Under the pieces are notes generated by a model, which searched no databases, was not told the origin of the DNA, and was given only the letters and a program-made list of their open reading frames with translations. A program made the translations under genes and the position numbers. Positions 1 to 31,974 of a stretch of DNA of 31,974 bases are shown here, piece by piece. The first letter of the stretch is position 1; every line of letters begins with the position of its first letter. Where the stretch lies: positions 1-31,974 of IMG/VR virus record IMGVR_UViG_3300037104_001099, one strand, 5' to 3'. Source of the DNA: a virus.

Positions 1-414
1 TTACTTCCTTCTGCATAACGTACTGGTCTTAGCTTTCAACACCTTCGCATTCATTACTTCGAAGCCATGGTCTTGTGCAAAGTCGATAAGATGTTGGTCG
101 GTTCCTGCAAACCAAATCTCACCGACCCCTAACTTCGTTGCGGTATCGGCAATCTCGTGTACAAGTTCCCTGATCGCCAATGCTCTTTGTTGTCTTGACG
201 CCGTTGGGTTCGGGGCTAAACTTTCTAAAACAATCGTCAGGTGATAGGGCATGTACATCACTGGTTCGCTGCCGTCGTCAGCCGCCAATATCCGGGTACT
301 CTCGTATCTGAATATCTCCGGGTCGAACGTGTTCAAGTCCCGATTGGCATATAGCCACTCATTAAAGAGTGCTATATCGTCCTTTTTGAGTTGTCGGGCT
401 TTAATGCGTTTCAT
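1..414 (-). CDS. GNAT-like acyltransferase domain protein (137 aa)
   Basis: The predicted protein has the profile of a small GNAT fold: an N-terminal helix, a strand pair around residues 57-66, a helix rich in Arg, Glu and Leu (about 75-97), a strand (LGVGEIWFAG) and a helix followed by GFEV near the C terminus, as in the acetyl-CoA-binding and C-terminal part of acetyltransferases. The family transfers acyl groups from CoA to amines; the substrate here is unknown. It overlaps the upstream membrane-protein gene by 14 nt, so the two are probably coupled. The last codons (Arg-Arg-Lys-stop) form a purine-rich stretch that would act as a ribosome binding site for the integrase if the window ends are joined. 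The family call rests on pattern only. Confidence 0.5.
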   Translation of the reverse strand: MKRIKARQLKKDDIALFNEWLYANRDLNTFDPEIFRYESTRILAADDGSEPVMYMPYHLTIVLESLAPNPTASRQQRALAIRELVHEIADTATKLGVGEIWFAGTDQHLIDFAQDHGFEVMNAKVLKAKTSTLCRRK

Positions 415-736
415 CTTGCTGCTTTTCAGCTTGCCTGTTTCTCAAGGCATCAATGCCCCGAATCATTTCTTCATGTTGGGCGGTCTCATTCGTGTCATGC
501 TGCTTCAGTGCTACCACCATGTCATCCGATGATTTTTGCAAATGGCTCATGTGGTTATTTAGCAAGGTGTTTCCCCAAGCTCGACCCTCTGTAAGCAAAT
601 CTAAAAAGTATTGCTTTGCCTGCCCATACTGATAAGAGAACTTCACAAGATAGCCCAGCCCAATCACAATACCTGCTGACACTAAGCAATCCCGCACGAT
701 GGTAGTAATAGTTGCGACTTCCGTTGGAATCATCAT
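401..736 (-). CDS. Small membrane protein with C-terminal coiled coil
   Basis: I chose the ATG at 736 because AAGGGG lies 9 nt upstream and this avoids overlapping the preceding gene; an in-frame extension to 793 exists. The 111-aa product has one clear transmembrane helix near the N terminus (VSAGIVIGLGYLVKF, about residues 18-32). It is followed by a long charged, Gln-rich helical region suited to a coiled coil. This is the layout of some phage lysis-accessory or XhlA-like proteins. However, the lysis genes lie elsewhere (29989-30671), so a holin or antiholin role is only a possibility. It belongs to the end of the late operon. Confidence 0.6.
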   Translation of the reverse strand: MMIPTEVATITTIVRDCLVSAGIVIGLGYLVKFSYQYGQAKQYFLDLLTEGRAWGNTLLNNHMSHLQKSSDDMVVALKQHDTNETAQHEEMIRGIDALRNRQAEKQQDETH

Positions 737-755
737 GGCTTTGCGCCCCTTCGTC

Positions 756-1160
756 TTATTGAACCGTACACTCAACCCTGCACTCGTAAACATTCATAAC
801 CACGTTGTTGGCAATCGCCTGCACCTGTACTTGGGTCAGGTCTTGCGAAGTTGGTAAACTCACAGCGTCGTAATACTGGGCATGGCTGCTGGTGGAATAG
901 ATCGCCGTCCAAGTTGCGCCATTGTCAAGGCTGTAATTGAGCGTTCCCGTTCCGCTTCCAGACACATACGTCATTACCTTCAAGGTGTTCGCTTGTACGG
1001 TCAACCCGCTGGGTGGATTGCTGAAGCCGTAAAAGGTTTGCCCGGTAGGGTAAGCATTGGTGCCATCTACGCTACAGGCGGTCGTCTCATTACCGTCATA
1101 GGCGGACGATCCATTAGCAAACAATGCCCCATTAGCTGGGTATGCGTAAATTTCTGCCAT
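756..1160 (-). CDS. Small beta-rich virion-associated protein, hypothetical
   Basis: A 134-aa protein rich in Ser, Thr, Gly, Asn and Tyr, with alternating hydrophobic residues suggesting an all-beta sandwich. A segment resembling NYSLDNGATWTAIYS (about 75-90) is typical of sialidase- or fibre-like beta repeats. AGGAG sits 5 nt before the ATG. It lies 7 nt downstream of the phosphoribosyltransferase gene in the tail part of the late operon. It could be a decoration or receptor-contact protein. I do not recognise a named family. Confidence 0.65.
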   Translation of the reverse strand: MAEIYAYPANGALFANGSSAYDGNETTACSVDGTNAYPTGQTFYGFSNPPSGLTVQANTLKVMTYVSGSGTGTLNYSLDNGATWTAIYSTSSHAQYYDAVSLPTSQDLTQVQVQAIANNVVMNVYECRVECTVQ

Positions 1161-1167
1161 ATAACTC

Positions 1168-1779
1168 CTAATGAGAAGGATTCGACAAGTTGAAATCGTC
1201 TAAATCCCAAAGATAAATAACCTTGATGGCGGCTGGTAAATACATATCTCGCCTCTGTCTAGTTTTTTCATGGACAGCCTTATTGACTTTATTTACCAAG
1301 ACGAAGCTATAAGGCAAGATAGACAGACCATGTTCAAGACACCTGTCATGTGCGTGACGTAATGACGTGGACGAATTACAGAGGTCATCTACCAGCAGGA
1401 CTGGGCGGTCTACACGTGGAACGCCTTCTATCCAATTCAGCAGTCCATAAGTCTTACGGTTCTTGCGTACACTGAAAGCAGGAATGTTAGTCTGTAATGA
1501 AATGCCTATAAGCAATGGCACGGCGGCTGATTCCATTCCTGATAGTTGAAAGTTGCAATGACCAATCTCCTGCTGCACTCTCTGCGTGAACATTGTTACC
1601 ACGGCTCGTAGGAATTCGGGGTTATATAGTGCCCTTCGTAGGTAGAACATCCACGTATATTTAGTTCCGGGCTGTTTCCCCGGAATAGCATGGGCTATGT
1701 CTCGACGCTCGATACAATGGGTGTTGATGTAATCTTTTCCCCACTGCCACAGTTCGGTATAATTAGCTTCCTCCACCAT
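1168..1779 (-). CDS. Orotate-phosphoribosyltransferase-like protein
   Basis: The 203-aa product has the type I phosphoribosyltransferase signature. The PRPP loop is VLLVDDLCNSSTS at 127-139, with the two acidic residues and a Ser/Thr-rich turn. Before it lie a glycine turn (SGMESAAVP, about 80-88) and RKNRKTYG (105-112), which matches the RK-x-x-K-x-HG block of orotate PRTases. The family joins a base to PRPP. The start at 1779 is set by GGAGGAGG placed just upstream; this SD lies inside the glycine-repeat codons of the overlapping upstream adhesin gene. A PRTase within a tail module is unusual and may serve nucleotide salvage or a regulatory role. No other nucleotide-metabolism gene is visible. 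Confidence 0.72.
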   Translation of the reverse strand: MVEEANYTELWQWGKDYINTHCIERRDIAHAIPGKQPGTKYTWMFYLRRALYNPEFLRAVVTMFTQRVQQEIGHCNFQLSGMESAAVPLLIGISLQTNIPAFSVRKNRKTYGLLNWIEGVPRVDRPVLLVDDLCNSSTSLRHAHDRCLEHGLSILPYSFVLVNKVNKAVHEKTRQRRDMYLPAAIKVIYLWDLDDFNLSNPSH

Positions 1780-3418
1780 CGCCTCCTCCGCCTGCATCGC
1801 CACCACTACCGCCGCCATCACCAGTGCCGCCACCGTCTCCGGTGATGCCATCGTCGGCTCCAGTGTCGTAATTAATCATGAAGGTCAAGCCTCCGTCTTT
1901 CTGTGCGTAGCCAATCTCAAACGGATAGACTCCGGGCGATGGGAAATTCATAAGGTAAGAGTGCTGGACATACATGTTCTCGGGTCTGTTGTAGCAGCAC
2001 AAGATCGGTAGCCCTTGCATCGGGCTTGGTGAGCCATAGCCGCCTTGCGGTCCTAAGTTTGAGTAGACAGTGCTACCTTGAGGCGTGGCACTGACACTGC
2101 CACCAATCGCCAGCCAGAACCCGTCATCTGAACTGACGTACCATAAGATGTTGCCAGCCGTACTGACCACGAAGGAGCCTGTGACAATCATTTCGAAACT
2201 ACTGAAACCACTAGCACCAAGAGGAAACAACGGGAAGTCGTTGTCAGGGTGATAGACGCCTGACCCATCTACCCCGTTATTGACCATTGGCTTGGCGTTC
2301 ACGTTCTGGCAATTGAAGATGACGGAAACACCGTTCCATGTGTATGCAGGAGTGCCGATATTGCTGCTGGTGCGTTCGTTAATCCCGTTGTTAGAACCTG
2401 CCCATGCGTATATCTGGACATTGATTGCGCTTATCCCATTTGGGTATGGACCGGACGCTAGTGCCATGGCGTTCGCTGTCGGATACTCTGATATGACGAA
2501 CGCGGTCACGCCAACCGATTGCAACGGGGATTCGAGTCCACTGGTCGAAGATGCCGATACCCAGTAGTAATAGACGGTGTCCGTGTAATCCTGCTCGGTC
2601 TGTATCCCGATGTTGGTTGTCGGCTGCTTGACATATTTCCAGCGGGAATATGGGGGAACAGGGGTCGTTGGAGAAGTTGACCTGTATAGCCAATATCCGT
2701 CAACCACGTCATGTTCAAGTCCGCCAATAACATTGAAACCAAACTCCCACCCGACATTGCCGGGTAAGGTGGTACGAAACTGAGCGATGCTCGGAGACGG
2801 CGGGGCGGACACAACCCCGTCAAGGGCAATGGTGCATGTGGGAGCGGACTTAAAATCGGCGCTCAACCCGGAAGGACCAACCGCAACCACGGTAACAGTG
2901 ACGGTCTCGTGCGTCGTATCGCATAGGAAAGAGATGGGGCTCTCTGAACCTTGGGACATTAGCTGGGGAGTGGCAGTCCCGTTATACCCGGTAAACCAGA
3001 CCTGAGCGGAAGAAAAGTAAGGGTCGCCAATGGCGGGAGTGAAATCTATCCCCACAAGCGAGCATAGGGTGTTATCCCGCAGTTTGTAGGGCGATTCCGT
3101 AGCAGAGATATTGCCCACCTGTAGCGGTATCCCTGTTCCTGTATTGTTGACCGTACTGAGAGTGCTGGCGATTGTCGTAGCCTGAGGCGAAGCCGCTGGG
3201 GGCGTGCTTGTCCATTGCCAGCCCATCTGGCTTGGCACCCCGTTGCCCTGTGCGGCGAAGACGCCAGCGGTGGTCGTGTCTAAAACCTCGGTAGGATCGG
3301 GTGCTCCCACAACAGGGATTAACCGCTGTCGGTCGCTCACGAAGGCGGCGGCGTCAACGGCGCTCGTGCTTATCACCGGGGTGTTTAACGTAATCGTGCT
3401 GTCAGAAATTGAAGGCAT
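1763..3418 (-). CDS. Tail adhesin with Fn3-like and PA14-like regions and Gly-rich tail
   Basis: This is a 551-aa protein starting at MPSISDSTITL, one base after the stop of the nozzle-like gene. Residues of roughly 215-320 look like a fibronectin-III module (SGLESPLQSVGV near its end). Residues of about 330-525 resemble a PA14/GLEYA beta-barrel, with the characteristic WYVSSDDGFWLAIGG stretch and a late PGVYPFEIGY strand. PA14-type domains often bind glycans, so host-surface recognition is a fair inference. The last 20 or so residues are Gly/Asp repeats. The DNA of that tail supplies the SD for the next gene, and the two genes overlap by 17 nt. Position after the nozzle fits a fibre or tip protein. 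Confidence 0.7.
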   Translation of the reverse strand: MPSISDSTITLNTPVISTSAVDAAAFVSDRQRLIPVVGAPDPTEVLDTTTAGVFAAQGNGVPSQMGWQWTSTPPAASPQATTIASTLSTVNNTGTGIPLQVGNISATESPYKLRDNTLCSLVGIDFTPAIGDPYFSSAQVWFTGYNGTATPQLMSQGSESPISFLCDTTHETVTVTVVAVGPSGLSADFKSAPTCTIALDGVVSAPPSPSIAQFRTTLPGNVGWEFGFNVIGGLEHDVVDGYWLYRSTSPTTPVPPYSRWKYVKQPTTNIGIQTEQDYTDTVYYYWVSASSTSGLESPLQSVGVTAFVISEYPTANAMALASGPYPNGISAINVQIYAWAGSNNGINERTSSNIGTPAYTWNGVSVIFNCQNVNAKPMVNNGVDGSGVYHPDNDFPLFPLGASGFSSFEMIVTGSFVVSTAGNILWYVSSDDGFWLAIGGSVSATPQGSTVYSNLGPQGGYGSPSPMQGLPILCCYNRPENMYVQHSYLMNFPSPGVYPFEIGYAQKDGGLTFMINYDTGADDGITGDGGGTGDGGGSGGDAGGGGDGGGS

Positions 3419-3419
3419 A

Positions 3420-5348
3420 TTATTCCGGATGTATCGCCCCGAATACGCTGAAACCAAGCAACTCATTGGCGGCGTTCTCAGCAAGGAAACCAATCTGAAT
3501 CTGCAAGTGCTGGCAAACTACAGGCTTCTGCCCTTGGCTTAGGTAAAAGCGATTCGAAAGCAAAGAAGTGCTTGACGGTAACTGCGGCGGATCAGGCACA
3601 TATTTGCTCAACGTTTCGAAGTCGCCGGATATTTCACCAAGTAGAACGGACACCGAAGCCTGTGTTCCAATGGCTTTGCTCTGGAGCGTGATGCTCTGAA
3701 CCTCAGCCAATGTACCGGGCTGTGCGAGTACCAAGCTGCCAAAGGTCACGTATGCTGTATAAGCCGTGTTGTTGTCGCTGAAGTGCGTCCAATCCCGATA
3801 CCAGATGTTGTTTCCTGAGCCCGTCAATAGCTGGTGAACTCCGGGGCTGGTTTCGACAGAAGACATAGCCGTCGCTCCCCCGGTAATCACACCCTTCGGG
3901 CTCCAGCATGGACCGCCTTCAGGCATCTGGTTGGGGTTACACCTAAAATAGTTACCCGTGCCATCGGCGATGAATACTGCCTGATCCTGCCGCCCAAAAG
4001 AGTGATAAGCGACATAAGTCGTCGCTGGATTAAACGAAGCCAATTGGTCAGCGATAGGAAAACCCAAATCAACCACGCCACTGCTGGGAGTAATCATTAA
4101 CAAGCGATGGTCAGAAGTGAAAAAGTAAGTGTTGGTGCCATCCCAATCGACACAGTTCCACGAAAGTAGACCCGTTCCACGTTGGGATATATCGCTAAAG
4201 AAAATTGTGCCTGAGGTTGCACCCGCAACAAAGGCGGTAGCTGATATTGTTCCCCGAATCTTGTAAATATCATCCAAGGTGAACACGTAAATGCCGTTGG
4301 CATAGGGCACTAAGGCGACTACTGTGCTTGGATACTGGAAATAATTCAGTGGCGGGAATGCCTCGTTGCCATTGCCGTTGACACAATCCGGACCCGCTGA
4401 ATAGTAAACGTAGCAACCCTGAGCGTTGTTGACCGCTCCCCAATTGCGTCCTGCGTAATAGCATGTGGCGGTAAGCCCAGCAGGCGGGGGATTGTTCGCC
4501 ATAGCCTGAGGCGCAATGATGAACTCGTTTAGCTGCGTGTCTGGTGTCCCAGTGTCGGTGTAGCTCCATGTGCCTGAGCCGGGGTTGGCAATCGTCGCCA
4601 GCAGAAGATAAGTTGCCCCGCCGTCAACCGTGCGGTAAATCTGAACATTGTTTACCTGTGGATCGGTGCTGGCGTTTCCCGCCAAGCCAACCGTGAAGTT
4701 GCTTTGAACGTTGGTGCTGGCGGAAACAGGTGAGGCTGTCGAAATATGCCCCGTGGTGCTGTTCTGGAAGCAGTAAACGTAACTCCAGCCCGTAGGCTGG
4801 TACGTGTTCGCCGTGCCATAAGTAAACGTCAGGGTCGGGGCGGACATCGGGGGATTGATGCCCCATTTTTCCAATGCCGTGCCATTCCACTTCAAAAGGT
4901 CGGTGCCGTCTGTCATGAACAGCCATGGACCTACGGGCTGAAAGAATGTCTGCCCTGCTCCGGTGCTCTTAGCGAATAGCTGAGTGGCGGTTGTGCTCGT
5001 GACCGTGTAGACGGCGGTAGCGGTATCGGCATGAACCGATATGGTCTGGTCAAAATGTCGAAACGAACAAAAGCTGATGGCTGGCGAAGGCAAGCTGGCG
5101 GTACTGTATGGAGTGAAGCCCGGACGCCGGATCAACGTGCCATAATTTGAAATTTCGGTATTCAGTCCATCCCAAATCGAATCTTGCCTGCCGCCATAAA
5201 ACTTGGCGTCAACCCGTGAACCGGGTTCGACAAGGGGATTACGATTTGTCCATTCGCCCGTGAACTGACGGCGAACGGTCAAAGGGGTGAACTTTGAAGG
5301 TTTGACGGGCTGCGCCCCAGCGAGTTGGTAAACAGAAATGTCTGCCAT
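3420..5348 (-). CDS. Tail nozzle / tail tubular protein B-like
   Basis: A 642-aa all-beta protein. Near the N terminus it has a stretch where a product is tied to its parts list (DGLNTEISNYGTLIRRPGF, about 60-78). This is the same kind of opening as P22 gp10- and T7 gp12-like nozzle proteins, where short segments such as RGxxxRRPG precede propeller blades. Repeated WLFMTDGTDLLKW-like strands suggest a beta-propeller. It follows the two adaptor paralogues directly (3 nt gap), the usual order adaptor then nozzle. The homology is inferred from architecture, size and place and has not been tested by profile search. Confidence 0.6.
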   Translation of the reverse strand: MADISVYQLAGAQPVKPSKFTPLTVRRQFTGEWTNRNPLVEPGSRVDAKFYGGRQDSIWDGLNTEISNYGTLIRRPGFTPYSTASLPSPAISFCSFRHFDQTISVHADTATAVYTVTSTTATQLFAKSTGAGQTFFQPVGPWLFMTDGTDLLKWNGTALEKWGINPPMSAPTLTFTYGTANTYQPTGWSYVYCFQNSTTGHISTASPVSASTNVQSNFTVGLAGNASTDPQVNNVQIYRTVDGGATYLLLATIANPGSGTWSYTDTGTPDTQLNEFIIAPQAMANNPPPAGLTATCYYAGRNWGAVNNAQGCYVYYSAGPDCVNGNGNEAFPPLNYFQYPSTVVALVPYANGIYVFTLDDIYKIRGTISATAFVAGATSGTIFFSDISQRGTGLLSWNCVDWDGTNTYFFTSDHRLLMITPSSGVVDLGFPIADQLASFNPATTYVAYHSFGRQDQAVFIADGTGNYFRCNPNQMPEGGPCWSPKGVITGGATAMSSVETSPGVHQLLTGSGNNIWYRDWTHFSDNNTAYTAYVTFGSLVLAQPGTLAEVQSITLQSKAIGTQASVSVLLGEISGDFETLSKYVPDPPQLPSSTSLLSNRFYLSQGQKPVVCQHLQIQIGFLAENAANELLGFSVFGAIHPE

Positions 5349-5351
5349 GCT

Positions 5352-6332
5352 TTACCAACCCCAAGGTGTGAACGTGCCGGGAGGAGCACCTGAATAATCG
5401 TTCGGAGAACTGCCTTGTCCGCCTCCACCCTGCAAACCACGAGACGGATACATCCCGAAACTTTCGGCTTCGCGGTCGGCACTGCCAACCGCCTTTTTAA
5501 TCATGCCTTCGAAGAGGGCGTATTCTTTTTCCCATCGGGGGTCTTCGGCTAGCTTCAAAGCCTTGGCAAAGAAGCCCTGCTTATAGACATAGGACAAGTC
5601 ATCGGGAATCGGAGCCCATGTCTGCCCGATGCTGGTGATAATCGTCGGCTTCATTTGGTAATACGGCTGAACCTGCCATACCTGACCGTTCTGTGGCGGT
5701 AGCGGCGAAAGGCGGAAAGTGATGCCGTTCGGGTCAATGCATGTCCATGTGACGGTTCCATCGGTCGTGGTTTGACCGGGCGTCGTCGCCCATGTGGGCT
5801 GTGTGCTTCCCGTGGTGCCGTAGCTGGTGATTACCTGAATGTTGCCGTTGGCATCCCTGATCTGGGTGAACGGCTGCACGGGGCAAGCGGCTGTACCGAT
5901 TGCATTGGTAAACTTGGTGTTGGCAGCCCATTTCCCGCAGATAGCCTCTAAGTTGCAAACCCAAGCGATCTGAAACGGGGTTCCCTGATAGCTGGTCTGA
6001 AGAAGTTCTCGAACGGATTCCAATCCCCTGATCTGCTGCGGGGTGCTAGTGTCGCTGGTATTCAGGCGGGTTGCGTTCTCCAACCAACCGATGTTCGTGA
6101 TTGATGTCGAATAATCCTGCTGAAGCTGATTGACAAGAAACGGGGCTGGTTTGCCACGGTTCCATTTATAGTCAAACGGCTCGGCAAGGACTTCAGACAT
6201 CACTTCATTGGCAATGTTGATGGGGGTGTTAGACCCGCCATAGCCTGCTACTGGCGAACCAAGAACACTGGTAAGACTGGCAACGGTTCTGAAGTAATCG
6301 ACAACCTGCTGTACTGTAATTGTTGATGGCAT
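5352..6332 (-). CDS. Head-tail adaptor-like protein with inserted small beta domain
   Basis: The 326-aa product is a paralogue of the next gene upstream. Both begin MPSTIT, share W-N-R, QDY and GWLE-A blocks in the first 90 residues, and share a QTW-P-PD--YLY block near the C terminus. The size, helical C terminus and position before the nozzle suggest the ring adaptor (tail tubular A / P22 gp4 role). Between about 150 and 205 it has an insert the shorter copy lacks, with GTTGSTQPTWATTPG and DGTVTW motifs. This is a small beta module often seen in phage tail and carbohydrate-binding proteins. The C terminus is Gly/Ser/Pro-rich. GAGGG precedes the start. Confidence 0.62.
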   Translation of the reverse strand: MPSTITVQQVVDYFRTVASLTSVLGSPVAGYGGSNTPINIANEVMSEVLAEPFDYKWNRGKPAPFLVNQLQQDYSTSITNIGWLENATRLNTSDTSTPQQIRGLESVRELLQTSYQGTPFQIAWVCNLEAICGKWAANTKFTNAIGTAACPVQPFTQIRDANGNIQVITSYGTTGSTQPTWATTPGQTTTDGTVTWTCIDPNGITFRLSPLPPQNGQVWQVQPYYQMKPTIITSIGQTWAPIPDDLSYVYKQGFFAKALKLAEDPRWEKEYALFEGMIKKAVGSADREAESFGMYPSRGLQGGGGQGSSPNDYSGAPPGTFTPWGW

Positions 6333-6334
6333 AC

Positions 6335-7042
6335 TTACCCTCTTGCCTGTCTGCCTTGCTGCACACCTAACATCTCCGCTTGCTGCTGCCGTGCGGAAAT
6401 CAATCGCTCGCTGAGAAAAATGTTCTTTTCGCTTTCAAGCAAACCAGAGTTGGCAGCGACTAGCTGACGCATGAATAGGTTCATTTGGGTCGGGAAGCGA
6501 GCGTCGTCAACCTGTTCCAAAGCATGAGCAAGGAACCCGGAGCTATAGAGGTACAGGAGCTTGTCCGGAAGCGGCGTCCAAGTCTGCGTGAGAGCTGTAA
6601 ACATTGGGGCAGCCATCTGGAAAATCAGCTTTACCGTGTAGACGCCATCGGGAACCGGATACAAACGGAACGTGATGTTTCCAGCGCCGTCATCAAGGTA
6701 GGGCGAGATGTGAACCGGGCGGCCAGTTTCGACCGCATCCGGTAACAGCATCTTGACTTCAGCCTCATAGGTGCCAGCGGTACTGGAGACTACAGCCTTT
6801 TCCAACCAACCGTATGTCGATAGGGATTCCGTGTAATCCTGCGTGCTGGCGGTCGTGGTAAAAGTCGCAGTCGTGCGGTTCCATGCCCAAGCAAACGGGG
6901 GAGCCAAGATAAACTGCTTTACCGTGTTGGCGATGGTGACGGCTGGCTCAGTGTCAATTCCGCCTACGCCCGTTAGGGGCTGAAGGCGGGTAAAGGTTTG
7001 AGCCCAATTGACGGTGCCTTGTAAGGTGATCGTGGAGGGCAT
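6335..7042 (-). CDS. Head-tail adaptor-like protein (short paralogue)
   Basis: A 235-aa protein sharing the MPSTIT start, the W-x-W-N-R, QDY and YGWLEKAV blocks and the QTWTPLPDKLLYLY block with its downstream neighbour, but without that neighbour's inserted beta module. The C-terminal half is helical and rich in Gln/Arg. It starts in a TAATG overlap with the zinc-ribbon gene upstream, with AGGTGG as SD. A tandem duplication is the simplest origin; one copy could form the connector ring and the other a second ring. Confidence 0.62.
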   Translation of the reverse strand: MPSTITLQGTVNWAQTFTRLQPLTGVGGIDTEPAVTIANTVKQFILAPPFAWAWNRTTATFTTTASTQDYTESLSTYGWLEKAVVSSTAGTYEAEVKMLLPDAVETGRPVHISPYLDDGAGNITFRLYPVPDGVYTVKLIFQMAAPMFTALTQTWTPLPDKLLYLYSSGFLAHALEQVDDARFPTQMNLFMRQLVAANSGLLESEKNIFLSERLISARQQQAEMLGVQQGRQARG

Positions 7043-7443
7043 TAGACCACCTGTCGGGCGTTGCCCAGCTTGTCTTTCTTGATGTATTTGAGCAACGTCT
7101 CGTACTGCGGATCGCCGGGAGCAAACTTACCGCCGCACTGCGGACACATGAAACGAATCACGCCGTCGCAGCATCGCTGACCTTGGAGATTCCACGTCCC
7201 ATCGTCACGCTGGTGAGTACAGGCATTCTTAATTGCTTCCATGGACGCCAGTCGGGCATCTTCTTGCGCTTTGTTCTTGGCTTGCTGCTCTGCCTTCTGA
7301 GCCCGTTCCTTTGCCCGGAGTTCACGCTCTTCCTTTTTCAGCGCCTCTGCATCGTCGTCGGTAAAGAGCGCCTTGAACTGCTTGAATAACTCCATAGTTT
7401 CGGGGGTAAATGTTTGCTTCAGTTCATCTGTTTTAGTTGCCAT
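7042..7443 (-). CDS. Coiled-coil protein with C-terminal zinc ribbon
   Basis: The 133-aa product starts with an acidic helical region. A long Lys/Glu/Ala/Gln-rich segment (about 34-68) looks like a single coiled coil. A cysteine-rich end follows, with CTHQRDDG, CC and CPQC, which fits a zinc ribbon. It overlaps the next gene by 1 nt (TAATG) and the previous one by 11 nt, so it is embedded in the head-to-tail gene series. The function is not recognised; it could be a small virion or assembly factor. Confidence 0.6.
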   Translation of the reverse strand: MATKTDELKQTFTPETMELFKQFKALFTDDDAEALKKEERELRAKERAQKAEQQAKNKAQEDARLASMEAIKNACTHQRDDGTWNLQGQRCCDGVIRFMCPQCGGKFAPGDPQYETLLKYIKKDKLGNARQVV

Positions 7444-8077
7444 TCTGATTTCCTAAATTCCGTTGGTTTTTATGCCAAGCCAACTCTTGGAGATAAAATC
7501 GTGCTGCTTCGCCGTTGGTCGGTTGACCAAACTGCTTTAGTGCCTGTTCTTCGCTGATAACCCCGGCTTTAATCAACCTAAGTAAAACGGTGCGCCATCC
7601 CCGCTTTTCACGGACGGGACGGTTATGCTCGTTAACAATGACTATGCTGTATTCGGGCAGGTCGCCTTGGTGTGTCCAAACCAGATATGTGATTTCGTCG
7701 GCAATAACCTGAAACAAGGAAACGTCATTGCCGATTCGTCCATCACGAACATGTAAGTTCGGGATTATCCGCTGAAGGCGTAGCAGTAACTCACTGCTAT
7801 GCATCACGTGACCCCAGCGAGCGGGGGAGTTTTTACGCTCTTCCTGTCCCGGAAGCTCATAAGCCTTGTTGCGATTAGCCATATCCTGCTTGAGATAGGA
7901 TTCGACTTCATCACGAGCGAGACGACTGTCGTAAAGTCTGTTTACACACTCTAAGCACATGGCATTTTCGTCGCCTGCTTGTGCCTGAGCCCGTGCTTGT
8001 GAAGAGAAGTCAGAAGACGGTTTTGGGGTACGGCAATAGTTGCAGTAACAGCGGTCGAGAGAAACTACATTGGACAT
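7433..8077 (-). CDS. Zinc-finger N-terminal phage protein, hypothetical
   Basis: A 214-aa protein opening with CYCNYC and, some 30 residues later, CLEC, together a four-cysteine zinc site like those of phage recombination and HNH-type proteins. The rest is helical and charged without a catalytic motif that I can see. It is the first gene after the capsid terminator. Its ATG lies only 12 nt beyond the terminator T-run with no clear SD, so its expression probably depends on readthrough and is kept low compared with capsid. Confidence 0.6.
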   Translation of the reverse strand: MSNVVSLDRCYCNYCRTPKPSSDFSSQARAQAQAGDENAMCLECVNRLYDSRLARDEVESYLKQDMANRNKAYELPGQEERKNSPARWGHVMHSSELLLRLQRIIPNLHVRDGRIGNDVSLFQVIADEITYLVWTHQGDLPEYSIVIVNEHNRPVREKRGWRTVLLRLIKAGVISEEQALKQFGQPTNGEAARFYLQELAWHKNQRNLGNQNGN

Positions 8078-8089
8078 AGGCGGTCATGT

Positions 8090-8119
8090 AAAAAATGGGC
8101 TGGCTTTAACACCAGCCCA
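8090..8119 (-). terminator. Intrinsic terminator after the capsid gene
   Basis: Read on the minus strand, an 8-bp perfect stem (TGGGCTGG / CCAGCCCA) with an 8-nt loop is followed by six T. It sits 18 nt after the capsid stop codon. A terminator directly behind the major capsid gene is a common way to make capsid transcripts more abundant than those of later tail genes. Confidence 0.88.
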
Positions 8120-8137
8120 CGTTGGTTAAGGGGTTAA

Positions 8138-9157
8138 TTAGGAGCAGGCGCTTTCTACGCGGATGCGCTTGAAGCCTTGGCTTCCGCTTCCTGTACCGGG
8201 ACGGGGGGCTGCAACATACTTCAGGTTGAAGCTCACAGCACCGGGAATCTGCCCAGCGGGATCGGCAGCGCTCGCAGCAAAGGTTTTAATCTCTGCTTTG
8301 AAGTTGCGACCCTCGGGAACATCGTTTCCGCCCAGCTTGACGCCGAACATTGCGTCCAGCCCAGCAAGGTAGCAGGAGTATGCAGACTTGCCCGTGGTCG
8401 GTACGCCAGAGGTCAGCGGTACGTTGGTTGAGGTAATCCAGCGGGTTCCAGCGAAGTCGATGACTTCGTAGTCGTGACCTTCGCCCCAGCCTTCCTGAAT
8501 TAGCTGCTGTCCTTCGACGCTGCGCTTCACGATGTCAGTGACGCCATTTACGGTTACATCATTGAATAAATCTGCGGCGACGTAAGGGCTCATGATGCCG
8601 TGCAGCTTGCCATCGGCGAACGGACGGACGTTGCGACCAAACAGCGACCCAGCCGCATTACGAATGACGCCAGCGGTAAGATAGCTTCCGTCAGCCACAT
8701 CAGTAACCGTGGTGGTGTCAATTGCACAAGCCGCATCGAACTCCATCTGAGCGATGGTGTCTACGATCATGGAGCCACGATAGCCCATCATCTTGTTGAG
8801 GTTTTCCAGCATCGGGTCAATCGCAACATCCAATGCCATATCTGACACGGTGATGTAATCGACGTACTGACCCATAACAGCCTGAACGTCCGGAGCGGTC
8901 GGAACCAGCCCGGAAAGCACGGTGCCTTCTGTTGCCTGAGTTAATGTGCTTCCCGCAACGACGCCAGAAACGAAAGGCGCTAGTGCGTAGGAAAACAATT
9001 GAATGGTGCGTCCACGATGGAGGGGTAAATCCTTCGGGGTCGTGAGGGTGTGGAAACCAAGGTTGGCGAAGAAAGCGTCAATTGCGAGCGAGTCGTAATA
9101 AACAGCTTGCGTGTTCGTCAAGTTGGCATTGGTCACTGCTGATGCTGCTAGGGACAT
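8138..9157 (-). CDS. Major capsid protein, N4-gp56-like family
   Basis: A 339-aa protein with the N4-gp56 capsid signature. The N terminus has YYDSLAIDAFFANLGFHTL, followed by a GRTI-F-Y-L block. Then come the TEGTVLSGLVPTAPDVQAVM region and YVDYITVSDMALDVAIDP (about 96-113). These are the E-loop and spine parts of the HK97 fold in that family. The late part (VIRNAAGSLFGRN, LHGIMSPYVAADL, GWGEGHDYEVIDFAGTRW) also fits. The protein forms the icosahedral shell. AGAGAAT precedes the ATG, a scaffold-like gene lies just upstream and a terminator follows directly. Confidence 0.9.
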   Translation of the reverse strand: MSLAASAVTNANLTNTQAVYYDSLAIDAFFANLGFHTLTTPKDLPLHRGRTIQLFSYALAPFVSGVVAGSTLTQATEGTVLSGLVPTAPDVQAVMGQYVDYITVSDMALDVAIDPMLENLNKMMGYRGSMIVDTIAQMEFDAACAIDTTTVTDVADGSYLTAGVIRNAAGSLFGRNVRPFADGKLHGIMSPYVAADLFNDVTVNGVTDIVKRSVEGQQLIQEGWGEGHDYEVIDFAGTRWITSTNVPLTSGVPTTGKSAYSCYLAGLDAMFGVKLGGNDVPEGRNFKAEIKTFAASAADPAGQIPGAVSFNLKYVAAPRPGTGSGSQGFKRIRVESACS

Positions 9158-9212
9158 ATATTCTCTTTGTTACTTGGGTTAACCAAACCTTGGTCTGGTC
9201 ACGCCAGCATGG

Positions 9213-10091
9213 TTACTGCTTCCGCATCGAGCGGAGGACAATCCGTCTACGCTCGTCGGGGGAAAGCTTTCTCATGCTTTCGACACTGGGTTCGTCCGGC
9301 TCTGGCGTCACGTCATCTGCGCTAGATGAACGTGGGCTGATACCAACGTGCGCCCGTTTGTTCCGCAACACCTTTTCAGGCTGTGCGGGTACTACTTCTT
9401 TCTGATCGTTGACCTTCACCAATCCGGTTTCGGTCAGCGCATCGAAAGCAATCTCATAATTGTTTGCGGTAGCTGCCATGTTGTGTTCGTGCAAATACGC
9501 CATCATGGCTTTTTCGTTTGCCGCATCGTTCACATACTCAGGGTGAGTGGTGATAAACTTAACCGCCTCTCGTTGACCCTGTGCCTGCTGGGCTGCTTGC
9601 CTTGACTCTGCAAGTACCTCACGGAGTTCTTCCGGAGTGACCCCTACAGTAGATTTGAATAGTTTCGCAATTGCCCCAGCGGGGTTAGTCTGCAACTCTT
9701 GCGAAATAGCAAACTGCTCATCTACCGTCAGTGTTGAAGGCTCAAACTTCACTTCAGCTTTAACAGGTTCGGGCTTGACGTTCTCTTTGACCCGCCTGTT
9801 AAGCTCACGAATCTTTTTCGTGGCGTTAAGCTGGGCGGTCGAGAGGGCGTCTATAAGTTCGTCTTTGGTCTCACCCTCAAAAACCTGTTTGCCGCTACCG
9901 TCGCCAAGGTCGATCTCCCGTACCCATTGCTTACGCTTCGGGGTGGTTTCCGTCGCTGGTGTTACTGGCGGGGTAACTGGAGTAGTCTCGCTATCTATAA
10001 CAACCGGAACTTCCGGAATTGTTGGTTCTGCTGCGGTGGCTTTATTGTTAAACTCCGCTTCGGCGGCGGCTCTGAGTTTTTCTAAATCCAT
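9213..10091 (-). CDS. Probable scaffolding protein
   Basis: A 292-aa highly charged protein. It has a Pro/Thr-rich low-complexity stretch (about 20-52), helical Glu/Lys/Gln-rich segments in the middle, and a basic Arg-rich C terminus (ERRRIVLRSMRKQ). This is typical of phage scaffolds, which use a basic C-terminal helix to contact capsid subunits during prohead assembly. It lies between portal and capsid genes, the standard scaffold position. AGGAG lies 8 nt before the ATG. No protease motif is visible. Confidence 0.72.
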   Translation of the reverse strand: MDLEKLRAAAEAEFNNKATAAEPTIPEVPVVIDSETTPVTPPVTPATETTPKRKQWVREIDLGDGSGKQVFEGETKDELIDALSTAQLNATKKIRELNRRVKENVKPEPVKAEVKFEPSTLTVDEQFAISQELQTNPAGAIAKLFKSTVGVTPEELREVLAESRQAAQQAQGQREAVKFITTHPEYVNDAANEKAMMAYLHEHNMAATANNYEIAFDALTETGLVKVNDQKEVVPAQPEKVLRNKRAHVGISPRSSSADDVTPEPDEPSVESMRKLSPDERRRIVLRSMRKQ

Positions 10092-10136
10092 AACGTTGGC
10101 TCCTGTATGCCAATCCGGGCATAGTCGGCAGTTGGG

Positions 10137-10445
10137 TTAAAAGTGAAGGTTTGCGATTATCGAAGGCGGATCGTCCGCGTATTCGACATAAGAATTGACC
10201 GTGGCGGTGAGAGACTCAACCAACTCAGTGACCGCACGTTGGCGGCATTTGAGCAAGAAAATCTCATGAATATCGGTACTTTTGCTGCTCTCCAACTTGG
10301 TTTTCGCTCGGTCGGCTTCTTCCTTTAAGAGCACCATGAGCAATTGCCATCCGGGGTCGTCCATGCAACCACGAAGCCTGCAACCACGGTCATAAGCTGT
10401 TACGGCTTCCTGCTCGTCGGGGGTCAGGTTGGCTTTCGTTAGCAT
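10137..10445 (-). CDS. Small helical protein, hypothetical
   Basis: The start chosen at 10445 is preceded by GGTGGAG and overlaps the stop of the 71-aa gene in an ATGCTAA arrangement, showing coupling; a longer reading to 10496 is less likely. The 102-aa product is helical and charged with several cysteines (RGCRLRGCMDDPGWQLL, LLKCRQRAV). It lies between portal and scaffold, where small head-assembly proteins are common. I do not recognise the family. Confidence 0.62.
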   Translation of the reverse strand: MLTKANLTPDEQEAVTAYDRGCRLRGCMDDPGWQLLMVLLKEEADRAKTKLESSKSTDIHEIFLLKCRQRAVTELVESLTATVNSYVEYADDPPSIIANLHF

Positions 10446-10654
10446 GACGGCTCCACCCAAACCCCGCCATGCATAGGAGTGGCATCCCAAGTCCAATGGC
10501 AGTAGCAGGCGGTTAGGCGTAGGTTGTGGCGTCCGGAGACACAGCGGTCAGCCTCGGGTATCTCATGAGAGAGCCCGCCTTCTTGCTTGGGTAATGGCTT
10601 GGGTTTCTCGCTCCAAGCAAACGTCATAACCTTGTTTTGGAATTGTTCGGGCAT
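10439..10654 (-). CDS. Small Cys/His/Trp-rich protein (71 aa), hypothetical
   Basis: It starts in a TAATG overlap with the portal stop, and GGAAG lies 8 nt upstream, so translation is coupled to portal. The 71-aa product has CYCHWTWD and GGVWVEPSC near the end, a possible metal site. Its coupling on both sides argues that it is a genuine gene despite its size. The function is unknown. Confidence 0.55.
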   Translation of the reverse strand: MPEQFQNKVMTFAWSEKPKPLPKQEGGLSHEIPEADRCVSGRHNLRLTACYCHWTWDATPMHGGVWVEPSC

Positions 10655-12708
10655 TACTGGCTTCCAAACCCCTCGTTGCCGGGGGTGCCATTGACAGCCT
10701 CGGACGTGCCTGATTTCTCAAGCACCTGTCGCATGATTTCCCGGAAGGCACGGGCGGAGTTCTCAGAATCCAGCACTTGCAGCTTGCTGTCGGTCTGTCC
10801 TGCTTGAGCCTGCTTATCAGCCAACATCTTCTGCACAGCCGGATTCTGCATTGCTGCTCGTTGCTCATCTTCAGGGGTCATATCCAGAATTACGTCTGCC
10901 TTGTTCTTCCAACCGCTGACATCAAACAGCATGTTTACGAGTTCGATTACGTTCACTTTCTTACCTTGGGCAGCCAACATCTGGTGCATGGGGTCGGTGA
11001 TGAGCGTCTGTAGCAACATGGGAAGGGCTTGCGCCATGTTTCGTTTCGCTTGCATCCGGGCAGCGGCGAGAATATCGAAAGTGATCTTGGCATTGAGAAT
11101 GTCAAGATGGTCGCCTTCATACGCCTGTGCTAATTCGTCATTGAGGATGTAGCGGAGCCGTTCCAAGGGGAGCAAACGGCGGTTCATCTCGTGGAAGGCA
11201 TCGAGCGTGGGCTCAAACACCTGATCGCCGATGCGCTCAACGAATGCTTCCAACCGTGCGCCGGAGCCTGCCGCCAGTAGGTTGCTGCCCGTGGCTGTAC
11301 GGGTGATGCTCGTCCGTCCTTGGGCTGGCATGTTGCCTTGGGTGATTAGCTCGTTAGCGCCTGATACCGATTCGGCACGGGCTTCCGACATCTGCACTTC
11401 GGCGAAAGCTTCCGGGACCGCCTGAATGCGATCCATCGGCTTGATGGCATTGACATCGTCAACTTTGAGGAACTTGCCAAGCGCCATGCGGATGTTCTGG
11501 ACGGGTACGTTCTTACCAGTTTGAATTAGGATCGGCAGATTCAAGTTGAAGAAAACTTCGTCCAAGTGGGCTTCGGTCAATCCCTTCTGGATTAACTGTT
11601 CAAACGCATGGGTGATGCCGATGCCCAAACCATAAAAACTGTTTGGCACGTCATACCATGTAACCGATTCAAACGGGATGCGACCCCAAGGGTTACGCTC
11701 ATTGCGGATTACCAGCTTGCGATTCAGGACTGTGACAACCTTGTTTTTGTCCCAGCGTTCCAGTAACTCAAATTTGCTGTCATCGAAAGCCGGGTCAACG
11801 GTGTTTTTCTGGTCACGGCTGGCGGCTTGGTGAGTAAAATTCGGAGCAATCTTCTGCGCTTCCAGCAACGATATTGGGGCTTTCTCTTCGGGCGGAAAGA
11901 GTAGGTCGTGCAACTCTTCCTTGGAAGGAATGTCATAGCCTTCATAATTGCGAAGGTCTTCCAATTCCTCCGCATTCAACTTCATGCGGTGAATGACAAA
12001 ATTCGCCTTGCGGATGTCGGGATACCGAAGAGACGGGTCAACGAACACTTCACGAAGATCGCAGTTTTCTAAAATCGGGCGGTCAACGTTTTCGGTTATT
12101 TCCTCGACTTCAATCGTGTCGCTCTCGCTGGTATGCAGCGTGGTGTCGGGCATACCGGGGACGGTGGACGGGATCGTTACGGGGTCTTTGCTGCGGTGGT
12201 AAACCTCATCCTTGCGGGTGAAGCTCTGCCATGACCATTTCCAGATGCCAGTGCCAAAGGTCAAGCAATCACGGGTACCGATGCGAATCTCTTCCCGGAA
12301 GCCGCAATCTTCAAGCTGGTAATGCAGCAAGGCGCTAACAGCACGGGCGGTGTCTTCTGTCACTGAGGGGCGAGGAATCAAAGAGAATGGCGGATCGTCG
12401 GCAAACAAGCCATTCATGATCTGGGGCAGAATGGATTGAACATGCTTGGCGACGGTGTAGAAATTGACGTTCGCTCGGGGTACGTCGGTCCCTTCCCATG
12501 TGTTGTTGGTGATAAGGGGCTCGTACATTAACTGACTGAAAGCCCAGCGGAGTGCCCATTGCTTTGAGCGAAGCCATTCCTCGGTACGCTGGTAGTCTTG
12601 GCAAACCAGCTTGAGAGCGCCGGAATCGGTCGGGATGCCACCAATCTTGATTTCATCGGCGGTAATAGGGGCGGTTACGGAGACGTGCGGTTGGTCAATC
12701 AGTGCCAT
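10654..12708 (-). CDS. Portal protein (podovirus type)
   Basis: A 684-aa protein in the size range of P22-like portals. It sits directly between terminase and scaffold. Typical portal features are visible: an N-terminal region ending in QILPQIMNGLFADDPPFSLIPRP, the block YGLGIGITHAFEQLIQKG, and a helical region with RTSITRTATGSNLLAAGSGAR. The C-terminal barrel-like helix is Gln/Ala-rich. It forms the dodecameric DNA entry ring at one capsid vertex. The C terminus becomes low-complexity and overlaps the 71-aa gene by 1 nt. Confidence 0.88.
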   Translation of the reverse strand: MALIDQPHVSVTAPITADEIKIGGIPTDSGALKLVCQDYQRTEEWLRSKQWALRWAFSQLMYEPLITNNTWEGTDVPRANVNFYTVAKHVQSILPQIMNGLFADDPPFSLIPRPSVTEDTARAVSALLHYQLEDCGFREEIRIGTRDCLTFGTGIWKWSWQSFTRKDEVYHRSKDPVTIPSTVPGMPDTTLHTSESDTIEVEEITENVDRPILENCDLREVFVDPSLRYPDIRKANFVIHRMKLNAEELEDLRNYEGYDIPSKEELHDLLFPPEEKAPISLLEAQKIAPNFTHQAASRDQKNTVDPAFDDSKFELLERWDKNKVVTVLNRKLVIRNERNPWGRIPFESVTWYDVPNSFYGLGIGITHAFEQLIQKGLTEAHLDEVFFNLNLPILIQTGKNVPVQNIRMALGKFLKVDDVNAIKPMDRIQAVPEAFAEVQMSEARAESVSGANELITQGNMPAQGRTSITRTATGSNLLAAGSGARLEAFVERIGDQVFEPTLDAFHEMNRRLLPLERLRYILNDELAQAYEGDHLDILNAKITFDILAAARMQAKRNMAQALPMLLQTLITDPMHQMLAAQGKKVNVIELVNMLFDVSGWKNKADVILDMTPEDEQRAAMQNPAVQKMLADKQAQAGQTDSKLQVLDSENSARAFREIMRQVLEKSGTSEAVNGTPGNEGFGSQ

Positions 12709-12734
12709 ATAAAAGGACTCGGTATGTGAATTTG

Positions 12735-14402
12735 TTAGCGAAGTAGCGACATACCGAGTAAGCCGGACTGATTACCAGAGGGGACACTAGCGGGGGTCGT
12801 ATCATCGAATAACATGTGTTCAAAAGCCCGTCGCCTGAGTTCTGCTTTATCAATCTTTGCGACGGCGGGAGTAGTTAGCCCGGTTAGATCACCGACATGC
12901 AGAACCAACATTGATAGTGCGTCGGAAATATCGTCATGACGGGCGTAAGGGTATGCGGCAAGTTCTTCAAACAGGTACTTCAAGCCTTCGACGTAGTTAG
13001 CGAACCAAAGGCGGTCGCTGCGCAGCATGGTAGCCAGAAACCCAATGCGGGTCTTCTTTGCGTCCTTGAAGCGGGGCGGGGTTGCCCACATGACCGGGCA
13101 AATAACCTGACAGTCATGGGCAATGCGGACAATGGTGGGTTCCAAGGCACGAGCGCCTTGGGCATCTTCAATAATCGTGGTCTCGGGCTGCCATTGCTTG
13201 GCGGCTTCGACTATTGCTGTCGCTTGCTGAACGGGGTTGTAGCGACCACGAATTATGTCCAAGACGAACAAACGGCGTTGATCGTCTACAATGCCAACCA
13301 CGCCACACGTGTAATCGTTCCCCGCCCGTTGCGAGTATCCCGACAAGTCCCAACAGATGTACTTCTTCCCGGTATACGGAAGGCTGTCATACGGCAGCTT
13401 ATGCCTGAGCAGCATGTCCAGCGGGAAGGATGCCTGCAAAGCCTCAATCAGCGGGTCTGGCTGGTTAAGCTGCTGGCAACTAAAAGCGTATGGGTTAGCC
13501 CGGTACTGCTTATTCAGGGTGCTGAACTTCAGGCGTTCGGGGTACAGCAAGTCAACGTCATCGGCATGGATGATCGGAGCCCCGTAATCATTCTGCTGGA
13601 GGGTGACTCCATCTTTGACCTTCCAAGCAGCCATCTTGCAAACCTGCAAGGAAGGCGGTTCCCCTGCTGCTAGGGCGTCCTCTTCTCGCTTGAGCAGTTC
13701 GCCATACAGGTCGGTGCTTTCCCAGCGGGTGCCAATAACATCGACATAGCTGTCAGGTTCGAGCAGGTAAAGGGCATCGGCGTAACAGTTGATGACTTTC
13801 TGAAGTTGGTCCGGGGTCTTGCTGTTGGTATCTCCGACCGTATCGTCAAGCACCAAGCATTCGTAGTGACCACTAGCCTTGGCGCTGGATATGGTTGAAT
13901 TGGAGAGCGACGGTTCCCGCCAATCGGTGGGGCGGTTCGGAATCGTGAACTCATTAGAGTATCCCCATTGTTTATCGGCGGCGGGAATGCCAAGCTCGGG
14001 GAACAGGAGCCGGATACACTCGTTCTGAAGGTAACTCGTACACTTGGCAACCATGCGTTCGCCCAAATTCTGAGTTCCCGTTAGCAGGAGAATGCGGATA
14101 CCGGGGAAGCTAAGAAACCATTGCACGAGGTTCACTTCGTCTATGCTGGTCTTCATCGTGTTGCGGGGAGCCAGTAGAAGGCGCTGCTTGATCGGCGATT
14201 GTTCCGCAAAGGGTAGGTCAGGGTTTTTCTGAACGAAATGCGCACACATCGGACGGTGTACACGTTCATTCAAGGGGATGCCGTAGACATCCTTAGCCAA
14301 GAAATAGAGGTCGGTCTGGCAGCGGCGTTTTAATTGGGCGAGAGCGTCAGGTGTGAGCTTACGAATTAGGTCGAGTGTTACTTTAGTTCGGGCGGCGATA
14401 AT
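12735..14402 (-). CDS. terL: Terminase large subunit, probable ATT start
   Basis: Packaging motor and headful nuclease. The Walker A-like block is LAPRNTMKTS and the Walker B is CLVLDD. The nuclease acidic triad is visible in CWDLSGYS, TIIEDAQGA and HDDISDAL. The only standard start codon in frame is a TTG at 14300, which has no SD. The frame stays open upstream and encodes 34 further residues, including AQLKRRCQTDLYFLA, the conserved N-terminal helix of this terminase type. With an ATT start at 14402 the gene overlaps the stop of the 56-aa gene as TAATT, and GGAG lies 4 nt before it. This parallels the TAATG overlaps elsewhere in the operon. Total length would be 555 aa. Confidence 0.93.
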   Translation of the reverse strand: MIAARTKVTLDLIRKLTPDALAQLKRRCQTDLYFLAKDVYGIPLNERVHRPMCAHFVQKNPDLPFAEQSPIKQRLLLAPRNTMKTSIDEVNLVQWFLSFPGIRILLLTGTQNLGERMVAKCTSYLQNECIRLLFPELGIPAADKQWGYSNEFTIPNRPTDWREPSLSNSTISSAKASGHYECLVLDDTVGDTNSKTPDQLQKVINCYADALYLLEPDSYVDVIGTRWESTDLYGELLKREEDALAAGEPPSLQVCKMAAWKVKDGVTLQQNDYGAPIIHADDVDLLYPERLKFSTLNKQYRANPYAFSCQQLNQPDPLIEALQASFPLDMLLRHKLPYDSLPYTGKKYICWDLSGYSQRAGNDYTCGVVGIVDDQRRLFVLDIIRGRYNPVQQATAIVEAAKQWQPETTIIEDAQGARALEPTIVRIAHDCQVICPVMWATPPRFKDAKKTRIGFLATMLRSDRLWFANYVEGLKYLFEELAAYPYARHDDISDALSMLVLHVGDLTGLTTPAVAKIDKAELRRRAFEHMLFDDTTPASVPSGNQSGLLGMSLLR

Positions 14403-14572
14403 TATGCTCCGGTAGGTTTCGATTGCAAATCGGACAATTGTTTTTGGAGTTCGCCGATCTGGGTCTGGGGCTGGTCAATTATTACGTTTTTTTGTTTGCA
14501 CGCTTCCCGAAGGAAGTTAATGACTTGAGTATCTTCGTCTATTGGGCTGAACATAAATCGAAAGTCTGCCAT
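14402..14572 (-). CDS. Small coiled-coil protein (56 aa) upstream of terminase
   Basis: A 56-aa reading frame from MADFRFMFSPID to a TAA that overlaps the terminase start. The second half (Gln/Leu/Lys heptads, QIGELQKQLSDLQ) is a short coiled coil. It fills the space between the NUMOD3 protein (2 nt gap) and terminase, and no other gene fits there. Small terminase subunits are usually longer, so I do not assign that role, although the position suggests packaging. The SD is weak. Confidence 0.6.
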   Translation of the reverse strand: MADFRFMFSPIDEDTQVINFLREACKQKNVIIDQPQTQIGELQKQLSDLQSKPTGA

Positions 14573-14574
14573 AT

Positions 14575-15288
14575 TTATAAATACTCACTTTCTCGTCTGA
14601 GTGTCTTTGTAGCGTCACGTTTACGGATTAGCCAGCGTCTCTTATGGGCTTCACTCATTTTGCGTTTGGTTTCTTCAGTGTGAGGCGTGTGATGACCTTC
14701 AGTTACCTTTCGTGCGTGGGTTAGGGAATGTCTTTTATGGGCTTCACTCATTTTGCGTTTGGTTTCTTCAGATGCCGTCTTCCCATATTTTCTCGCACTT
14801 CTCATACATCTTTCGCTACAGAACCGCCCTGACGCATAACTACCATCATGTTCATTTTGGCATCTTTCACACACTACACTACCTGCGACCACATGCATGT
14901 GTTCATGGATATAACTGTCGGTAACATATTCCGCCGCAGTGCGCCTATCGTCGAAGGGAGACACAATTGATAATGCGAGACACAGTGGGTCATAGTAGAT
15001 ACGTTTCTGCCATTGTCGAAAGTATGTCTGGCACATCAGGGTTATATATTTGTGTAGATCGTCTTCGCTCGCATGTTCCCCGGTAACTACCCACAACGCC
15101 TCTATTTTGTCGTTAACTTCTAAGTCGAGTGGAGGAGTCATAAGCATCAAATAAAAGTCCTGCTCCACATCTTCAGTCGTATAACAGTGCCTATACCGTG
15201 TTGATAGTAGAAACGTCTTTGCTATCTGCTTTACCTGTCCGGGGTAGGCTGTTAGATACTCTGCGAAGTTTTTGGGCTGGCGCTGCAT
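14575..15288 (-). CDS. Sigma-region-2-like N terminus with zinc ribbon and two NUMOD3 motifs
   Basis: The 237-aa protein has three parts. Residues 1-110 are helical and contain TEDVEQDFYLMLM, which resembles sigma region 2 (DLxQExxLxL). Residues 138-168 carry CERCQ and FCSERC, a four-cysteine zinc site. Residues 170-230 hold two copies of the SEETKRKMSEAHKR motif, i.e. NUMOD3, a DNA-binding module found in GIY-YIG and HNH homing endonucleases. No nuclease domain is present. The two NUMOD3 copies are near-identical at DNA level, suggesting recent duplication. It sits where a small terminase or DNA-recognition factor is expected, so it could guide packaging or transcription, or be a captured homing-endonuclease fragment. 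Confidence 0.6.
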   Translation of the reverse strand: MQRQPKNFAEYLTAYPGQVKQIAKTFLLSTRYRHCYTTEDVEQDFYLMLMTPPLDLEVNDKIEALWVVTGEHASEDDLHKYITLMCQTYFRQWQKRIYYDPLCLALSIVSPFDDRRTAAEYVTDSYIHEHMHVVAGSVVCERCQNEHDGSYASGRFCSERCMRSARKYGKTASEETKRKMSEAHKRHSLTHARKVTEGHHTPHTEETKRKMSEAHKRRWLIRKRDATKTLRRESEYL

Positions 15289-15292
15289 TTAG

Positions 15293-16435
15293 TTACATAG
15301 CCTCTAACCTTAAATGCAGAGCGAACTGCATAGGCGTACCACCGCTGGACGCATAACCTGATGTGGCATATGTGATATTCGTTAGTGCCTCGGCGGCCAC
15401 GACGAAATCACCGGCAGCTAGTGTTGTAAGTGAGTTCCCTGTGGGGGATGCTGGAACCAATGTATATGTTTGCTGTGTAAGGTTAGCAAGGTCAAAGAAG
15501 GTCAACACGACGGACGGCAACGTTGATGAGGTAGACGCCGCTTGTGTCACAATGATATACGCTGAAACCCTGTACAAACCGGCTCCGGACACGGGAACAG
15601 CATACAATGTAGTCGTTCCAACATCACCGGCCTGCGTGATAAGGTCTACCGTACCTGCCGTAATCTTGCCAACTACGTTTCCTGCGAGCTGGAACGTCGT
15701 CGTAGCGTTGATCGTAGGAGCAGCCAGAGTTCCGATGAATGTTGGGGACGCCAGCGGAGCGTAAGTACTAAAAATCGGCTTGTTCAGGATTTCGGCCGCG
15801 CCAGAAACGGCGTTCCAATCGGAATTGACTTGGGCAGCGGGGATGGTAGGCTTATCCGGCAAGTTGGCATAGGTGACGCCAAGGTTGGTGCGAGCCGTGG
15901 AAGTGCTGGCTACGTCACCAAGGTTGCTTGCTGCATTCAGGGGGGTGAAGCCAAGGGAAGCCTGCTTGCCAGCCAACCCCGTATCGACATAGCTCTTGGT
16001 GGCGGCATCGGTCGGATTGACCGGGGGCTGCACTTGAACCTCACCAGAGAATGATATGGGACCATTGACGGTCCCACCCGCTGGCGGGACCGTTGTCGTC
16101 GTCGGGATATAAGAGTCAAGGCTCCACGTAGTACCAGAGACCACGACGCCTGTGTATTTGGCGACGGGCTGCCCCGTGCTGTCGGTAATTACGATCCGGT
16201 AATAGAAACCAGAGGGGGCGGCGGTCGCTGGATTGGCGACTTGGAAGCTACCAATAGCGCCAGCAGAGATGGGGGTGATAGCAGGGGATGTAATTACCTG
16301 ACCATTGCCGCCAGCCCGAAAAGCAATAGGGGCTCCGGTTTGGTCTGTGGCTTGGAACGATAGGGTACCGCTGGCAAGGGGTGTGCCTGCGGCGTTCTGG
16401 ATCGAAGTGGCGGTAATGGTGATGTAGTTGGACAT
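15293..16435 (-). CDS. Tail fibre protein
   Basis: A 380-aa fibre. The N-terminal 110 residues are beta-rich and probably the attachment domain. The shaft has the classical motif DAATKSYVDTGLAGKQ (143-158), then LGFTPLNAA and a repeat of the form LPDKPTIPAAQVNSDWNAV (191-210) followed by ILNKP. These are recurrent in tail fibres and form trimeric shafts. The C terminus (about 250-380) is a receptor-contact or tip domain. It starts in a TAATG overlap with the other fibre gene. Confidence 0.82.
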   Translation of the reverse strand: MSNYITITATSIQNAAGTPLASGTLSFQATDQTGAPIAFRAGGNGQVITSPAITPISAGAIGSFQVANPATAAPSGFYYRIVITDSTGQPVAKYTGVVVSGTTWSLDSYIPTTTTVPPAGGTVNGPISFSGEVQVQPPVNPTDAATKSYVDTGLAGKQASLGFTPLNAASNLGDVASTSTARTNLGVTYANLPDKPTIPAAQVNSDWNAVSGAAEILNKPIFSTYAPLASPTFIGTLAAPTINATTTFQLAGNVVGKITAGTVDLITQAGDVGTTTLYAVPVSGAGLYRVSAYIIVTQAASTSSTLPSVVLTFFDLANLTQQTYTLVPASPTGNSLTTLAAGDFVVAAEALTNITYATSGYASSGGTPMQFALHLRLEAM

Positions 16436-17745
16436 TATTGAATGACCCGCACATTAAAGGCGCTTGCGGTAGGGGTAGATGCCAAGGCGGCGGTAAGTCG
16501 TACCGTCACGGTATTTGAGGCGGACACGTAGCCATCCCAGCAGAAACCATCCCCCGGATAAACCGTTGGCGAGACCGCCACTACCATTCCGGTTGTAGCT
16601 CCGGTAATCGAGACGTTGATGGTTACGGTCTGTCCAGCGGTCATTGCGGAGCCGCCAACGTTGGTGGAGACGCCGGATAGAGGTACCACGGCTACTGTGC
16701 CGCTTGCGGGATAAGTGGCTGTCGAGCTTCGCCCGGTACCACCTTGGCTGGCAGGCAGGGGGGAAGCCAGATGGGTAGCCGTGACCTGATTACTGGTGTT
16801 GATGTCCGTGCCGGACAAGACGGCAGACACGGGTAGATTAGCTACGGGGAGCAGTCCGCTGGAGTCAAGGGGAGCATAGCCGCTGGCAATTCCCTTGTTG
16901 GCGAGAGATTCTTTACTGGTATCGGTGGGGTGAACATGGTCAGCACGGGCGAAGGTGGTAGATGTGCCAACGGCGGCAGTGCCATCCATAACAGGAGTGG
17001 TACTAGATGCCTGACCAATGACAAATGCCGTGGTAGCGACCTTGGTGGAGCTATTACTCGCCACTTGGGTAGTGGCAGTGGTACCGCTGGGCAAAGCGGA
17101 AACAGCCGACAGTAAGGCGGCGGAACCAGTTGTATTGGCGGCGTTGTTGGGAATGTCTCCGCTGACTAAAAGACGCAGAGACGGAGCGCCGCTGGAGCCA
17201 TCGGGAGTGGCGAATACTTTGTTGGCGGTGCCAGTGGTAACGCCAGTACCGCCCTGATTAACTGGTAAGGCGGCTGCTAGGTGAGTGACGGTGACGTGGT
17301 TGCTGGCGTCGATGTCGGCTCCCGACTGCACAACCGTGGTCGGAAGATTGGCGACGGGCAGACGGGCAGTGGAATCTAGCGGAGCATACCCATTCGCCGT
17401 ATCCTTATTGGCGAGTTCTTCTACGCCCGCGAGTCCGGAGAGTGCGCCTTCGTATAGTGCCAGTGAACCTGAACTGATCTGAGAGAGCTGCCAGTCCGCC
17501 CAGCGACCAGCGAGAAAGAAGGTCTGATCTACCCCGCCTGTAACGCAAGTACCAGAGAAAAGCACGGCACTGGTGATGGGGTCGATAATGCTGAAGGTAT
17601 CGCCAGCGGTTACGGGGGCGTGCCAGATAATCATGGATGGGTTGATTGGCGTCCGGTTACCAGCGACGGAGCCGATGGTGGTCTGGTAGCCATGGGACAT
17701 TACGGCGGTCAAAGTGATAGGTCGTGCATTAAATGTATTGGACAT
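16435..17745 (-). CDS. Tail fibre protein with two repeated 58-residue modules
   Basis: A 436-aa fibre starting at MSNTFNARPI. Two modules, residues 111-168 and 281-338, share LANK, GYAPLDS, LPVANLP, SG-DI, H-A-LP and QGGTG. Between them are NSSTKVATTAFV and FARADHVHPTDTS, standard phage fibre motifs. The N terminus may bind the virion. The ATG lies at the foot of a 6-bp hairpin that contains the SD. A TTG start at 17769 is possible but less likely. Confidence 0.8.
   Translation of the reverse strand: MSNTFNARPITLTAVMSHGYQTTIGSVAGNRTPINPSMIIWHAPVTAGDTFSIIDPITSAVLFSGTCVTGGVDQTFFLAGRWADWQLSQISSGSLALYEGALSGLAGVEELANKDTANGYAPLDSTARLPVANLPTTVVQSGADIDASNHVTVTHLAAALPVNQGGTGVTTGTANKVFATPDGSSGAPSLRLLVSGDIPNNAANTTGSAALLSAVSALPSGTTATTQVASNSSTKVATTAFVIGQASSTTPVMDGTAAVGTSTTFARADHVHPTDTSKESLANKGIASGYAPLDSSGLLPVANLPVSAVLSGTDINTSNQVTATHLASPLPASQGGTGRSSTATYPASGTVAVVPLSGVSTNVGGSAMTAGQTVTINVSITGATTGMVVAVSPTVYPGDGFCWDGYVSASNTVTVRLTAALASTPTASAFNVRVIQ
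16732..16905 (-). repeat. Fibre module copy B
   Basis: DNA for residues 281-338 of the fibre gene, homologous to copy A (17242-17415) with a 510-nt offset. It is an in-frame duplication that could promote recombination between fibre variants. Confidence 0.75.
17242..17415 (-). repeat. Fibre module copy A
   Basis: DNA for residues 111-168 of the fibre gene; matches copy B at 16732-16905 in protein blocks LANK, GYAPLDS, LPVANLP and QGGTG. Confidence 0.75.
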
Positions 17746-17760
17746 GTAGGGGTTCCCTAC
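17746..17760 (-). promoter_or_regulatory. Hairpin covering the SD of the fibre gene
   Basis: GTAGGG and CCCTAC pair with a 3-nt loop directly before the fibre ATG. The AGGG part of the likely SD is inside the stem, so folding would lower initiation. It may be a translation control element. Confidence 0.4.
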
Positions 17761-18032
17761 ATAGAACAACCGGAAGTTTGGAAAAAGCGGGTCGTGCGGA
17801 AATGGACTATAAAGAAGATGGTGTACGGGCTAGGAATGGTGCTGGAGATCGGCGGGAACTGGTTAGCAGTGAAATGTCAATTGACCACCAACCACGGCGA
17901 CCGGGTGCCGGGGCTCCCTCCGCCCTATGTCTACAGCTAAGTCGATGGTACCTAAAGACTTAGGATTGGAATTGGCAACCCCAACCCCAAGCCACAATCT
18001 ATAGACAATATCAAGGGACAGTTTCCGAGGAT

Positions 18033-18061
18033 GTATTACTCTCGTTGAAAACAAACGGCAA
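18033..18061 (-). promoter_or_regulatory. Candidate late promoter
   Basis: On the minus strand TTGCCG (18061-18056) and TAATAC (18038-18033) are separated by 17 bp, a sigma70-like layout. It faces the fibre and terminase genes, with the 11-bp repeat array immediately upstream where an activator would bind. It is a pattern match only. Confidence 0.35.
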
Positions 18062-18071
18062 TTGCAACTTT

Positions 18072-18115
18072 TGTAGCCGTTTTGTACCCGTTGCAGTCGA
18101 TTTGTTGCCGATGTG
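18072..18115. repeat. Imperfect 11-bp direct repeats upstream of late promoter
   Basis: Four consecutive 11-mers on the plus strand: TGTAGCCGTTT, TGTACCCGTTG, CAGTCGATTTG, TTGCCGATGTG. The first two agree at 9 of 11 positions and the others are weaker. The period equals about one DNA turn and matches the period of the arrays at 18486 and 24102. Confidence 0.45.
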
Positions 18116-18176
18116 CGGTCGATTCGCCTGAGATTTTCGGCGGGTTTGCCGTGCAAGACTCGGCGAGCATCGGGAG

Positions 18177-18446
18177 CTATGATTTTTTTGGCTCAGTCTC
18201 AGGGTCAGCCTGCAATATTTGATTAAGCATCTCTATGGTGATCCCTACTCCGGACTCACCTTTAACTGGCTGACCCTTACTGCTTGTTGGTGCTGTCGGC
18301 GGTCTCACAGCTTGTAATTCTCCAGCAAACCCTTCCAACCAGATCAACCAGACAGCAGCATCTAACGCAACCTGCATGTTCGTAGTCTGCTTGGCAAGCC
18401 TTCGAAAAATTCCAATCAATTTGCGTTTTCTATATTCGTTTGCCAT
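18177..18446 (-). CDS. Small protein at the head of the late module, hypothetical
   Basis: An 89-aa product with a basic N terminus, an amphipathic or weakly hydrophobic helix (ALDAAVWLIWLEGFAGEL, about 27-44) and a polar C terminus. AGAGG lies 4 nt before the ATG. It diverges from the ardC operon and is separated from the fibres by about 430 bases. The function is unknown. Confidence 0.6.
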   Translation of the reverse strand: MANEYRKRKLIGIFRRLAKQTTNMQVALDAAVWLIWLEGFAGELQAVRPPTAPTSSKGQPVKGESGVGITIEMLNQILQADPETEPKKS

Positions 18447-18485
18447 GTGCCTCTAATTAGTTTTATATAGTCAAAATTTCACTCA

Positions 18486-18518
18486 GATTGGCAAACGATT
18501 GTCAAGCGATTTGCAAAA
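18486..18518. repeat. Three tandem 11-bp repeats between divergent operons
   Basis: GATTGGCAAAC, GATTGTCAAGC and GATTTGCAAAA lie head to tail between the minus-strand 89-aa gene and the plus-strand ardC operon. Each starts with GATT and contains CAA. This looks like an array for a DNA-binding protein controlling both directions. Confidence 0.55.
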
Positions 18519-18643
18519 TATTTTAGGAAATTTTTATCAGCATGAAATCACAGTGACTTAGTGCGACCGAAAGGAAAGTTTTCCACAAGCAGATTCTATA
18601 GGCGTTTGAACTCGTGTGCTAGTTTGCGAATCGAAACAAAAAC

Positions 18644-18678
18644 GCATCGGGTGAGTGCTTTGAACACTTGCCCGATGC
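18644..18678 (+). promoter_or_regulatory. Long hairpin in the ardC leader
   Basis: GCATCGGG and CCCGATGC form a perfect 8-bp stem. Inner bases extend it to about 14 pairs (two G-U) around a 7-nt loop. It ends 17 nt before the AGGAGG of ardC and has no T-run. It could be a processing, stabilising or attenuation element. Confidence 0.6.
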
Positions 18679-18708
18679 TGACCAAAGCAAATCACAGGAG
18701 GATTCGCA

Positions 18709-19593
18709 ATGGCTACCGTCTACGATACCATCACCGAACGAATAATCGAACAGCTAAATTCTGGCGTAGCCCCATGGCATAAACCATGGCTTAGTTACGG
18801 CGGACAAGCTACAGCACCTCGCAACTTAATCAGCCAAAAGCCATACAGGGGCATCAATGCTCTGCTGACTCTGGTCTCGCCTTACTCATCCCCATTCTGG
18901 CTTACCTATAAGCAAGCTGCTGGCATAGGCGGTCACGTCAATGCTGGTGAGAAATCTACTCCAATCGTGTTTTGGAAGTTTGGCAAGGAAGAGCAAGCCG
19001 AACCCGATGGCGAGATTACCACGACTAAGACTTGGGCAATGTGCCGTCTATACCACGTGTTCAATTACGAGCAATGCACAATCCCCGGTCTCAAACTTGA
19101 CTCGACGCCAACCACACCCGACAAAACTTTCAACCCGATTCCGATTTGCGAGAAAATCGTTGCCGAATTCGCTGGAAAACCCCCAATCCACCATGCCGGA
19201 GATAGGGCATTCTATACGCCATCCCGTGACACTGTGACCATGCCTGCTCGTGAGTCGTTCGATGGTCCTGAAGAGTATTACAACACGCTATTCCATGAGT
19301 TGACCCATTCGACTGGGCATTCGTCTCGCCTTGACCGAGAAGGCATCAACGTCCCTCACTTCTTTGGCGATGCTGTCTACTCCCGTGAAGAGTTAGTCGC
19401 AGAGATGGGAGCAGCATTCCTGTCAGGTCACTGCGGTATCGAGAATAAAACCCTGAACAATTCCGCCTCTTACCTGCAATCGTGGATTAAAGCACTGCGG
19501 TCGGATTCGAAACTGGTAATCGTTGCCGCTGGAGCCGCACAAAAAGCCGCTGACCTGATTCTTGGCGTCACTGCCAGCAAGGGGGTGAACTAG
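18709..19593 (+). CDS. ardC: ArdC-like antirestriction protein with zincin metallopeptidase domain
   Basis: A 294-aa protein in the ArdC layout. The N-terminal ssDNA-binding domain (about 1-130) carries APWHKPW, PRNLISQKPYRGIN and FWLTYKQA. The C-terminal zincin peptidase carries the metal motif FHELTHSTGH (HELTH at 196-200) and a downstream acidic helix EELVAEMGAAFL that supplies the third ligand. ArdC proteins protect incoming DNA from host restriction. The start is set by AGGAGG 7 nt upstream. It is the first gene of the early operon, as expected for a function needed on entry, and both key regions look intact. Confidence 0.88.
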   Translation: MATVYDTITERIIEQLNSGVAPWHKPWLSYGGQATAPRNLISQKPYRGINALLTLVSPYSSPFWLTYKQAAGIGGHVNAGEKSTPIVFWKFGKEEQAEPDGEITTTKTWAMCRLYHVFNYEQCTIPGLKLDSTPTTPDKTFNPIPICEKIVAEFAGKPPIHHAGDRAFYTPSRDTVTMPARESFDGPEEYYNTLFHELTHSTGHSSRLDREGINVPHFFGDAVYSREELVAEMGAAFLSGHCGIENKTLNNSASYLQSWIKALRSDSKLVIVAAGAAQKAADLILGVTASKGVN

Positions 19594-19595
19594 CC

Positions 19596-19874
19596 ATGGA
19601 ACATCTACTCAAGTCTGGCGATCTCGCTTACTTCGATTCGTTTGCTGGTTTGGTTGCTTGCCGAGTGCAGAGAATCACTGGCACATCCGGAATTGCCAGC
19701 ACGGCGCAAACGGTTCGCTTCCGAATCACGGCATCTGGCAATGGCACTTACAAGCACGGGGAAATTCTGGAAACCCATGGCTTGCATGTTTGTCCTCGTC
19801 CTGCCGTGCATCGAATCGGCTATTTCTTCCACATCAACCGCTATCAGGTCGAATGCGACAAGGGGGAGCTATGA
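19596..19874 (+). CDS. Small beta-rich protein, hypothetical
   Basis: A 92-aa protein of SH3- or KOW-like beta pattern (short strands around GDLAYFD, ACRVQRITG, QTVRFRIT, GEILETH). It lies 2 nt after ardC with AAGGGGGTG upstream and overlaps the next gene by 4 nt (ATGA). It is probably an early accessory or antirestriction partner. I do not recognise the family. Confidence 0.65.
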   Translation: MEHLLKSGDLAYFDSFAGLVACRVQRITGTSGIASTAQTVRFRITASGNGTYKHGEILETHGLHVCPRPAVHRIGYFFHINRYQVECDKGEL

Positions 19875-20086
19875 CACTGTCCAACGGTACTGAAGTCCTC
19901 GAATATCAGCACGAGAACGGCTCAACCATTGCCGTAATCGTTCCCGAAGATAGGGCTATGACGGAAGCCGAATGGCAGGAGTACGTCATATACCTCCGGA
20001 AGCTAAGTTCCGAGCAGCATCGGGAGAGACTCGCAAACCGCAAGATTTATAACCGTATGGCATTCGAAGCGAAGAGGGGATTTTAG
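19871..20086 (+). CDS. Small charged helical protein (71 aa), hypothetical
   Basis: It starts at the ATGA overlap with the preceding gene, with AGGGGGAG as SD. The short beta N terminus (EVLEYQHENGSTIAVIVPED) is followed by a long charged helix (EAEWQEYVIYLRKL, then Arg/Lys-rich). The preceding frame extends upstream, but the coupled start is much better supported. It may be a DNA- or RNA-associated accessory protein. Confidence 0.65.
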   Translation: MTLSNGTEVLEYQHENGSTIAVIVPEDRAMTEAEWQEYVIYLRKLSSEQHRERLANRKIYNRMAFEAKRGF

Positions 20087-20088
20087 CC

Positions 20089-20730
20089 ATGACAAACCAA
20101 ATCGGATTTGAATTCCCACAACCACTGACGGAAAAATATCGCCCAACCCGGATAGCTGACTTTGCGGGTTTGGACAAACCGAAGAAAATCATGTCCAAAT
20201 TGGCTGCCAACCCGTTCCCGTCAGCTTGGCTGTTCACAGGTCCAAGCGGAACAGGTAAAACCACCATGGCGCTTGCCCTTGCTGCTGAGATGCAAGCGGA
20301 ATTGCATCACGTTCCCAGCCAATCGTGCAATCTGGAAACCATCGAACGAATTCGGCGGACTTGCCAATATGTCCCAATGCAGGGTTGCAAGTATCACCTT
20401 GTCCTAATCGACGAAGTAGACCGCATCTCCCCGGCTGCTCAGATTGCCCTATTGAGCAAGTTGGATGCTACTGACTTTCCACCTAACACCATCTTCGTTG
20501 CCACATCCAATGACATCAGCAACCTCGAAGGGCGACTGGTATCACGGTTCCATGTCTTAGAGTTCTCCAGCTATGGGCTGAGTGAACAGGTTGCCGATTT
20601 ATTGCGGCGGGTTTGGACTTCCGAAACCGACTCACCCGATATGCCGGACTTCAAACGGTTGGTCAAGAATGCCGGGAACAATGTGCGGTCGGCTTTGATG
20701 GCATTGGAAACAGAACTTATGGCTTGCTGA
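20089..20730 (+). CDS. Clamp-loader-like AAA+ ATPase
   Basis: A 213-aa AAA+ protein of the RFC small-subunit / DnaX type. It opens with LTEKYRPTRIADFAGLDKPKK, followed by Walker A GPSGTGKT (51-58), Walker B LVLIDEVD (104-111), sensor 1 TSND (139-142) and the SRF arginine-finger turn (152-154). It ends after the lid and lacks the C-terminal collar domain of full loaders, so it is shorter than typical RFC subunits. It could load the host sliding clamp on phage DNA or work with host subunits. No polymerase or clamp gene is visible. Confidence 0.82.
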   Translation: MTNQIGFEFPQPLTEKYRPTRIADFAGLDKPKKIMSKLAANPFPSAWLFTGPSGTGKTTMALALAAEMQAELHHVPSQSCNLETIERIRRTCQYVPMQGCKYHLVLIDEVDRISPAAQIALLSKLDATDFPPNTIFVATSNDISNLEGRLVSRFHVLEFSSYGLSEQVADLLRRVWTSETDSPDMPDFKRLVKNAGNNVRSALMALETELMAC

Positions 20731-20736
20731 ATCCAC

Positions 20737-20757
20737 GGGGCGGGTTTATCCCGCCCC
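20737..20757 (+). promoter_or_regulatory. GC-rich hairpin between AAA+ gene and next gene
   Basis: GGGGCGGG and CCCGCCCC pair perfectly around TTTAT, 7 nt after the AAA+ stop codon. There is no T-run, so it is likely an mRNA stabiliser, processing or weak attenuation element rather than a full terminator. Confidence 0.6.
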
Positions 20758-20792
20758 AACTAACACCGTCCCATTGGACGAAGGAGAAGACT

Positions 20793-21224
20793 ATGAGCAC
20801 ATATATCGTTGCTGACGCTACCATAAACCGGGTGATTGATTCTCTGGTTTGCGACCGCCGTCGTGAGTTCGAATGGTACAAGAAAGCGATTCTCACGGCT
20901 GCCCAAATCGACTTATTTGACGACGATTGGACGACCAAGCTGGGGGTGTCCATGTCTCAGATGAACGATGCCGCCATGGATTCCCGATATAGTGAAGGGA
21001 CGGCGGCTGGCGATAGGGCAGGTAAAGCGTATGAATACCACATGGAACGCCCCGACAGCTTGATTCAGGTTTACAAGTCCCTTGGCTGTTACCTATATCA
21101 GTGCTCTGAGGGTGACGTTCCGGAAGCCTTTGCCCTTTACAAAGCCTTGGAAGATTACAAGCACGCCCTTGCCGATCACATCATTAGCGACCTACCCGCC
21201 TATGACAAGGCGGAATGGGCTTAG
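20793..21224 (+). CDS. Hypothetical early protein upstream of the ribozyme
   Basis: A 143-aa mostly helical protein starting at MSTYIVADATIN, with AAGGAGA before the ATG; the frame is open upstream but without support. It contains RREFEWYKKAILTAAQ, an acidic stretch FDDDW and YKALEDYKHALADHI. No catalytic motif is recognised. Its stop codon TAG overlaps the first base of hammerhead stem I, so ribozyme cleavage would trim the transcript about 47 nt after the coding sequence. Confidence 0.68.
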   Translation: MSTYIVADATINRVIDSLVCDRRREFEWYKKAILTAAQIDLFDDDWTTKLGVSMSQMNDAAMDSRYSEGTAAGDRAGKAYEYHMERPDSLIQVYKSLGCYLYQCSEGDVPEAFALYKALEDYKHALADHIISDLPAYDKAEWA

Positions 21225-21277
21225 GCTGCCTGATGAGGCTTATTGAGCCGAAACCCGGAGTGATCCGGGTCGCAGTC
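21224..21277 (+). ncRNA. Type I hammerhead self-cleaving ribozyme
   Basis: All core positions are present in the correct order. Stem I 5' strand GGCTGC is at 21224-21229 and core CTGATGA at 21230-21236. Stem II is GGCT/AGCC (21237-21240 with 21246-21249, loop TATTG). GAAA follows at 21250-21253. Stem III is CCCGG/CCGGG (21254-21258 with 21265-21269, loop AGTGAT). U21270 pairs with A21253, and the cleavage triplet is GTC with C at 21271. Stem I 3' strand GCAGTC (21272-21277) pairs with the 5' strand with one G-U. Predicted cleavage is between 21271 and 21272. The open stem is stem I, hence type I. It lies between two small early genes. Confidence 0.88.
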
Positions 21278-21299
21278 AAATTCGCAGGAGGAAAATCAC

Positions 21300-21461
21300 A
21301 TGGAAGACGAAATGGCAATCAAGTTTCCGTCAAGCATTGGCAGGGCAGTAGCGGGGGCGCTTGAAGTTGGTGCCGAAGGAATCGAAGACCCAGAAACCTA
21401 CAAACAAGTTATGGCTTTAGTTGCTGGTTTGAACGATGCATTAAGCGCTTACGGCTTATGA
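21300..21461 (+). CDS. Small acidic protein (53 aa) downstream of the ribozyme
   Basis: A 53-aa frame starting MEDEMAIKF with a strong AGGAGG upstream. After hammerhead cleavage its message would have a 28-nt leader beginning with 5'-hydroxyl G. It contains a small helical segment (GRAVAGALEVGAEGIED). The function is unknown. The product overlaps an unlikely longer start of the next gene. Confidence 0.62.
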   Translation: MEDEMAIKFPSSIGRAVAGALEVGAEGIEDPETYKQVMALVAGLNDALSAYGL

Positions 21462-21487
21462 GCGCATCTCAACAGGAGGGAAAGACA

Positions 21488-21697
21488 ATGGCTGACACAT
21501 TCTTGCCAGAAACCGTCACAGCCCGTTATCGCTGTGCTACCGCCGTTGAACTCATAGAGGCGCTTACCAGCATGGTATCGCCCGATGACACTGTATTGAT
21601 TGAAGATGCCCCGCTGATTGTGGAACTGGTTGAAAAGAAACTCAGTGATGGTTCGCCAGTTCACGACATACGAGTGTATCGCCAGCGGAACTGTTAG
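21488..21697 (+). CDS. Small hypothetical protein (69 aa)
   Basis: Starts at MADTFLPETV with AGGAGGG upstream; an in-frame ATG at 21458 overlapping the previous stop is also possible. It has acidic turns (SPDDTVLIED) and a compact alpha/beta pattern. No family is recognised. It lies in the small-gene part of the early operon. Confidence 0.6.
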   Translation: MADTFLPETVTARYRCATAVELIEALTSMVSPDDTVLIEDAPLIVELVEKKLSDGSPVHDIRVYRQRNC

Positions 21698-21716
21698 AAT
21701 ATCGGGGGAGCCACCA

Positions 21717-21899
21717 ATGGCACTAGATACACGAGATGCGATCTTGCATAAGCTACTGGCAGAGATGCCGGAACTGTTAGCTGATTATCTCCACCTTGCC
21801 CAAGACGTTGATGGCAAGGTGGATGCCGTCCGGAAGCAGAGGCATCGGAAGATTACCGCATTGCTGTTCAAGTATCAGAATTGGCATTCGGTTCGCTAG
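21717..21899 (+). CDS. Small helical protein (60 aa), hypothetical
   Basis: Starts at MALDTRDAIL after GGGGGAG. It is all helical and charged (LLAEMPELLADYLHLAQDV, then Arg/Lys-rich). It is the last gene before the operon terminator. No function is recognised. Confidence 0.62.
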   Translation: MALDTRDAILHKLLAEMPELLADYLHLAQDVDGKVDAVRKQRHRKITALLFKYQNWHSVR

Positions 21900-21916
21900 G
21901 ATTGCAGCAGTAAATC

Positions 21917-21944
21917 GGGGTAGGTGACAGCCTACCCCTTTTTT
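21917..21944 (+). terminator. Strong intrinsic terminator of the early operon
   Basis: GGGGTAGG and CCTACCCC form a perfect 8-bp stem around TGACAG, followed by six T. It ends the plus-strand operon 17 nt after the last stop, and its T-run overlaps the stop of the convergent minus-strand gene. Confidence 0.92.
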
Positions 21945-22194
21945 ATATGGCAACGCAATGTTTCGTTCCATCTTCAGCGGTCAACAGGATTCGGGTCTTG
22001 TCTTCACACGTCCATCGTGTCTCTGGTCCTGTCAGGCAGACAGCGTAGGGAGATTTCAAATTGCATGGGTGATCCGCTGGAACCGTGATTGTGATCGCTG
22101 GAACATCGACCGGGACGGCGGGTTTCATGTCGCCGATGGTTGGTGGGGTCGCTTGCGCTAGTAACAGGCAGAACAAGGCGAGTGCATTAGTCAT
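21943..22194 (-). CDS. Small exported protein with signal peptide
   Basis: The 83-aa product starts MTNALALFCLLLAQA, a hydrophobic signal-like segment followed by a Pro-rich mature part with four cysteines (PCNLKSPYAVC, WTCEDK, KHC) that could form disulphides. AAGGAAAG precedes the ATG, which overlaps the upstream stop as ATGA. A periplasmic or cell-surface role is inferred, for example superinfection exclusion or a lysogenic factor. Confidence 0.6.
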   Translation of the reverse strand: MTNALALFCLLLAQATPPTIGDMKPAVPVDVPAITITVPADHPCNLKSPYAVCLTGPETRWTCEDKTRILLTAEDGTKHCVAI

Positions 22195-22361
22195 TTCTTT
22201 CCTTTGCGTTTCGTTGCGGGTTTCTTGGGCTTCACATGGTCGGGCAGCTTGCTGTAATTCGTGCCATGAGCCCACTCATCGACCGCTGATTGTCCACCAA
22301 GGGCTTTCTTGCCTTCAGGAGTGTTAGCCCATCGTTCTTGAGCCTTCGATTTGAACGGCAT
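22191..22361 (-). CDS. Small basic phage protein (56 aa)
   Basis: A 56-aa frame with MPFKSKAQERWANTPEGKK, then a KLPDHVKPKKPATKRKGKK tail. The opening resembles a family of short phage proteins that keep the MPFKSKAQERWA block. GAGGG precedes it and its stop overlaps the next ATG as ATGA, so it is coupled to the exported protein. The function is unknown; nucleic-acid binding is likely from its charge. Confidence 0.62.
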   Translation of the reverse strand: MPFKSKAQERWANTPEGKKALGGQSAVDEWAHGTNYSKLPDHVKPKKPATKRKGKK

Positions 22362-22610
22362 ACCTATAATCCCTCACCCCGACCGTAACTATCGCCCAGA
22401 AGTGAAGCCTGAGCCATGGCGAGGTATATTTTTAGTTGAGGGAGAACGGCGATGCGTCGGTAGGGTATCAGCCCGGAAGGGCGTCATGGACTCATGCCCG
22501 TCCCGGGCAAAGCAGGTTTGACCCATGCCGTCATCCCTCACTGCTATGAATAACCGGATCGGTTGCGGATTGCGGTCGGATCGGGAGACAATAGCTGCGG
22601 AGGGAAATCG

Positions 22611-22778
22611 ATGAAACGAGATTTGAATTGGCACAAGAGCCCGAACGGTTGCAAAAAATGCGTCCAGCTTGCGCCGGGTAAGTGGCAGTATTGCGCAGAG
22701 GCACAACGTCTAGCCGAGCAGGAGCAAAGCGGAGCAGCAGAAGCACTGTTCAATGACGAAGAGTCGCAGGATAAATAA
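22611..22778 (+). CDS. Small Cys-rich protein (55 aa)
   Basis: Starts MKRDLNWHKSPNG with GGAGGG upstream. Three cysteines in a CKKC and QYC arrangement suggest a metal site, followed by an acidic Gln/Glu-rich tail. The 250 bases before it, back to 22361, hold no convincing gene. It ends before a terminator. Confidence 0.6.
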   Translation: MKRDLNWHKSPNGCKKCVQLAPGKWQYCAEAQRLAEQEQSGAAEALFNDEESQDK

Positions 22779-22830
22779 CCAACCTTCGGGCCTTTCCAGT
22801 ATTAACCAGCAACCAAGGCAGAACCTCCGG

Positions 22831-22862
22831 GGGCGTGTCCTGATCCAACACGCCCTATTTTT
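22831..22862 (+). terminator. Intrinsic terminator after the Cys-rich gene
   Basis: GGGCGTGT and ACACGCCC form a perfect 8-bp stem around a 9-nt loop, followed by TATTTTT. It separates the plus-strand gene from the convergent four-HTH gene. Confidence 0.85.
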
Positions 22863-22864
22863 GT

Positions 22865-23542
22865 CTATACAACATCCCGATAGTCGGCTCCTATGACTTC
22901 CCGCAATGTCCTTGCGATCAACTTTGCCCGGACGTTTGACCGGGCGATGCCGTTCTGGATGCCGATTTTTCGTACCGTCTGCGGAGCGCATCCAGATTGT
23001 TCGGCAATCTGTTCGGCTGTCAGGTATGGCTTCGTTTTCAATAATCTGATAACCAAATCGTGGTCAACAATCGGATCGCCAAACGGACCCCGGCGGCGAA
23101 CCATGCCAGCTTTGTGGGCGTGGTGACCTATGGTCACTTCACTGACGCCACAAGCCTTGGCTGCTTCTCTGAACGTCATGTCGGGATACTTACGAAGCAG
23201 TTCCAAACCGCGTAGGGTGGCTTTGGACTCATGGTTCATACGCCCGGTTGCCCGTGCCAGACCGTGTTGGTAGGCAATCTTCTGGACGGTCATCTTGTGA
23301 ACGCCGAACCTCTTGGCTACGTCCGCGTAGCAAGTCAGAGGATTCTCCCGCAGGTAGGTGATGACGGGCGTCTCGTCCAACTTGTGCTGCCCCCGTTTGC
23401 GGCGGATGCCAGCGGCGATGGCGACCAGTGAGACGCTGCTCACTGGAACACGCAGTTGCTTGGAAATCTGACGGTAGGTCGTCGCCGGGTTACCAGCGGC
23501 GAGCCTGACGATGTTGAGCTTGGTTTCTTCTTTGATAGACAT
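22865..23542 (-). CDS. DNA-binding protein with four tandem HTH units
   Basis: The 225-aa product from MSIKEETKLN (AGGAGA as SD) consists of four related helix-turn-helix units at about 11-51, 60-100, 112-152 and 163-203, a period near 50 residues. Each has a hydrophobic helix, a short T-x-x-x-A turn region (YRQISKQLRV, YADVAKRFGV, FREAAKACGV, AEQIAEQSGC), a recognition helix and an ending like HGLAR or AGMVRR. The linkers are basic. No other domain is present. One unit per DNA turn would suit the 11-bp repeat arrays in this window. It lies next to the replication gene, and could be an origin or operon regulator. Confidence 0.72.
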   Translation of the reverse strand: MSIKEETKLNIVRLAAGNPATTYRQISKQLRVPVSSVSLVAIAAGIRRKRGQHKLDETPVITYLRENPLTCYADVAKRFGVHKMTVQKIAYQHGLARATGRMNHESKATLRGLELLRKYPDMTFREAAKACGVSEVTIGHHAHKAGMVRRRGPFGDPIVDHDLVIRLLKTKPYLTAEQIAEQSGCAPQTVRKIGIQNGIARSNVRAKLIARTLREVIGADYRDVV

Positions 23543-23550
23543 AGATTCTC

Positions 23551-24468
23551 CTATATGCAGTCGCATCCGAAAGCGGCTGGAACGACGCCGCAGTGTGGGC
23601 ATGGTGGTTTGCTGTTTGGTTTTGCTGTTGTCTTGCTTGTGACGCTTACACCTAACGGCGTCTTATGGTCATCCAACCAAGTGGTCCGTTGCACGTTAGT
23701 CCATGAGTTGAAATCATCAGGCCATGGAGTTCCGTCCTTGGCTTTATGGTTATCAGATGAGTTTGAAGTTTTTGCTGACTTGTTTGCGGCGTTGGTTGGT
23801 AACTCTACCAATACACGACAACGAGAGGGAGAGTCATACTGTGAACTTGAATCATACTCCGAACCATAAGAAGAACCAATAACCAATAAACCTTTGTAGG
23901 AATTTTGGGGTGTAGGAATTTCTCCTACACCTGAAATGTCAGTTTTACTGGTTAAATCGTCTGTAGGAATATTTCCTACACTTGCGTTTGGTTGAATGGG
24001 TGTAGGAGAATTTCCTACACCTTTCTTTGGAGTCGGATCGTCCACTCTTACTACTGGGATTTTATTCATTCCACGACGGTCAAGTGTAGGACTTTCTCCT
24101 ACACTTACTACAGACTTACTACAGGATGACTCCAGATTGACTACAGGTTGACTACATTTCCGCTCCGCTTTTGTAGTTGGATCATCTACACGGACGACTG
24201 GAACTTTCCATGAGCCTGTGGTTGGTTCTTCATACTTGGAGCCAGCCACTTCGCCTGTTTCAACTAACCAGCCGTTCTCCACGAGATAGCGCCTCCACTT
24301 CATGACTGTCTTGGTGTCCATGCCAGTTAACGCGGACACACGGCGGATAGAAGGCCATGCTTCTTGACCTTCCGACTCACACATGTAGTAGCATAGCCAG
24401 AGATGAACGGCACCACTTGGTAATCCAAGCAGTGCCTTGCGATTGCAGTCCAGTAACTTATACGACAT
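23551..24468 (-). CDS. Replication-initiator-like protein with internal origin
   Basis: A 305-aa protein with a winged-helix N terminus: AWPSIRRVSALTGMDTKTVM (37-56) is an HTH_36-like recognition unit as in phage replication organisers. The middle (90-200) is low-complexity and repeats (S/G)VG(E/N)(S/I)PT four times. These repeats mirror DNA palindromes rather than a protein need. The C terminus ends CPHCGVVPAAFGCDC, a possible zinc site. The layout resembles lambda O, where origin iterons lie inside the initiator gene. It overlaps the upstream 170-aa gene by 11 nt. Confidence 0.68.
   Translation of the reverse strand: MSYKLLDCNRKALLGLPSGAVHLWLCYYMCESEGQEAWPSIRRVSALTGMDTKTVMKWRRYLVENGWLVETGEVAGSKYEEPTTGSWKVPVVRVDDPTTKAERKCSQPVVNLESSCSKSVVSVGESPTLDRRGMNKIPVVRVDDPTPKKGVGNSPTPIQPNASVGNIPTDDLTSKTDISGVGEIPTPQNSYKGLLVIGSSYGSEYDSSSQYDSPSRCRVLVELPTNAANKSAKTSNSSDNHKAKDGTPWPDDFNSWTNVQRTTWLDDHKTPLGVSVTSKTTAKPNSKPPCPHCGVVPAAFGCDCI
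23909..23931. repeat. Palindromic iteron 1
   Basis: GGTGTAGGA and TCCTACACC, 9-bp arms with 5-nt spacer ATTTC. Confidence 0.85.
23962..23980. repeat. Palindromic iteron 2
   Basis: TGTAGGAA and TTCCTACA, 8-bp arms with 3-nt centre TAT. Confidence 0.85.
23999..24021. repeat. Palindromic iteron 3
   Basis: GGTGTAGGA and TCCTACACC, 9-bp arms identical to iteron 1, spacer GAATT. Confidence 0.85.
24082..24106. repeat. Palindromic iteron 4
   Basis: AAGTGTAGGA and TCCTACACTT, 10-bp arms with 5-nt spacer CTTTC. It runs into the 11-bp repeat array. Confidence 0.85.
24102..24156. repeat. Five contiguous 11-bp direct iterons
   Basis: Plus-strand units CACTTACTACA, GACTTACTACA, GGATGACTCCA, GATTGACTACA, GGTTGACTACA. 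The period of 11 is not a multiple of 3, so the coding frame shifts at every unit and the encoded residues differ. The repetition is therefore conserved as DNA. Confidence 0.85.
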
Positions 24469-24970
24469 CGTCGGCCTCGTCCATCTTGAAGCCTTCGCCT
24501 ACGCTGACCACATCGTCGTCATCGTTGCTCACTGGCTTCTTCTTTGGTGGATCGTCCTTGTCCACTTCCTTCCACTTCATGATTCCAGATACATACTTGA
24601 GGAGATCAAGCCTGCCTTTGTGGTGAAGTCGGATGGCTTCGTTCCACTTGTGGATTTCGTTGTTGTATTCCGCTGTCTGTTCAGTGGTTGGTTTCTTGAT
24701 GGCTTGATATTTGGTCTTGGCCTTGGCGAACTTTTCGCGGTCTTCTTCCAGCAATTGTCCGTGCTTGCTTACCCAGTTGGCTAGATCAGAGATGGACTCG
24801 GACACCACGTCAAAGTTGTGCCGGGTGAGCCATATCATGCATTGTTTTGGATCAGGAACTGGTTCGCCGATGATGGTCAGCCAGAGTTCCTGTAGAGCAG
24901 AGATGTTTTCCTTGGCTTCTGCCAATCTTGCAATCAGCATGGCAGCCTTGGAGCCTTTCGTATAGTTCAT
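24458..24970 (-). CDS. Charged helical protein upstream of rep, hypothetical
   Basis: The 170-aa product is helical and strongly charged, with a Trp-rich region (QELWLTIIGEP, IWLTRHNF, ANWVSKHGQLLEEDREKF), a Lys-rich middle and an acidic C terminus containing DDDDVV. Overlap with rep (11 nt) and a separate leader with an inverted repeat suggest it is the first gene of the rep operon. It could be a replication accessory or helicase-loading partner. No motif proves this. Confidence 0.62.
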   Translation of the reverse strand: MNYTKGSKAAMLIARLAEAKENISALQELWLTIIGEPVPDPKQCMIWLTRHNFDVVSESISDLANWVSKHGQLLEEDREKFAKAKTKYQAIKKPTTEQTAEYNNEIHKWNEAIRLHHKGRLDLLKYVSGIMKWKEVDKDDPPKKKPVSNDDDDVVSVGEGFKMDEADDVV

Positions 24971-25054
24971 ACATTATCCAATTATGGTTATTAACGGTTG
25001 CCCGTCACTTACGATTTACGAAGTCAAAACATTGAACTAACATGTGAGATTGTG

Positions 25055-25079
25055 TAAGTCTTTTAGAATTAAAGACTTA
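25055..25079. promoter_or_regulatory. Inverted repeat upstream of rep operon (operator candidate)
   Basis: TAAGTCTTT and AAAGACTTA, perfect 9-bp arms with a 7-nt spacer (TAGAATT), in the 163-bp gap before the 170-aa gene. Related AGTCTTTAGG copies occur at 25129-25138 and, inverted, at 17951-17960. The site could bind a dimeric repressor; a hairpin role is also possible. Confidence 0.5.
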
Positions 25080-25133
25080 TAATAGGCGTACAAAAGGCGA
25101 AATTGTGTTCGCTTTTTCTTCAATTCGTAGTCT

Positions 25134-25589
25134 TTAGGCTTTTCTAGTTAGCAGATCGAGCGCATCAGCGGTTATGCCGAGCACGTCCAAGTTGGCGGCA
25201 ATCTTGCTCAGGCAGAGGCAGGCGTAGCGGTCGCCGGGTAGTTCCAGCAGTTCCAGCCGAGAGATGCTATGGTCACCAGCACAGACCCCCAGCGGATAGT
25301 CATCGCACCGGGTCACATGGGTTTGTCGCCATGCCGCATGCTTCTGTTCAAACTCACGGTCACGTCGTTTTTGAGCTAGCCGGGATAGCCGCCTTTCTTT
25401 CTGTTTCTGTCTGGGGGACAGTCTTTTGAGTTTTTGCTTGGGTCTGATCCCCTTGATGGCGTTGTTGACGGATGCGACTGCCAGTCCTGACCAGTAGGCG
25501 ATCTGCAACATGGAGTGTCCCTGCGTAGCCCATTCCCGAATTTTCTCTTGACGCTTTTTCCGATCTTCTCTTGTTAGCTGCATACCCAT
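25134..25589 (-). CDS. HTH regulator candidate
   Basis: The product (151 aa from the ATG at 25589; starts at 25583 or 25607 are also possible and none has a strong SD) has an N-terminal HTH: REWATQGHSMLQIAYWSG, then LAVASVNNAIKG. A very basic coiled segment (KQKERRLSRLAQKRRDREFEQK) follows, and then a C-terminal part with cysteines (VTRCDDYPLGVC, YACLCLS). It diverges from the plus-strand operon at 25689 across an operator-like palindrome. It is a good candidate for a lysogeny or early regulator, though it is not a recognisable CI-type protein. Confidence 0.55.
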   Translation of the reverse strand: MGMQLTREDRKKRQEKIREWATQGHSMLQIAYWSGLAVASVNNAIKGIRPKQKLKRLSPRQKQKERRLSRLAQKRRDREFEQKHAAWRQTHVTRCDDYPLGVCAGDHSISRLELLELPGDRYACLCLSKIAANLDVLGITADALDLLTRKA

Positions 25590-25639
25590 GCAATACCAAG
25601 TCGGCATGACCAAACGCAAAATTCTAGCCACAACAATAG

Positions 25640-25657
25640 TTGCGTTTGGTAACGCAA
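25640..25657. promoter_or_regulatory. Operator-like palindrome between divergent genes
   Basis: TTGCGTT and AACGCAA, 7-bp perfect arms with 4-nt spacer TGGT. Extra half-sites CGCAA (about 25660) and AAACGCAAA (about 25613) flank it. It lies between the HTH gene (minus) and the small plus-strand operon, so it probably controls one or both. Confidence 0.55.
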
Positions 25658-25688
25658 ATACGCAACCACTTAACAAGGAAGAAACGCT

Positions 25689-25868
25689 ATGTCATTACTG
25701 AAAGATTACCTTACACACGAAGACGGGCGGCTCAACCTAGCGGGTAAGCAGTTCCTCCAGAACCTATACAACCTAGACCACCAGATCGAACTCGGCAAGG
25801 CTCGCCTCACGGCCCCATGGACAGAAGCATGGGAAATTCCCATTAAGAAGGTGCAGCCATGGCAATAA
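25689..25868 (+). CDS. Small protein (59 aa), hypothetical
   Basis: Starts MSLLKDYLTHEDG with AAGGAAG 8 nt upstream. It is mostly helical (AGKQFLQNLYNLDHQIELGKARL), ending in a Trp-containing tail. It overlaps the winged-helix gene by 10 nt. The function is not recognised. It is the first gene after the operator palindrome. Confidence 0.6.
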   Translation: MSLLKDYLTHEDGRLNLAGKQFLQNLYNLDHQIELGKARLTAPWTEAWEIPIKKVQPWQ

Positions 25869-26092
25869 TGAATCAGGATATCGTTTACATTTACTTGTTC
25901 CACGAGTCGGACGATGATGGCGTCATGGACGCGACTGGGGTCGCTATCGCCAAGGTGCTGGCACTTTCTGTCAGGACAGTCCAATACAGCTTGCGGAAGC
26001 TGGAAGAAAAGAACTTGATACAACGTTTGCAACGCGGTCGCTATGCCGTAACGGACAAAGCGGAACGGGCAGACATTGACGAAGCATTATAG
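25859..26092 (+). CDS. Winged-helix DNA-binding protein
   Basis: A 77-aa winged-helix protein. An N-terminal helix is followed by AIAKVLALSVRTVQYSLRKLEEKNLIQR (HTH) and the wing RLQRGRYAVTD. The size is typical for small phage regulators. SD AAGAAGGTG precedes the ATG; the alternative start at 25868 would overlap the preceding stop as TAATG. It may form a regulatory pair with the HTH protein across the operator. Confidence 0.72.
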   Translation: MAIMNQDIVYIYLFHESDDDGVMDATGVAIAKVLALSVRTVQYSLRKLEEKNLIQRLQRGRYAVTDKAERADIDEAL

Positions 26093-26162
26093 GCAATGCC
26101 TAAGAAGTCGATTGCAGGAGCCAAGGGACGCTGGCGTCCCTGCACCAAGGAAGGCTCATATT

Positions 26163-26651
26163 ATGTCAAACGCAGAAGAACAAGCATTGAAATACATCGG
26201 GATGTGGACGGCTGCCAGTGCCAAGCGTGAATCGCTGGAAAAGGCTAGGCAATATCTCATTCAATTATCACTGGAACGCCCGGACGGTCAGGTCAACGCT
26301 GACGATGCCAACTCGTTCATTGAACACGCTGACCTGCCGCCACTCAAGAACGCCGCTGGATCATTGTTCAAGAACAAGAAGATATGGGAGCAGACTGGAG
26401 AGTGGAGGCCCTCGGAACGTAAAGGCAACCATGCTCACTTGAACCCTCAATGGCGTCTACGCAGGGGCTATGACGGCGTTGGTGACCATCCTGAGCCCGT
26501 GTCGGCAACAAAGAAGAAGACACTGACCCCGTCTCAAGCCAAGAAGGAACTGGCGGCATTGACCGATTTATATGAGTCGAGTTCTGCTGACGACATGTCG
26601 GAAAAAATGTATGAAGCACTGAAATCCGACATCTATGGGAGGATGCAGTAA
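26163..26651 (+). CDS. Winged-helix-like phage protein, hypothetical
   Basis: The 162-aa product starts MSNAEEQALKYIG after AAGGAAGG. A helical N-terminal part (AKRESLEKARQYLIQL) leads to PPLKNAAGSLFKNK and WEQTGEWRPSERKGNHAHLNPQW. The TGEWR-S-R--NHAH-N--W block is like short phage proteins with a winged-helix fold near replication genes. The C terminus is helical. An 8-bp inverted repeat with a 2-nt centre (26124-26141) lies in its leader. It is probably a nucleic-acid-binding early protein. Confidence 0.62.
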   Translation: MSNAEEQALKYIGMWTAASAKRESLEKARQYLIQLSLERPDGQVNADDANSFIEHADLPPLKNAAGSLFKNKKIWEQTGEWRPSERKGNHAHLNPQWRLRRGYDGVGDHPEPVSATKKKTLTPSQAKKELAALTDLYESSSADDMSEKMYEALKSDIYGRMQ

Positions 26652-26815
26652 TGACCTACCTAGAACGCCGTCAGCGGATGGCAAAACTCAGGGCCGAGTA
26701 TGGAGACAGGGCCATCAGCCGATATCTATATGCGTTGGAGACGCTGCGATCCATCAACGCCCCGGCATGGGAACAGGTCACGGAACTTGAACTTATGCTG
26801 CTGGATGGGTATTAA
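26651..26815 (+). CDS. Small helical protein (54 aa), hypothetical
   Basis: Starts in a TAATG overlap with the preceding stop, so it is translationally coupled. MTYLERRQRMAKLRAEYGDR is followed by a helix and an acidic end (EQVTELELMLLDGY). No family is recognised. After it, 26816-26930 holds no gene; a 6-bp hairpin (26868-26892) is too weak to call as a terminator. Confidence 0.58.
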   Translation: MTYLERRQRMAKLRAEYGDRAISRYLYALETLRSINAPAWEQVTELELMLLDGY

Positions 26816-26930
26816 AGGTTTGCGGGGACGGGTTCCGGAAAGCATCGACGCTCGGACCAATCCTCAAGGGGCTTCTTCTGCTGGTCAGCCCCGCTATGGC
26901 GGATGCTAGTAAGCCGTTCCCGCAATGCAG

Positions 26931-27167
26931 TTATCTTCCCCTACGCTTCGCCCTCCTTACTTCTTCTCGGCTTTGCGGTCTCCCACTATTACCCAGCCCC
27001 GGAGGCGGTGTTTTCGAGTCTGGCTTAATCGCATCGATTCTTACCCTAAGCGTTGCACAATCGTCACAGGTGGGTAACTGTGGGACGATAAGTTCGCCAG
27101 ACGACGGCTTGCCGCATAGCGTCTTGCCCGGTTCCCCGTGTAAGTGCGTCTTTGGGGTTGTGTCCAT
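26931..27167 (-). CDS. Zinc-binding small protein (78 aa)
   Basis: Starts MDTTPKTHLHGEPGKTLCG with GGGGGAA upstream. The pattern TLCGK plus TCDDCATL gives a C...CxxC metal site, with an early His (THLH) as a possible fourth ligand. Short phage and actinobacterial proteins with an H-x(8-10)-LCG...CxxC layout are common. The C terminus is Arg-rich (EEVRRAKRRGR). Confidence 0.6.
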   Translation of the reverse strand: MDTTPKTHLHGEPGKTLCGKPSSGELIVPQLPTCDDCATLRVRIDAIKPDSKTPPPGLGNSGRPQSREEVRRAKRRGR

Positions 27168-27196
27168 AATGTTCCCCCTATCCGGGCTTTTCTCTT

Positions 27197-27451
27197 CTAG
27201 CCCTTTGCGTCGATTAAGGTTTGAACTTGTTCGGCTAGAGTGTTAACTGTTTCTCTGAGTTCATGTATTTGTTTGAGCGCCTGTGTGGGTAACCCGTCTA
27301 CACCTTCCCCAACGATCACGTTTTCTCTGACTTCCTGTAAATCCTTCGCAATTCTCAAAAGCGCCTGTTTGGTTTGTTGTGGATTTGGCGAGCCTGTCGA
27401 TCCCGCCAAGAATTCGATTAGCTGCTTAAGGTCCATTGTGCTCAAATCCAT
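27197..27451 (-). CDS. Coiled-coil protein (84 aa), hypothetical
   Basis: Starts MDLSTMDLKQLIEFLAGSTG with AAGGGGG upstream. The C-terminal half is a leucine-heptad coiled coil (QIHELRETVNTLAEQVQTLI). No motif or known family. It lies in the same minus-strand group as the methylase. Confidence 0.58.
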   Translation of the reverse strand: MDLSTMDLKQLIEFLAGSTGSPNPQQTKQALLRIAKDLQEVRENVIVGEGVDGLPTQALKQIHELRETVNTLAEQVQTLIDAKG

Positions 27452-27460
27452 ATATCCCCC

Positions 27461-27754
27461 TTATCCGGCTAAAGATGTCTCCCCACCTTTCTTCTTAGCT
27501 GCCCAACGTTTCTTTGTCGCTTTACGCAGTTTCTCTCTAGTCTCTGCTGACATCGGCTTCCGCTTGTGGGTCTTAGCGGCTGGTGCAGCCTTAACGGGTG
27601 CCTGAGTCCGCTTCGCCGTTCGCTTCGTGGTGGTGCCTGACGGCGGTGTAAACTTGCGTTGAAGCGTTCGGGTCAGCGTCTTGATTGCTGCGTCTATTTC
27701 GTTCCGCTCCTGTTCCATAGCAGCGAGCAATTCCGCAGTATCTATTTTCGGCAT
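27461..27754 (-). CDS. Lys/Ala-rich C-terminal protein with internal start
   Basis: In the same frame as the methylase end, ATG at 27754 (MPKIDTAELLAAM) is preceded by AAAGGATG, so a separate 97-aa protein may be made. Its second half is basic (KRTAKRTQ, HKRKPMSAETREKLRKATKK), resembling the Lys/Ala- and AT-hook-like tails found in many acidobacterial small proteins and also NUMOD3-like motifs. It could bind DNA alone or as the tail of the methylase. Confidence 0.45.
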   Translation of the reverse strand: MPKIDTAELLAAMEQERNEIDAAIKTLTRTLQRKFTPPSGTTTKRTAKRTQAPVKAAPAAKTHKRKPMSAETREKLRKATKKRWAAKKKGGETSLAG

Positions 27755-28769
27755 AGTCATCCTTTCATTCAAATGGCTTGGTTCAAAATTTGACCACACG
27801 CTCTCGACGGCTGGGGCGTTGGTGGTTTTGTAGGTCGGAATACGAAGAATCGGGTCACCCAAGACCCTATAAAAGTCATCGTCATCTTGATACTCGCTTA
27901 ACACCCATCGATATGGCGCACGTAACAGCGTTTTAAGCAGCCCGGGGAAATCAATGCTATGAGTGTCATAAGTTCCCACGTTTGCTTTTCGATATGGTGG
28001 GTCAAAGATACACCATGTCGCCCGGTCGGCATTGCGCCAACACGTCACGGTAGTCGATGGCGGTCAGTTTAGTTCGCTTCCAATTTTTCTCCAGCAACAC
28101 ACCAGCCCCATAGAAGAGGCGGGACATACCTTGCTTGGTTATACCACTGCCCGTTCTCATGCTAGCGCCTCTGGAATTATATGTACCGCCGTCACGGCTG
28201 ACATAACATTCTGTTGCTAAAGATGCGGGCTGGCGATTATGTTTTTCAGTCGCCTTTGCCTGTGCCTCTTTAAGCCACCCCAATATCTGTCTCACAGATA
28301 CTTTTCCCCCAGCGACTGCGGGCTGCGTGAAGTCAACTTCCGGGTGAGCCGCTATAATCTGCTCTAACTGGGGGATTAACTGTTGTCGATTAGCCCCCAC
28401 CGTTTCCGCCTTGCTTTTTTCGTAGAACTCTCTGGTTCTGTCTTTGAACAGGTATTGCCCGGCAACTGGGGCTGGTCCAAGAAAACGAATCTCACGGAAA
28501 AAGTCGATAGTCCCCAAGGCATTGATCCAATAGCTGCGGTAGTTAAGCATGGACATTACAGCCCATGTGATATTTCCTCTCCCAGCAAAAACATCGACAA
28601 AGCGGTCACCGACCGGCGGGAACAAGCTGACGATGCGCTTGGCATGTCTGGCTTTACCGCCGGGGTAGGAGAAATGGGGAACGTCAGCCACAATCGCAAA
28701 AGCATACGCCAAGCCGGGTATATGTGGCAAGCCAGCCGTCCGCTCGTTCACCAACCGTGATGACGGCAT
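27461..28769 (-). CDS. D12-class DNA adenine methyltransferase, read across a +1 shift
   Basis: Motifs are split over two frames. The upstream frame (28769-28002) carries FSYPGGK (33-39, motif X) and DVFAGRGNIT (motif I). It stops at TGA right after VYL. The +1 frame starting at GAC (28003) carries the catalytic DPPY (motif IV), then continues without a stop to 27461. Joined, the sequence reads GDMVYLDPPYRKANVG, exactly the family arrangement, and would give a protein of about 435 aa. The methyltransferase part ends near VWSNFEPSHLNE, after which the same frame runs into a Lys/Ala-rich tail. It may be a programmed frameshift, a recent inactivation or a sequencing error. ATG at 28769 has no good SD; GTG at 28691 is an alternative. 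Confidence 0.7.
28001..28016 (-). promoter_or_regulatory. Candidate +1 frameshift site in the methylase
   Basis: On the minus strand the codons are ATG GTG TAT CTT TGA C. The TAT CTT TGA C part equals the core of the RF2 (prfB) frameshift site. Upstream, GGTG could pair with the anti-SD and ends 3 nt before CTT, as the SD-like element does in prfB. Slipping CTT to TTT moves the ribosome to GAC, giving Leu-Asp. Confidence 0.5.
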
Positions 28770-28886
28770 CACCAAAATCTGGCTGTGCCAAGAGCATTAC
28801 AACTGGTTTATGAGTTAGCAACAGCCTTACCACAATCGCCAGTAAATGAATTTTCCTGTTACCGGAATCACGGTAGAGGGACTTTC

Positions 28887-28976
28887 ATGGTCGAACTGGT
28901 ACTGATACTTAGCGGTTGTTTCTTGGCGGGACGGGTTTCACAAGGTCTGTGGGGGCGTTGGCAGCGTGGGCGATAG
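28887..28976 (+). CDS. Very small membrane peptide (29 aa)
   Basis: Starts MVELVLILSGCFLAGRV after TAGAGGG; most of it would be one membrane-spanning helix with a basic C terminus (WGRWQRGR). It lies just before the sigma-like gene, overlapping that gene's possible GTG start. Short lengths like this are easily accidental, but the SD is good. Confidence 0.35.
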   Translation: MVELVLILSGCFLAGRVSQGLWGRWQRGR

Positions 28977-28983
28977 GGACAGT

Positions 28984-29496
28984 ATGATCGCCGAATACAC
29001 CCCAATGGCTCAGAGGATCGGTCGGGCTCTCGCCGGGTTGGTGCATCTGCCTGCCGCCGATGCCCAGCAAGAAGCCGTCATCGGCTTGATTAAATGCATT
29101 GACCACTACCCCGTGGTTACTCCGCAGCTTATCCGCATGTGTGTCCGCAACCACCTGCTACGCCTCTCCGAAAAAACCAAAACTGCTAAACGCACGGGAC
29201 AGACAGTATTACTCACTGACAACGTATCTTCCGACAATACCCTGAATTCAGAAGTGTTGGCGATTGCCGCCGACAGGGAGCAGGTAATTGGAGAACGCTG
29301 CCAACGGTTGGGGATGGGGGTTGGGCAGACATTAGCTCTGCTGGTATGCCTGTTCAATTTGTCCCGCTCTGATGAGAGCCCGGACCAATCGCTGTGGCTC
29401 GAATTGTCAAACTTATCGCCTGAGCAGGCGGCTGGATTTACCAAGCGCAAAGCCCGGAGACTGTTAGCCCGGTTAATTGAACAGGTAGCTGAATGA
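28984..29496 (+). CDS. Sigma70-like transcription factor
   Basis: A 170-aa protein from ATG at 28984 (AGGGA upstream; GTG at 28966 is an alternative). The N terminus, AEYTPMAQRIGRALAGL, and the block ADAQQEAVIGLIKCIDHYP are close to sigma region 2 (DLxQEAxIGLxxAxxxYD), followed by RMCVRNHLLRLSEK like region 2.3-2.4. The C-terminal part has a helical region (SPEQAAGFTKRKARRLLARL) that could be region 4-like. It precedes protease and lysis genes, so it may activate late promoters. Members of this group are short phage sigma factors; the match is by pattern. Confidence 0.6.
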   Translation: MIAEYTPMAQRIGRALAGLVHLPAADAQQEAVIGLIKCIDHYPVVTPQLIRMCVRNHLLRLSEKTKTAKRTGQTVLLTDNVSSDNTLNSEVLAIAADREQVIGERCQRLGMGVGQTLALLVCLFNLSRSDESPDQSLWLELSNLSPEQAAGFTKRKARRLLARLIEQVAE

Positions 29497-29984
29497 GCAA
29501 GACACATTACATGTTCTCCGATATCGACCAAAAATCATCAATGCCCTGCATCGCAGAAGTGCAGGCTGGGGACACCTTATGGGTTAGCACGGACGGCGGG
29601 AACGTCGTGGATGCGCTCGCTATCTATGACGTGCTTTCAATGCGGGACGTGACCACCATTGCGACTGGGGCATGTTTCTCATCCGGCTTGATCGTCTTAC
29701 TAGCGGGGAAGCGTCGGTACGCCACTGAGCATTGTCGGTTCTTGACTCATCCCGTACTAAGCCGTGGCACAGACCGTGTGCAAGCGGACATCGACGAAAC
29801 TGCACTTCTCCAGCGAATGATGGTCGAAATCATTGCTAATCAAACCGGCATGTCTACCGCCCGTGTGGCGGGACTCTTGAGACCTGAGCAGTATTTCTTT
29901 GGTGCGGTCGCAGCCATTGAAATGGGAATTATTCATGGAGTTTATCAGGAGAGCCAACTTTGCAAGCCCCTTATAGGGGGCTAG
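29493..29984 (+). CDS. ClpP-like serine protease
   Basis: A 163-aa ClpP-fold protein. VSTDGGNVVDALAIYDVL matches the GG-x-V--A--IYD block of ClpP. GACFSSGLIVLLAG (59-72) matches the catalytic-Ser block, with S63 as candidate nucleophile. FLTHPV (83-88) supplies the catalytic His. In the last strand the usual GLID is GIIH, so the catalytic Asp is replaced or shifted. It starts in an ATGA overlap with the sigma-like gene. Phage ClpP-like enzymes usually act on head proteins near portal; here it lies in the lysis module, which is unusual. Confidence 0.68.
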   Translation: MSKTHYMFSDIDQKSSMPCIAEVQAGDTLWVSTDGGNVVDALAIYDVLSMRDVTTIATGACFSSGLIVLLAGKRRYATEHCRFLTHPVLSRGTDRVQADIDETALLQRMMVEIIANQTGMSTARVAGLLRPEQYFFGAVAAIEMGIIHGVYQESQLCKPLIGG

Positions 29985-29988
29985 TTAA

Positions 29989-30402
29989 GTGACGACGGAT
30001 GACTTTTTAAAAAGCATTATCGCTCTTGCACTCTGGCGGGAAGATAGAGGCGGTGGATTAGACGGCATGATTGCGGTCGGCTGTTGCCTTGCTAATCGAG
30101 TGAAAGACTGGAAGCAATCTTGGCAGCAAGTGTTGGAAGGCAAGAACCAGTTATCAAGCATGACGGTGAGGGGCGACCCGGAAACCGTCATTTATCCGGA
30201 TACCAGAGACCCGCTCTTCATTAAGTTGCTGGCGGCGGTCGATGACATCTACGGTGGGCGACAAAAAGACTTAACCAATGGCTCCCATTGGTACGCCAAC
30301 CCGGCAGCCATCACTAGCGGCTGGTTCAAGGAAAACATCGTTGACCAAGCTGCGGCGCATCCCGTGGTCGCTCGTGCTGGCGGGCAAACTTTCTGGAAAT
30401 AA
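29989..30402 (+). CDS. SleB-type cell-wall hydrolase (endolysin)
   Basis: A 137-aa hydrolase of the Hydrolase_2 / SleB family. ALALWREDRGGGLDGMIAVG holds the catalytic Glu (E18). ANRVKDWKQSWQQVL follows, and a DLTNGSHWYAN block (about 94-104) is the D-T-GA-H-Y signature. This family cleaves peptidoglycan glycan strands. The start is GTG, with AGGGGG upstream. It is followed 2 nt later by the holin-like gene, the usual lysis pair. Confidence 0.78.
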   Translation: MTTDDFLKSIIALALWREDRGGGLDGMIAVGCCLANRVKDWKQSWQQVLEGKNQLSSMTVRGDPETVIYPDTRDPLFIKLLAAVDDIYGGRQKDLTNGSHWYANPAAITSGWFKENIVDQAAAHPVVARAGGQTFWK

Positions 30403-30404
30403 CA

Positions 30405-30671
30405 ATGAAAGAATACCTAGACGCATTTCTCAAATTTCTCAAGTCCGTATTTAGTGAGGCGGACGGTACCGGCAGTTGTTCCCGTATCCTGTCCGCCGTG
30501 TTCTCGCTTGCTGTGATCGGTTGGGTTACTCATATTGTATTGAAGACTCACGCCATCCCGCCGCTTGGTGACGCCACAACCCTGATAGCAGCCCCTTACG
30601 GTATAAACAAGGTGGCAACCAAGATTGCCGATGCCGTCTCGGCTCTCGCCGGGAAGAAAGACGGTCAGTAA
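30405..30671 (+). CDS. Probable holin
   Basis: An 88-aa protein with a hydrophobic helix SAVFSLAVIGWVTHIVL (about 30-46) and a second, weaker segment near ATTLIAAPYGINK. The N terminus is charged and the C terminus is basic (GKKDGQ). Size, membrane pattern and position directly after the endolysin fit a small holin. No sequence motif defines the family. Confidence 0.65.
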   Translation: MKEYLDAFLKFLKSVFSEADGTGSCSRILSAVFSLAVIGWVTHIVLKTHAIPPLGDATTLIAAPYGINKVATKIADAVSALAGKKDGQ

Positions 30672-30725
30672 AAGGTTTTGGGGGCTGATCCAGAATTAAC
30701 CCAGAGCCTCGTTGTAAGTAACCCG

Positions 30726-30758
30726 CAAAACAAAAAGCCCCGGTTCGTCACCGGGGCT
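30726..30758 (-). terminator. Intrinsic terminator of the integrase gene
   Basis: AGCCCCGG and CCGGGGCT form an 8-bp stem around 7 nt. On the minus strand it is followed by TTTTTGTTTT. It lies 19 nt after the integrase stop. The plus-strand side lacks a T-run, so it serves the minus strand mainly. Confidence 0.85.
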
Positions 30759-30777
30759 ATGCTTTGCTCGTAATCTG

Positions 30778-31974
30778 TTATCCCCAAACAGCATCGAGCC
30801 TGCCGCTGGCAGCTAGTTCCTCAGCCGTCGCAGCATCAAGGTAGTGTTTGATAGAACCCAAGTCACGATGCCGTAAAAGGTTCCTAATCTCAGGGACGCT
30901 GAAATCCCGATTCTTGCAAAGCTGGGTCGCAAAACTTGACCGAAAATTTTTCGGTTTGAACTTTGTTTCGTCAACCCCCGCCCGACGAGCAATCTGCTTG
31001 CAATGTAGCCAGAGGTTCTGCTCAACCCTTCCCGATGGGGTTGGGAAGCAGACATTTGATTTTGCCGTTTTCTGCAACTCTTCCAGCATCGTCCATACGT
31101 CAACGGGAATCGGCACATCACCGACAGACCCCTTTTTCGGTCTGAACTCTACAGTGTGGTCACCGTCCTTCATCATCTTCTTTCGGATATGAATGACGTG
31201 TCTGGCAAAATCAATATCACCCCACTCTAGGTGGGCAATCTCACCGCTGCGTAGTCCACATTTCAAAGCCAGCGTCCAGATGACTTTTTCCATACCCTCA
31301 CAGGCTGCGAGAAACTTGTCTCGCTCTGCGGCTGTGTACACGGTGACCGTGGGTGGGCGGTTTAACACTTCGCTGAAATCCGCCTTCGTCACTGGTCCTT
31401 TACCAGCCGCTAAACCAAGCGTGACTTTGACCAGCTTGTTTACATGGATACACTTCCAACAACTCGTGTATTCTTCGTTGCCGTTACCCTCTTCGCTTTC
31501 AAGATACCGTTTGAATGCGAAGATGTGAGCACGGTCAATTTGATCGACGTAGGTCTTGCGGGTCTTGGCTGTCTCGTGGTTCCACTTTTCAAACTGCCGT
31601 AGGTTGCGGGTGTATTGCTGCACCGTGTTTCCATGCCCCGTCAGGTCAGCCAAGAACCCGTCTATTGCGTCGGTGATCGTCAGACGGACTTTCCCACTGG
31701 TCGGGTCTTCCACATGTAGACCCTGAGCCAGACTTTTCAAATACTGTTCTTTTTGCGCTCTCTGCCGCAAGGCATCCCGCATGGTCAGGATGTATTCGCT
31801 GTATTTCTTCGTGGAGCCTTCCCGCCACACAAGCAAGAACTTGCCGTCACGGTCGTCTTTTAGGTAAAGTCCCTTGCCATCAGGACGGAGTTTTGGGGTT
31901 GGGACGCTTTTGGTCGTCCATTTACCATCTTCGGTTTTGATTCTTTCAACGATTGAGACTTTGAGATTTGCCAT
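30778..31974 (-). CDS. Tyrosine recombinase (phage integrase)
   Basis: A 398-aa tyrosine recombinase. Residues 1-80 look like an arm-binding/DUF-type start and 100-200 are the core-binding domain. The catalytic domain has the box I Arg in LALKCGLRSGEI (R242), a box II Arg in PKNFRSSFAT (R345), and the pair H369 (LLRHRD) and Y378 (IKHYLD). In box II the usual H-x-x-R reads K-x-x-R (K342). The gene is complete, from ATG at the window edge to a stop at 30778. Its SD would lie outside the window unless the ends are joined. Confidence 0.9.
   Translation of the reverse strand: MANLKVSIVERIKTEDGKWTTKSVPTPKLRPDGKGLYLKDDRDGKFLLVWREGSTKKYSEYILTMRDALRQRAQKEQYLKSLAQGLHVEDPTSGKVRLTITDAIDGFLADLTGHGNTVQQYTRNLRQFEKWNHETAKTRKTYVDQIDRAHIFAFKRYLESEEGNGNEEYTSCWKCIHVNKLVKVTLGLAAGKGPVTKADFSEVLNRPPTVTVYTAAERDKFLAACEGMEKVIWTLALKCGLRSGEIAHLEWGDIDFARHVIHIRKKMMKDGDHTVEFRPKKGSVGDVPIPVDVWTMLEELQKTAKSNVCFPTPSGRVEQNLWLHCKQIARRAGVDETKFKPKNFRSSFATQLCKNRDFSVPEIRNLLRHRDLGSIKHYLDAATAEELAASGRLDAVWG

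Follow-up and report, generated by a model that had tools for sequence, protein, structure and literature searches.

A compact type I hammerhead ribozyme at a phage gene junction that may head an exchangeable gene cassette

In 2011 Perreault et al. described hammerhead ribozymes (HHRs) that flank prophage genes close to ardA and to integrases, and proposed that they process long phage messages into single-gene mRNAs (PMC3088659). Other prophage hammerheads form tandem arrays, for which cleavage was reported (in vitro; one triple array in E. coli) (PMC3088659), and a 2017 review treats the role of prokaryotic hammerheads as an open question (PMC6155905). We analysed a stretch of 31,974 nucleotides, i.e. 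positions 1 to 31,974 of the IMG/VR virus record IMGVR_UViG_3300037104_001099 (the window hereafter), which carries phage genes for terminase, portal, head, replication and integrase and, at positions 21224-21277, a compact type I HHR. It resembles the prophage hammerheads of Perreault et al. in class, core and proposed message-cutting role, and both lie between small phage genes that are not conserved, with integrase and antirestriction genes in the vicinity, but the window HHR differs in being single in its contig, compact and limited to a stem I of 6 bp (PMC3088659). The spacing of stop codon, ribozyme and leader and the cassette boundary reported here were measured in the present analysis and are not taken from that work. 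The initial annotation had no evidence that this instance or its role had been described; that phage HHRs flank genes and may process mRNA has been in print since 2011 (PMC3088659). For the spacing rule and the cassette edges of the compact form, no description was found in a literature search that missed most subscription papers.

The ribozyme lies in the sense strand between co-directional phage genes, and all features of this junction given here are on the plus strand. The upstream gene (20793-21224), supported by homologues, encodes a protein of 143 amino acids, and its TAG stop codon (21222-21224) shares its last base with the first base of the HHR. Homologues covering residues 1-143 reach 93% identity in the closest relative of the window, G001, and 29% in ANMV-1 virus, with no PHROG or Pfam match to the protein; its relatives are widely spread, including ANMV-1 virus (archaeal host), Butyrivibrio loci and a Phycisphaerae MAG. 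Further 5' lie an ArdC-like antirestriction gene (18709-19593) and a clamp-loader-like gene, and the neighbouring genes, called early in the initial annotation, may belong to that class. Loci of Pelagibacter phages with a compact HHR (L136 816-1683 and L134 3754-4626) also contain, close to it, ArdA (in Jormungand) and an integrase, which echoes the reported ardA link (PMC3088659); the window has ArdC. Downstream of the predicted cleavage site, a leader of 28 nt (21272-21299), predicted from the sequence, would comprise the 3' strand of stem I followed by AGGAGG (21286-21291), ahead of three open reading frames: gene A (53 aa, 21300-21461, ATG at 21300), gene B (69 aa, 21488-21697) and gene C (60 aa, 21717-21899). 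Relatives of genes A and B were looked for and none were found. Relatives of gene C with 92% identity occur in two phage contigs (L137 3001-3182 and L138 1373-1554), where the gene forms a gene-sized block near the integrase gene in an order different from that in the window; the integrase of both contigs is also related to that of the window. A terminator-like hairpin GGGGTAGGTGACAGCCTACCCC followed by TTTTTTATAT (21917-21938) comes from a consensus scan only, and sites of this kind are no commoner than in shuffled sequences.

Direct reading of 21224-21277 gives, in this order, GGCUGC CUGAUGA GGCUUAUUGAGCC GAA ACCCGGAGUGAUCCGGGU C GCAGUC. Stem I is formed by 21224-21229 with 21272-21277 and contains a single G-U pair (G21225/T21276); it is followed by the catalytic core C3-A9 (CUGAUGA, 21230-21236; G8 at 21235), which is invariant or nearly so among the siblings described below, and by stem II with its loop GGCUUAUUGAGCC (21237-21249). 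The segment 21250-21271, assigned by sequence, fold and descriptor, holds the GAA of the core (21250-21252), the stem III hairpin (21253-21259 with 21264-21270) and C17 (C21271), with A15.1 (A21253) pairing with U16.1 (T21270) next to the cleavage site. The conserved CUGANGA ... GAAA core and an NUH cleavage triplet, here GUC, are both present, and the three helices meet at the core with stem I open and stems II and III closed, i.e. in type I topology. The 54-mer alone is predicted to fold into exactly the hammerhead structure (-24.4 kcal/mol, z -3.4). Reading the sequence anew agrees with the initial annotation on the complete ribozyme with its core, triplet and three stems, on the positions of the A-U pair and of the lone G-U pair, on the start at the last base of the upstream UAG, on the predicted cleavage after 21271 and on the 28-nt leader with AGGAGG ahead of the ATG at 21300.

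A chance resemblance, or a mere terminator-like hairpin, is one alternative, and the Rfam results could be read that way, as no family reached its gathering score in the window (best weak match RAGATH-1 at 16.9 bits; type III at 12.1 bits). The initial annotation had proposed such scoring as a check, which turned out to be insensitive to this form: the Rfam miss does not refute the ribozyme, because ten sibling loci with 1-5 HHRs each also gave nothing at gathering, sibling L069 scoring 19.9 bits with the Rfam type I model (RF00163) against a threshold of 34 bits. Since the gathering score is not reached, we file the window HHR under the ribozyme class and not under RF00163 (Hammerhead_1), with which it shares topology and core, but for which it did not reach E 10. 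It also shares its core and open stem I with RAGATH-1 (RF03152), but scores 16.9 bits against a threshold of 56.3 bits and has no convincing match to the 5' hairpin of that model. The window's exact stem II sequence was found nowhere else in viral contigs, and BLAST of the HHR against named phages returned chance-level matches only.

A descriptor with loose stems matched once in the window, both strands being scanned, and not at all in 30 Mb of sequence simulated from the dinucleotide composition of the window, which speaks against chance. A scan of IMG/VR that fixed the core and a GGC/GCC stem II and nothing else matched at least 120 stretches, and among the 127 distinct matches listed 87 also form type I stems I and III that are in register with an NUH site. 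From the scan contigs 54 siblings were aligned to build a covariance model, the window being excluded from training, and this independent model scores the window HHR at 55.5 bits (E 1.6e-11), its sole match in 90 kb including G001; it also matches the cultured Flavobacterium phage elemoC and the Pelagibacter phages Jormungand and HTVC019P. In the sibling alignment 13 of the 15 pairs show changes in both partners and 99.9% of cells are paired, counts that are biased towards pairing as the descriptor demanded it, a bias of which the model match and the simulation are independent. Taken with the failure of Rfam at the ten sibling loci, the absence of matches in simulated sequence and the model E-value strongly disfavour a chance resemblance, to which we assign a negligible probability, and 21224-21277 is almost certainly a real hammerhead.

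The family set comprises 118 distinct HHRs including that of the window, 107 of which have a stem I of exactly 6 bp. Among members with a 13-nt stem II, the base 5' of stem I is A in 99% and the bases 3' of it are A (98%) and A (79%), with loop II containing a U in 100% and an A in 96%. Of the features bearing on a tertiary contact between the stem I region and loop II, the window HHR retains the A and AA on either side of stem I and the U of loop II, but the loop A is replaced by U, a change shared by another sibling that has T at the same position. With the compact type I HHRs of IMG/VR phage contigs, elemoC, Jormungand and HTVC019P it has in common the 6-bp stem I, a GGC-type stem II, the flanking A/AA found in most and a GUC or GUA site, but it differs in having T where loop II usually has adenine and in its stronger competing fold. 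Neither a pseudoknot of loop II with the flanks (no convincing covariation signal across the family) nor a further stem I helix (30 seen, 31 expected) was supported; a possible GAAU/AUUC extension in the window was treated as chance, there being no family excess of a second helix. Arrays of compact type I HHRs, roughly one small gene apart, occur in L069 (five in 1.7 kb), L028 (five) and L078, L082 and L093 (four each). Matches without type I stems (L013, L045, L080, L102, L107 and others) show GAAAC followed by an AGG- or GAGG-like stretch and an ATG within about 20-45 nt, and by eye many of them look like type III HHRs directly 5' of start codons. In elemoC (L135 3968-4075) a deposited antisense ORF overlies the HHR and is probably a false gene call.

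The position of the ribozyme between stop and start codons is stereotyped. In 94 of the 118 HHRs, an upstream ORF of 50 aa or more terminates between -8 and +24 relative to the first base of the ribozyme, and the ATG of an ORF of 40 aa or more follows cleavage by 10-60 nt, a layout seen at 183 of 2145 (8.5%) random same-strand CTGA control sites. Sibling leader lengths peak at 23-28 nt, and the window is typical with its stop at +1 and its leader of 28 nt. Frequently the UGA within the CUGAUGA core (+10), or a stop near +20, terminates the upstream ORF (e.g. L010, L048, L093), in which cases the ribozyme itself supplies the stop codon. This layout and the constant leader, together with tandem HHRs between successive genes in single contigs, also fit plain operon punctuation, in which the HHR splits the message so that each half can be expressed under separate control and cassette exchange plays no part, a reading close to the initial annotation and to the 2011 proposal (PMC3088659), which speaks for it. 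The clustering of homology boundaries at HHRs and the absence from G001 of the HHR together with its whole block argue against it, and we regard it as a rather unlikely account. The message split as such is predicted by the anatomy and recurs as a layout in 94 of 118 siblings, but the idea dates from 2011 and in native context a rival hairpin is predicted to be more stable by 4 kcal/mol.

In this competing hairpin (21218-21249), the predicted minimum free energy structure of longer transcripts, GGCUUAG (21218-21224) pairs with UUGAGCC (21243-21249), which would break stem II as well as the core. When 40 nt of native flank are included, the minimum is 4.0 kcal/mol below the HHR fold, a larger gap than in nearly all siblings. 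The tail of the upstream gene, GGGCTTAG, is identical in G001, which has no HHR, and therefore the competing pairing looks accidental and not like an evolved switch; a translation-coupled switch acting via this hairpin is weak as a candidate on the same ground. A rival reading is that the window carries a true hammerhead that is slow or inactive, having come with a cassette and being kept mostly uncut by the loop II change and by the hairpin with the last codons of the upstream gene. The deviation at a near-invariant loop II adenine, the 4 kcal/mol by which the longer transcript favours the competing fold and the tail GGGCTTAG being native to the upstream gene, as in G001, are consistent with this. 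However, core bases and stem pairs are all intact, which decay would soon break, nearest-neighbour energies exclude tertiary contacts, co-transcriptional folding and ribosomes at the stop codon, and the loop II T is also present in another sibling, so that we consider an inactive copy improbable. The HHR probably cleaves in its native transcript, at the site predicted after C21271.

Comparison with G001 (19.9 kb) shows a sharp loss of homology at the HHR edge: the two are collinear, with 83% identity, up to the exact TAG, past which G001 lacks the HHR and genes A-C and has instead 86 nt with a terminator-like hairpin, homology resuming at 22554 apart from a short matching stretch at about 22197-22235. 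The HHR with genes A-C against G001 is one clean example for a portable cassette, in which gain here and loss in G001 look the same as only one close relative is available. The terminator-like site after genes A-C was also considered as the displaced terminator of G001 and rejected, the alignment score being no better than for shuffles. Distant relatives of the upstream gene have other sequence 3' of it, without an HHR. Among alignments of at most 97% identity, 13 of 15 end at HHRs and 2 cross them, compared with 17 ending and 25 crossing (17/42) at HHR-less junctions within 3 kb and with ends in 23% of cases for random windows; these numbers are only suggestive, because the counts are few and not independent, with reciprocal pairs counted twice. 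In four phage pairs (L014/L049, L030/L096, L055/L059, L057/L056) a shared block containing the HHR and the downstream gene starts within 13 nt of the HHR 5' end.

In two phage pairs the upstream homology ends inside an HHR carried by both, which would also fit the shared HHR sequence serving as a short recombination site for phage gene exchange, with RNA cleavage being secondary. Against this, the stems covary in the fashion of RNA pairing, with the reservation that pairing was a selection criterion of the descriptor, and stem I has a constant length of 6 bp, which would be needless for DNA recombination alone; we hold a recombination site to be very improbable.

The best explanation in our judgement, at a probability of roughly 0.5, is that the window HHR heads an exchangeable gene cassette and cuts its transcript free. 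The HHR, lying in the sense strand of a co-directional block, would fold after the ribosome leaves the UAG at the 5' edge of the ribozyme, and the RNA would cut itself after C21271 during or soon after transcription. Hammerhead cleavage leaves a 2',3'-cyclic phosphate and a 5'-hydroxyl, and in type I topology the ribozyme body stays on the upstream product. The upstream product would carry the folded ribozyme and a 2',3'-cyclic phosphate at its 3' end, and the downstream message would start at a 5'-hydroxyl, with the 28-nt leader containing AGGAGG ahead of the 53-aa gene. The small exchangeable cassette headed by the HHR would comprise genes A-C up to the terminator-like site, and the ribozyme would provide it with a defined 5' end in any transcript into which it is inserted, without a promoter of its own, a presumed benefit that fits the homology edges. 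Cassette heading has about even odds of being the right biological frame. For compact type I HHRs in phages at large we suggest, tentatively and at less than even odds, that they are heads of portable gene cassettes, each a unit of HHR, leader (about 26 nt) and gene that is transferred as a whole and in which the ribozyme supplies the newcomer with an mRNA start that needs no promoter.

The window HHR is another case of the known phage hammerheads, well supported as a hammerhead, and adds a hint on cassette exchange. It offers a close relative without the HHR and its genes, plus a large set of siblings with stereotyped stop and start spacing. Since current Rfam models failed to detect the compact form wherever they were tried, existing annotation probably underestimates the number of phage hammerheads, and as cultured phages carry this form, the ideas of message processing and of cassette exchange are testable in laboratory phage-host pairs.
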